In this document: piece by piece, positions 1-64,000 of the stretch
How the letters are laid out: each line of letters opens with the position of its first letter
Position numbering within the stretch: the first letter of the stretch is position 1
Assembly: GCA_946811695.1 (NCBI GenBank)
Contig: OX328124.1
Coordinates: forward strand, 98,690,547 to 98,754,546
DNA: 64,000 nucleotides
Direction: 5' to 3'
From: Gonocerus acuteangulatus
Lineage: Eukaryota; Arthropoda; Insecta; Hemiptera; Coreidae
Translations under genes and position numbers: made by a program
Notes under the pieces: generated by a model
What the model was told of the DNA's origin: nothing
The model's database searches: none
Seen by the model: only the letters and a program-made list of their open reading frames with translations

Positions 1-59
1 GCTTAAAACTTTAAAGTAATTGATTTCGCTTATTTGAACTGTTCTTTTTGTCTGTTTTA

Positions 60-421
60 TTCCTTGTTATTTTTAAATTGCTTATAGTCAGATAATGTAT
101 TTGACAATAAAACAGATTAAGTAAAATAAGAAGATCAATTTATTGTTTGAAATGTAGCGTTCAAAGAGAGAGATCCCAAGGCTTTCCAAATGCCTCTGAG
201 CGGAGGCCTTTCTGCCCGACTTATGGTATAGCTGACCCATACAGGTAAGATTGTAAATCAAGACCTTTGAAGACTGGTTTGTTTAAGATTTCATTTGGAT
301 AGCTGTTTCGCTATTGATCTAAACAAAGTAATAACTGTTTCTATTCTATGCCTTCATAAACACTAGAGATAAGAACGGAACCGCGCTAAGATGACGCAGT
401 TCCTGCGAATCGGACTTTTTT
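60..421 (+). repeat. Dispersed repeat family D1, long copy, ends in a T-run
   Basis: Similar sequence occurs in reverse orientation at 4240-4495, and its left part again at about 17600-17690 and 17820-17875, so this is an interspersed repeat. The 3' end is the best conserved block: CCGCGCTAAGATGACGCAG at 371-389, then TTCCTGCG, a short spacer and a run of T. No coding sequence or clear A/B boxes are visible. It may be a SINE-like or small-RNA-derived element; the class is unknown. Confidence 0.6.
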
Positions 422-1795
422 ATTCTACAATAACTATTTTTTTTAATTCTAATTTACCATAATCTATTTTTTTTCTAAATAATAAAAAAAAAAGTCTATC
501 AATCAATCATATAGAAATATTAGCTCCTTTATTGATATATTCATACATATGTAAATTTAAAATTATTCTTGCTTTTAATAGTTAGATTTACGTGTATGTG
601 TGTTAATAAGAATAAATCAAACTTTAACGCTTGAGTGAACATTGGATTGACACCTTTAGACCATGGACGAACCTCAGGCCCACAGTTTTATGATAAATTC
701 GAAATTAAAAACAGTTCGACTTGAAAATCCGAACGGGTAGGAAACTCAGAATAACTGTATAAAACGATTACATATTGAGATCCATGTATAGAAATTTTAA
801 CAGGGCTAATATTCGGTATCTGGATAAAAAAATTCTTTTAAGGGTGCAATTTCAATAGCTACGTTCCTTCGGGAAGTATTAGAATGAGCTCTTATTAAAC
901 TGAGACATGAAGATAAAGTTCTTTGCCAGAGAAGGGATCTGCAGAACGGGTGGAACAAAAGTTGTCTCAATTTCAAAAGTAAACAGGAAAGTTTTTAATG
1001 AGTTAGCACAAAGGGCTACTTAAAATTTTCATTTTATTCCGTTGTGTAATTTTCATTAAAACAGTGCAGTCCAGTATGACTGCTTTGAAGAATTAAAAAT
1101 TTAATAACGGGTTGACCTGTAAAATCTATAAGAAGCATGTTGTTAAATCCATACGATTACATACGTATTGTAAAATGACAAAAGCTACCTAGAATAAATT
1201 ATAAACTCGTACAAACGATGAGCAAATGGTAATTCGCACAGATTTAAAGTTATTGAAGAAAATTCTTTATTGAGCAAACTTATAACAATCTTATGTTTAA
1301 CTGTTGACAAGGAAAGGATCTAATTCATAAAGTCTATTATATTTTAAAAGGAGAAAACTGACCAGTTTTTAAGAGGGAAATTTTTATAGTACACTTGATA
1401 ATAAGATACATTTGTTGGTACAATAGGCTATGAGAATCTTAAACATACTAGCTGCAACCTTTTTATTGCTCTTTTTTATTTTGATTTTTTGGGGGGATTT
1501 ACCACAATTTATTAAAATAATTGAAAGACATACTAACAATTAATCCAATAAGTACATAATATAGAAAGAATAAATAAATAATTTTGCGAGTTAGACCAAA
1601 AGTTATAAAAATAATATAGAATGTAGAGCCGCTGTTCACAATTTACCCAACATTTAAGAAGGTTGTTAACAAGGCTTCAATTTATCAAATAAACAATGAT
1701 GCCCTATAGGTAGACTACCTATCTTGTAAAAAATGAATTTAATGAGGTGCACCCAAATTTATCATTGAAATAATTTTAAAAAGTAGAACACAATT
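422..1795. other. No recognised feature
   Basis: AT-rich sequence without a long open frame, a recognised domain or a repeat shared with the rest of the window. I see nothing to annotate. Confidence 0.5.
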
Positions 1796-2052
1796 GAAGG
1801 GGTAGTGGCAAAATAGTGCCAAACAACATTTTTAATAAAACTTAACTGTTGCTGCTATATGTTGGATGTTATATGCGACTATCAGTTCAAATGATTAGGG
1901 GCAACAAGATGAAGTAGCATAGAGAGCTTGTAGCCATATTATAGTAGCCTTTGCATCATAGACTGATAGTCCCACATAATATCCAACGCTTAGCAGCTTA
2001 AGTTATGTTTTGTTAAAAATGTTGCTTGGCACTATTTTGCCACGACCCCTTC
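1796..2052. mobile_element. Short inverted-repeat transposon (MITE-like)
   Basis: Imperfect terminal inverted repeats of about 90 bp start GAAGGGGT and continue through GTGGCAAAATAGTGCCAA at the left (1805-1822); the right end is the reverse complement with a few mismatches. The flanks are AATT on both sides, which may be a target duplication but is palindromic and therefore ambiguous. There is no coding capacity. The superfamily cannot be assigned. Confidence 0.7.
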
Positions 2053-2113
2053 AATTTATCATAAGGGTTTTTTGTGAAATGAACAAGAATTATTGTTACA
2101 ATAATAATTTTCA

Positions 2114-2310
2114 ATTTTTTTTGGGGGGGGGGGGGGTCTCCCGTGGTCTAGTAGCTAGCGCCTTGGATTCATAAGCGGGAGATGGTGGGTTCGATACCCA
2201 CCTCCGGCAGGAATTTTCTCATCTCAGGGCTCGCTGGGAAAATTCCTCGCTGCACCCTGGATGTAGGCGCTAATGACCTAGATGTAGATGCGCCGTAAAA
2301 AAAAAAAAGA
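2114..2310 (+). mobile_element. tRNA-derived SINE, family S1, copy A
   Basis: The head resembles a tRNA: an A-box-like TGGTCTAGTAGCTAGCG, an anticodon-loop-like ATTCATAA suggesting tRNA-Met (CAT), and a B box GGTTCGATACC inside a strong T-arm. A non-tRNA body follows, then a 3' hairpin (GGCGC...GCGCC) and an A-rich tail. It is bounded by a 14-bp duplication, AATAATAATTTTCA, at 2100-2113 and 2311-2324, the mark of LINE-mediated retroposition. A G-run precedes the head. Confidence 0.9.
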
Positions 2311-2341
2311 AATAATAATTTTCATGTACGATAAGAGTCAA

Positions 2342-2608
2342 TCATGTTGTACGACTAGCAGCCCACATTGGTTCAATAAATGAAGCTCCATTTTCGACAT
2401 AAAGTTCATGTCTCGTAATAAGAGCACCTTTGAATGATTGATCTATTTCGAAATGAAAATGTTTTGTATAAAATTTACATTCGTACGGTAGAAAACACAT
2501 AGGCCAACGTTCTATCTGAACGGCTCCGATCGTTGGGGATTGTAATAGATGGATTGAAGAGGGTTTTGGCAGCCTGCCTTGACAATTCGTGTCAAGCAAC
2601 ACAGTCAA
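2342..2608 (-). other. Unrecognised 88-codon ORF
   Basis: An open frame of 88 codons on the minus strand with fairly balanced composition, not low complexity. I do not recognise a family, and no splice or promoter context supports it. It could be a decayed transposon fragment or chance. Confidence 0.15.
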
Positions 2609-3333
2609 TCAGGAGAACTTCCACAGCCGTTGCGTGTTAGTCGGTAAACCCACGCTTTCGGCTTAAAGCTGGCTTTTCGCTAAGACACTTTCTGCCTCTT
2701 GGGTGCACTTTTAGACCTGAGTCAACAATTCCAATTTCAGCAATTTCTCATTTTCATCAGGAAAGATATTTTAAAATTATATTATTTGACTATATTATAT
2801 TGACTTCATGGATACGTATTGGACATCTAATTGTTTTATATTGATGCAAATATTCCACTCTTAATACTAAACAGATCCTTTGATGCAGAAAGTAGCGAAG
2901 TGTAGCAGACTTACCTAATTTACGAGAAGAACTATTACAAGGAAATATCGCAAACGTACTTATTAAGTACTTTCAAAGGAAGGGAACACAACATAATTAG
3001 CGCGGTTTCTCCCTCCCCCCATAGGGAGGACACCCACTAATGAGGTTGACTTCATGACAAAATCCGAAAGTGCCGCCAGAAAACTTAAACTTAAAAATAT
3101 CATAAATGCCCACCCTTCTTTACCTGCACATCCAAAGTGCAGCCTAAACGTCCAATAAGATTTTGCTTGAAGATTTGACGGTTTTTTCTTCTTCTAGCCA
3201 AGTCCCAACCAACCATTGACTTCGTGTCACCTCGACGGCTAACTATTTTCATCTCATTTAGTATTTATGTTCGCTCTCTAACTGGCTAAAAAATGTACAG
3301 ATTTCAATGAAATTAGGTATTATTTATTTACTA
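2609..3333. other. No gene; short dispersed-repeat scraps
   Basis: No coding signal. Around 3001-3040 lies a small C/G-rich near-palindrome (TCCCTCC...GGGAGGA) that recurs at about 18740 and 58745. At 3195-3262 (minus) there is a sequence similar to the left edge of the Penelope insertion at 6866, including GTTAGCCGTCGAGGTGA, so a Penelope terminal-repeat scrap may be present. Confidence 0.4.
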
Positions 3334-3389
3334 ATGGCACTTGAGAACCGCGCTAAGATGCCGCAGTTTCTGCAAGTCGGACTTTTTTT
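3334..3389 (+). repeat. D1 repeat, 3'-end copy
   Basis: Carries the D1 terminal block (GAACCGCGCTAAGATG, then GCAGTTTCTGC, then CGGAC and a T-run). Only the last roughly 55 bp are recognisable. Confidence 0.6.
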
Positions 3390-4239
3390 CTCTTTATAAG
3401 AAGAAAGGTCTCTGTCTATTGATTCTAGTAAGATTCATAGATTGCCAGTAAATATTTAATAGAGCGATTCCGTGTACCTTTACCATTGTTCCCTTTAGGA
3501 CGCAAATGAAGAAATCTCAAACATATTTATCGCTTAGAACTAACCTAATACACCATTGACTAATTTCTTTGAGACATTCAATAATCAGGTATGTAAACAA
3601 AAATTAAAACGTTTTTTAGCGTGCTGAATCCGAAAAAGGATAATATTGTTTCTGGTGTGATCGCCCTCCTCTGCACACAGATTTGTAGCAGAATCAGGGA
3701 GGAATGCATATAATTAAAAAAACACGAATATAGAAAAAAAATTGTCATTTTTATAATGTACAAATTAAAAATACGTCTTTGTTTTAAATTCTCAGTGACT
3801 AGTTAACACGTGATATGACAGCGACAAAAGCTATGCAATCATGCAGCGACTGTCAAAGTTAGAGATCTAATGAGTGTAATGTTATGACAAGTGTTTAGCG
3901 TTGATTGTTGCGTCTGAAAACTAGTTTTCCTTGAGTAATGAATGGAATGATGATGTCTGAAAAGAGATTCTCCCTGTCTGTGCAAACGAGGCGATAAAAT
4001 CGAGTTATAATCGAGCCATGAACCGAAGCGAGAAATGTCGGATAGCGGATTAAAACTTCATAATCCGCCCATTAATATCTAGGGCTCAGCTAGCGGACTC
4101 AGATCATCGGCTAACTTCGCCCCTTCCCCGTATTAAATTACTCATAAATCGCCTCCCGACTTACACATGGCAAAATGGAAATTTATTCAATACAATCTAA
4201 AACGGAAAATTAATATCACAGTTATTATCTCCATTAGAT
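3390..4239. other. No recognised feature
   Basis: AT-rich, with no domain-bearing frame and no clear repeat shared with the window. Confidence 0.4.
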
Positions 4240-4495
4240 AAAAGTCCGACTCGCAGGAACTGCGTCATCAAAGCGCGGTTCCATTCTTATTCCTAGTCTA
4301 ATTTGGAAAGATTAAAATATTATTATTATTTTGGCTCCACTTTCTTGAAAGGTCTTGATTTATGATCTTACCTGGATGGGTCGCCCAACCCCAGAAAGGC
4401 CACTGCTTAAAGGCAAATCGTTACAAGGTCTCTTGGAAATCCATATTTCTAACAATTAATTGTTTTTCTTATTTTACTTATCCTGTTTTATTGGA
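4240..4495 (-). repeat. Dispersed repeat D1, reverse copy
   Basis: Reverse-complement match to the 60-421 copy over most of its length. It includes the terminal block (AAAGTCCGACTCGCAGGAAC on the plus strand) and the internal GGTAAGAT/ATAAATCAAGACC segment. An open frame across it is part of the repeat and is not a gene. Confidence 0.6.
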
Positions 4496-4659
4496 AAAAC
4501 TACATTATTATTTTATTGTATTTTTAAGACAGCCGTCCAAGTTAGTATTCCTCGGCACCATTAAAAGTCGGCCGTTTCTAACCCCCACTGCTTGCGACCT
4601 GATACTAACGTCACCGCTTTCTTAGGATGCGTCTACAGATTTACCTATAGATTTTGATG

Positions 4660-5190
4660 CATAACCATCCAATCTCCTTAAAGGACCAGTCCGCATAACC
4701 TTCCTCTTCATCATACATACATTTGTGCTCAAACTACCTTTCTGTCGTAGGGGTCAATAAACATAACCTTCATTTCTAACAAAGTGGACTTCACACATGG
4801 CCTTCCTTTCTGTCAAAAGGACCTTTACCCATAATCTTTGTATCTGGGAAAGGGATCTTTTTATATAAACTTTCTTTCACACATAGGGACCTTTAAACAA
4901 ACCCTTCCACACTGTCAAAAGGATCTTTAAACAAAACCCTACCTTCTCTCATTGAAATTTTATACATTGCCTTTGATTCTGTCATTAGGACATTAAACAT
5001 AACCTTTCTATCATAGGGACATTTATGCATAACAATCCTCTCTACACTTACACATAATGTTCCTCTCCATCATAGCGACATTTATGCCTAACCTTCCTTT
5101 ATCTAAAAGAGTTCTCTACATATAACCTTCCTTTCTCTCATTGGGACCTTTACACATAACCTTCTTTTCTATGAATGGGAACATCACAAA
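4660..5190. repeat. Degenerate minisatellite, roughly 30-40 bp period
   Basis: About 14 loose repeats of a unit like CATAACCTTCCTTTCTGTCA followed by TAGGGACCTTTACA. Units vary in length and sequence, so this is an old array. No coding role is seen. Confidence 0.7.
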
Positions 5191-6040
5191 TGGCAATGTT
5201 TTATATTTTCATCAAGCCAAGAAGCTGGTCAGTTGATTTTTAGGTCTCAGAGGGGACATACGTAGGTTATTTTAAATCGAAAATTCATAAAATTTGTCCT
5301 TCGAGAAATAAACTACAAACACGTATTTAGGGAATTGAATAAATTTAATATTTGTAAACACAATAATATTGATACTTTTCGCATTAATGTGATTATTTCT
5401 CTTAAGGCCTATCTTCCTCATAGTTATGATACATACTTTGTTATTCTACTAAATTTATTATACTACCGTCTGAAGGATACCCGAATACAAAATTAAACCC
5501 AAACACAATGAACATAATCGGGCTTGTACCTCGGCAAAACTTAATCCCCAGCATAGCTTAATTATTCATATATTTAATTTGTTTTAAAAATAAATTTTAC
5601 TAAATCAATCTCTCTTTAATAATGCAAACTCTTTCTAAAAAACACATTTTAATGAGTATATTAGCTACATATATTGAATTTTTTCGACCGTAAATACACC
5701 ATAAAGCGCTTTTTTAAACAAATCTACGAAATGAGATTTGTAATTGAAGACCTTAAACAAAGATAAATTTCATTAACTGCGATATAATCTCTATATAAAA
5801 AGTGATTACTCCACGGATCCATCCCTCGTTAATTCATTCATTGAAATATCGCATTTATTTTTGAAATCACGACGCTTATGAATGTATTTAATTTAACAAT
5901 ATTGTATTTATATCTTAGTTATATTTGATAAATCACTATTGTAGTGGCTTCAAATGCGTAAATATATAAATTAAGCACAATATATTTCATATATCTTGTT
6001 TATATACGTACGAAAAGAAACACATAAATACATACATATA
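5191..6040. other. No recognised feature
   Basis: AT-rich sequence with no gene-like signal. Confidence 0.4.
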
Positions 6041-6054
6041 TATGTATATATATG

Positions 6055-6132
<78 letters not shown>
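6041..6132. repeat. (TA)n microsatellite
   Basis: Alternating TA with a few TG interruptions. Tyr/Ile-repeat frames on both strands here are artefacts of the repeat. Confidence 0.95.
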
Positions 6133-6140
<8 letters not shown>

Positions 6141-6509
6141 CCTGCATATGCATACTTGTGTCTAAAGCGTCGACTCGTGCAAAAAAAGTTTTGTATCACA
6201 TGTAGGTAAATAGAGTATGTTGAAGAGATTAGCCATAGAATTAACTTCCATAAAAGACTTTTTGTCACCAGAAAAGAGCTGTTTAACCACCAGTGGATAC
6301 AGCTCTCTTTTTTGCTAGGCGACGGATTAGGCCACCGCGAAAGTGTTCATGAAACCTCGAGTCCAACCAAAATCCACTATTGGTGTTTCGTTTCAAGAAG
6401 TTTTCAGCATCAGTTTTAATTATACTTCCTCTGAAATTCGTTGAAAAAAATTGTGGAAGGAATAAATGCTAACCAATCAATGAAGGCGTTGATTTATAAG
6501 CTCACATTA

Positions 6510-6750
6510 CGGGACTTGCTTGAATTATTTATAAAAAATTGACGAAAATTATTAGTGCTCCGATTTAACTTGGAACGTTGTGTACACAAATGTAAGTACT
6601 TCTCTAGTATTCGTATTTGGAGGCGAAAATCCCTAAATTAATGACACCTTAGTTGATATTATTTATAAAGAAAATATTGGCTTAAGTGTAATTAAAAAAA
6701 AAAAATAAAAATAACGACAAGTAATGAATAGAGGAGAGTAGCAGAAATAT
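6510..6750. repeat. Left copy of a diverged direct repeat
   Basis: Resembles 9343-9620 in the same orientation: a shared GTGCTC..GATTTAACT, TATTCGTATTTG, GCGAAAATC, then CTTAAGTGTAAT. The two copies flank the LINE that holds the Penelope insertion. It may be an old duplication or two copies of one unclassified repeat. Confidence 0.5.
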
Positions 6751-6769
6751 TATTTATTTTGTATTCATT

Positions 6770-6865
6770 TATTTACATACCTCGATTTGAGGGCATTGCC
6801 CTATACAAAGGGGTGTGTGCTTACTATTTGACGGATTAATAAAAATTAAGAACTAACAGAAATAA
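6770..6865 (-). mobile_element. 3' end of a LINE, separated from its body by a Penelope insertion
   Basis: Taken together with 9004-9310, this is the 3' untranslated end of a minus-strand LINE, finishing in an A/T-rich tail (AATAAATGAATAC-like). The 12 bp TAACAGAAATAA at 6854-6865 recur at 8992-9003, so the two parts were contiguous before the insertion. Confidence 0.55.
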
Positions 6866-6969
6866 TCATGATGATTAGATAGTTAGCCGTCGAGGTGATA
6901 AGTACAGATGGAATGGTTGGGATTCGGCTAAATAAACCTCAATATGATTTTGTTTTAAAAAAATCTATA

Positions 6970-7017
6970 TTTCGGACGTTTCGGCTACTCATTGGTAGCC
7001 TTCGTCAGCTAAAATGA
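6970..7017 (-). ncRNA. Hammerhead ribozyme motif (type I), left Penelope arm
   Basis: On the minus strand: CTGACGA (complement of 7002-7008), a 6-bp stem II GGCTAC/GTAGCC with a 6-nt loop, then GAAAC and GTC. These are the conserved CUGANGA, GAAA and cleavage-triplet elements. Stem III is the self-complementary ACGT, so folding as a dimer is likely. Known of the family: Penelope-like terminal repeats often carry such minimal hammerheads. Confidence 0.8.
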
Positions 7018-7515
7018 CAAAAAAAGAAATTAATACAGAAACAAACAAGAAAAATTTATAATTGTGATAGTTAACAGAACTATAGATACAGTTTAACTTA
7101 TAACAGAACATATCGTCTTAAAATTCTTAGAATGAGTAGAATGAAAAAGAAAATAGGTACAGTAATTGATTTTAATAGTAATTAGTAACATTAATTGATT
7201 TTACAAAGAAATAAGAGAACTATATACCAATGACAAATATAGTAGCTAATAGTAACATTAATTAATTTTACAAAGAAATAAGATACTACATACCAATGGA
7301 AATGCCGAGCGGCAGAGGAAGACCAAGGTTGGCAATTAAGTAACCATTGTGAAAGTGTCTAAGGAAAAAAGGAATCTGCAAGGGGTATATGTAACTGGAA
7401 ACAGCAAGAGGTGGGGGAAACGGGCGGTAGGATCAAACAGATGTTTATGACATTTTATGACAGGAAAGGAGAAAAAGGTGTTAATGGAAGGATACCCAAG
7501 GGGCAAGGTAAAAAT

Positions 7516-7959
7516 CTAGGTAGGTGGTCGGGCGAGTATTTGGAAAATATTAGCGTACATAGGAGAAATGCCTTGTTGGTCAGTTTTGTAATTTATATTG
7601 TTTTTGTTTAAGTTTATGTGTACACATTCCGAGATCTGTAGTCTTTTTTTGTTACGTTGTGTAGAAAGAATTTTCGTGTCGTCGAAGTTAAAAGTGTGTT
7701 TTTGTGTAATGGCGTGTTTTGCAAGTGCAGATTTATCTATTTCTTTATTAGTGATGGTTCGTTTATGTTGTGTAAGACGTGAGTGAATGTCATTTATGGT
7801 TTCTCCTATGTATACACCATTACAGGAAGGGGTTTGGCAAGGGACTTGGTAAACACATCGGTTGGTATGTTCAAAAGGGATGGGATCTTTGAGTTTGGTG
7901 TAGAGGGTTTTGAGTTTGTTGGTAGTTTTCAAACCAAAGTTTAGGGAAGGGCAGATATT
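7516..7959 (-). CDS. Penelope-like element C-terminus with GIY-YIG endonuclease, 5'-truncated (left arm)
   Basis: 148 codons open to a stop. Order: a linker segment rich in Lys (KLKTLYTKLKDPIP), a Cys-containing VYQVPC..PSC stretch, then the GIY-YIG signature seen as GVYIGET, a downstream Arg/His block (RLTQHK), and SALAKHA. In Penelope-like elements this domain nicks the target DNA for reverse transcription. The reverse transcriptase part is missing because the arm is cut at the palindrome centre. It cannot encode a full enzyme. The domain call is secure; catalytic state is not testable here. Confidence 0.85.
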   Translation of the reverse strand, partial: NICPSLNFGLKTTNKLKTLYTKLKDPIPFEHTNRCVYQVPCQTPSCNGVYIGETINDIHSRLTQHKRTITNKEIDKSALAKHAITQKHTFNFDDTKILSTQRNKKRLQISECVHINLNKNNINYKTDQQGISPMYANIFQILARPPT

Positions 7960-7965
7960 TTACCT

Positions 7966-8376
7966 ACTACCAACAAACTCAAAACCCTCTACACCAAACT
8001 CAAAGATCCCATCCCTTTTGAACATACCAACCGATGTGTTTACCAAGTCCCTTGCCAAACCCCTTCCTGTAATGGTGTATACATAGGAGAAACCATAAAT
8101 GACATTCACTCACGTCTTACACAACATAAACGAACCATCACTAATAAAGAAATAGATAAATCTGCACTTGCAAAACACGCCATTACACAAAAACACACTT
8201 TTAACTTCGACGACACGAAAATTCTTTCTACACAACGTAACAAAAAAAGACTACAGATCTCGGAATGTGTACACATAAACTTAAACAAAAACAATATAAA
8301 TTACAAAACTGACCAACAAGGCATTTCTCCTATGTACGCTAATATTTTCCAAATACTCGCCCGACCACCTACCTAG
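7966..8376 (+). CDS. Penelope-like element C-terminus with GIY-YIG endonuclease, 5'-truncated (right arm)
   Basis: Mirror copy of the left-arm fragment, 137 codons, starting at TTNKLKTLY and ending at the same stop. It carries the same GVYIGET and RLTQHK motifs. It lacks the 11 further upstream codons that the left arm has across the centre, so the two arms were truncated at slightly different points. No start codon or promoter of its own is visible. Confidence 0.85.
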   Translation, partial: TTNKLKTLYTKLKDPIPFEHTNRCVYQVPCQTPSCNGVYIGETINDIHSRLTQHKRTITNKEIDKSALAKHAITQKHTFNFDDTKILSTQRNKKRLQISECVHINLNKNNINYKTDQQGISPMYANIFQILARPPT

Positions 8377-8875
8377 ATTTTTACCTTGCCCCTTGGGTAT
8401 CCTTCCATTAACACCTTTTTCTCCTTTCCTGTCATAAAATGTCATAAACATCTGTTTGATCCTACCGCCCGTTTCCCCCACCTCTTGCTGTTTCCAGTTA
8501 CATATACCCCTTGCAGATTCCTTTTTTCCTTAGACACTTTCACAATGGTTACTTAATTGCCAACCTTGGTCTTCCTCTGCCGCTCGGCATTTCCATTGGT
8601 ATGTAGTATCTTATTTCTTTGTAAAATTAATTAATGTTACTATTAGCTACTATATTTGTCATTGGTATATAGTTCTCTTATTTCTTTGTAAAATCAATTA
8701 ATGTTACTAATTACTATTAAAATCAATTACTGTACCTATTTTCTTTTTCATTCTACTCATTCTAAGAATTTTAAGACGATATGTTCTGTTATAAGTTAAA
8801 CTGTATCTAAAGTTCTGTTAACTATCACAATTATAAATTTTTCTTGTTTGTTTCTGTATTAATTTCTTTTTTTGT

Positions 8876-8922
8876 CATTTTAGCTGACGAAGGCTACCAA
8901 TGAGTAGCCGAAACGTCCGAAA
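8876..8922 (+). ncRNA. Hammerhead ribozyme motif (type I), right Penelope arm
   Basis: CTGACGA 8884-8890, stem II GGCTAC 8892-8897 with GTAGCC 8904-8909 (loop CAATGA), GAAAC 8910-8914, cleavage triplet GTC 8915-8917. Stem I pairs partly (UUU with AAA beyond a G-C pair). Stem III is only the palindrome ACGT, as in dimer-active minimal hammerheads. Confidence 0.82.
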
Positions 8923-9066
8923 TATAGATTTTTTTAAAACAAAATCATATTGAGGTTTATTTAGCCGAATCCCAACCATTCCATCTGTACTTAACAGAAA
9001 TAAGATAGAAATAGAAACATCATAGGTCATATAAATTAAATATGCCATAGTTTGTTCCATTTTAGC

Positions 9067-9300
9067 TTACATTTTCAAGATTCCAGTGCACATATTCGAA
9101 GGTTTAAGGGCGCTATCGTGAAATAATAGTTTTCGTGCTTGAGATTCATAAAAAGTTTTGAGGAAGATAAGTAGGTTTTTGGGAGGGATGTTCATAATGT
9201 CTGGAAGGTAGAATAATCTGTAGGGATTGTAAATTGGGCATGCAATTAATATATGATAAATAACCTCTAACTGATTGATATTACAGATAAGACATCTTTC
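9067..9300 (-). pseudogene. LINE ORF2 C-terminal zinc-knuckle fragment
   Basis: 78 open codons with CLIC, an HILIAC stretch (Cys-Cys-His-Cys spacing) and NPYR. This pattern ends the ORF2 of Jockey/R1-like LINEs after RNase H. It runs to a stop, then a 3' untranslated region that is broken by the Penelope insertion and resumes at 6865. Stop codons upstream show it is decayed. Confidence 0.65.
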
Positions 9301-9342
9301 TTAGGGGTTAGTGGCTATTGTAGTTTTCCTGTGATATATTTT

Positions 9343-9620
9343 TTCTTGAATAATTTATAAAAATTAAAGAGTTACAAGTACACAATTCTCTTTCAATACT
9401 TTATTTTTAACCACAATGCACTCTCGAGGTCAATGTCTCATTATCAGTGCTCTGATTTAACTAATACCCTGTGACTCAATGGTATTCGTATTTGAGAGCG
9501 AAAATCTCTAAATTCATGAAATATTAATTATAAGAAAAATATCTGCTTAAATGTAATCTAAAGAATGAAATTACAACAACAGGTGATGAATGGACGAGAG
9601 CGACAGAGACGTAAATTACT
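9343..9620. repeat. Right copy of a diverged direct repeat
   Basis: Partner of 6510-6750 in the same orientation, with many substitutions and small indels. It sits just beyond the 5' limit of the LINE fragment. Confidence 0.5.
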
Positions 9621-10119
9621 TGCAGCTTTCAAGTAAGATAAAAGGAAGTGGTACTTAGAAAGTGAAGCCGAAAGAGGGTGGATATAGAGGATTCAATCCA
9701 ACATTCTTTACACGCATAAAAAGCAGGAAGAAAAAAAGTAAAAAAGGTTAAAGATAAATTCTCTGCCGGAATCCTGAGGCTGTGTAAATGGCTTTGCACG
9801 AAGCAAGCCCCGCATTTCCAGAACAGCAATTATGTTTCCAAATATTATTGCACGAATTCCTCTAAGCATTTTTCTCCCCCTGAATTCTACCCTCACACCT
9901 TGTCTGAGGCCTACCACCTGTTTTTTGTAATTTACTTTACTATAATTTGTTGGTTCCCCATTGCGAATTCTTTCTTTCAGTGCTTTCTTTATTTATTTTT
10001 TCATTTTTATTCCACTAATATGATTGAAAAATGTGCATTTGTTGAGCCTTTATGAATATATCGAGTAACCATCTAAGCGTTTCTGAAAATGAAAGGAGGA
10101 TTATACGGACTTTAAGTGT

Positions 10120-10143
10120 GTATATGTATATATGTATATGTAC

Positions 10144-10183
<40 letters not shown>

Positions 10184-10205
10184 GTATATATATACATACA
10201 TGTAT
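10120..10205. repeat. Imperfect (TA)n tract
   Basis: TA repeats interrupted by CA and TG steps. Confidence 0.85.
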
Positions 10206-10297
10206 AAATTTTTTGTAAATATTTATTCATTTTAAATTTATTTGCTTCCTTTTCTTCTGAATCCTTTATTTCTTTATAATGCTTTTAATCAGTATCA

Positions 10298-10741
10298 GCT
10301 CGGACAGCTACAAGACAAAACCGACAGGACATAGACAAAGTTACATTACAAGACCTGCAAATCGAAGTAAGAAGGTTTATTACAGAAAAGTGGCAGAAAT
10401 CTTGGCACATGACGACAGAAAACAAACTTCGCGAAATAAAACAGACGGTAGGTGAATGGCCTTCAAGCAAAAGGGATAATAGAAGAGACGAAGTGATATT
10501 ATGCCGCTTAAAAATTGGCCATTCCCGACTGACACACTCTTATCTCATGACAAGACAGGACAGACCGACATGTACACAGTGTAACACACCGCTGACTATA
10601 AAGCACATACTTACTGAATGTTTACAGCGACAAAACTATGACTTACCTTACAATATGACTGAATTACTCGGCGATGGAAGCAAATATATAGATAACATAC
10701 TGAACTACCTCAACAAGACCAACCTCCTAAACAAATTATAA
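10298..10741 (+). CDS. LINE ORF2 C-terminus (end of RNase H and zinc-knuckle region), partial
   Basis: 148 codons with no stop until TAA at 10739-10741, open from the truncation point. Visible: EKWQKSWH, a basic LCRLKIGHSRLTHSYLM stretch, then CTQCNTPLTIKHILTEC, the Cys-X2-Cys...His-X4-Cys knuckle that follows RNase H in Jockey-type ORF2 proteins. The reverse transcriptase is missing. The intact frame fits the perfect TSD and a young insertion. Confidence 0.85.
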   Translation, partial: ARTATRQNRQDIDKVTLQDLQIEVRRFITEKWQKSWHMTTENKLREIKQTVGEWPSSKRDNRRDEVILCRLKIGHSRLTHSYLMTRQDRPTCTQCNTPLTIKHILTECLQRQNYDLPYNMTELLGDGSKYIDNILNYLNKTNLLNKL

Positions 10742-11152
10742 TTACAATTAAACATGAACAAATTATAACAGGACATACACACATATATGTGTATGTATCT
10801 TATTTGTCTTAAAATGTTAAAACTATACAGCCGTACTATACTAAAATCTTACATTTGACAATATAAAACTAACAGGAGTGTGAAACTTCCTTCAACCAAC
10901 TTAATTGATTATGTGTATAAACTTCATGCATTATTATAATATTGATTTTTCATATATTCAAGTATATTGTAATATTGTATTCTCTTATAAATAGATGTGT
11001 ATATAAATTTCAATTTGTATATTTGGCCAAAAATGTGTAAAATAAGATTGTATTTAATTAGATGTAATTTTCGTATGTATATTATACATGTAATTTTTGT
11101 TCTGAGCGAGTCGCCTTAGTTACGGTCGCTCATAAATAAATAAATAAATAAA
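10298..11152 (+). mobile_element. 5'-truncated Jockey-like LINE with 12-bp TSD
   Basis: Coding remnant, about 390 bp of 3' untranslated region, a small hairpin (GAGCGA...TCGCTC near 11104-11131) and an (AAAT)n tail. It is flanked by TAATCAGTATCA at 10286-10297 and 11153-11164. The 5' truncation, tail and duplication are typical of target-primed reverse transcription. The perfect duplication suggests a recent event. Confidence 0.9.
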
Positions 11153-11164
11153 TAATCAGTATCA

Positions 11165-12562
<1,398 letters not shown>

Positions 12563-12859
12563 GGGGAGAGAGAGAATACCTAAAAATGGTTGGGAAATCG
12601 TGGCAAGTGGAAGGTGACTTCTCAAAAGCTTACTAAATTCTCAACAAAACATAATCTAGAGTAATTTTCGAAGGGGCAATGTCAATTGGGGAAATAAATG
12701 CTTGAAAGTGTTACTTTTGTTCTTTTAGACGGCTTTTTGTCTCTGTTTACATCAATTCTTAATAGGTTGTTTTTGTTTTAAGTTTATTTTACAATAAAAA
12801 GATTACTTTCAGAGGATATCGTTGACCGTTGATGATGCAAGGTAGGGATTGTCGGGGAT

Positions 12860-12893
12860 TGAAGGCTTGAAGTTCATGCCGAAACGTCGGCAC
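12860..12893 (+). ncRNA. Decayed hammerhead motif (first unit)
   Basis: Stem II and GAAACGTC are kept, but the CUGANGA box reads GGATTGA, so the catalytic core is lost. It serves as the diverged partner of the intact copy 92 bp downstream. Confidence 0.6.
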
Positions 12894-12945
12894 AATAGGA
12901 GAAATGATCTCACATCTGTGAGGTATAGTTCTCAACCTTCCCATC

Positions 12946-12984
12946 GCCCTGATGAAGGCTTGAAGTTCAAGCCGAAACGTCGGC
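12946..12984 (+). ncRNA. Hammerhead ribozyme motif (type I), intact core
   Basis: CTGATGA 12949-12955; stem II GGCTTG 12957-12962 with CAAGCC 12968-12973, 5-nt loop; GAAAC 12974-12978; cleavage triplet GTC 12979-12981; stem I GCC 12946-12948 with GGC 12982-12984. All conserved core bases are present. Stem III is the self-complementary ACGT. Confidence 0.87.
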
Positions 12985-13072
12985 ACAATAAAACCATTTT
13001 CAATGTAAAATGTAGTTTTATTAAGAAGCGGTGACCGAACCCCGACAATCCCTACCTTAAAATGATTACTTT

Positions 13073-15639
13073 ATTAAATCAAGCTCAGAAAATGAGTAGT
13101 ATATTGGTAATAGTCTTTTTCTAGAGCGATCCGTTCAGGATACTGTCAGTTTCTTTTGGTCAGCCCAAAATGATTATCAGAATCTTTCTTGTGTGTATGT
13201 TGTTATATATGAATGTTTTATACATTATTACTTAAATTTTTAATTTACATTCTTGTCTATTTTATCAATAAGATTTTTTTTTTTATTAAGGATATTAAAA
13301 AATGTGTAATCTACGGCGTATGATTCATTGAATAAATTTAATTTAAAAAAAATATTAGCCCATACCGGCACAGGAGTGTCAAGCTGGTGTTCGATGTAAA
13401 TATCGATTGTGCCAGAGGGCCCTCGATAAATAGGCCCTGCTGTTTGTACAAGGTTAATGAGCCTTGGCCCTTGGAGCTACCCACCCTAATCCTAAACAGC
13501 TTGGGACAAGAGTAGTTACCGCTTCTGAACAGCCAATCCGCAGATCAGAAGTAGAATTAAGCTCGAAGAAACACTGCATTTATAAGGATTGGGTGCATGA
13601 AGATAATATTGTAGGAAAACAGATGCGCTGTTGTAAGAAATAGATGGCAAATAATGGTATAAAACGTTATGTCGTTGAACAGTTGTCCTAATCCGGCAGT
13701 GCTGGCAAGAAACAAGAACGTTTCACCACTCCAAAATCGTAAAAAAAAAAAAATCGGTCTTGCAACTATGCCTGTTCGCTCTCTGTTGTCCAAAGAAATT
13801 CTCCGATTTGAATGAAACTGTGTGCAAAAATACTTCGTATGAAACAAAAGGACATCTTCGTTAAAAGAATCCGCGTCCGGAACAGGATTTTGCGTTAATA
13901 GGCACACAGATAGACTTTTTACAAGCGCTTTGACTTGGGGAATAAACTTTAAGGTAGGTATAATACTGGTTTTGGAAAAAGTAGAACTCGTGTTTGTATT
14001 TTAGTTTAAGGTGCCCGAAAAATACAAACTGAGTTAAACTTTATTTGACATGTTTTAGCTTCATCATAACTGAGATATGTAAATGTTCTAGTAGAAGAAG
14101 TTAACATATATATAAATATATATTTAGGAACAGTTTTTGAGTTTTAATATATTTTAGTCATTATCTTAAAAGGGGTTTAGAAATCGTGGTGTGGAATTAG
14201 ACCTTTCGAAAGCTGTAGTGTTAGTTTCGTTTCATCGAATGAGACTTATCGTTTCAATTATATCATTTTGAAATTACCTCAGAAATGTGCCTTTCATTTA
14301 ATGTTTTATGGTTTTCTGGATATGACCGTGTCGCGATATGATGATAACAGACATTTCGCAAGACAGTCTCCAGGCTTCAGGGTTTCTTCTTAGCATGAAG
14401 GCAGTATGAGTCCTAGTTAAACCTGGAAAGGGTCGAAAGCGGCCTTTTCAGATCTCGGATTGGTCGACCTTTCACCAGCTGTTGGGTTCCTTGCAAAGAA
14501 TCAGAAACTATAATTTACTCAGCCACTAAACATCCTCTCTATTGAAATTCTAGGGATGTTTCGATATCTCCGATAATACTTTCTCTGTCTTATAAACCTC
14601 GACTAGGACTTAATTTTGTCAAACTTTATGGAAGGTTCATGGTAAAGAAGTGTTGCTGAATCTCAGAAAAATCTTCAGTTTTTTTTCAGTGTTTTTAATG
14701 CATTTAATGTGTTTCTGGAGTCGTTTGCAAATCAGTCTCCACTTTGTCCTATGTATTTCTTTACACCAAGTAATACTCGGAGGCCCGGTGATAGCGTGAG
14801 GACAGAAAACTATCTTCATTTTTAGAAGAAACTACGTGGAAGACTGTAGAATATCTGTCAAAACGTCGGTAATTACCACCGGTGGATGGATCGCGGATGT
14901 TTACGAGAATTAGGCCTTTCATGTCAAGGTTGCACAAGTCGTACTTTTTTTTTCTCCATCAGAAATTGACTATAACCGAACCGTATGACGTTATGGTCGA
15001 CGCATAAATATATTTTTTCCCCCTTTAACTAACTAAACCTTGTCCTGAAGATCAATCTGCTGAGGAATTGATCAATTCCATCCTCTCTACCTGTAAACAT
15101 GAGGAGGTACGGTTCGGGATGAAATGGGAGTTGGAGTGTTCAGCAAATACAAGATGAGTTCATCTCCAGCAATTCACCCTCCTTTGCTATGCTGTAGGTT
15201 TTATTTGTCTCTCCGAGTAGTAGTCAATTATTTGAGTAATGCGTTTAGTCCTCCCAATATGCAGGACTTAGTACCCGTCGATCTAGAAGAGAACATTTAT
15301 GAGACAATAAAAAAAAAAGAAAAGAAAAAAAAAAAGAAGTTATACATCAAATTCATACAAGGAAGGTGATATATTTCATTTATATGTACGTAATTGTGAA
15401 TTGTGTGTGTGTGGGGCTGTTTCTTTATTGAGTCTGCGAAACGATTCCAAGTTTAATGGAATTGTTTCCAAGTTTAATCGAATTAGTTGGTCTGAAATGA
15501 AAGGTTGTTATTAATAAGCTCTGACAAGCTATCAGCTCTGCACAATATTATCATAAAACAGAGTTAATATCTCGAGCCACTCATTGAATAAAATTCAACA
15601 TTATTTAAACATATGAGCATGAACAAAACGACGACTTTC
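13073..15639. other. No recognised gene
   Basis: A slightly GC-richer block at 13370-13555 and another near 14400-14480 stand out but match no family I know. 13790-13920 resembles the dispersed family whose other members contain CTCTCTGTTGTCC-like and AATGAAACTGTG-like text. A poly(A/G) stretch lies at 15310-15340. Confidence 0.4.
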
Positions 15640-16025
15640 CTCTGGACACCTCCCACTCAGGAATAGCAGGAAACGAAGCAGCCAAAGAGGCATTAGAAAA
15701 GTCTAACACTCCTGAGTCGCTCGTCTACGAGGAAATTGACGTGAAGACTTGGATGAATTACAGGATCAGAATCTGCTAGGAGAGAATGAGCAATGAGCAT
15801 CCTCAGACACGCAAGCTCATAAGCGTCAAAACCACAACATGGAGGAGTGCAGAAAATGGAAATCGTAGATAGGATGTGGTAATATCGCGACTTCGAATAG
15901 GCCATATAGTCATAAGACACATAGCCATCTCATTAAAAGAGAACCTCCACCTCTATGTGAACCATGCTCTCTAGTTTTAACGACGAGCGATATAATTGAG
16001 GAATGCCCGGAATATGAAACAAGGT
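15640..16025 (+). pseudogene. Decayed Jockey-like LINE ORF2 fragment (RNase H end and zinc knuckle)
   Basis: Frame 1 shows SHSGIAGNEAAKEALEKS, the typical RNase H His-Ser-Gly and Asn-Glu-Ala region, then MNYRIR before a stop. After frameshifts the downstream part reads LRIGH, then LIKREPPPLCEPC and DIIEECPEYETRF, matching the Cys-Cys-His/Asp-Cys knuckle of the same protein. At least two frameshifts and several stops show it is old. Confidence 0.75.
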
Positions 16026-16226
16026 TCAGCCAGCTCGGAACGTAGCAGAGGCTGCCCGAAAACTATAGACAAAATTATCGAACTCCAAAAAATCTACGAC
16101 ATATATAAAATACAGTAAACAATAATGAATAAATAACAAATAATATAAACAGAAAAAATAATAAAGAAGTATAAATAAATAAAATAAGCTCTTCCTGCAA
16201 GCGGAATGAGATTTTACATGCCACAA

Positions 16227-16293
16227 CAAAAAGTCCGACTCGCAGGAACTGCAGCATCTTAGCGCGGTTCCGTTCATGTCCCTAGTGCCATTT
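16227..16293 (-). repeat. D1 repeat, 3'-end copy
   Basis: Plus strand reads AAAGTCCGACTCGCAGGAAC then GCAGCATCTTAGCGCGGTTC, the D1 terminal block in reverse. Confidence 0.65.
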
Positions 16294-17872
16294 GATAAGC
16301 TTAGAAAAAAAATAAACTTATTTTTTTTTATATATCTTGTGAAAATTGTCAAAATCCTCTCGAACATCTCGAATAAAAGTGATATTAAGGCGTCAGGGAA
16401 ACCGACAATAGCTAACTTTTACACAGAAGCGGAAATTACAGAATCTGGCTCTCATTCTAAAGCAAAGCTCTATAAATCAATACAAAATATGCCTAATAAA
16501 GCCTTTCTAGAGGATACAGAAGCATGGCCGTATATGAGGGGGGGGGGGCTGAGGGGACTGCAGCCCCTCCCGAAATTTTGAATTGATGATAAAAACTTCT
16601 CGTAAAACCCTTAAAAATAAATTAAATAAGATCACTTAGTTCATAAAACATATTTTATTTTACGTGTAATAGCAATTTAGTTGCCTAAAACTATTCCAAG
16701 CTCTAAATATTTAGTATTCCATACCCTGGAAATGGTCTCAGCCCCCCCCCCCGAAATTGTTTTTATATACGCCCATGTACAGCAGGATCAAGAAGAAGTA
16801 CACAAGATTGAGTAGAATACCCTGCCTAATATAGCCTATATAGAATAATATGTTGAATAAAACCTATCTAGTAAATACACAAGGACAAATAAAAGTCTTG
16901 ACGAATAACAAATCAAGAAAAAAAACTTTATTTAACAAAATAAAACAAAGTTTAGTTGCCCAACTACAATAGAATAATATACCTAATTAAGTCTATGGAG
17001 TAGACACAAATAGACCAAAAACAAGTCTTGTGGAATATTGTTTTTTTTTCTAATTAAATACTTTTTATCAATATTTAGTATATAACCTTTGTTGAAAACT
17101 ATTGATTGCTAATTGATGAATCGGTTTACAACTAAGTAGTCTTTATCAATATTTAGTATATAACCTTATGTTTGGATCTGAGTTTTTGGGGTGCTCTCCG
17201 CCTAGGCTTTGTATTTGTGTCGGCAGATACCTGGGGTATATTTACAGCTCTTGAGGATTAACTCTTAGCAGGTAAATTTCCTGCGGCCCCCTGGTTTCTA
17301 CGGGCATTGAACTTTAGGAGGATTGGATTTAGGACTTAATATACGTATGTAGACTAAATCATAGCAAGAAGTAATCCTCCGTCGTCGGTTCTTAATTATG
17401 TAGACTCGCTAATGTTATCCAATCTTAGATACATCGTATTTAAAATCCACAGCAAAAACACGACATTTCATCAGAATCCCCTGCTGAATAAAACTTATAT
17501 AGAATAATATGCAAAATAAAGCCTATCTAGTGGATAAAAATAGAGGAAAGAAGCCGTTCGTGGTGGTAGAAAATCTTAAACGTATTTCGCTCAGAAATCT
17601 CCGAAATATTGTCACTAATTTTACGTATCCTGTTTTATAGCCAAATAGATTAATGTTCTATAATCAATAAGAAAAATCTACTAACAATAAAAAACTATGG
17701 GTAACAGATGAAAATAGGGAATACCAAGAATAATTCTAAAGAACGAAATCAACACCAGTACTGTCACATCTAGATATTCATACGGCATCTTCGAATTCTA
17801 ACAAACAAAATATTGATTCTAATTATACGTATCCTGTTTCATTGACAAATACATTTGACTACTATAAGCAAT
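16294..17872. other. Degenerate short repeats, no gene
   Basis: A loose tandem of a unit like CCTAATAAAGCCTATATAGA recurs near 16490, 16830, 16980 and 17490. A 24-bp direct repeat beginning TATCAATATTTAGTATATAA occurs at about 17067 and 17143. AAACTTTATTT...TTTAGTTGCCCAACTA near 16920 recurs near 25490. No coding signal. Confidence 0.5.
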
Positions 17873-17976
17873 TAAAAACACTAGGGAATATGCCAAAGAA
17901 CTCGGAGTAGGAGCCTCGACAGTTTCAAGACATTTGAAGGAAATCGACAAATCCAAAACTGACATTTCATACGGTA
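17873..17976 (+). pseudogene. Mariner transposase DNA-binding fragment with terminal-repeat edge
   Basis: Translates as REYAKELGVGASTVSRHLKE, the second helix-turn-helix of mariner transposases, then runs into AAAACTGACATTTCATACGG, the inverted-repeat end also seen at 54865-54893. It is the 3' scrap of a copy of the mini-mariner at 54862-55322, in the opposite orientation. Confidence 0.8.
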
Positions 17977-17989
17977 TTTCTCCGATTGA

Positions 17990-18565
17990 CATCGCCTAAT
18001 CAAAACTTTCATTAGAACCTTTTTTGTAGAGCATTTAGTAAGCTTTCTAATGGTATTCTTCCGTTTCCCAAATTCTCAACCTTTTTCGAGATATTAAGGA
18101 AAGTATACAAAGTTACCAAAACTTTTTTATGCCTGTTCATAAAATATTTTATTCTAACCCTTCCTTAACTCCAAACGCAACCAAAATTTCAACATATTAG
18201 TTTTAATGGAAGTAGAACATACAGTAAATGTTTCAACTGAATCCCTTGATTCTAAGTACCCAAACCAAAAACGGCATTCAAAACTTATTTTTTCAGTTTT
18301 CTCGAAAACGGTTAAAGCTATCGCCTTGAAAATGGTTCCATTCGTTTTCCTAGCCCAAGAAGCCTATAAAAAGAGTACTTACAAGCTTATGAACTCAAAA
18401 ACGTAAGTGTTATGATTTTTTTTGCGCGAATTTCGCCCCAAACGCCATCTTCCAGTGGGCGGATTTTGCTGGTTAACGAACTTGACCTTTCAAATTGGAC
18501 GACAGATTTTTGTACCAAATTTCATCAAAATCGGACCATTCGTCTTCTATTTAGAGAGCGAACAG

Positions 18566-18570
<5 letters not shown>
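17990..18570 (+). repeat. Dispersed repeat family D2
   Basis: Shares an extended segment with 31560-32160, and its end is inverted at 18865-18930: CGGATTTTGCTGGTTAACGA, GACCTTTCAAATTGGA and CATCAAAATCGGACC. It ends at a (TA)n tract. The class is unknown; related AAATTTCATCAAAATCGG text is widespread in invertebrate genomes. Confidence 0.55.
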
Positions 18571-18618
<48 letters not shown>

Positions 18619-18640
18619 TATACATATATATATATATACA
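18571..18640. repeat. (TA)n microsatellite
   Basis: Nearly pure TA with AATAAATA breaks. Confidence 0.92.
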
Positions 18641-19121
18641 AATTTGAACCACCGTTATTTTCGGTTTCTAGGGGTTCTGAAACGCAAAATTTTCTAGTCG
18701 GCACTTCCGGATTGTTTCATTGTATCAACCTTATAAGCGGGGTTCCTCCCTATGGGGGAGGGAGGAACCGCGCTAAAACACAAATGTGAAACAGACATAA
18801 ATAAATTCTAGGGCGTCATAACCTTGCAGTTTCTAGCCTAAATAAATTTACACTCTACCTCGCTACCCTAAAACGAAAGGTCAAGTTCGTTAGCCAGCAA
18901 AATCTGCTGGCCGGAACGCTTTTTTTACCCAAATTCACGCGGCAATCATCAAAGCGCTTATGGCTTCTCCTTAAAAGGCACATGCGAACTTTGTCGCTTG
19001 GAATATCGGATAAAAAAAACTTTCAAAAATGTGTTTTTTAGTCATTCAAAAACAACAGAAATAAAATAAGTCTGGGATATGTTTGCGGTCATCTAAAATT
19101 TTTTCGCTCGCTTATTCTAGT

Positions 19122-19517
19122 CAGAGATGGGCATAATTTTATTTATAAATAAAAATACGAATTTATTCGTACTTCATATATTTTTAAATACGAATATAAA
19201 TAAATTCGTATTCGTAAGTGTGAATACGAATTTATTTTTATTCACGTATATTAAATATAAAAATACAAATAAAATTTTATTTGCAAATTTTCCTGCGAAT
19301 ACAAATATATTCACAGAAAAAATAGTAAATAATCAGAAAAAAATGAGAATATTCTCAACAAATAAAGTGATTACAAAAAAATTCACATTAAAATATATGA
19401 ATAAAAATTTATTCACATTATAATTTGTGAATACAAATTTATTCACAATAAAATTCACAAATAAATTATGAATTTATTCCTATTAAGGATAAGATGATAT
19501 TACGAAAGTTAATGAAG

Positions 19518-19571
<54 letters not shown>

Positions 19572-20086
19572 GGCGCCTAGTTTTTTTTTGTCTTAATGGA
19601 CTGCCAGAGGTACAGATGGCGAACTATGTCCCTGCAGCGCAGCTGGTGTTGCTGCGGCGGGCTCGGAGTAAAAAAAAATAATTGAATCTAGGCGATGATA
19701 AACTAGACAAAAAATTGTAATATCATCTAATCGTTAATTCGAATAAATTCATAATTTATTTGCGAATTTTTTTTGAATAAATTTGTATTCATAAATTATA
19801 TTGTGAATAAATTTGTAATTATTTATTTTAATATGAATTTTTTTGTAATCACTTGAATATTCACATTTTTTGTGATTATTTAAAATTTTTTCTGTGAATT
19901 TATTTGTATTCGCAGGGAAATTTGCGAATAAAATTTTATTCGTATTTTTATATTTAATATACGTGAATAAAAATAAATTCGTATTCACACTTATGAATAC
20001 GAATTCATTTATATTCGTATTTACAAATATATTAAGTACGAATAAATTCGTATTTTTATTTATAAATAAAATTTGGCCAATCTCTG
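19122..20086. mobile_element. hAT-like foldback element, non-autonomous
   Basis: Ends CAGAGATGGGC at the left and GCCAATCTCTG at the right are inverted. Long inverted arms (roughly 19122-19505 and 19710-20086) are built from variants of AATACGAATTTATTCGTA. The flanks are ATTCTAGT at 19114-19121 and 20087-20094, an 8-bp duplication characteristic of hAT transposons. No transposase is encoded; open frames in the arms are Asn/Phe-rich repeat artefacts. Confidence 0.88.
19519..19705 (-). mobile_element. Short GC-rich retrosequence with a long poly(A) tail, nested in the foldback element
   Basis: A run of about 50 T (19519-19568) is followed by a GC-rich block (19570-19671) unlike its surroundings. 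On the minus strand it reads as a short insert ending in poly(A). It breaks the symmetry of the foldback arms. No TSD could be found, so the retroposition reading is inference. I do not recognise the source RNA. Confidence 0.45.
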
Positions 20087-20094
20087 ATTCTAGT

Positions 20095-21258
20095 GAGGTA
20101 CTTTTTTGTCTTACTATACAATCTGTCAGTAAGTGTTAATCAGTATTTTCTGTAATGCTTTACTGGTATATTGGTCTTGTCGATTTAAAAGTTATTAGTG
20201 CGTCAGTATCTCAGGCAGCAGAAGACGACTTCTCGTCTGTTACGTCTGATGCTTGAAGGCCATTCTCCCTTAATTTATTTTCTCGTGAACTAAAAGCATT
20301 TTTTGACAACTTTTCATTATTCGTTCTTTTGTTTCAGTTGGTAAGTTTCGGTACGTCATGTAGTCAATTTCCAGTTTTGTTATTGACCTACATGTTATGG
20401 TTGTAAGTCAACCTTAGTACTAGATCTAATGCCGTTTGACTTGGTAGCTAATACAGAGTGAATCTGTTAAGTAAACTCGATTTTAAATTACCTACAATAA
20501 AATTAATGTGCTTAGTGATTCAGTAAATATTGTTATGTTTTTGGAATGAGTGTTTCCAGTCCGTGTAATAAAGCATAAATGCAATCCGGCTAAGTAGGAG
20601 CTTGTTATTTTTGGTAGTTATAACAACTTCTTGGTCTCTATTGAATAAAACAATCATTGTCAAAATATCAATGCTGATAATCAAACATTGTAATTTCATA
20701 GTAGTTTTTGAGATACAATGAAGCACCGAAGAAGGCTTACCACTTAAACTTAACTTAGCATAAAGAATTGCAATAAAACTGAAAGAGAACAAAACTTCTT
20801 CCATCCTTAAAGAGTTGTAAAGTACGATAAAGCAGCGTGGAGAGTTTGTTAGGTTTGTTAATTAACTCGTTAATAGCCAGTAGCAATTAGAGAAAATTGG
20901 ATAAAAGTTTTTCCAGAATCCTGGCTTAAGGACTTGCTTAGCTCTAGACTTGGAGGGATTAAAATATTCCCTTCTAGTAGTATTTCTGAATTAAAAATAT
21001 TCCCGACTTTTGCCATTTAACTTATTGTTCTCTTTATCAAAAAGCAAATTAAATGGAATCATTCTTTTCATAAAAAAATATGCAAGTAGATTTATTTGGC
21101 ATTAATTGCCTCTGGTAAAAGAGTTTCTAGCAATTTTTATAAATGCTTATCTATTTGTTTTTCATTAGGGATTAGGATTCCCTGAAAAATAACTATGGAC
21201 TATAACATAACAAGAGGAGGGGGAGAAAAAATAAAAGTATTCCCCCACACTCCAAAAA
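20095..21258. other. No recognised feature
   Basis: AT-rich, with no domain-bearing frame and no shared repeat found. Confidence 0.4.
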
Positions 21259-21612
21259 CACTCCAATGGTCGCGTCAGATCTCTCAGATACAGAGCATCT
21301 TACGCAGACTGTGGGCGGGGCGCAAGTGCTCAAATCTAGCTATACCCTTTACTATTCCTAGAGTAGGTAGTGGCTGATGGGTCAGTACTGACCTGACGCT
21401 CCTCCAAGCAGTAACTATCCACTAAAACTATTTTGTATCTCACAGATACCACGTGACCATATTTGTACTTTTAGAAAAGAGGGCACTTTAGTGTCATAAA
21501 TACCACAAAATAAAAACAACAACAAAATCAACGTAGTTATGTTATCAAGTATGAATATGGATGCAGCGATTGATGAAGAAACAGGGGTAAAAAATATAGC
21601 ACTGTCGCCTAG

Positions 21613-21780
21613 AGAACCAAAACTAGAAAGCGATGCCAAATGTTGTTTTGGGCAAACAAGACTGCAAGGCTTACCCAGTATAAATGCAAGGAGTGCGGCC
21701 AATATTTATGTCTCTATCATTGCACATTATATTGTCCAGATGGATGTAAAGTGGATGATGATACAGAAAACGTTTCTTGA
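21613..21780 (+). pseudogene. piggyBac transposase C-terminal cysteine-rich domain, fragment
   Basis: Frame from 21613 reads a basic RKRC start, then YKCKECGQYLCLYHC followed by CPDGC and an acidic end before TGA at 21778-21780. The Cys/His spacing matches the RING-like C-terminal domain that lets piggyBac transposase bind the element ends. The catalytic Asp domain is missing. An overlapping open frame in another phase is a shadow. Confidence 0.75.
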
Positions 21781-21908
21781 AGTTATATATTACTACAAAA
21801 TATTATTAATATTTGCCCTAATATTTCCTACCTATTTGTTATTTCTATATCATGAAATATAGTTGTTATTTCGACTACATGAATTTGCACATAATAAATA
21901 AATAACAT

Positions 21909-22024
21909 ATAATACAATACAAGGTGAGGAATAACCCTTCAAAGTTCAACATATACATTTATTATATAATAAAAGTAAATGTTGAACTTTGAAGGACTAT
22001 TCCTAACCTTGGATTGTATTATTA
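21909..22024. mobile_element. Hairpin MITE inside the piggyBac remnant
   Basis: Arms of about 46 bp (start ATAATACAAT; core CCTTCAAAGTTCAACAT and its complement) are separated by a short TA-rich loop. It probably inserted into the piggyBac 3' region. TSD unclear. Confidence 0.7.
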
Positions 22025-22889
22025 ATTAATACCCTTCCCCTTTTCATCAACATATTAAAATAAATAGCTTTTTCTTGGTAAATTTACTACTTTTTTTATA
22101 TATTAATCTCCTATAGCAGTTTTTTTTTCATTCTTTATACAACAGATAAAGTTATTTACGGTAAATGAGACTGGAACTCAGCCGTATCTCTCAGATACAA
22201 GGCGACCACCACTGGTAGTTTCAATGGCGCGACCATTGGAGTGTTAAATATCGACAGCCCTACTAATTAGTTCATAATGTCAAATGTGTTAAAACCTGAT
22301 AAGAAACCTTCAGATTATTCCTCGTTACAATTCGGAGACACAGGAACTTTGTCGGCTTAGCATGTCTCCAGAAATAAATATTAGAAAACTCAATTATATA
22401 CTCGTAAATATTACCCTTAATTTGAACAAAAAACACTACAGAAACTTAATAAAAAATATTCTTCCTCGACAAAAAAAAAAACATATCAATATTTACGGCT
22501 GAATCGTTGCAGTAGAAAATACATAAGGTTTTCCGATGGTTTCCAATGAAATATCACGATTCCTAGGTTATTATGAAAATATACGTAGAATTCAAAATGT
22601 ATAATATCTGTTAATAAAATATTGACTCGTTATATGATCTCTAATTTTCGAAATGTAGCAAAAATTGATAGAACCTATATCTTAGTTTTCGGGATGCATA
22701 ACATTTTGGAAAACAAATTCCACTCAATCCGTAGCTTTCGGGTACCCCAACGCAAAATTATAGATTTCAGTGGTTTTCTTGAATCTGATTCAAAACATCA
22801 CCTTATAATTTATTATTAATAAAAACAACAACCAACGAAAACAAAAGAATAATTGGAAGCCAATTAATAAGTTAACCTAATCTAATTTA

Positions 22890-23378
22890 CAACATATCGT
22901 CCCTGACATGTCAAACTATCGAATATGAAATATATCGTTTTTCAGATTCGATATTTAGCTGTTGAATTGTTGATACGGCTTGCTGCAAATTGCCGGAATT
23001 CTAACATCTTTATAATAACATTTAATGCTTTATTATTATTAAATTTTAACGTTCATTTATTATTAACTACGAATTTTAGGACGGGTTATCTACAGGTTAC
23101 CCCTCTTTTCTAGAGAGGATAGGGATGATGCCTTTTCTTTTTTCTAAAGAAAAGCCACCACCCCTAGTGGGAATCGAACCCACGACCTTTTGGCACGGAG
23201 TTTTAAGTGCTCACGCCTTAACGCTCACGACCATAGGGCTTCCTTTAATGTTTTAAATAAAGTATCGAATAAGACCATTTTTCAATATATTACTTCGTCA
23301 ATGCATCGACAAATTTTGTACGCTAGTTTGCTCCTATTTTCATATTCGATAGTTTGACATGGTAGGGACGATATGTTG
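22890..23378. mobile_element. Inverted-repeat DNA element, family T1, carrying a nested SINE
   Basis: Ends CAACATATCGTCCCT and AGGGACGATATGTTG are inverted repeats continuing through CATGTCAAACTATCGAATAT. A more compact relative without the SINE lies at 47071-47328. The SINE at 23033-23243 splits it. No transposase; superfamily unknown. Confidence 0.75.
23033..23243 (-). mobile_element. tRNA-derived SINE, family S2, copy A
   Basis: The minus strand gives a tRNA-like head with GGTTAAGGCG-like A-box text (here GCGTTAAGGCG) and a B box GGTTCGATTCCC, then a pyrimidine-rich body and a GGTTACCTGTAGATAACCC-like domain. Flanked by TTTAATGCTTTA (23021-23032) and TTTAATGTTTTA (23244-23255), a 12-bp TSD with one mismatch. 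The uninterrupted relative at 47.2 kb confirms the insertion point. The head may derive from a class II tRNA (Ser or Leu). Confidence 0.85.
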
Positions 23379-24170
23379 GTATGACATCTATAATTTAAAT
23401 TGTAGCATGTATTTACGTCTCCTGCCTTAAGTTCTTGGATAGGTAGGTACTCCAAAATAATACAAATAGGCTTCAGAGACATTATGTTGACCTGAGGTTC
23501 TACTAAAAGGCGTACCTTTACAATATACACAAACAACCGCTGATAAGAAAATTTCCATAAACAGAAACGCTTCCGTTTATGAGAACTATTAACTACATGG
23601 TGAAGACTAGTGGTCTTGTCGGTGTTAAGGACCGTGTAACTCGTACGGTTACCGCCAATATTACGACGAGTTACGACTCCAGTTTACAAGCCAAAGAGCG
23701 TTCCTGTATGTTGTATTCCAGTTGGTAAACCTATTGACTTTCATATACTTTAGTTATTACGTAACAGCCAACTTCTCCTCCGATAAAACAGGACTTACAA
23801 GAGCACTTTTAGACGGATAGGGATTAAGAGCAGACAATTTCAATGTTTTCACGGCCGTAACACAAATACTTAAATCAGAAAATGAAATACTCAATAACAA
23901 AAAATCATTGCTTTGGCTTATAGAATATAACACTCCACTTCAAACGAATAACATTTTTAGATATTTAGATATTTAAATATAGTTATACAAAAAAATTAAT
24001 ATGCTCTTTTTCTTTATATGAATATTATTGAAATGGTTATGATTTTAAAATTAAAATATTTTAATATTTTGTATAATTTTAATTATTGAATTAATTTAAG
24101 ATAAATCTTTACTGTACTCCCAACCTCCTTAAAGGACGAAAGCCCACTTTTGACGTGAACTTTCTACTGC
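23379..24170. other. No recognised feature
   Basis: No coding or structured repeat signal beyond AT-rich text. Confidence 0.4.
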
Positions 24171-24625
24171 CAATTGAAATTTTATAGGTATTTAAATGTG
24201 GAGAACCGAATACTTCAACCGTATTTGAGGTTCCTCTCCGAAATGTGGGTTCTAGACAATTTTGACCTAGCCTATGACACTCCCTGGATCAAAACCTACG
24301 TGTGTGCCAAGTTTGGTCAAAATTGGTCAACCGGTGTGGACTTGTATAAGGAACAAACAGACAAGCAGACAGCTGATAGACGATATCGATCTAGCCTAAG
24401 AAATTCCCCGTATCAAGGCATACCTCTGTGCTACGTTTAGTCAAAATCGGTCGAATGGTGTGGATTTGTATATCGAACAAACATACAGACAGACATCTGG
24501 TAGACGATTTTGACCTAGCCTATTCCCCGGATGAAGACCTAACCAGGTTTGATCAAAATCGGTCAAAAGATGTGGATTTGTATAAGGAACAAACAGACAT
24601 GCAAACATCTGATTTTTATATATAA
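24170..24625 (+). repeat. Degenerate tandem repeat, about 110-bp unit
   Basis: Three units share GTCAAAATCGGTC, GTGTGGATTTGTATA, GAACAAACAGACA and TTTTGACCTAGCCTATT. A reverse relative lies at about 38250-38400. Overlapping open frames reflect the repeat, not genes. Confidence 0.65.
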
Positions 24626-26642
24626 TGATTGCATTATTATAAACTAAATTGTTTTCTCCTATACAATTATAAATGAATAATAAAGGGAAGAAACAAAATA
24701 ATAATTTATTTAATGGCATGAAAGTACGGCCAATAAATAAGTAGCGATTGCATGCAAAGGCCATTCAAGACATTTAACTTGATATATTCTCTTATTATGT
24801 CGAAGAGCCTTTTGAATTTCCTTTCATCTGAATAGAGAGCTTTTTGATGAATTCCTGTTCTTTTTCATCTTCACCTCTTTATTTTTCTAAGTTTCTTAGC
24901 CAATAAAACTAAAATAAAATTGGAAAATACTCTTTTTCTTCTATATTGCCAATGATCAATTGGTAATGTCATTTCAAATCATGATATTGACCAAATATTA
25001 AACTTTTTGCTTAATGATATGAATTCTTACAGCATCAAATATTGAAAACCTTCGGGATATAAAAACAATTGGTCCCCTTTTTTATGTCTTATTATTATTA
25101 TACTATATTAACTTGCGGAATAAAAAACAAACAGGAAAATTCATTTAATATCAACTTCTCCTGGCCCAGGTTTTCTGGTTTTATATTACATCTGTCCCTC
25201 AATATTTTTGTCATGTATTAGTGGAAGTTAAAATTTAATACATTTTTTCCTCTCGCTTCAAATGTTATATTGCATGCTTAATTGAAACAGAGAAAACACA
25301 TGTGTAAGTATATACGCATGTTGCGAATGTGTGTGTACACATTTGTTATATGAATGGAATAAAAAATTATACACTCATTCGTTATTGTTTGTTTTTTTGA
25401 TTTTGTTTTAAAGGCATTTCAGCCACTTGGGCCCATTTACCTAACTGTAATTGAAAATCTATAGGTAGGAAAAGGAAGAGAAAAAACTTTATTTTACAAA
25501 AACGTTTAGTTGCTCAACTAAATTGAAATGCTCGGTATATATGCAACAAATTCATCACCTTTACAAAGGAAACAACAAAAAAAATAAAAAAAAAATAAGA
25601 AAAATATGATATTATATATCTAAATATTTAATTTATTCACTCTCTATTTTAGTATCATATATGTAAATTTAAAGAGATGCCTTAAATTAAACTTTATAAA
25701 ATAAATATTTAATCCAATCTAATATTTTTCATTTAAATTTTAACTAATCTTCAGTTTTATAGATTTAATTCCTTTCATTTATATTCATACAATTTTGTTC
25801 ACTGTATTTATAGCGTGTTATGGGGACTTTGTTGTTCTCTAATGATCTATCTATGAAATCTCTCACTCTCTCTCAATATTATTAACCTAAGAAATATTAA
25901 TCAATTTTAGTATGTGTACCGTCAAAGCGAATTTATAGCAGGGCTTCAAGAGGTTTAAAGCGATTTTTGGAAATTCCTCGTTAATAGATTAGCAATAACA
26001 AGAAGTCTGGTAAAACGACGGAATTGCACTAGAGAACTATTTAATAATACAGTAAGACAATATGAATTAATCATTCAAAAGAAAATGCATAGAATGCAGT
26101 TTAGACATCCCTAACCTTCATATCGATAATAAGAATTCAACGTAATTTAAGCAATGTAATAGACTCTTATAAAGGTAATAGTACCAAATAACCTCACACA
26201 GTCTACAACTTGATGCTGATCTAAGCAAACACAATTTGTATGTAAGTACAGGTGATGTATTTGATAATTAAACAAACTAACAAACCTCCCATCAAAATGC
26301 TCCGTACAAGCTAACCACATATCCAAATACAGCATAGCTTTCATTAACAGCTGGATAAACATTCTCTCTGCCAGTGTAATGGACTATGGCACAATTAGCC
26401 CTTTGACTTATTACGCCCATATATTGCCTCACTTTTACAGTAATAATTAATTTATCGATGTGTGAGTTGTGCAATGGGGATTCTACCCTTGTCGCACTTT
26501 AAATACAGCGAACAAAATTGTCTGAATATAAATTAAGGAAATTACATCTTTGGCTAAAAAGTAATTCAAATTTAAATGAAAAATATTGTATTAGAGGAAG
26601 TAAATATTTATTTTGTTTTATGTGGTTAAAACATCTCTTCCT
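24626..26642. other. No recognised gene
   Basis: AT-rich; a repeat scrap near 25470-25520 (AAACTTTATTT...GTTGCTCAACTA) matches one near 16920. Nothing else is seen. Confidence 0.4.
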
Positions 26643-26800
26643 ATTTTTTTTCTGCGCACCAAGATCTAGTTCATTAGCGCCGGGGTATCTACAGTTTACC
26701 ACCCTTCCCGAACATTCATGGTGGGCAGGGAAGCTTTTCAACAGGCCCTGGAATAAAAATAGAGAATCCAAGGCGTTAGCCACTGGACCGCAGAAAGGCC
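26643..26800 (-). mobile_element. tRNA-head SINE with shared tail (S2/S1-related), copy B
   Basis: Minus strand: a tRNA-like start CAGTGGCTAACGCCTTGGAT, a body, then GGGTGGTAAACTGTAGATAC followed by the CGGCGCTAATGA tail found in S1. CTCTTCCT at 26635-26642 and 26801-26808 is a likely 8-bp TSD. The B-box region is not recognisable, suggesting internal loss. Confidence 0.7.
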
Positions 26801-26808
26801 CTCTTCCT

Positions 26809-29090
26809 TAATGTTAAATTTTATTGGACTTATAATCTGAGCGGGTGTCGTCGTTTGGAATTCGGGGTCCGAGAACGTCCATAGCTCACGCAGACAATTA
26901 GGGATAATGGAAAAGGAAAAATCTGGAGGCCGCAGCATAGTACTGATTAAACTATCTCTCAAGTGTGTTATATGGTCATGAATCAGATACCTCTACAGTA
27001 TCAACCCCATTGGATCATTGTCGTCTGTTAAGGAACTGAACATTTTTTTTCTTCGAAATGAACAATGTAAAGGTAATGGATGATGGTGTTCTGTTTCCTC
27101 ATCGTTTTGCAGAATTGTCTCTGTTTTCAATTCATCATTAACTAATTAGTTACTGTCTCAAAAGAAATTGATCTGAAAAAAATTAGAATATATCATTCCA
27201 AATAGCATCAAATATCCTGTAAGAAGGATACATTTAGGTTATTATCAGTCATTCAAAAACTTCATTAAAAGCTTGGAAAATTAAAGAAAACGGGAAGGGA
27301 AAACTCATTAAAAAGTTAATGACTCATTATCTTATTTCCGGGATGTCTGGATGGTAAAATACTTCCTCAAAAACTTCCTAATTTAAATTAAAAACCTTTG
27401 AGATTGAATTCCAAAATAGATATATCTATTTTGGAATTCAGGTAACATTAATTAAATTATATATAATTTAATTAATGTTACCTTTGTACGGAAAATACAA
27501 TTTTATTAAGCCTTATCAGCGTCTGGGCTTTGAGAAATATTTTATAGGTCATATTTACTTATTTAAAGGGATCTAGAAAACACAATGTGAGCGATTTCTT
27601 CAAGACTGGGAAGTCGATCCTAGTCACGTGGAGCATTCCAATTTATAAAATATTTAGGTATGTGTTTATTTTTTGAGCCAGTTCTAAAACGAAACGCATA
27701 TACTCAGGTTAGAGAGTTGTGGTTGGTCAAGAAAATATAAGATAATTCAGTTCATATTTATACAATAATTAATACAAAGGTATTTGAGAGAATTACATAT
27801 GCAAAAATAATACCTCAAGATAGAATTGATAGATTAAGGACATCAACATGAGGTTAACTCTCAACTCTTAAATTTGAACTATAAGCCTTGGGAACCAACT
27901 AAGATCTCTAATTATAATAGAAATGAAAACCAAATCCTTTTTCAATTCTTAAGGGAATGTCAAATATTGAATGAATTCAGAAGAAAGTGGTTCAGGAAAT
28001 CAACCCTAAAATAATTTTTTATTATTATCTCATTGGTGAGGATCGAGTTGAATAGTATGGCTTTCATTGTGAAGCTTATCTTTAGTGACTAATTAAACAC
28101 TAGTCATGATTATTATATCATTATAATCTCATTAATTATGTTTTGCTAGTAAATTATAACCTTATTAAAATATTTCCAATTATATATTGCAATAACTATT
28201 TGAATTAAAGGAGGTATTTTATCAAACGTTGTTCATTTATGTTTGTATCTCTTGTTTTTTAGGCATAAGCCAAAGAACTATGGCTCGATGACTGGTTTAA
28301 AATTTTAAATAACATATTGACGGAAATCAAAATATTTAAATTTTAGAAATCATCATAATTTAAGCAATGAATAGAAAATTTTAAAAGTAAGAACAAAGGA
28401 AATATTCATATCAGGGAAGAATGATAAATCTAAGTCTTTCGAGTAACGAAGAGTACAAAAAAAAAAAAAAAATCTCCGTTCTAGATTGAAATTTTATATA
28501 GATATCATAAGAAATACAAAATGTAGCTGTCTAATGTAAACTATCTAGATATAATCTTAAATATGTACAAAGCAATTCGACCTAGGTTTCTTAAATGTGT
28601 AATCCAATTGTAAAACTTATTTTCTTGGCTAGAATCTTTGAGAGACTCGTGAAATAAGACTTAAAAAGAGAGAATAAGGTTTGGCTGTAGTTTGAACCGA
28701 GCTGGTAGCTATGAGTTAATATTGATGCCGAAGTCAGGGTAAGGAAGGGCCCTGCAGACTTGAGTTGGGTCTCCTTCCTCATGCAATATGCAGGCTTGGT
28801 AATGTGCTTTCCAACTCGGTGCAACCGCTGCATAACTTCTCTACATACATTTGCATCTCTTATTAGGAATTTCTTTAAGAACATGTAACTTCTGTCCTCT
28901 TCCTAGTCATCTCACCGATAATTCCTTTCTTAACATTCCTCTTTTCTATTTATTTATTCTGTTTATGAATTATTTATATTGGGATTAATTTCTTAAATTA
29001 ATAATATCAAAGTAACAACATTCTTTAATCCCTAATGTTTGGCTGAGGATGTTATCATGAAAAAAAAATGTAAAATCATACAATTTTTGT
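26809..29090. other. Gene-free stretch with one strong palindrome pair
   Basis: No coding signal. The only clear structures are the abutting palindromes at 27406-27483, listed separately. Confidence 0.4.
27406..27483. repeat. Two abutting perfect palindromes
   Basis: 27406-27439 (34 bp, starts GAATTCCAAAATAGATA) and 27440-27483 (44 bp, starts AGGTAACATTAATTAAATTA) are each perfectly self-complementary with no spacer. They could extrude cruciforms or be the remains of two hairpin elements. Confidence 0.9.
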
Positions 29091-29097
29091 ACCATTA

Positions 29098-29517
29098 TCA
29101 GGTTATCCCAAAAGAAATTTCGGTTTTTAATATTCTGTCTGTTTATGTTTTCTCCTTTTCAATTTATTTTTGTTTAAATGTTTTGTGTGTTATTATAACA
29201 TTAAATACACTTCTATTTATCATGTTTTGGTTATTGGAATTATATATTCTGCACGGAAATTTCGTTTGAAATGGATCTCCCAAGACACAGCTTACGTAAG
29301 ACATGTTATGCTTTGGGAATTCAAGAAAGGAGAAAATGCTGATTCAGCTTATCGAAAACTTGTAGAAATATACTTGTTTGAACGGTTTCGAGCAATAAAC
29401 CGCAAGCTTGAAGATGAGTCTCGTACAAGTCGACCAACAGAGCTCGACGACTAACTCCTGCAGGCTACTCTAGAAGAACATCCTGTTGTAACAGTCGAAG
29501 AGCTAGCTAAGATTTGA
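29098..29517 (+). pseudogene. Mariner transposon fragment: 5' end and transposase N-terminus
   Basis: Begins with a mariner-like inverted end, TCAGGTTATCCCAAAAGAAA, just after TA (29096-29097). The coding part reads LWEFKKGENADSAYRKLVEI, then RFRAINRKLEDESRTSRPTE and ATLEEHPVVTVEELAK, the first helix-turn-helix and linker of irritans-type mariner transposase (the family domesticated in primate SETMAR). A short deletion in the helix-turn-helix, an in-frame TAA after LDD and loss of everything downstream make it dead. No 3' end is found. Confidence 0.8.
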
Positions 29518-30193
29518 AAATATCTTCGTTCAAAAGAGATTTTATAGCTATTTTTGATCTGACTGCTCTCTATCAACAATTTATTCATGTCATGCGAGAT
29601 TTTTCGTTTCTTTCATCTTCTAAATTCCGTAAATAGCTGTTTTAATGTAAAGTCTTTGCTGTATATGGGGGGGGGGGGAGTTACTATGTAATTTTGTTAG
29701 TTTCCCACGGTTAGTTGCTTTGATATAGTAACACTAAGACCAATATTTCCAAACCTGATACCTAAGATATTTATAAATCTTAAATGAACGACAATCGTTA
29801 TTTTTTTATTAACACTATTATTCCGAATTACTACTGGTTATAGAAGAGGCTAGGATAATGAACAAGAAAACGTGAACTAACCATTTGCTTAGTAAAATAT
29901 TTTTAAGTTTTAATTAAACTGCTTCACACAAGCATTCATCGTTAGGAATAATTACTGTATACGTAACTTCTTATAAAGGGATTATTACCAATAAAAACCT
30001 TTTAAAATAAATTTAGCCTTTTGAGAATGTTGAAATATATATAAATATATATATTATTTTTATCCTAGGAGAAAATTATAAATTATACTCCACGGCAGAA
30101 AATTGGAGGGACGAAGATTTCTATTTAGAAATTCTGAATATGAATCTGACTAATACGTTAATGAAATAAAAAAGTTGGGTCATCTATAAGAAT

Positions 30194-30268
<75 letters not shown>

Positions 30269-31265
30269 ATCTCTTTTAAATACGTTTTACTAAATTGATG
30301 TTTATTCATAAATTAGCTAAATCAATAATAAGTTATATATCTCTTAATAAAATCATCCTAAATAAAAACCACTCAATATAATCTTTCATCAATAACATGT
30401 TGGGATGATAATAAGTAAACAGAAACTGTTAAACCAATTCCTAAAACTAAGTAAAGTATCAAATAATTATAAATTATTAAAAAATGTTAAGCCAATACGT
30501 GTTTTTATATTGTATGTCCCATTATACATTTTTCCAGACGACAAAAAACAAGCTCGACTCATGCTGGGTGGTGTTTACTTTGGTATTCCCTTCATGATTT
30601 ATTATTATTATTTACTGGAATAAGATGATAATTTTAACTTGTGAAAATTAAAAGTAAAACAAATTTCATAATTACTGCGTCAAGGAGGCTTAATCGATAT
30701 TCCGATCAAACCTATATATTTATGGTTGATTGCAATTAAGAATCCCCTCCCTGTTGAATTAGTGTAATTTAGCAATTACCGCTAATGGCGATTTAACAGG
30801 ATTCCGGTATTAATTAATCGTTTGATGACAATTAAAATTTATTTTTGCCAGAAATAAACTGTTCAGGATCATTATTTTTTGGAGGAAAAAAAGTAAAGTC
30901 CGGAATATTAATTAAGCCATTAGGTTGTTAAGTGGACAAGGGCAAATAAACACCAAAGTTTATACCACTTACTCATTAATTTATGTAGTATTAGGAAATG
31001 GATTAATTTATATTAACCGTTTTTTTTCAATTTAACTTATGTTTTTTGGTTGGTTATGTTCGATTGAACCTTGAGCTAGTTAATAAAATGAGATAAATAT
31101 TTAAACGGTGTTTAAATACTATAATTTACACTGGGTTTGGTACCTTTTCTTTCCATAAAGAAAATCTTCACAATTATGCCTATGGAAAGTTGGTAAGCTG
31201 TAGATCATCAAATAAAATTGTATATTATGGAGAACTGAAGGTAAAAATTTAAATAAATATATCTT
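29518..31265. other. No recognised gene
   Basis: Contains (TA)n plus T-run at 30198-30262. The stretch 30640-31020 is repeat-free and rich in TTAATTAA/ATTA motifs; see findings. No coding evidence. Confidence 0.4.
30198..30262. repeat. (TA)n followed by a poly(T) run
   Basis: Simple repeat; no other signal. Confidence 0.93.
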
Positions 31266-31559
31266 AACTGGCTGATTACCCGTGCTTCACCACGGCCGAT
31301 AAGTAGTTTTTATATTGCGTTTAATAAGGTATGATCAAAATTAGCGCTACTACATTATTTTGTACAGCCTATCATTGCACGGACTTTAGAGTTAGCGAAA
31401 AAAGAAAAATACAACAACCACTTAAAAAGTTAGGTAAACAGAGAAAAAAAGACGTTGAAAAGAATAAAACCCAACGCCCAACCGTTTCCGAAATATTTTA
31501 GAAAATATACTGAGATCCGAAAACTTAGTATCACCATTAATACATTTTTTTCCATATAC

Positions 31560-32165
31560 TTCTTACCCCCAATCGATACCAAAGCTTAAATATCTTATAT
31601 TAGATGAATTTCAAATACCTGGTACAAGTTTCAAGTGAACCAATCATCGTTTCTGAATACCCAAACTGAAAATTAGTTTGGAAAAGTATGTTTATAAATT
31701 TTTCTAGTCAACGGTTACAGAAATCGCTTTAAAAATGATTTAAATCGTTTTCCTACGCCAAGGAACCTATATAACGAGTACCTGCAAGCAAATGGACTCG
31801 AAAATGTAAGCGTTCCGATTTTTCGCACAAAATTGGTTCCAGGGGTCTCCCGTAGTCTAGTGGCTAGCGCGCTGGATTCATAAGCGGGAGATGGTGGGTT
31901 CGATTCCCACCTCCGGCAGGAATTTTCTCATCTCAAGGCTCGCTGGGAAAATTCCTCGCTGCACCCTGGATATCGGCGCTAATGACCTAGAAGTAGATGC
32001 GCCGTAAAAAAAAAAAAAAAAAAAAAAAAAATTGGTTCCAAAACCATATTCCAGCAAACGGATTCAGCTGGTTAATAAACATGACCTTTCAAATGGGAAG
32101 AAAGATTTTTGGACTAAATGTCATCAAAATTGGAATATTTTTTAGCCAATGAGGAACTTCTTAAC
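31560..32165 (+). repeat. Dispersed repeat D2, interrupted by a SINE
   Basis: Same order of motifs as 17990-18570 (CGTTTTCCTA, AAAATGTAAGCGTTCCGATT, CAGCTGGTTAATAAACATGA). The S1 SINE at 31842-32029 lies inside it with a TSD, so D2 is older. Confidence 0.6.
31842..32029 (+). mobile_element. tRNA-derived SINE, family S1, copy B
   Basis: Full-length match to copy A at 2114: head with TAGTCTAGTGGCTAGCGCG, B box GGTTCGATTCC, 3' hairpin CGGCGC...GCGCCG and a long A tail. TSD AATTGGTTCCA at 31831-31841 and 32030-32040. The clean boundary and long poly(A) suggest it is young. Confidence 0.92.
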
Positions 32166-32645
32166 AATTCAAACCCCCCTAAAGTACTTAAACATTTGAA
32201 TAGTAAAAAAAAAAAAAAAACTTTCTTAGCGAGTGTTTAAATTCTAAACGGATTTTCCGTGCAAAATTTCAAATTTTTGTGTCAAGTGGTTCGGGATATT
32301 ATTACCTCGGATGGACCATCACCAGGGCGTAAACCCTATGAGAGACAAAATCAAAGTTTATTTCTAGTAATTCAAGGTCTGCCTCAATTAAAAATAATAC
32401 TATGAAATAGATAAAGTACGGTAACAGCTGTTCTGTTATCGTCCTAGCAAGGCATGCTACCTAGGCGTGCATGCTGTAACCAACTATAACTTTAAACCCC
32501 TCTAAAAATACTTAAATAATCGAATATAAAAAAAATCCTTTCTTAGCGAGTGTCTACGTTCTATAGGGAGTGTCCATGGAAAATTTCAAATTTTTCTGTC
32601 GGGTGGTTTGGGCTGGGGGATGATAGGTCAGTGAGTGAGTGGTAT
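32165..32645. repeat. Two-copy direct repeat, about 310 bp apart
   Basis: CCTAAAGTACTTAAA...TTTCTTAGCGAGTGT...AAAATTTCAAATTTTTGTGTC is repeated with about 80 percent similarity by eye. An open frame at 32550-32828 starts in this repeat and shows no domain. Confidence 0.5.
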
Positions 32646-33604
32646 TTGACAAATATTAGATTAGATTGGCACATTTGGAATAAATGGAAAGTTTGGAAGC
32701 AGCTCTCATGTTTTTTAGCATCCAAAACCGAAGACCAGTTTCCTTTTCGAAATGTATATAAACTGTTTAAAGATGCGACCTTACAATTCCGTGTAATCGA
32801 TAAAACATATACCCAAAAACTAATTTAGGTAAAAATACGGCTCCAGGGGCGTATATAGGAAAGAATTTATAGAATAAATTTTAAATCTTTTTCAGCGTAA
32901 AATGGTGAGGTTTTGAGGTTCTTTGGACGACTAGTAATCCAGGGTAAATGTTGAAGGCATTTTTCATTTACGTAGGTATTTTTTACGCGTAACGTTCTCA
33001 GCAATTCAAAATGGTTGCAGTCCCTCAGCCCCCCCTCCCATTATGTACGTTTCCAGTGCTTCTCAATTTTATCATCAAACCAACCGCTATATATACATAT
33101 ATATTCGGTTACAAAGAAGATGCTGGGCTATGCATTCAAGGGAAAAAGAGAAAAATTGACTGATTGAAACTTCAAGAACGAATTTCTTAGGTTGTGATGG
33201 TCCTATTATAATTTTTGCCTGAGTCTTTTTGTAGAGAACTTAACAGTTTTTCGATTCCGTGAAATTTAAGAAAATAGAAGTCCGAAGCCTCTTTTGTCAG
33301 TTCATATCAAATATTTTTAGTTCTTTATTCCAAATTTTTCATACGATAGTTTAAAAGAATGTTGGAGAGTTGAAAATAGTTCCTAGCTCGTTTATCGTTT
33401 TAGAAAAGCCATATATATATATATATATAAATAATAAAAAAATGTTTGGCACAACTATTAGGAAAGTGAGGCTGCGGAACTCTTATTTAAAGTTGTTTTT
33501 GTGCATCATTAATAAACAATTAGGTAAAACGTTTATATTGACTGTCTTTTGTAATATACAGAAACAAACCTTCGTTTAGGTATTTGATCATCTTTAAAAA
33601 TCAT

Positions 33605-33663
<59 letters not shown>

Positions 33664-34128
33664 TGGGAGGGTGTGTGTTTATTTATGAGGGCGAGTAGAT
33701 GAGATTTGGCGGGAATAGGTGCTTAAACATAACATATATCATGACAGATAAGGCCCACGTTGATGTGTGGTGTTTGTGCCGTCTACAGCAGGCTGTGCCA
33801 ACTTTCAACGAGTCAACCTGTTTTAGCTTTAACGGCAGCTATACCTAGGTAGTCATCACTCCTCGTGTCCATAATTGGTATTTGCGATTGTTCGAACATT
33901 GATGGCAAACGTTTCTACTTCGCACAAGGAGAATAGGTTTTCTGATAGTGTTGAACAAACAGCTATGCTTATTTCTATTACAGGAAACTGATAGAAAATT
34001 ATCGTCTGCTCGCGGTTTTTTGAAAAGGTTCAGAAGGATGATGTTAACTCCAGATAATTGTAGAGCAGAGTTAAGTATGAGATAAAAATTTATAACTAAT
34101 TATAATAATAACTCCCCGAAACATTTTT
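32646..34128. other. No gene; simple repeats
   Basis: (TA)n at 33405-33430 and 33606-33660. No domain-bearing frame. Confidence 0.4.
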
Positions 34129-34141
34129 AATAAGCACAGAC

Positions 34142-34237
34142 GTGCTGTTGGCATTATAAAAGGGTGGCAACCTGTAGATAGCCCGGCGCTAATAGCAAAA
34201 TAGTTGATGCGCCGTTAAAAACGAAAAAATAAAATAA
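34142..34237 (+). mobile_element. Short SINE with the shared hairpin tail
   Basis: Contains GGGTGGCAACCTGTAGATAG then CGGCGCTAATAG and GATGCGCCG, the tail module of S1, without a tRNA head. Flanked by AATAAGCACAGAC at 34129-34141 and 34238-34250, a perfect 13-bp TSD, so it inserted in this 5'-truncated form. Confidence 0.85.
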
Positions 34238-34250
34238 AATAAGCACAGAC

Positions 34251-34840
34251 TTATGGATAACCTATACAGTTTCATGGTATTATTTATTTATAATATTAGA
34301 ATCTGGATTTCCTAGTATGGTATTTATGGAACTGGTTGATTTTTTTTTTTTTTTTGCCCTGTATGAAATTTATCAGAACTAAGACAATTATTAACAAAAC
34401 AAAACAATTGTATCTAGAAGAAAGGGACAATACGTTCTCTTAAATGTCTCAAAAAGATTTTTGAAATCGTGAAACATAGCAAGAAAATTTAACTCGTAAA
34501 CTTTAACTCGGGTATTGGCAGTCCATCTTCTTCACACACAGTCCTGATTGTTCGGATAAACGTGGTACACTCTTGCTAGAGTCAGGTTGGAGGGTTACAG
34601 CTGGACTCTTATCTCGTAATCCAGCAATGAGAATGTAACAAACCAAATAAAACAACGCATGAACAGACTACGCCTACGCAATAGGGCGAGAATAGCTACT
34701 TTTACCCCCGGTTGAGCCAGAAAAACTCCCTCATTTTCATACTTAATCCTGAGGAAGCTACCAAAATTACTGGCGAATCGACGGTGAAAAAGATCCTAAT
34801 GCTGACACACCTGAAGACCGTACTGTTGGTAATGTCTGGG
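34251..34840. other. No recognised gene; possible hammerhead relic at its end
   Basis: 34500-34840 is less AT-rich than its neighbours and ends with a decayed hammerhead-like motif. It may be Penelope terminal-repeat debris. Confidence 0.35.
34746..34785 (+). ncRNA. Hammerhead-like relic (weak)
   Basis: CTGAGGA at 34750-34756 is followed by a stem-II-like AGCTACC...TACTGGC and GAATCGACGG in the place of GAAACGTC. The core is broken, so at best it is a dead copy. Confidence 0.3.
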
Positions 34841-34849
34841 ACTAGTTAT

Positions 34850-35840
34850 GGACGATTTTTGTATATGAATCGATTCAAATCGAAATAAACAGATCGTCCC
34901 ACAAAAAAGATCGGAGTGCAGATCGATCTTCTAGCATCAGAAGATCGATCAACGATATGGATCAATTTCACGATTACTTGCAATTACTTACGAAAATCGT
35001 ATTTCACTTCGATTTGGACCGATCCTCATTCAAGAATCGCCCATCACTACTACAAATTAACTTAAATAGCTCGATTTGAATATATGATAATATGAAAAAT
35101 ATATCTATAACTTAACAGTAGACAAATTTAAGACTATTTTTCATAAAAAATAATATATAATGAAACTACTAGAGCTACATAATATTAAAATATATGGGTA
35201 TTATTACATATGTATCAAATTAGGAAAACTAAAAACTGGTGGTCTCCACCACAAATGATTTTTATTTTATTTTCGAAGCAAGGTTTCGGAGACTACAACT
35301 TCATCCTCAGTTGTTCTATAGCATATAAAAACACAAAATATATACTTCTTCACTCGGAGAAAAGTTTATCAAGAAATAAAACCATTTGAAACGTCATAAA
35401 ACATTCATAAAAAACAAAATTACATTTATTAAATACATCATTTCATAAGCATTCATACTCACGTATAAATAAAAATCCAGCAAAATTCACAGCCATCCGA
35501 TGAAAAAAAAAAAAAATATGCAATCAAAAAATATTTGATGCAGGTCCACCGCCGCCTAGGCAAATCAATGTCAAATTACATATTTATGTTTACCAAATTA
35601 GAAGAAATGTATAATAAAATAATAATGATTGAGAAAAATGTTTATACAAATTAAGAGCACAGTTTGAAACCTCATTTTTATTATTACCTCGTTCCTCTAT
35701 TTAAAGAAGCGGAAGGCATTGAGACGTTGTATATGTATAGGTAATTGTATTCAATGTATGTTACTGGAAATGGGATACTGTTATGTAAATTTCATCTTCA
35801 GTTAAATAATATAAATGAGATTGAATAAAAATAGGTGAGA
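34850..35840 (+). mobile_element. Inverted-repeat-rich DNA element family T2, copy A, with nested insert
   Basis: Starts with many ATCGATTC/GATCGAT repeats and CCCATCACTACTAC, then AT-rich text. The same order in reverse orientation occurs at 43430-44225. A 370-bp insert at 35224-35593 interrupts it. The outer ends are not sharply defined; no transposase; superfamily unknown. Confidence 0.55.
35224..35593 (-). mobile_element. 370-bp insertion with a hammerhead-like motif
   Basis: Absent from the related T2 copy at 43.8 kb and flanked by CAAATTAG at 35216-35223 and 35594-35601, so it is a discrete insertion. On the minus strand CTGAGGATGAAGTTG and CTCCGAAACC (35310 to 35282) resemble a Penelope hammerhead, though stem II pairing is poor. 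No coding sequence. Confidence 0.5.
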
Positions 35841-37069
35841 TTAAGTATTTAAATATTTGAAGTGAAAAAAACACTTTATTTTATGGTGTTCTAGGTAGAT
35901 TGTTTCTTTAAAAAGATCTGACCTAGGAGATCGAAAAAATCTGTATATCCTGTTAAAAATATGGATCTTTAGAGAAATATGGATGCTGATCTCCTACCTC
36001 TCACTTGGACCGTGGAAGACTACGAAAAAAATATTAGCTTCCTTAAATTGACACATTGGAGTCGTTCTTCAATGGAAAATGAAAATAATACACATCATCC
36101 CTATCCTAGGTTTAAAAGGGAGGCTACCAGTAGATAACTCTTACCAAAAATTTGTTGTTAATAAGTGGACGTTAAAACTAAAAAAAAAACATATCCAACG
36201 TGTAAATCGCATATTAACTTGTGCGTTAGTACTAAGTGACAAAGTGAGGCTGCTGTTTCGTAAAGTTAATTGTTTGTTGTTGCAATGACAACAGAGTGAA
36301 GTACCATAAGCTACTTAAGGCTTAAAAGCAGACTTAGCTTGGCATTCCTAATACTTACTCAGGTAATGGAGGGAGATGGAACTAACTTGATGGGAGTATT
36401 TCGGCGAAGATAGAGGAGGTGCTTCAATCTCTTCCATAATATTTGTAGAGAAATAAAATATTAAAATATATAAGGTTAATATAATTTGGTAGAAACAAAT
36501 GTTAAAATTCTAACTCGCATGAATTTTGCGTCTTTTCATATAATGCTTATATATGGTATGATTTGGAAAGCTTAGAAGTGGAACTCATTATATTCCGCCT
36601 TTGATATATAGAAACCAGCACCTCAAAGGTTTCATACACCGAGTTCTCTTGGTGAATAAGTTCTCAAGAATATCAGACCAAAACGTTTATAGAAGAAAAT
36701 ATTACGCTTTCCTACAATACCACCCACTTACCATGATTAAGCAATTGTTTTTGAGAAATTTAAAAAAAATAAGAAAATATCAATTCTAAGCACTACACCA
36801 AAATTATAGATGAATGTTAAACCCGTTATAATATAGTTTTCCTTTTTCTGATGAATGCTTGAAGATATTTTATATATGATTTTAATAAATTTCAAACTTC
36901 AGGATACTTGTTAGTAGATTAATAGGAAGTATATTTGTCCCTAATACCACTAAGATTTTTCTCGCACAAAGTTCACTGAATAGAAGTGACAAATTAGATC
37001 ATAATCCAACAATTATTGTAGAAACGAGAACGCTGAAATTAGGCTTAGTCTTCTGGAAATATTTAAATT
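35841..37069. other. No recognised gene
   Basis: AT-rich; open frames near 36079 and 36601 have no recognisable domain. Confidence 0.4.
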
Positions 37070-37266
37070 ATAACGTCCATTATTAATAAATAAGAATTTT
37101 TTGATGGGTTATCTATAGGTTACCAACCTTTTCTAGCCTGGATAGGGCTGATGCATTTTCTTTTTTCTAAAGAAAAGCCACCACCCCATAGTGAGAATCA
37201 AACCCACAACCTTTGGCACGGAGGGTTAAATGCTCACGCCTTAACAATCACGGCCACCGGGTCTCC
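37070..37266 (-). mobile_element. tRNA-derived SINE, family S2, copy C
   Basis: Same layout as 23033-23243: head with GTTAAGGCGTGAGCATTTAA, a mutated B-box region (GGTTTGATTCTCAC), the TTTCTTTAGAAAAAAGAAAA body and GGTAACCTATAGATAACCC. TSD not resolved. Confidence 0.75.
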
Positions 37267-37511
37267 GGGAAGGTCCAATGTCAAGTAACATTATACTTAC
37301 TTATAGTTTGACTAGAACAACAACGATCTTTGTGGAAATATGGAATCAAATGAAATCAGTTTAATAGATGTATCCTCGGCCCATTTGGGTAACCTAAAAT
37401 ATATTTGAATTACTTTGACAGGTTCGACATTGTTGAGTTTTGTTCTGAATTCGTACAGTTTGCTAAGGCCGTTAATGATTAATATTGTATTTACATAATT
37501 AATCATTTATT

Positions 37512-37990
37512 ATTTTCAAACTGGTGACTACTCCTTTCGGTTTAGTGGTTTTCTGTTCGAGTGATTTTGTTGTAAGTATACAAAATATTTCAAAATTACA
37601 GCCTCATAGGTGAAGCTTTACTTTTTTTTCTTTACTTGTATTCTAGGCATTGTTCTAGATGACAAAAAGGATATTTAAAACTATAATATTTATGCTGAAT
37701 ACACAAGGAATCTATTTTTGAGCATTACTGTTCAATAATAGAAAGCTATTTTGGTCATTCTCTTGGGCGCTGTTCAAAAGCGACGAATATCAAAACACAA
37801 ATTCTAGAAATGACATTAAAGTTTCAAGATACTGGAGAAGGTCGCATTAACTCGGCTCCGTTTGCATTAGACAAGTATGTAATTAATGAGGAGAAACTCT
37901 TGTACGTTAAATATTTTGTATTCTTACAACAATATCAGTTGAACAGAAAACCAGTAAACCGCAAGGAAAAGTCACCAGTTTGAAAATATT
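37512..37990. mobile_element. Inverted-repeat element, about 480 bp
   Basis: Arms of about 80 bp, TATTTTCAAACTGGTGACTA at the left and its diverged complement at the right (through GTTTTCTGTTC and GTTGTAAG.ATACAAAATAT). No coding capacity; TSD unclear. Confidence 0.7.
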
Positions 37991-38035
37991 AAATTAAAAG
38001 TACGTAATCACAATATTAATCATTAACGGCAATTC

Positions 38036-38160
38036 GGTCTCCCACTGGTCTAGTAGCTAACTCATGAACTTTTCTCATCTCACGGCTCGGTGAGAAAATT
38101 CCCCACTGCACCATGGATTTCGGCGCTAATGGCCCAGACGTCGGTGTGCCGTAAAAAATA
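38036..38160 (+). mobile_element. SINE S1, copy with internal deletion
   Basis: Starts GGTCTCCCACTGGTCTAGTA, then jumps to the TTTTCTCATCTCA body, losing the anticodon and B-box region. It ends with CGGCGCTAATGGCC...GTGCCG and a short A tail. Confidence 0.8.
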
Positions 38161-38249
38161 GGATATAAGAAAATTATCGGCAGGAGCAGTAAAATATCAA
38201 ACAACACATATACATATATATAAATCACGTGTCTGTTTAAGGGTTTGTC

Positions 38250-38400
38250 TGTTTGTGTGTCTGTCTGTTTGTTCCTTCTACAAATCCACACCGTATGGCC
38301 GATTTTGACAAAACTTGGCACACAGGTAGATATTTTTTACGGGGAGTGTCATAGGCTAGGTTTCAATCTTCTAGAACCTCCAGTTCGAAAGTCAATGGGT
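38250..38400 (-). repeat. Relative of the 24.2-kb tandem repeat
   Basis: Reverse-orientation ACAAATCCACACCGTATGGC, CCGATTTTGACAAAACTTGG and CATAGGCTAGGTTTCAATCT correspond to motifs at 24236-24359. Confidence 0.5.
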
Positions 38401-38497
38401 TTGAAACTGTGAACCCGAACAGTTACAGATTTGCGTTATTAGATGTTAATATTACTTATTTGGTTGTAGCTTGCAGTATATAATGCTGTAATAGCTA

Positions 38498-38502
<5 letters not shown>

Positions 38503-38571
<69 letters not shown>
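38503..38571. repeat. (TA)n microsatellite
   Basis: Pure TA tract. Confidence 0.95.
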
Positions 38572-38574
<3 letters not shown>

Positions 38575-38945
38575 CAATAAGTCTTTGCGAGGTGTACACA
38601 ATGAACGTTTTTAAGTTTTAATTTGTCTATTTCTTTTTTCAATATTATACAAAAATATATAAATAAATCCCTAATTGTAAACCTATAACATCTGCATAAA
38701 TCCTGATATATTGTTCTTCCGGAAAAGCCTTCAATCATAGAATACTGGCTTTGCATTGGTTAATTTCCAAGTGGTTTCAGCTTGAAAGGAGTTGGGAGCA
38801 AACATGGTTGTGAACCTAAAACTCAAGCTGAACCTCTCAAGGTCTGAAAGCTTTGTGTTCGTACAATAGGGATTCTCCTTGGAGTCCCTGTACTTGCCAG
38901 CCCTTTTCGCTCCTCGTCTCTGATATCAAGCTGTTCTAACTTTAC

Positions 38946-39059
38946 CTCTGTACTCTGCCAAGGATCTCCGAGTTACTCAGCTGAAAACGCGCTAGACTGA
39001 TATCCACAGAGGAACTACTCAAGTCTTCAAGGTCCGCAATGTTCTTGTAGTTTGCAGAG
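38946..39059 (-). other. Weak candidate coding exon
   Basis: 114 bp open in one frame with balanced composition (reads ..NIADLEDLSSSSVDISLARF.., then ..EILGRVQR). It is bordered by AG at 39060-39061 (minus strand) and a good donor, GAG followed by GTAAAG (38945 downward). The polypyrimidine tract is poor and no neighbouring exon is found. It could equally be a decayed repeat. I do not recognise the protein. Confidence 0.2.
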
Positions 39060-39350
39060 CTGTATATCTAACTCTCTTTCAGTAGTATATGAATTTTATT
39101 TGTGAAAAAGCTGCTTCTAAGCGATGAAACTTCGATAGCAATAAATCTGAATGTCAGATTTGCTGCGTCACCTTAGCGCGTGCCTTTAAAGTTCTTTTCT
39201 GTAGAGGCATTTGGATGGAAAGCTTGGATTAATAACACTTAATATGTTGGTTTGGCTGTTCCTGTTTGCCGATTTATTTAAAAACACCTACCTACTAACC
39301 GAATGCAGACACTCACAAACCACTTCACTGACGAACTCAAGAGACGAAAA

Positions 39351-39352
<2 letters not shown>

Positions 39353-39404
<52 letters not shown>
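39353..39404. repeat. (TA)n microsatellite
   Basis: Pure TA tract. Confidence 0.95.
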
Positions 39405-39405
<1 letters not shown>

Positions 39406-40042
39406 CATGGAAATTGGTCTTTGGCTCAGAATTGCCATATTTATATAAAGCCGACTCAGAATACAAGGAAACGACCATGACAATTCAACAATTAAAAAAA
39501 AAAGGAGAAATAAAATGTGAATAAAAACATGACAACTTTTTTAAAGAAAAACAGTGGAATATTCTGGGAAAATTTTGTTTAATTTCCTTTCTCCAAAATT
39601 GTGAAATATTTATATTGGGGAAAAGGTTTGTACAAGAATGAAAAAAATTACAATGAGAAACCCAATTTATAAAATTAGGAATAAAAGTTGTTTTCTAGCT
39701 CTGGCATCCTGAATGAGCAATCACTTTGACAGACCAAATATCTTTATCTTAAGAAGCATTTTATAGTTTAAATTTTTATTGATGATAAACTTTTTTTTTT
39801 ATTACAGGTGCTCAGCCTGCCATGATCATTAGGGAAAAAAAAGAAGGATGATAGTTTTATTTGAAAATTCATTATAAGTTAATAAAATAATAATAATTTA
39901 TGTAAAGATCTTTAAATATAACGAAATTTGACAATTTTGGCAAGTGGATTGCCAAAATGGCCCTGTCGTTATCTGTCCTTTGTTGTTGTCCTAGTAAAGT
40001 CTACTCGTCAAATATATTTTTATAAATTTTTGGGTATTAATC

Positions 40043-40679
40043 TATTATTCCATAGAAAATTTGGTGAACATTTTTCCGATCAGTTCTTTTATTCACTGCT
40101 ATTTTCGAATTTTTTAAAATATAAATATTTTATTTTATTTTTCTTTTCAGGGTATTTCTTTCTTTATTTAATATTTTGAATTCTTTGAAATTGAAACTGT
40201 GTTTTTTTGTTATTGCATGATCCGTCAATGCTGTACCGTTTTCTTGTGTTTCAATGCTCTTTACGTGTTGTATAATTCTTTTACCTAATAATTGCGCAGA
40301 TTCCCCAATATAACATTTGTTACAGTCGTTGCAGTTGATTTTATAAATATCTTTTATTGAACTTGATGCTTTAACCCTGTCTTTAATATTACTAAATACA
40401 TTGTTTATTGTATATTTATATTTCCAGCCAATTTTACAAACATCTTTACATATTGTTTTTATTTTGTTTTCTATAAGAGGACGATAATCGAAAGTAAAAT
40501 ATTGCTTAATTGGATTTACATCTTTGTCAATACTGTTATTTAAAACCAGTTGTTTCCTTTTTTGTAAAAATAAGTGATTATTTAACGTGGTTTCTTCTAA
40601 TCTGCCGTTATTTTTAATGAAAAAATGTTTAATATTAGTTTGCACCAATAATCTTTGTTTTTTGTTCGATATATCGGAA

Positions 40680-40705
<26 letters not shown>
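40043..40705 (-). pseudogene. Penelope-like GIY-YIG endonuclease part, frame broken
   Basis: The reading frame reopens one base out of phase with the reverse transcriptase near 40690-40710. It runs through a linker rich in Lys/Asn to DIYKINCNDCNKCYIGES (the GIY-YIG signature as CYIGES), then RIIQHVKS and LTDHAITKKHSFNF. An in-frame TAA at 40130-40132 cuts the last roughly 30 codons, which continue as LKNSKIAVNKRTD. With a frameshift and a stop the protein is probably not made as a fusion. Confidence 0.85.
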
Positions 40706-41930
<1,225 letters not shown>

Positions 41931-43230
41931 TTAATTTTGAAAGAAATGTTTGTAAAATTCTTGATGATTGCAACTTTCAACTCAGATTAACACAAAATCA
42001 TCAATTTGTGCTTATCAACCCTTAAATAAACTTCTTAATGCAACGTATTATAAACATTTCATGGTCTTTTTGCGCTTTTGCTCTACAGTAGATCGACTCT
42101 GGAATTTTAATGAATACATTTGAAATGTCTAATATATTTACTCACGCGGCTTATTTACCTATTACATTCAAATTAAACGGATAATTTTTATCATCGATTA
42201 TTTTAGAATAGTATGTTTTTTTTTTTTTAAAATACTGATATGATTAAGCGATTTTGCATTGAGACAAGCATAAATATCAACAGATCAAGTAATTTGGAAA
42301 ACATCATTTTGAAAATATGAGAACAACCGGTCATATTTGGGGAAAAAAATGTAACATAAATCTTTTATTAATGGCCAAGCGTTTTGCTGACCTAATTATA
42401 AAGATTTAGAATAATCTCTCCATTTTTGGATCCCCGCTTGTAGCAGTTCGATTTCGTTTATTTATTGGCTCGCCGAAAATGTTACCTGATCCAACATGGG
42501 CTATTTACGAAGGGTAGCAAGCTATATGTAGGCTGGCGTAAAAAAATTAATAATAGAAAACAGTCTCGCACATGCCGCGTATAAAGCATGCGATAATCGT
42601 GCTACTATTAGTTTTTTTTTAGTGTCCCGAGGCAAACAAAAAATTATCACGTTCCATTTTAACTTAGAACTGTTGTAGTCTTAATTGCACTGAAAAAAAA
42701 AATGTTTTAAAGCCACAGTATTTAATTCTTCATCCCTGAAATACATTTTCTCCTCATGTTTAAAAGTTATCCAGTTGTAGATGAAATGACAAAACATTCC
42801 AGCGAAATAGTGCTGTAGAATCCCTTCAGAAGGTTGAATGGGATAGAGGAATTCCTAGACTAAAGGCGAAGAGAGGCGAGAGCAGGTGGTTAAGGGTTTG
42901 TCCAGGGCTGGTACTATTGTCCGGGGACAAAAGTGGGTATGGTTCACTGATAGCAGTTACAGAATCGGCTCAGCCTTTAATCCTCTTCCACATCGGTCAT
43001 TCATACTCTTCACATTGTAATAATATCAACCACCGTTCAATCTTGTCATGGATGGACATTCAAAATGTTCGCCAATCTATTGATGTTAAATCATAAAGGC
43101 TAATAACCTTAATAAATGGGATATAGAAAAATCATGAAACTTAAAACGGAATTGTCTCTACCAGTCTGTCGAAAAAAAGTAATCCTGTTGGCGAATTCCA
43201 CCCAACAGATGGTATCCCCCATCCTGATGG
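41931..43230. other. No gene; one SINE-tail scrap
   Basis: 42505-42550 holds GGGTAGCAAGCTATATGTAG then GCTGGCGTAAAAAA, a diverged version of the SINE tail module at 34.2 kb. The rest shows no recognisable feature. Confidence 0.4.
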
Positions 43231-44225
43231 ACGATCTGAATCGATCTTTTTAACATGATATATCGATCGTTTGAATCGATCTCCAAGGGCAGATCTTTTT
43301 AAAGAATCTATCTCTACGTGCCGATCTTCAAGTGCCGACCTTTTAAAGAAACGAACTATCTAGAATAGAATTTTTATTTCAAATACACAAATACTTAATA
43401 CATTTTACTCAATATCATTCAAAAATAAAAAGAATATAATACTAATAATAGGCAAAAGTGGTTATACAAATTAAGAGCAGATTTTAAAACCTTATTTCTA
43501 TATATTACCTTCCTGTTGGATACTCTCCAATGGAGAAGCGGAAGGGATTGAGTCGTTGTATAATATTATTGTTTTATTAAAAGTCTGTTACTCGACATAG
43601 GGAACTGTTCTGTGAATTTGAAGTTATTTTACTGAAAAATAAATATACAGAACAGTGTCCTATGTCGAGTAACAGACTTTTAATAAAACAATAACATTAT
43701 ACAACGACTCAATACCTTCCGCTTCTCCATTGGAGAGTGTCCAACAGGAAGGTAATATATAAAAATAAGGTATTAAACTCTGCTCTTAATTTTTATAACC
43801 ACTTTTACCTATTATTATTATTATATTTCTCATTTGATAAATATATACATATATGTTATAATACCCATATATTTCAATATGATGTAACAGTAGTAGTTTC
43901 CTTACATATTATTTTTTATGAAAATTAGTCACAGATATGTTTTTCATATTTTCAATTATTCGAATCGCCTTATTTAGGTCGTTTCGTAGTAGTGATGGGT
44001 GATTTTCGAAAAGAATCGATTCCAATCGAAATGTAATACGAATTTCTTAGGTAAACGTAAGTAATCGTAAATTCGATCCATATCGGAGATCGATCTTCTG
44101 AGCCTAGAACGCAATTCTCGAATATGAATCGATCTGAAATCGCCGATCTTTTTTGTTGATAGATCTTTTCATTTCGATTCGAATCGATTCAAAAGATCGA
44201 TTCATATTCGAGAATTGCCCTACTC
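43230..44225 (-). mobile_element. T2 DNA element, copy B, with a central hairpin
   Basis: Clusters of ATCGATC/GATTCGAATCG at both ends (43230-43345 and 43990-44225) and a long inverted repeat between (about 43432-43625 against 43640-43830, including GTCTGTTACTCGACATAG and its complement). Copy A at 34850-35840 has only one arm of this hairpin. No transposase seen. Confidence 0.6.
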
Positions 44226-45000
44226 TGTAGTACAGATTAAAAAACATTAAATCAGATAAAGTATTTTTGAACTAAACGTGATCAAAATCGGATCATGTTC
44301 CCCGGAGGTAGACAGCGAACGTACAAATATGTTTGAAAATATAAATAAGTGTACCATAATTTTTGTGATGATTGTATCCAACGTAAGCGGGTTTCCACTC
44401 TATAAAGGCAGAAAGGAAAAACGCTAAAACATCTGATTTTCACATTAATTTATCTTATCTATTCCAACGTATTCCACAAAGTTTTCTGACTCCCCAAAAT
44501 GGGTTGTTCTTTGATTCCGGCCTCAACAAACCAAATATTAAAACCGTTTCTCTTAATCCACCCTTTCCCCCGCATAACATACAAATAAAAAAAGTTTATA
44601 TAACCTCTTTTTGTGATATAAAATTGTACTCTGTTTTTGCATTTCCCTTGGTAATGTTGTATATATGTTTTTTAGCTGAAGAAGGTTGACAAAGAGCATG
44701 TCGGAGCCCCCAAATTATTGATTCATACAAAAATCTGACTGTTTTCTTAGACAAAATCCAAATATACCTTATTTCTTATCACCTAGATGGATAACTATTT
44801 GCATCTTATTATTTTAATATTATTTTTTTATATATACAAATTATTGAGCGACTCAAGTTTACATATTAAATTACATTAATTTATTTAAGACTATTATTAC
44901 TTATTTTAATATTGAATATGTTTTTAAATTATTCTTTTTATGTGTTACTTTTTTTTAATGTTTTACATGATTGCAGTTATTTAGTTTCATTATATAAGGC

Positions 45001-45062
<62 letters not shown>

Positions 45063-46060
45063 TTTTTTTTTTTTTTTTGGCCAATAGCACCACAAATATA
45101 GGTATTGATTACATTTCCTTCATCATGTTGTTACGCGATATTGAATGTTATCTATTTTAAGTAAATCTGTCTTTATGAAGGAAATTGCTGTGCACAGCAT
45201 AATATGGTGGAAAATGTTTTTTTAAATTGAGCTAAAGGGAAGAAGGGAAATGGTTAGGTTAGTGGATTAGGGCTTGAGAAGGGACTGCTTAAGTCGAAAT
45301 TAGCCCCCCCCCCTTACACTCTACAACGTAGGGCCCGTCTTAATCCTAATGTACTTAAAATGCAAGGGAACATCAATGCGGCTAAACCAGCTCGGGTCAT
45401 TTTCAAATTAAGCAGACTCTAATCCGAGCTCCGCCATGAGGCAGATTATATATTACCAAGTAAATCCAGAACGGAATTCATTCCGCGGGATTTAGAGGGT
45501 AACCGAAATTCTCGGGACGCCCAGTAGAGAGTTGCTATACTACTCAAGAGGTGGATGGATGAAAACAATTTAATACTTTTGTGTAAACAGTCAATCTTTG
45601 AATGTACAAATTATAAACAGACACAAAAAAATAATAAAAAACGACATTATGCAAAATTCACAATATTTGTCATGGCTAAAGGTCGTTTGTCTTCGTTGGT
45701 AAAAATTTGTTCCAACGAAGGTTAAAAAAAGTCCGTCACGCAGGAGCTGCATAACTAAGCACTTTCCTCAGAATTTGGGTAGTGTAGACTGCTTTCCAGA
45801 ACAATTTGCTTAAAATATCCTACATAAATAAAATAAAAACGTGAATAGTTCTCATTTTGTAATGAGTAACTGATCAATTATTAATCTGCTTCCAGAGTTA
45901 TGTTTACACATGGTACCTACTACACTACGTAATAAATACAAAAATCCTCATATTATCGTATTTTGATCTAACGCAGGAACAGGCTACAGTCACTCTAGTG
46001 GTAGAAAGCGCTTCTTGCGGCGGCTTTGTGAACCTACGTCTGCCGGCTTTTCTATTCAAA
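44226..46060. other. No recognised gene
   Basis: A (TA)n tract at 45004-45053 is followed by a T-run. 45290-45560 is less AT-rich and starts with a C-run but matches no family. 45724-45770 (minus) is a poor D1 3'-end copy (AAAGTCCGTCACGCAGGAGC). Confidence 0.4.
45004..45053. repeat. (TA)n microsatellite
   Basis: Pure TA tract, then TGTATGTA and a T-run. Confidence 0.95.
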
Positions 46061-46074
46061 TATATTACAAATTA

Positions 46075-46640
46075 AACCCCCGCTTTCCGATTGACCGATT
46101 CAGCTCATTTTTACAAAACTTCTTTCTCATGAGTTACCCACGACGTATACCGCGTTTCGTTACAATACAGCAGAAATTACGACCGGTATGAGTATATTAG
46201 GAATTTGGGTCCGGAGTAAACCCCCCCTTCTAATGAACCGATTTAGTTTATTTTTACAACACACATTTACCTGTGGATTAGCACTACGAATACCGAGTTT
46301 CGTCGAAATATACCAAAAATCACGGCTGGTAGTGGCGAATTGGTATTGTGGGTCCAGAGTAAACCCCCCCCCCCCTTCTAATGAACCGATTTAGTTAATT
46401 TTTATATCTCACTTTTCTCTCCATATTACCACTACGAATACACAGTTTCGTTGAAATATAACAAATATTATGGCTGACATAGTCAAATAAGTGTTTTGGG
46501 TTCGGGGTAAACCCCCCCTTCCGGTGGACCGACTTTGGTGGTTAACGAACTCGTTCAATCGTTTGCTAATTGAATGCTATATACCAAGTTTCGTGACGAA
46601 AAAACAAAAACTCTGGCCGCTATCGTGTTAACAGACACAT
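46075..46640. repeat. Tandem repeat of about 143-bp units (four copies)
   Basis: Units begin at a C-run near 46075, 46218, 46361 and 46508. Each has CTTCTAATGAACCGATTTAG (or a variant), ACCACTACGAATAC, AGTTTCGT.GAAATATA and GGGTCCGGAGTAAAC. Copies are diverged. The array ends at (TA)n. A relative of the D2-type end (GGTTAACGAACTCG) closes it. Confidence 0.75.
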
Positions 46641-47070
46641 ATATATATATGCATATATATATATATATATATATATAGATATATATAAATTTTAACGGGG
46701 GTCATTTTCGGTGTCTACTAGGTAGGATCGATAAAGATTTGAAGAAATTTTTCAAAAATTCCGTCATGAGTCCAACCTCAATAGCTACTTTCCTTCGGAG
46801 GAAAGTGCTAAAAGGGCATAAACAGTTTTTATAGGTAACTTATCCACTACTTATAACATCTTCTCATAACAGAATCAATGCTGTAAATACATTTATTTAC
46901 TTAAATACAAGTATAAATCATATATGGTGTTGGTAAATGTAGAAATGTAGAACGTGACAGTGTGGTTTAAACTGAAAATAATATAACACCTAACTACAAA
47001 CATGGTTCAAAAATAAATACACCAAACTAACACAGCCACTACACATAGGTGTGAATCCTTTAACCTAAAA

Positions 47071-47328
47071 ATATATCGTCCCTACCATGTCAAACTATCG
47101 AATATGAAAATCGAAGCAAACTAGCAAATGAACAGATTGGAAACATTTACGAAGTAATATATTGAAAAATGGTCTTATTCGATACTATATTTAATGCATT
47201 AAAGGCCATTCTCAAAGGTTTAGAGTTGTGACAATTTGCAACAAGCCATATTGTCCACAAGAACAGTCTCGAATCCGGAACACAAGATTTTTCATATTCG
47301 ATAATTTGACATGGTACGGACGGTATAT
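47071..47328. mobile_element. Inverted-repeat element T1, uninterrupted copy
   Basis: Ends ATATATCGTCCCTACCATGT and the complement share the T1 terminus; the interior aligns with both halves of the split copy at 22890-23378. No coding sequence; TSD not clear. Confidence 0.75.
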
Positions 47329-47493
47329 TAACAGAATGCCATAATATATGAGTCAAGTAGAGAAGAATTCATGTTTTCAGACGTTATTGACGAAGTTATT
47401 AGACTGATAAGGCTAACTAAACATATATATAGAATCTAGAAACATATGAATAATTAAACACTCAGTACGATACTGCATGTTGTTTGTGTGTGA

Positions 47494-47754
47494 CATATCG
47501 TCGCTACAAATGCAAAGTATCGAATGTGAAAATCACCACTTTTCAGAGTGGAAACGCATTTATTCATAACTTTTTTTTTGGACAGTCAAATATTCGGCAG
47601 ATTTGACCTTTTGATAGTGGAATACTTTCCCTTTAATAGAGTGAAGTAAGATTAGAGAATTTGCCGAACACAAGTACAGCAAAATTTAGTAAAGATTGAC
47701 AATGAAAGATGCATTTTTTCACATACGTTACTTTGCATTTGTATCGACGATATG
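47494..47754. mobile_element. T1-related inverted-repeat element with a 9-bp TSD
   Basis: Ends CATATCGTCGCTACAAATGC and the complement of GCATTTGTATCGACGATATG; about 40-bp arms. Flanks TGTGTGTGA (47485-47493) and TGCGTGTGA (47755-47763) suggest a 9-bp duplication, which would fit Mutator-like elements. Assignment is inference. Confidence 0.7.
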
Positions 47755-47763
47755 TGCGTGTGA

Positions 47764-48870
47764 GGTACAACGGATGTGAGCTTGTGTAAGTGTGATTTTT
47801 GCAAGCTTGTTTGTACACGTGAAGATTATATGGCTGATTAATTAAATCAGCTCATCAGCTTAGGAACAGATTCTATTGTAAATAAATCATAAAAAGACCA
47901 CTAATTCAACACAATCTGAAAACCTCCTTAATCAAACAACCGAGAAAAACTGCAAACACTTGAGAAAAACAGACCATCAAGAAATATAATGAATGTTTCA
48001 GATTTAATGAAGATGTCAGATAAACTTGTTAAAATGTAATGAGACTCCAAATTTATCCTAATTTTTAATCCTAAATCTGGACATGATACCTGTAAATACT
48101 ATGTAAGTACTTAGATAGGTGACAAGCCAAGGAAGATTAAAAACGCCACCGTAAAAGGAAATTGATATATAAAACAAAAATTAACTATAGGAATCAGTAA
48201 TAAAGTTGTAACATTTTTACAACGAGTCTATATTTGTTAATTTGTGCATAATAAAACAAAAAGAAACCCCCTGACTTATTTTCTGCAGTGCAACCGTAAA
48301 CACTGAATATAATGTTTACTTCTCAATCTTACTACATTTACTCTATCATTTTATCGTTACTTGATAATAGGATAGATTAGTTTGATCATGAGAATGTTAC
48401 AAGTCTAAGTAAAAGTAAGATTTTATTTATTTTATTTCAGAGTTGATGAATGTTACTTTAGTAAAATATAGTATTTTCCATATTCCACCTTTAATTCAAG
48501 ACCATGGAGAGCCAAGTTTCGATAGATATAATAAGTCTATTTATCATAGTATTGATCCCTTAATAGATCTCATCCTACAGAGCAATATTCAGACTTTTTA
48601 TTTTTTATTGCAAATGAAAAATAATCCGTAGGATTTTCCAGACATTCTGTTTCCCATTGTTTTAACTTTTATTTCATATCCAAATGTCATTTCCAGAAGA
48701 GGAGAAACAAATAAATAAAAAACATATTGCTTTTTCAGCAGCATGAAAGGAAAAGGTATATTTAAACATTGTATTATTGAAAAATGAAAACTGAGACCCG
48801 ACATCATATGGCAATGGTTTTTCTTTCTTTCTTTATTTATTTTTTTTTAAATAATCATTTGATTGAAATA
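47764..48870. other. No recognised gene
   Basis: AT-rich; no domain-bearing frame. Confidence 0.4.
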
Positions 48871-48875
48871 TTAGT

Positions 48876-48920
48876 AAAGCAAATCACACTGCCGTTGTGA
48901 AGCTCCATGAATAAATAAAT
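48876..48920 (+). repeat. LINE 3'-tail scrap
   Basis: GCAAATCACACTGCCGTTGT then GAAGCTCCATGAATAAATAA; a near-identical tail lies at 52200-52250. Probably heavily 5'-truncated LINE copies ending in (AAAT)n. Confidence 0.6.
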
Positions 48921-49039
48921 ATAAAAATTCAATTCCACGATTTCTGACCTTTATTTATGTATATTTATTTATTTTTTATAAATATGGCACAGGTCGAAAT
49001 AATAGTACTCCATTTTATGTACTATTTTATTTTTGGCAC

Positions 49040-49081
49040 GCCCAACATGTTTCGTGGCCTTTATGCCACCTCCTCAGGGGC
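49040..49081 (-). ncRNA. Hammerhead ribozyme motif, unit 1 (complete)
   Basis: Minus strand: stem I GCCC/GGGC (49081-49078 with 49043-49040), CTGAGGA, stem II GTGGC/GCCAC with loop ATAAAG, GAAAC, and a self-complementary ACATGT stem III with U at the cleavage position. All core bases are conserved. Confidence 0.87.
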
Positions 49082-49171
49082 CACTAAATCCCCATGTGTG
49101 GATAGCTCGCCACTCATACTAAAAAAAGTATTAGTATGGGTGGCGAGCTATCCACACATGGGGATTTAGTG

Positions 49172-49213
49172 GCCCCTGAGGGGGTGGCATAAAGGCCACG
49201 AAACATGTAGGGC
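49172..49213 (+). ncRNA. Hammerhead ribozyme motif, unit 2 (one core change)
   Basis: Stem I GCCC 49172-49175 with GGGC 49210-49213; stem II GTGGC 49184-49188 with GCCAC 49195-49199; GAAAC 49200-49204; ACATGT intact. The CUGANGA box reads CTGAGGG, losing the last A, which should impair catalysis. Confidence 0.8.
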
Positions 49214-49336
49214 GTGCCAAAAATAAAATAGTACATAAAATGGAGTACTATTATTTCGACCTGTGCCATATTTATAAAAAATAAATAAATAAGTATTAGT
49301 ATGGGTGGCGAGCTAGCCACACTTGGGGATTTAGTG

Positions 49337-49378
49337 GCCCCTGAGGAGGTGGCATAAAGGCCACGAAACATTTAGGGC
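49337..49378 (+). ncRNA. Hammerhead ribozyme motif, unit 3 (stem III change)
   Basis: CTGAGGA 49341-49347, stem II GTGGC 49349-49353 with GCCAC 49360-49364, GAAAC 49365-49369, stem I GCCC with GGGC 49375-49378. The stem III palindrome is mutated to ACATTT, so dimer pairing is weakened. Confidence 0.8.
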
Positions 49379-49445
49379 GTGCCAAAAATAAAATAGTACG
49401 TAAAATGGAGTACTATTATTTCGACCTGTGCCATATTTATATATA

Positions 49446-50880
49446 AAAAATATATATATATATATATAAAAATATAAATATTAGTAAATTAGGCTGAATG
49501 TAAAAATAATATAAAAACTATTAACTACAAACTATAAATGGTTAAATCACTACCGTTTTAATAAAATATTTCAGCGAATATAAATAATTATTAAAAATAT
49601 CGTAATGTAATGGTAGCTAATGCAATAGGCTCATTTAACAGTTTTCATGATATATAAAGTAATACATATGCCATTTTTTGAATTCAGATTTGCCCATGAA
49701 ATTTTTGCTCTCCGATATTGTGGTATTAAAATTTATGGTGTTATATAAAATTGCGTTTATGATTGGGGTCGGCGTTGTTCATGGTCATTAAATAACCCAG
49801 ATATTTTTACTAGCGCAGAGATGAACGTTAAAAGTACTTAGAAAAATTACTTGTACCTATTAAAGTACTGGAGTAACTTGGGTAGTTGTAAGCCTTCACG
49901 GAGGACATTATGGAACAAATGCTCTGAAAGTGTACATCCATAAAACCTTTTATGAAAGAAAAGGCTTTTTTTATTTCACCCAACGAAAAAAAAAATTCCG
50001 TCTCTGATTTATATAAATGTACGGTACGTATGTAAAGTCATAATTTATTTAAATGCACATATAACCTGCCTGAATAAAAAAAAAAGTAATTCATATTTAA
50101 ATGCTACTAAAAAATTGAAATTTATGACTTTTAAATTGTTTCCCAATAGATTATTAAAATAAGGCAATTCTATTCCATGCTAATTGGCTTGGTAGTTTAT
50201 CCTCCATTCCTGTTTTATTTATTTTGTGGGAAAATATCAATTACATATGTATTATTAAAGAACTTTACATAAGAAGAAAATTTCAATAAATTTTACATTT
50301 TATCTTACAATTTTTTAAGTACAAGTCCACTAATTCAGATAGACGAATTTCCTACAACATAAAGTCAAATAACGTAATGTATTCCAAACCTGGACTCTCA
50401 TGTCGTACAAACAATTATATGCATACCCAAAACAATAAACTCCGTAACATATTCAGAGCTAATGAATGAGTTTCATTGTGAAAATCAGTTTAGTGAGAGC
50501 GAGGGTTTACTTTGTAATTGAATTATTAAATTGCTTGTACTTTGAGTAACGTGTGCTTACGTCAAACTCAATATTCCTTGGCAACTAATGGGAAAATATA
50601 CACATAATTAAAAACCGGAAAAAGGTAGTTAATAAAAAAAAACTAAAAATAAATATATGAATAAAATATTTTTTAACGTTATAGAAAATATGAAATAATT
50701 ACTTAAATAAAAAAAAAATTACAAGGACTTCTGTTGTAAAATCGACATTTGCTCTAAAACGATCGATTTTAAACAGCTGATCTGCAGTAGCCATGTTTGA
50801 TCTTGTCAGCTTACAACTTGGCCCCGCCTGCTCAAGATTCTCGAAGGTGAAGGCTGTATAATATAATATTAATTTAAGTG
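49446..50880. other. No recognised feature
   Basis: AT-rich text with short A- and TA-runs; no gene-like signal. Confidence 0.4.
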
Positions 50881-50885
50881 CTCCT

Positions 50886-51053
50886 GAATAGGAATGGAGC
50901 AAAACAAGCTTTTGTTTTTGAAATCCAAAACTAGGTAGAGCAAAAATAGTTTAGGAGAGGTTTATTATTTTTGACTGAAGTGTAGATCACGTTGATAATA
51001 AACGTTTCTGAAAACTTCAAAAACAAAAGTCTGTTTTGCTCCATTCCTATTAA
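50886..51053. mobile_element. Small inverted-repeat element (168 bp)
   Basis: Arms of about 36 bp start AATAGGAATGGAGCAAAACA, followed by CTTTTGTTTTTGAA, with the complement at 51018-51053. No TSD resolved; no coding sequence. Confidence 0.75.
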
Positions 51054-51465
51054 CATGTTAGGCATTAAAAGGTACTTTTTGGAAAGTAAATTTAATCCTC
51101 TACAACGTTTATATCGACTATATTTTTCATTACGGGCATACTTTCTACGTTATTGGCAGGAAAGTGACAAAAAACAAGGGTTTTATCGGTTTTTCGCAAT
51201 TTGTTACTCATTGGTGCGCTTTAGTGAAAAAATGACAAATATAAAATCGTCATAAAATTCAATTCTCTACAATAATTCGTCATAAAAATAACCCCTTTCA
51301 ATTGAAGATTCCAGAGTTAGGGTTTCTGGAGAAGAACTGGAGGAAGTTGAGAGGTCGTGCATTAGGTCCAATGAATGTTTGACCACGTTAAGACCCACGA
51401 AGTTTCGTTTTTAAATTTCAAAAATTGTGGGAAAAAAGGGGGGTGTCAATCGAATTTTGAACACC

Positions 51466-51468
<3 letters not shown>

Positions 51469-51528
<60 letters not shown>
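51469..51528. repeat. (TA)n microsatellite
   Basis: Pure TA tract about 60 bp upstream of the hammerhead relic at 51591. Confidence 0.95.
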
Positions 51529-51531
<3 letters not shown>

Positions 51532-51589
51532 AGAGGTGGTTATAAGGTCAATTTTTGGAGATATAAAAATCTTGGGTACTCAAGAATGC

Positions 51590-51635
51590 TAAAACGTTTC
51601 GACGTCATCATTGGTGACATGCTCATCAGATCTTT
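51590..51635 (-). ncRNA. Hammerhead-like motif, solitary
   Basis: Minus strand: CTGATGA (complement of 51623-51629), a 7-bp stem II with one bulged C (GCATGTCA with TGACGTC), GAAAC (51600-51596), and AACGTT self-complementary stem III. Stem I pairing is poor. It resembles Penelope terminal-repeat hammerheads; no Penelope coding remains nearby. Confidence 0.6.
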
Positions 51636-52199
51636 TAAAGATGACAGTCCACAGAAACCCTGCTGTGCTGTACATAGTAAATAAATCTAATTTAAAATAA
51701 CATAAACCTCCACCTATCCAAAAGCTTTTATGAATGTATTTTGAGAACCTATTTTTATGATTGAAGAAATTATCTTGCCTCATTGGCTCAAATACTCTTT
51801 CTGGTGTAATCATATTTTATGATAAAATAAGTTTTATTTGTAATAAGAAATGGCCGGTTTTATTTGTTTGTTTACATGGCTTCAGGTATATTGTCTTTGC
51901 ATGCACTTCTTATTTAGATTACTATCTAGTTTATGAACCTATGGCTTCTTCTCGCTTACGTTCAACCTCATTTATTTTAGGAAAGTAGCATCATTGAATT
52001 TGGACAATCTTGCGTTCAGAATTTTAACAGTATATTAGCAATAATTTTAATAGTAAAAAATTGCACAGTTTATTTGGTTGAAACGATTTACGGTAGTGTA
52101 TAAACCATTAAAATAGTCTGCGCACGATTTGGCGGAAGGCGACCCTAACTCCTTTTAAGTGCAATTATAATATCGCTTTTTTAATTTAAAATCACTTTT

Positions 52200-52250
52200 A
52201 GCAAATCACCTTGCCGTTGTGAAGCTCCGTGAATAAATAAATAAATAATA
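52200..52250 (+). repeat. LINE 3'-tail scrap, second copy
   Basis: GCAAATCACCTTGCCGTTGT then GAAGCTCCGTGAATAAATAA, matching 48876-48920. Confidence 0.6.
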
Positions 52251-52393
52251 TCACTTTTCTTCATTAAATGGAATTTTAGGTTTAATTCTGTCTTGTAGAG
52301 GGCCGTTACCGCCATGCAACTCTAAAGGCCTTATGCTCAACCTTTACAGAATTCAGACCAAAATATATGAGATAATAAAACCTTAAATATATG

Positions 52394-52397
<4 letters not shown>

Positions 52398-52458
<61 letters not shown>
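52398..52458. repeat. (TA)n microsatellite
   Basis: Pure TA tract. Confidence 0.95.
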
Positions 52459-52463
<5 letters not shown>

Positions 52464-52687
52464 TTTGCAGCTTTATAGGGATAAAGACATTATATCTAAT
52501 ATGGTGCAAGATTCTAGAGAATTAACTAGACAAGGTAATTTCGCCGGCTCCTTTGATGTCACAGCCTTTGAGGAATATTCTACATCCTAATCTCTGTAAT
52601 TGACTGCACTTTCCATGCATAGACTTTACCTTAGGTCAACTTTAATAATATTTTTCCCCCTTATTAATATAATTTATTTATTTTTAT

Positions 52688-52864
52688 TTTAACGTGTATT
52701 ATTATTAACTAAGAATTCTAGGACGGGATATCTATAGGTCGCAACCCTTTTATAGCCAGGATTTTCTAAGGAAAAGCCACCACTCCATAGTGGGAATCGA
52801 ACCCACGACTCCTGGCAGGGAGTGTTAAGTGCTTACGCCTTATCACTTAAAGCCACTGGGCCTC
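52688..52864 (-). mobile_element. tRNA-derived SINE, family S2, copy D
   Basis: Minus strand head with AAGGCGTAAGCACTTAACAC, B box GGTTCGATTCCC, then GGTGGTGGCTTTTCC and the GACCTATAGATATCCCGTCC region; tail TTAATAATAATACACGTTAA as in copy A. The body between is partly deleted. Confidence 0.8.
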
Positions 52865-54235
52865 CTTTATAAATACAATATTTTTTTTAAATTTTAAATA
52901 AAATAAATTAAAATTACATGATACAGTGTTGTTAATTTTATACGATACAAATGTTTATTTAGAAACGTGGTTAAAGTAAATGATTCTACATTGCTGATAT
53001 TTTAAGTAGGTAATTAAAGAACTTAATGTTACATAATATAGAATCTTTGTAATTAATGTTATTCATATGGATCAACACTACCCTCGCCCTTCACTTAGTT
53101 TATGTTTCTAGCGGTCTGGGCTCCACTTCGGTCGTGTTTAAAAGAAAATCGTACGAAATTCATGATGTGACATCGTAGGAAAGTCTAAATTATTTTTTAG
53201 CGAAATGCTACAGAGGTAAACAAACATTGTCATTTAGTAAATGTTGACATTCATCCAAATGAATAATCCAGTAAACGTAAACAGATTTTTACAAATAGGT
53301 TTTTTTTTTAATGAAAACGTAAAATCCTGCATTGTTTTCCTGACAACCCCATAATTCTACTCCACGAATGTACCTAAGTAATCCTCCATTAGTAAGAAGA
53401 TTTCCTTGGGAACGATTAATTGTGTTTCTGCTAATTTGACATGACGATATACAAGAATTATGGTGTCACTTTTATTGGGGTTGAAGGGTTAAAAAATCAT
53501 TTCCCCCCCCCCCGCTAATTCTCGACACTAGAAAATGTAAAAGCTCTTAAAATTTCAGGAAATACGTCGCATTATTTGTGACTAATTTCTAAAGACGCTA
53601 ATCTCCTATTGGTCGAAAAAAAAATCCAATGTTCTGCAAAATTCAAAGAAAAATTACTGGACTTTTAGTTGCTCCCTGTACTGATTTATGCAAAAGCAAT
53701 ATGAAGTTTGCCTCCAAATTAGCAGGACTTGATGTAAAATGAGCCTGACTCTACAAGCAGGCGGAAGGCTGGAATGGTCATATCTCATTATGAAATCATA
53801 TCTGCACGTAATTAGCAGCCTATAGGCAACATTGTACGGGTACATTGTAATTTTCGGCTTTTTATAATAATGTCTCATTTTGATTCTTATTCAAGCCTGA
53901 CCGATTTGATTGTTTAATGACTTTATGTTGGTCTATTTAACAATCAAACCTCTAACGAGTCCTCTGGAATGTCAGTGCTCAAGTATTGAAGAGGTGGAGA
54001 GGTTCGAGTTCATAATGAGGCAGTCACCGGACTGGAAAATCTCATTTAACAACATCGTCAATGCCACTCATTTTAGACGAGCCTGTTTCATATTCTATAT
54101 CCCAAACATCATGTATGATTGATGTTTTCCCGACCATATTCTCATTTAATAACCCAGATTAAGAAAGAAAAAAAATGGAAATATAAGCTATTATAGTTTG
54201 TGTGATTATTTATTGTTGCCTAATTGGGTCATTGT

Positions 54236-54294
<59 letters not shown>

Positions 54295-54861
54295 TATTTA
54301 TGCAAACAAGTTTAAATTTTATTTTTATTTTCAGAATCAAATCTTACAAGTATATTCTGTGATAATACTATAGTTATAAACTTGGTTAGAAAAAGGAAGC
54401 TCCTTTCTTTTCAAAGAGCCCTATGATGTAAAAATCGGATTATCTCAAGGTGAGATATTGAATGTTTAAACACAACGTTAATATTTCGCTTACTAATTTT
54501 TAGACTCTTCCGGACTGGGAAAACTTTTTTTTTTCGATGATATTTACTACATTACAGTTTTTTTGGGGTGCTGATTTTAAATTTTCTATAATTTTTGGTG
54601 TGAATACAATTATTATTCTTTAGCGATTGTATTTTTCTGTTAATCTACTCCCTAATACAAATGAATTAGTAAAAGAATCACGTCGATTTCATTTTCCAAA
54701 CTCGGAGACATACAATAAAGTGTTCTCAATCTATTTTATTTTATTTCTTAGCTCCTAAGGTGCATTAGACGAAACACTCGGTCACTTTTCGACTATTTTT
54801 CGATGCAGAATCCCCCCCCCCAAAAACTGTCCTCACCACTGTATACTCCTATTGTAAATTA
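52865..54861. other. No recognised gene
   Basis: Contains a C-run near 53505 and a (TA)n tract at 54240-54292. Open frames at 53654 and 53910 have no recognisable domain. Confidence 0.4.
54240..54292. repeat. (TA)n microsatellite
   Basis: Pure TA tract. Confidence 0.95.
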
Positions 54862-55322
54862 TCAGGCTGTACCGTATGAAATGTCAGTTTTGGACTTGCC
54901 GATTTCCTTCAAATGTCTTGAAACTGTCGTGGCTCCTACTCCGAGTTCTTTGGCATATTCCCTAGTGCTTTTTCAGGTGGTTTCTGGCCTTCCTCGCTCC
55001 TCGTTGTCAAGGTCAAAATTTCCACTTGGAAACCTGGAAAACCAACGGTAAACAGTTCTTTCATTCACCGTTCCCTTCCCGAACGCCGTATTAATGTTCA
55101 TAAACCCCTCAGCAGCGCTATGACCGAGCTTAAATTCATAACGAAAAATAATTTCCGTTGAAGTCATAATTTAAGTTTTATTTTTTTCTCAGAGGATCGT
55201 TCTCACAACACAGTACACAAGTTACTGATTAAATAATAGGAATAAAAGAGCTTTAATTATATATGACTAACAATGATGTCCGCAAAGTAAACAAAACTGA
55301 CCTTTCATACGGTACAGCCTGA
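54862..55322 (-). mobile_element. Mini-mariner: both ends intact, only the DNA-binding domain inside
   Basis: Terminal inverted repeats of about 32 bp start TCAGGCTGTACCGTATGAAA and are nearly perfect. The flanks are TA on both sides (54860-54861 and 55323-55324), the mariner target. The internal deletion removed the catalytic half of the transposase. A scrap of another copy lies at 17873-17976. Confidence 0.92.
54880..55167 (-). pseudogene. Mariner transposase N-terminal DNA-binding domain
   Basis: From the ATG at 55167: FRYEFKLGHSAAEGFMNINT, RTVYRWFSRFPSGNFDLDNE and RGRPETT form the first helix-turn-helix and linker of irritans-type mariner transposase. After one in-frame TGA (54973-54975) the frame continues as REYAKELGVGATTVSRHLKE, the second helix-turn-helix, then enters the inverted repeat. 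About 15 residues between the two parts are missing compared with the family. No DD(34)D catalytic domain remains. Confidence 0.88.
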
Positions 55323-55324
55323 TA

Positions 55325-57310
55325 GTTAAAGTCCATGTTCCATCTTATTAATATGTACTTCGTCATATATGTGTTTAGTCGTTATAAGGTTCCTGAATCA
55401 AGTATTCCAGTGGGTACAATATCAGTTCACTTAAGAAATTACTTCCTTATTTTATGAAGTAAATTTACAATGTTGGAAAATGTATCACTTTGTATGAAGC
55501 AATGAATCATGTACCTTTCTTCTAAGAAATTGCAAATGGATTTTATGATTCCTTAAATAATGAAGAAAAATTGCATTTTAGTACTTACTTATTTATAAGG
55601 AATCTTCTATTTTCGACAAGAAAAAATTTCCTTACCTGAAACAAAATCATTAATGTTTTAGTGATATAATTATTTCAATTTTAATACTACAAATTTTATT
55701 TAATCGTAGCTGTGGAAACATAATTACGTCAGAACGTGCTACTGCCATTCTATCAGACACGAAGGGCATTACTTCAATATGTTAGCGCTAAAAAACACAA
55801 AATAATTTCTTTTAACCTGTTTTTTGACATTTTCTAAATCTAAAGTTAAATGCCCATTGTATTATATTTAAAAATTAATATGATACCCTAGTAATACGAT
55901 TTTTTAATTTGGTAACATTCATTTTTTTTAATTATTCTTTTTTTATCTTCCGAATAATAAAAGTTGTAGTACAAATATTATACGAATTATGATTCGTAAC
56001 GATCAAAAAAATTATCATAAAAAATGTACACGTTCAATGTGCCAACTTCAATGCTCTACTATTCCTGCTATAAATTTCATTTTTTTTTTTTTTTATTTTT
56101 TTTTTGTGATGAGATGGAGATAGTTAAATTAAAATTCAGACTAAAATAGTCAGATATTTTAGAAAATGGGACTATATATCTTAGCCGAATTCCATCTATT
56201 CCTCGAAACCCTTTCTATAAACTATAAATAATACTATTATTTATAGTATAAACTATAAATAATAGTTTCCTACAAAAACTATTTCCTTTCGTCCTTTTTA
56301 AAGTCTAACAGATGTCAAAATAAGAAAAAAAAAAAAAAAAAAAAAACACAGAAAACAGACCAATGGACCGAAACCACAAATTCCGAAAATTTAAGCACCG
56401 ATTTCTCCGACTGAGACCAGATTTTGTTCGCTCGAAGTTTTCCTATAAAACAGTGTTCCGGTAGTTGGATTCTGCTGGTAAATGAAGATGACATTTTAGC
56501 CGTTTATTGACCATTGTTCCCATTTTGGAAATTGCATCGACAAATTTTTAATCACATTTCCATTTTACCAATTTAATTTAAATTAAATAAGGTGTTAAAT
56601 GAATCAAAAATATTTTTTCTTAGCTGGAAATTTGCTTAGTAGTGAGCCTCAAAATTTTTGTATTTATTAGTACATTGTGCTTTATGCTTGTTTTCGCCCT
56701 ATGACGTAAAGAGCTGGTAGACCTAATCCAATAATTTGTATACAATTAGAAATATATATTTCTTATACATATAGAAATATACATTCAAGCAAAGCTTGCA
56801 GCACGAAAAGACCAATTAGACATTCACGACTCGACGTACCAAGACTAACGGACAGAGGCCAAGACAATAATTACGCAAAGGTGGCAGAAGACATGATACA
56901 GGACAAGTAACAGATATAAGTAATAGCAGTATAAGTAACAGATGAGAAGAAGTCGTCCTTTGCCAAAATTTAAATAAATCACTTTGAATTATCACTGTGC
57001 TGACCTCTTAACAGGTCATTGTTCCCATTTGGCAATTTTAAATAAAACATGCAATTAAGCATATTTTTCTAATAAAGGATATTGAAATATTTTAATATAA
57101 ATATAAGATAGCTTATAATAGAAGAAACCTTAAAATTACAACGAGATTTGGACTCGGTCTAAAAAAGGTTAAATCAGAAGACGTAGTTTGTAGCGCATTT
57201 GTACTAAATCGTACAACTTTTGAGCCTGATATATATTATTTTTGAGGTTTCTTCGCTGGGGAGAATTATTGGTGGTTGTACGGCATTTTCCAGTGGTCGA
57301 TTTATTTGCC
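55325..57310. other. No recognised gene
   Basis: 56210-56275 holds short inverted copies of AAACTATAAATAATA. A poly(A) run sits at 56324-56346. 56370-56490 resembles the D2-type repeat edges (GTTCCGGTAGTTGGATTCTG). No coding signal. Confidence 0.4.
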
Positions 57311-57311
57311 T

Positions 57312-57348
57312 AATATTTCACAGAAATCACATTCTGCTTCTTCAGACG
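57312..57348 (-). ncRNA. Hammerhead-like motif in Penelope 3' region
   Basis: Minus strand: CTGAAGA (complement of 57339-57345), stem II CAGAA/TTCTG (57336-57332 with 57325-57321), then GAAAT where GAAAC is usual. The following ATAT is self-complementary like the usual ACGT. It lies just downstream of an endonuclease relic, as in Penelope-like elements. Confidence 0.6.
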
Positions 57349-57399
57349 GTTGTACATGTTTTTAATTTTCTATAGTTTGATATTTTATAATAAACTATA

Positions 57400-57850
57400 A
57401 TCGATTGATTATTTTGACTTATGGAGCCTTTCAGAAGTACATTCTTGTATCGGAGTCTGTCGACGCAGCGTAGAACCGATGGAACTGCATTGAGACTGTC
57501 CTTCGTCTTGCTGCTTTGCGCTTGCTTGTATTTTCCAGTCCGATCTTCCTTTAATAATTCTGAGAACGGTTTTCCATATAGGGTGTAGAATGACACCTTC
57601 ATCTCGGTTGAGAGTCTTCGGTTGATTGGATATTTCGACGGCCTCTCTGACACTAGCCTTCTTTGACGATTTTCTTCTTTAGCTAGGATTCTGGCTTCGT
57701 CAAAAGTATTTGTCCGGGACATTCCTCACCGTGTCTAGCTAAAGCAGACGTTTTTTTTGCGTCTCAGACGGTAGCCAGCGCAATTCGGGCCTATTCTAGT
57801 GGCCACTTTTTTCCCAGTCTGTCCGACGGAGCCTGTTCCACAGTCACACG
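57400..57850 (-). pseudogene. Penelope-like GIY-YIG endonuclease relic
   Basis: CDCGTGSVGQTGKKVATRI resembles the Cys-rich GIY-YIG start of Penelope endonucleases (usually YVGQTGR). After stops and a frame change it continues TFDEARILAKEENRQRRLV; a further frameshift gives EAVEISNQPKTLNRDEGVIL and HPIWKTVL, all typical of the C-terminal end. At least two frameshifts make it non-functional. This is a different Penelope lineage from those at 7-9 kb and 40 kb. Confidence 0.7.
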
Positions 57851-57862
57851 GAAGTATATATA

Positions 57863-59330
57863 TATATATATGGAAGGAAACGCGCTAATAATATTATAAA
57901 TATATGAAGTTGTAGCAACCAATATTTGAATATGCCGCGCAGACTTACCTCCATCTTTCTCACCTGAATCCCGCCTAATTAGCTGATAATTAGCCGAACA
58001 ATTAGTCACTGAAAGTGATAACACCTGTTGATTGGCATTTCCACACCAAGCTCATTACAGATCTACTTCATCAACGGACGCCGCAATCTTTTGAAGTTTC
58101 AGCATTCCGCAGGATCAGCTGGAGTTGTAGTGCGATTAGTATTAGCAGAAGCCGGTAACCTCCCTAGCGGTTACATATCAGCCATAGAGGTCCGGGCCAG
58201 AGAGCGATCAAGGAGATAGCCCAATATCTTATTATTTTCATTTCTGTATTATATTTATTTTTCTTTTGCCAGAAGCATTTATTTATAATTTTAGAAGAAT
58301 AAATTATTATTATTTTATTATATTGTTTGGGACCTTCTGATTTATTGACCACTATCCCAGCAAAGTGATCAGGAAAAGAAAATTGTAAACTGGCATTTGC
58401 CATGCACGAAGTAGAGAGGTGATAGTTCGATGTCAATTATATTGAACTCCAGGAGTAAGTCCGAACAGTAAGTAAGATGAGCAGGCAAGCAAGCAAAAGT
58501 AAATGAATGATCCTGTAATTCGGGGCGAAGAGATTCAGTCACGTATCTCCGGAGCACTATGCCTTGTTTCTACTCACGTTCTTAATACACCATGTTCTCG
58601 GCCCAATCCAACATTAGGATCACGGATTAACTCTCATACAAGTCTTACAGTTTCGATACACCGAGAATATCAAACATACATCCAGACACATTCACACAAG
58701 ACAAGACTCAAGTAATTTATATATTTGATAGCTTCTCAGCACGTTTCCTTCCTCTCTCTATAGGGAGGAAACCCGCTTTTGTTGCAAACCAGAGATGCAT
58801 AAAAGAAATGCCCACTGAAGGCACATAAATACAAAATATCTCCACATAAAATATTTCTGCACACAAAAAAAAAAAAAAGGATAATGGACAAGACATAAAA
58901 ATGGAGAGATTAAAAAATGTGGCAAATGCAATGCATTTAAGCTTACTAAGTAAGTAAGTATAAATGCTTGCCAAAAAGGATTTGTAGAAGTACCATATAT
59001 CCTTTTTGCATACCTAATAAGAACAACTAACTTACCTAAATGCTCCTAACTGTAATCTGAAACGAAGTGTATAATAATTGCCTTGACCAAGATCTCAAAC
59101 GAAATACAATTTTGAATGATACAAAAACTGCCATGACAAGAAGTGTTTGTTAACACGTTGGCTTCGGCACGAAATTTCAGTGGTTCGTCGTAGGTTCGAT
59201 ACAGGACAAATGTGTCCCCTAAACATCTTAACATATCTATATATACATCCCACGAAGTAAAAAAAAAAAATTAATTTATTAATAAATAATATTTTGACTT
59301 AATATTTGTTATTATTACTTAATATTATTG
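57863..59330. other. No recognised gene
   Basis: 58745-58780 has the CCTCTCTCTATAGGGAGGAA near-palindrome seen also at 3.0 and 18.75 kb. 59154-59225 contains GGTTCGATAC-like B-box text but no matching tRNA fold. 58030-58220 is a less AT-rich open stretch without a recognisable domain. Confidence 0.4.
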
Positions 59331-59335
59331 CATTA

Positions 59336-60848
59336 GGGTAAGTGACCCAATAGTTGACACTTTAAGGAAGGGTTATTTTACTTAAAATAATTCTTCGCTT
59401 AGTTTTTGAAAATAATAAACTTTGAATATATCAAATTATTCGTCAGCTCATTCTCTATGAAATTCACATAAACCAATTTTAGATACATTAAGTATTTCAA
59501 GTAAAATAAATCATTAAATGCTGTCTTACTCTGGTCCTAATGTTGACACGTCTGCAGTAGGTCGGTGCCTAAGTTTGACTTTTCTGTTCCTAAGGATGAC
59601 AGTGAGGGAAAATGAAAATAATACAACTTCATTCTTTAAACAAACAATCAAATTGGATTGAAATCGTGCTGTTTTTCCTTCAACTTGAACTATACACTAA
59701 TCACCTACTCTAATAACGTTAACTTTGTTTATAACTTGCTTATTACAGCCATTTTCATCATTCATCCCTTGGTCATTTTTGAACAATCGCTCCTCTTCTT
59801 TAACTTTTTGTGTAACTCATTGATGATAGTTTACTTACACCTGTTGATTCTACACAGTTCATGCTAGTGATGTCCTTCCTTCTTCAGGCTGATTGGAGGA
59901 GTCACCATCTTCCTCAGTCATGGAATTTCTCACCTTATTTTTCCGACAAGAAGAATTTAAAAGTTATTTCTTGTAAGGGATCTTTCTTCTTTTTTGTTCA
60001 ATCTAGCCTTCGCTCTTTTTTCTTGGCGATTTCAGCTGTGTTTTTTTTTTAATGCAGGACTTGCTCTATTCATGAAATTTTAGCTTCCAACCTTCTTTAA
60101 ACGTTCGGAAACCTGATACATCCATAGGTTGGCTAATGTGAGAAGCATTTGGAGGTAACGCCTGTTATAACCATTGTACCACAAATTGATTAAGAAGTTG
60201 TGTGACATTTCAAATTGCAGAAAACTATTATAAAAAGTTGCCTGTCAACATTAGGAACAGAATGTCGAAATTATGAAAACATGTTGTCAACTTAAGGTTC
60301 CAGTCATAAGAAATTAATAAAATCAGGATACATGATTTTCTAATGAAAATCTCAACAAAATGTTTTAGTATTCATCACTTACAACCGTTTTCCTAAAGTT
60401 GACATTAGTGTCGAGAAGAGGAGCCCTGGTTGCTTATTGGGTTCCCAATGTTGGCACTACCATAATCTCAAGATTTTTTTATTTAACTTGAGTCAAACCT
60501 TTTACAGTCCATAATTTAAGTATCATAGAGTTCATAGAAATCACAAAAATACAATTTAATGCACGCATTACAAAAAAAAATTCTTAAGAAATATTCTTAA
60601 TCTCTTATCAAATTCACTAAGCGAAGAGAGCAGCAGGAGTTGACTCGAGGATTTTTCATACTAAAATGGCTGCAGATGTTATTAACGGAGTTGCATAGTT
60701 GATCGGGTCAGTCAACATTATTCTTCAACACCTGTTCTTTCATTTGCATGCAAACTTATTGAATTCTCTTGAATCTAATTGTTATTTTTCAAATTTAAAA
60801 TTGAAGTGTCAACTTAAGGAGCAGTGTCAACGATCGGGTCATTTACCC
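59336..60848. mobile_element. TA-flanked inverted-repeat transposon, about 1.5 kb
   Basis: Ends GGGTAAGTGACCCAATAGTT and the complement of AACGATCGGGTCATTTACCC, each flanked by TA (59334-59335 and 60849-60850), suggesting Tc1/mariner-pogo type targeting. Many GTTGACA/TGTCAAC repeats lie inside both ends. On the minus strand 60055-59880 shows a Lys/Arg-rich stretch (AEIAKKKERRLD) like the basic tail of pogo-type transposases, but stops break it. No catalytic motif was found. Confidence 0.65.
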
Positions 60849-60850
60849 TA

Positions 60851-61835
60851 CATGTTGGTTACTGAACAAACAAATTAGTACTTGATAATGCAAAATACGT
60901 ACTAATGTTATGTTCTCAAACTTTAAGAATATTATGCACAGAAATCGTAAAAATCAAGTTAAATACAAAGAAAAAAAATGTTTGAACACGTGTCAGATTT
61001 TAACAAGGCGTAAGGAATAAATCCTGACTTAATTATTCGATTGGGCTTCATGGTCCATATTAAAAAAACTTAAGCAGTAAACTGGTTTCTCTGCTCACTC
61101 TGCACAATACAGTTACACTTTTTTAACGTTTTCATCAGACTTGGTACTGAACAATGGTGTCCCGTATGTCGGTTTCGTTCAATAGAGTACTTTATGGGAC
61201 AAATCTGTCCCATACTTTTTAATAATTTGTTTAATTTCTGTTTGTTTGACTATATTGTCCGCCGTATCTTAGTGAACGCCAATGTATATGCCCCGTAACG
61301 AAGCCAACATGTTAATTTCTCCAATAATAAGGAATAATACTTAAAGAAAAAGAATTGAAAAGTCATGAAGTTGTTCCAATAGATGTATCCTTGTTTCCTA
61401 GTGCTAATGGTCTCTGTAGCCGATACAAGAAAAGGAAAAAAAAAGAGACTTATGTTTCCCAGTCTCTTAAGTGTTATATTTAGTAAATAACGACTTAAAA
61501 ATCTTAAGTCTTAGTAGTTTATTTAAAAATAAAATGCCTATGTATATCTCGGGGCTAAAAATGAAGGACATAATAATAAAATATATGCTAAACTCCAAAC
61601 AATAGTCTGTGAAAACATAAACACTATGTAAATCAAACCTTAAAGAAGCTGAAAGTTGGCATTTTTGTCTGAGCTATCAAATTCCCTTTATGAAACGTCA
61701 AAAATAGGAAAAAGAAAAACAAAGCTATAGGCAATTAAAGGACAAAGCGAAAGAAATATTTATGAAAATAAAAAGAGACCGTTTGTTTGTGAGTGGAGTT
61801 GGGAAGAGTTGGAGGTGGTAATGATGTAGAAGGCA
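60851..61835. other. No recognised feature
   Basis: AT-rich; no domain-bearing frame. Confidence 0.4.
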
Positions 61836-62174
61836 TTGGCACTAATCCAAAGATGCCTAGGCGTTTCATCGGAACAACAGTATTCGAGAAATTTGTACAA
61901 TACCATCTGCAGCACGGTTATCAGTAAGGATGGCAATTTATCAAAGTATGTCATATATCGATGGTCTAAGGGAATAACTTATTCCAAAGTCGCAACTTTC
62001 GAACTCTTTAAGATAGAATTAACAGAGAAAACGCGCTGTTTTAAGAGTGCCAAGAAACCCACATCCTTAAAAGTCAAAAACGATCAGGGCTTTGAATTAG
62101 TGACTTCTTTACTCAATGCACGAGACTTAGAATATAAGCATGGTGGTTTAATGATTTATTTCCCCAATGCATGA
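61836..62174 (+). other. Unrecognised 112-codon ORF
   Basis: An open frame from ATG with mixed composition (reads ALIQRCLGVSSEQQYSRNLY near its start), not simple repeat. I recognise no domain. Its 3' end overlaps a short direct duplication (ATGCACGAGACTTAGAATAT and a near copy about 50 bp on). It may be part of an unknown repeat. Confidence 0.2.
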
Positions 62175-62257
62175 GACTTAGAATATAATCATGGCGCACT
62201 TAACTTATTTTACCCATTTTTCGACTTACCGACATATTCCCTGCGACCGTACATACA

Positions 62258-62870
62258 GATGAATGAATGAATGAATGAAAAGTTTTATTCTTATTCCGGG
62301 ACAGAAGTCCCATAGGAATAATTTTGAAATTACAAAATAATTTTGAATTTTACGTATAAACTTAAAAACTTATAAATGCTATCAGAATCAGTATATAGTG
62401 TACAGCTTCAATATAGACTAGGGGTTGGGTAAAACTTGGAGGGATAGAAGGTGGTGGAAGAGTCGGGATTTAAAGGTTTCAAGGTTGGTAGAATGGCGGA
62501 CAGACAGAGGTAAGGAATTCCATAGCGAGGTGGCACGGGTGACGAATGATTTTTCGAATATTGCTGTTCGGTGGGAAGGAATATAAAGATCGGAAGGACG
62601 AGATCGGGTGTTACGGGAGTGAACCGAGGATTTAAATTTAAGAAGTTGAAAAATATAAGAAGGTCTACGGGATTGAATTACTTGGTAAAGGACTGAGCCG
62701 AGGAAGTACTGACGACGATAAAGAGGGAATAGCCAATTTAGCTCCTGGTAGAAATGTGATATGTGGGAGTCTCTGGGGATCCCGAGGATAAAACGAATGA
62801 AACAGTTCATGAGGCGTTTGAGTTTTGCCTCGAGATCGCCAGATCTGCATTATTGAACCTCTTAGTTACA
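62258..62870 (-). mobile_element. 5'-truncated LINE (ORF2 end, 3' UTR and TTCA repeats)
   Basis: Coding end, about 140 bp of 3' untranslated region, and a 3' terminus of tandem TTCA (plus strand GAAT units at 62261-62280), as in LINEs that end in short tandem repeats instead of poly(A). Confidence 0.8.
62418..62849 (-). CDS. LINE ORF2 C-terminal region, partial
   Basis: 144 open codons: LEAKLKRLMNCFIRFILG, a Trp/Leu-rich ELNWLFPLYRRQYFLGSVLY, then RNTRSRPSDLYIPSHRTAIF, and ATSLWNSLPLSVRHSTNLET followed by FKSRLFHHL before the stop. This is the conserved segment after the reverse transcriptase thumb in CR1/Jockey-related LINEs without RNase H. The catalytic RT part is absent. A stop lies just upstream, so only the tail of the protein is left. 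Confidence 0.8.
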   Translation of the reverse strand, partial: CRSGDLEAKLKRLMNCFIRFILGIPRDSHISHFYQELNWLFPLYRRQYFLGSVLYQVIQSRRPSYIFQLLKFKSSVHSRNTRSRPSDLYIPSHRTAIFEKSFVTRATSLWNSLPLSVRHSTNLETFKSRLFHHLLSLQVLPNP

Positions 62871-64000
62871 TTTTGTTCACAAGTCCTATATGAAGACATA
62901 AAAAAAGAACAGGCGCAATGCAAACTCTCCACACATAAAGATGATCTCAACATAGACGAACACACCTTGCATTAACTCAACCACGTACACACCCAAAATG
63001 AAGCCGCAGGGAGCTCATTTCGCTTTATAATGCCGCAATTATTTTGAAAACTTATCATCAAAAGGGTTCGACACAAATAATAAGGACTAATATTCATACA
63101 GCCTATGAAGCAAAACTTATAATTAAATTTCTACAATCGTTCAAAAAATGGTGGTACATTTTTATCATAAACGGTCTTATAATTGATAATATATTTTTAT
63201 TGATTTTACCTCCGTAGAATTTTAAATAGCTGTGGCTACTTAGCACTATGTATATTTACGCTATGACATCCATCTGAATTTCGGTTCAGACATAACTGAA
63301 AATTGCGCTTTAATAAAGCACCCGAGCGTAAAACATACGATCTGGGTCCACATCGCGCCGTGTCAAGATAATGTTTCAAAAAATTAATATTTGAAAACAA
63401 ATTCACGCCGGAGGTATGCCAACATTTTTTTTAACATTACTCACACAGCTGTTGGAAACGTACAACCAATTTGTTTATAGTGTGCTATGAGGTAATTAAT
63501 GTTCACTTACGGCATAATAGCAACATAACTAATCATTATAAAAATGGTTGAAATCACACAATTTCAGTGGGATTTAATAAAAAAAGCATTAATGGTTTCA
63601 GTAACGAGCGAATGGAATACAATATAAATCACTTCAGCCTCCCATGATAATTCTTTACGAATTCCACGCAATAAACAATATTTTTTTCCTTTCGAGTTGA
63701 ACAATGGAATGAAAAAATAATCCTATAAGGGCCGAGTTTGGAGGGCGAATTTTAATTTCCCCCTCAATTACCGGCCATAATTCGTGGGAAATTGGTTTTC
63801 ACTAGCTGGCCGGCGAATATTAAAACCATTCTCTATAAAAATTCCACGAGATGACGGCTGGAAGAAGGCTCATTAAGCAGGGCTTGGACTAATATCGCTC
63901 TTAATAGCCACCAAGAACTCCACGCCAAGAATTCCGAGGTAAATATAAACAGGAATATGTGGATTCATCTTCGTGGCCTTCTTGAATAATTTTATCTCAC
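62871..64000. other. Repeat-free end of window, no gene recognised
   Basis: No transposon end, microsatellite or long frame. 63720-63960 has an even base mix with blocks such as CCCCCTCAATTACCGGCCAT and AAGCAGGGCTTGGACTAATA. It could hold conserved non-coding sequence; see findings. Confidence 0.35.

Follow-up and report, generated by a model that had tools for sequence, protein, structure and literature searches.

A hammerhead-bearing 165-bp repeat of Gonocerus acuteangulatus as a probable retrocopy of a spliced PLE leader

What kind of element left three 165-bp units with hammerhead-like cores, one inverted and two in tandem, in the genome of Gonocerus acuteangulatus? The units lie in a stretch of 64,000 nucleotides (assembly GCA_946811695.1, contig OX328124.1, positions 98,690,547 to 98,754,546, forward strand), which we call the window. 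A sequence-only reading had taken them for an animal retrozyme, that is, for tandem units that are transcribed, cut by the hammerhead into monomers, circularised and reverse transcribed. We propose instead that the repeat is a retrocopy of the leader of a Penelope-like element (PLE), made by the PLE enzyme from spliced mRNA, and assign a probability of about 0.88 to this reading.

The window locus and its counterparts in the genome

The three units and their hammerhead-like cores proved to be real and far above chance. Compared with unit 2 (A), the other two units showed 98.1% and 94.5% identity in blastn, and TRF reported a period of 165 with 2.0 copies and 94% matches. Unit A begins with the base that, in the parent PLE described below, is the A of an Inr-like TCAGTCT. 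The whole element extends from approximately 48928 to 49463 and is larger than the previously delimited 48945..49445; its features are listed in Table 1. Two other tandem repeats of the window, at 24253-24522 (124 bp) and 46221-46518 (148 bp), comprise about two copies each and, as far as seen, have no connection to the 165-bp unit.

Table 1. Positions of the leader copies, hammerhead-like motifs and PLE features in the window
Feature	Position	Strand	Remark
Candidate TSD, left, ATATAAAAA	48919..48927	.	low complexity, weak
One-sided 34-bp 'tail' TACATAAATAAAGGTCAGAAATCGTGGAATTGAA	48928..48961	-	left side only; in the parent, ends 1 nt before the start codon
Unit 1, probable spliced PLE leader copy, inverted arm	48962..49122	-	exon junction 49091/49090
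Unit 2 (A), probable spliced PLE leader copy	49127-49292	+	exon 1/exon 2 junction 49162/49163
Unit 3 (B), second direct leader copy (probable)	49292-49456	+	exon junction 49327/49328
Candidate TSD, right, ATATAAAAA	49464..49472	.	weak, low complexity
Hammerhead-like motif, unit 1	49040..49081	-	cleavage triplet GUU; one additional G ahead of helix II
Hammerhead-like motif, unit 2	49172..49213	+	core position A9 changed to G; 66/68 arms have A there
Hammerhead-like motif, unit 3	49337..49378	+	stem III ACATTT
PLE1, 5'-truncated head-to-head copy	6866..8992	.	one-sided tail 6866-6898 (left)
PLE1 TSD AACAGAAATAA, 11 bp	6855-6865 and 8993-9003	.	
PLE1 exon 1 end, intron, and hammerhead from the 3' splice site	8588..8920	+	285-nt intron GTATGT..TTTTAG, 8599-8883
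Remnant of another, related PLE	40130-41930	-	RT ORF 40680-41930
Hammerhead-like motif CTGATGAAGGCTTGAAGTTCAAGCCGAAACGTCGGC	12949-12990	+	degenerate second motif about 100 bp upstream
Hammerhead-like core CTGATGAGCATGTCACC...GAAACG	51629-51590	-	without clear stem I

The 1.106-Gb assembly was searched with the unit, and the best 40 scored of 1517 first-look candidates gave 79 matches. Together, 30 loci from this search and 13 fetched loci, minus three that overlapped, made up 40 distinct loci. In the set of 66 loci used below for the intron, duplicates were recognised by coordinates and by one shared-flank pair, L021/L073. These two loci, on C31 and C6, respectively, share an insertion together with its right flank and represent either a segmental duplication or an assembly duplicate.

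The usual form of the element is a head-to-head inverted pair: arms occurred in both orientations in 29 of the 40 loci and in a single orientation in 11. The search for further 165-bp arrays found a full direct tandem only in the window (1/40 loci), and L042 contains a partial 92-bp tandem. The typical arrangement is thus inverted and not tandem. Exactly one tail was present in 27 of the 29 pairs, and no pair carried tails on both arms. The pair at L020 had no tail detectable within five mismatches, and a diverged tail could be aligned; L036 is a composite pair with two tails on the same strand. The 25-nt core of the tail had 91 exact copies in the genome and its reversed control none.

Target-site duplications (TSDs) were sought at one-tail loci, of which 51 were available; 28 with TA-microsatellite flanks were skipped, leaving 23, and L036 and L040 were excluded as complex. 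Exact TSDs of at least 8 nt (range 8-16 bp) adjoining the tail were found at 13 of the 23 testable loci, as against 18 of 506 mismatched flank pairs; the other ten were without an 8-nt repeat. These TSDs, together with the inverted pairs and the single tail, constitute the insertion signature of PLEs. Inverted arms between TSDs would also suit a DNA transposon, either a palindromic MITE or a foldback element, whose terminal inverted repeats measure 165 bp. Such an element is, however, hardly conceivable here, given that its ends are unequal (one tail), that one-orientation copies exist (11/40 loci), and that an intron has been lost exactly from a retroelement parent.

The ends of the copies were also compared with the predicted hammerhead cut, which falls between unit positions 83 and 84. 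Among 111 arms reaching the 3' region, 69 started at unit positions 1-11 and two at 84-85, beside the cut; the remaining 5' starts were scattered.

The parent PLE, its spliced leader and a second family

A long form of the element was identified at five loci (L046, L050, L051, L059, and L062) among 30 of the 91 tail-core loci. It carries an insert of 154-166 nt between unit positions 36 and 37, which at L051 starts with GTATGTACAATG and ends with TTTTTAG, i.e., as a GT-AG intron. At the same locus, the sequence runs on upstream of the unit's first base (...GCTAGCCTC, then from that base AGTCTTAG...), and an ORF that encodes a GIY-YIG domain terminates further upstream (CKDCNKCYIGES...; 28.9 bits in Pfam, cut-off 22.6). 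A genome search for the parent endonuclease yielded at least 151 matches (150 scored of 13,476 candidates), with open frames of up to 1016 aa. The window itself contains the remnant of another, related PLE, whose RT ORF scored 25.6 bits for PF00078 (cut-off 29.6) and whose GIY-YIG ORF scored 18.4 bits, both below cut-off.

At the tandem junction of L094, all parts share a strand. The stop of one ORF is followed by the initiator-like TCAGTC, exon 1, the intron, the hammerhead-bearing exon 2 and the tail, and the ATG of the next ORF copy stands one base after the tail (MNNSKAEKRRDEELYFEIL...; ORF start MNNSKAEKRRDEEL). TCAGTC(T) is presumably an initiator (Inr-like), as judged from the consensus. 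The parent leader has an exon 1 of 36 nt; the unit begins at the initiator, lacks the intron (exon junction CACATGGG^GATTTAG) and stops roughly 35 nt short of the AUG, and the tailed arm extends to 1 nt before the AUG. Judging from the order at L094, the 165-bp unit is most likely a cDNA-like copy of the spliced PLE 5' leader, and the tail would be the stretch between two reverse-transcription (RT) start points beside the AUG.

Removal of the intron was exact in at least 73 spliced arms from 66 loci (63 arms in the similarity sample and 10 in the tail sample), a count that includes the partial repeats of L042 and leaves aside three apparent intron cases at L001 and L042, which are tandem-unit artefacts. 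The 49 nt lying upstream in the parent had a blastn match in none of 60 spliced arms with an intact 5' end, a comparison blind to very short extensions such as the CCTC in L033, and in all five intron-bearing copies. Introns in retroelements were reportedly a subject of Arkhipova et al. in 2003.

Genome-wide, exact junctions numbered 253 for the spliced and 106 for the unspliced form, the latter figure being inflated by local arrays (46 places among 100 matches listed); the reversed-pattern controls gave 0 and 0. Among the 100 spliced matches listed, at least 18 minus-then-plus pairs within 250 bp and no plus-then-minus pair were counted by eye. The excess of spliced junctions would also suit a self-propagating, non-autonomous PLE family, a 'SINE of Penelope', in which short copies with the initiator are transcribed and mobilised in trans, and the cis signals for the RT start indeed lie inside the unit. 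However, in a tree of poor resolution and unsettled bootstrap, six intron-bearing copies were intermixed with 65 spliced ones, and supported branches forced at least three label changes. Such intermixing is expected if parents keep making new short copies. We regard a family that sustains itself as unlikely and favour direct and repeated copying of the parent's spliced leader.

In a second family in the window, PLE1, a hammerhead follows each of two copies of the endonuclease end of the ORF. The two short ORFs had no Pfam match at E <= 0.01. Its CVYQVPC...GVYIGE motif we take to be that of a PLE, and together with the hammerhead and the anatomy it is the basis on which we call PLE1 a PLE. Elsewhere, the genome contains related open frames as long as 844 aa. 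In the PLE1 leader, GTATGT follows CATTTCCATTG, and TTTTAG directly precedes CTGACGAAGG. The spliced junction CATTTCCATTG^CTGACGAAGGCTACC was predicted beforehand, with 0 of 31 matches in fetched loci showing it. The genome contains 551 copies of the predicted junction CATTTCCATTG^CTGACGAAGG with at most one mismatch, and none of the control. Among 100 matches listed, a count by eye gave at least 24 pairs in minus-plus order within 250 bp and none in the reverse order.

Two PLE1 loci, L095 and L096, are leader-only, spliced and head-to-head with one tail each, and have flanking repeats of 14 and 13 bp, respectively, as read from the printed sequence. Exactly one tail was likewise present in all nine long PLE1 pairs whose two ends could be seen, from 20 fetched loci. 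The hammerhead cut is 75 nt from the tail-less end and 109 nt from the tail end in PLE1, compared with 80 and 114 nt in the unit, and the tail of each family ends no more than a few nt from the start codon. Despite this like spacing, no similarity was seen between the two leader sequences, and the 5' end of PLE1 (AGACAC in L096) is without a TCAGTCT-type initiator.

The hammerhead-like motif and the retrozyme reading

Every unit of the window carries the motif GCCC / CTGAGGA / GTGGC-ATAAAG-GCCAC / GAAAC / GGGC, in RNA form GCCC-CUGAGGA-G-GUGGC-AUAAAG-GCCAC-GAAACAUGUA-GGGC, or one change from it. The sequence-only reading had described the pairing of GCCC with GGGC, helix II and GAAAC correctly; it had overlooked one additional G between CUGAGGA and helix II, present in all three units. 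The two different defects that it had noted in units 2 and 3 are real: the core of unit A reads CTGAGGG, and the helix III segment of unit B reads ACATTTA, compared with ACATGTT in the minus arm and ACATGTA in A. Since both tandem units are defective in the core or in helix III, release of a monomer by two cuts appears unlikely at this locus.

The motif has the core CUGANGA...GAAA and helices I and II of a type I hammerhead, apart from the extra G. A descriptor scan of the window gave three hits, two of them in the repeat units; the third unit was missed through its core change. In 400 simulated windows, any descriptor hit occurred in three and a hit at the stringency of the two unit hits in none. 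Covariance models did not bear out the assignment: no Rfam family exceeded its cut-off on the whole window, and relaxing the threshold to E = 10 brought up no hammerhead model on the unit, the permissive search returning mostly miRNA-like scores from the palindrome. For the PLE1 motif, the covariance model gave 11.3 bits, with a cut-off of 34. In five leader sequences folded, the predicted probability of stem I formation was below 0.07. The variant rate of the motif across 68 arms was 0.0147, compared with 0.0204 upstream and 0.0085 downstream. Thus, the motif is no better conserved than both flanks, and there is no evidence from these arms of selection on the hammerhead.

Four hammerhead families were compared in the genome: that of the unit, that at L019:509, that of PLE1, and that at window position 12949. 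Their helix II sequences differ yet pair, and all four have a single extra purine before helix II. In the related family at L019:509-560 (+), helix II is GUGC/GCAC where the unit has GUGGC/GCCAC, and the core shows the canonical CUGAUGA. The motif at 12949-12990 looks like that of another PLE family. A viroid hammerhead with an extra base, comparable to the extra purine found here, was reportedly described by De la Pena and Flores in 2001. We also considered that the PLE1 hammerhead is assembled by splicing, as the 3' splice site abuts CUGA, and rejected this because stem I was similar before and after splicing on inspection.

The available text of PMC6155905 describes PLE hammerheads as being without helix III. 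The motifs found here agree with such minimal type I hammerheads in their weak helix III, in the self-complementary ACAUGU (ACGU in PLE1) and in their position upstream of the ORF; the additional purine that separates A9 from helix II in the four families of this genome may be a difference. According to PMC11167929, the hammerhead of an Anolis PLE required protein for cleavage and was dispensable for insertion in vitro. In our reading of the sequences, the PLE itself supplies this minimal hammerhead, whose self-cleavage is putative.

These results permit a judgement on the retrozyme reading. This reading was right in that the element is a retroelement that encodes no protein, occurs in many copies and bears a hammerhead-like motif. 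The element also shares with metazoan non-LTR retrozymes the size range of 150-450 bp, the non-coding unit, the hammerhead and the presence of PLEs in the same genome, a coincidence described for retrozymes in the accessible part of PMC7229834. The tandem in the window likewise speaks for a retrozyme. The mechanism does not fit. Unlike those of retrozymes, the units are not tandem as a rule (one full-unit direct tandem in 40 loci), the ribozyme does not set their boundaries (two of 111 copy ends at the cut), and the ribozyme core has an extra base and no stable helix III; stem I is rarely formed in the predicted folds, and the unit equals a spliced PLE leader. We therefore consider a retrozyme very improbable, and the case calls for caution in retrozyme annotation.

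Proposed copying of the leader

The structures described above lead us to propose the following route. Transcription of the PLE mRNA would begin at the initiator, and the mRNA would then be spliced, as the DNA copies imply. The PLE enzyme would cut both strands of an AT-rich target DNA, and RT would start from both ends, at two sites near the AUG rather than at the RNA 3' end. On a monomeric mRNA, starts beside the AUG would allow only the leader to be copied, so that a full element would need a tandem transcript. The inner site would be used on one strand, giving no tail, and the outer site on the other, giving the tail. Both cDNAs would run off the RNA 5' end and be joined head to head, leaving a target duplication, with the hammerhead carried along as part of the leader. 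Start sites beside the AUG would explain why the copies begin at a fixed 5' end, have no intron and are of this size, and why both insert ends correspond to template 3' ends. The assignment of the inner site to one strand and of the outer to the other is what the tail rule suggests.

Parts of this route have a precedent. As reported in the available portion of PMC11167929, the Anolis PLE enzyme cuts and extends both target strands, two RT start sites lie inside the RNA, and the tail is the stretch between them. The accessible text of PMC3846280 describes inverted pLTRs, a single tail and solo pLTRs, leaves undecided whether the template is sense or antisense and spliced or unspliced, and proposes self-priming for the head-to-head junctions. 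Here, too, the palindrome could have formed by self-priming or second-strand copying of one cDNA of the same leader, as proposed for bdelloid Penelope (PMC3846280, in the part available). In 15 of 18 pairs the two arms agreed at the robust subfamily sites, and paired arms were more alike than random re-pairings (0.0022 of permutations were as low), in a comparison that omits four variable A-rich end sites abutting TA-rich flanks. Against this stand the different 3' ends of the two arms (one tail) in 27 of 29 pairs and the three pairs whose arms are of different subfamily type (L005, L007, and L008). We consider self-priming doubtful. One arm may have been copied from the other, or both from sister RNAs. 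The stronger claim that the arms are shown to stem from different RNAs was rejected, as only 3 of 18 pairs differ at robust sites.

With the endonuclease-containing PLEs (Penelope/Poseidon clade; A. vaga Pen2a, Anolis PAc), the family shares a GIY-YIG parent, head-to-head inverted pLTRs, one optional tail of 31-40 bp, a TSD of 8-10 bp and a hammerhead in the pLTR, according to the available parts of PMC3846280 and PMC11167929. It differs from them in that the insert is leader-only with a fixed start and without the intron, whereas published accounts, as far as available, stress intron retention. The discussion in PMC7229834 goes no further than to consider PLEs strong candidates for the mobilisation of small hammerhead elements. 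Searches of the open-access literature, which leaves out most subscription papers, yielded neither an account of spliced leader-only PLE copies nor a tail rule backed by counts. As far as this literature shows, it would be new that PLE enzymes can use spliced sense mRNA and that an insertion receives at most one tail.

Hundreds of copies in one genome thus bear on how PLEs are copied: they indicate that spliced sense RNA can be the template, that RT starts at sites beside the AUG, and that at most one arm receives a tail. Cheap genome-wide tests of these points become possible in any PLE-bearing animal. A broader proposal, to which we would give slightly less than even odds, is that a two-start division of labour on spliced sense mRNA, with one start per target strand, is obligate, that the palindromes are its record, that it applies to PLEs with a leader intron in general, and that some short hammerhead repeats of animals are leader copies.

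The direct tandem in the window would have arisen when the right arm was lengthened by a second leader copy through a template jump. Separately, the exon 1 region of the leader has repeatedly turned into a local satellite, with periods of 83, 92, 43, and 99 bp (L067; L042; G000:C26:5681376-5684075; G000:C26:12221208-12222700); the 43-bp array contains 35 exact matches.
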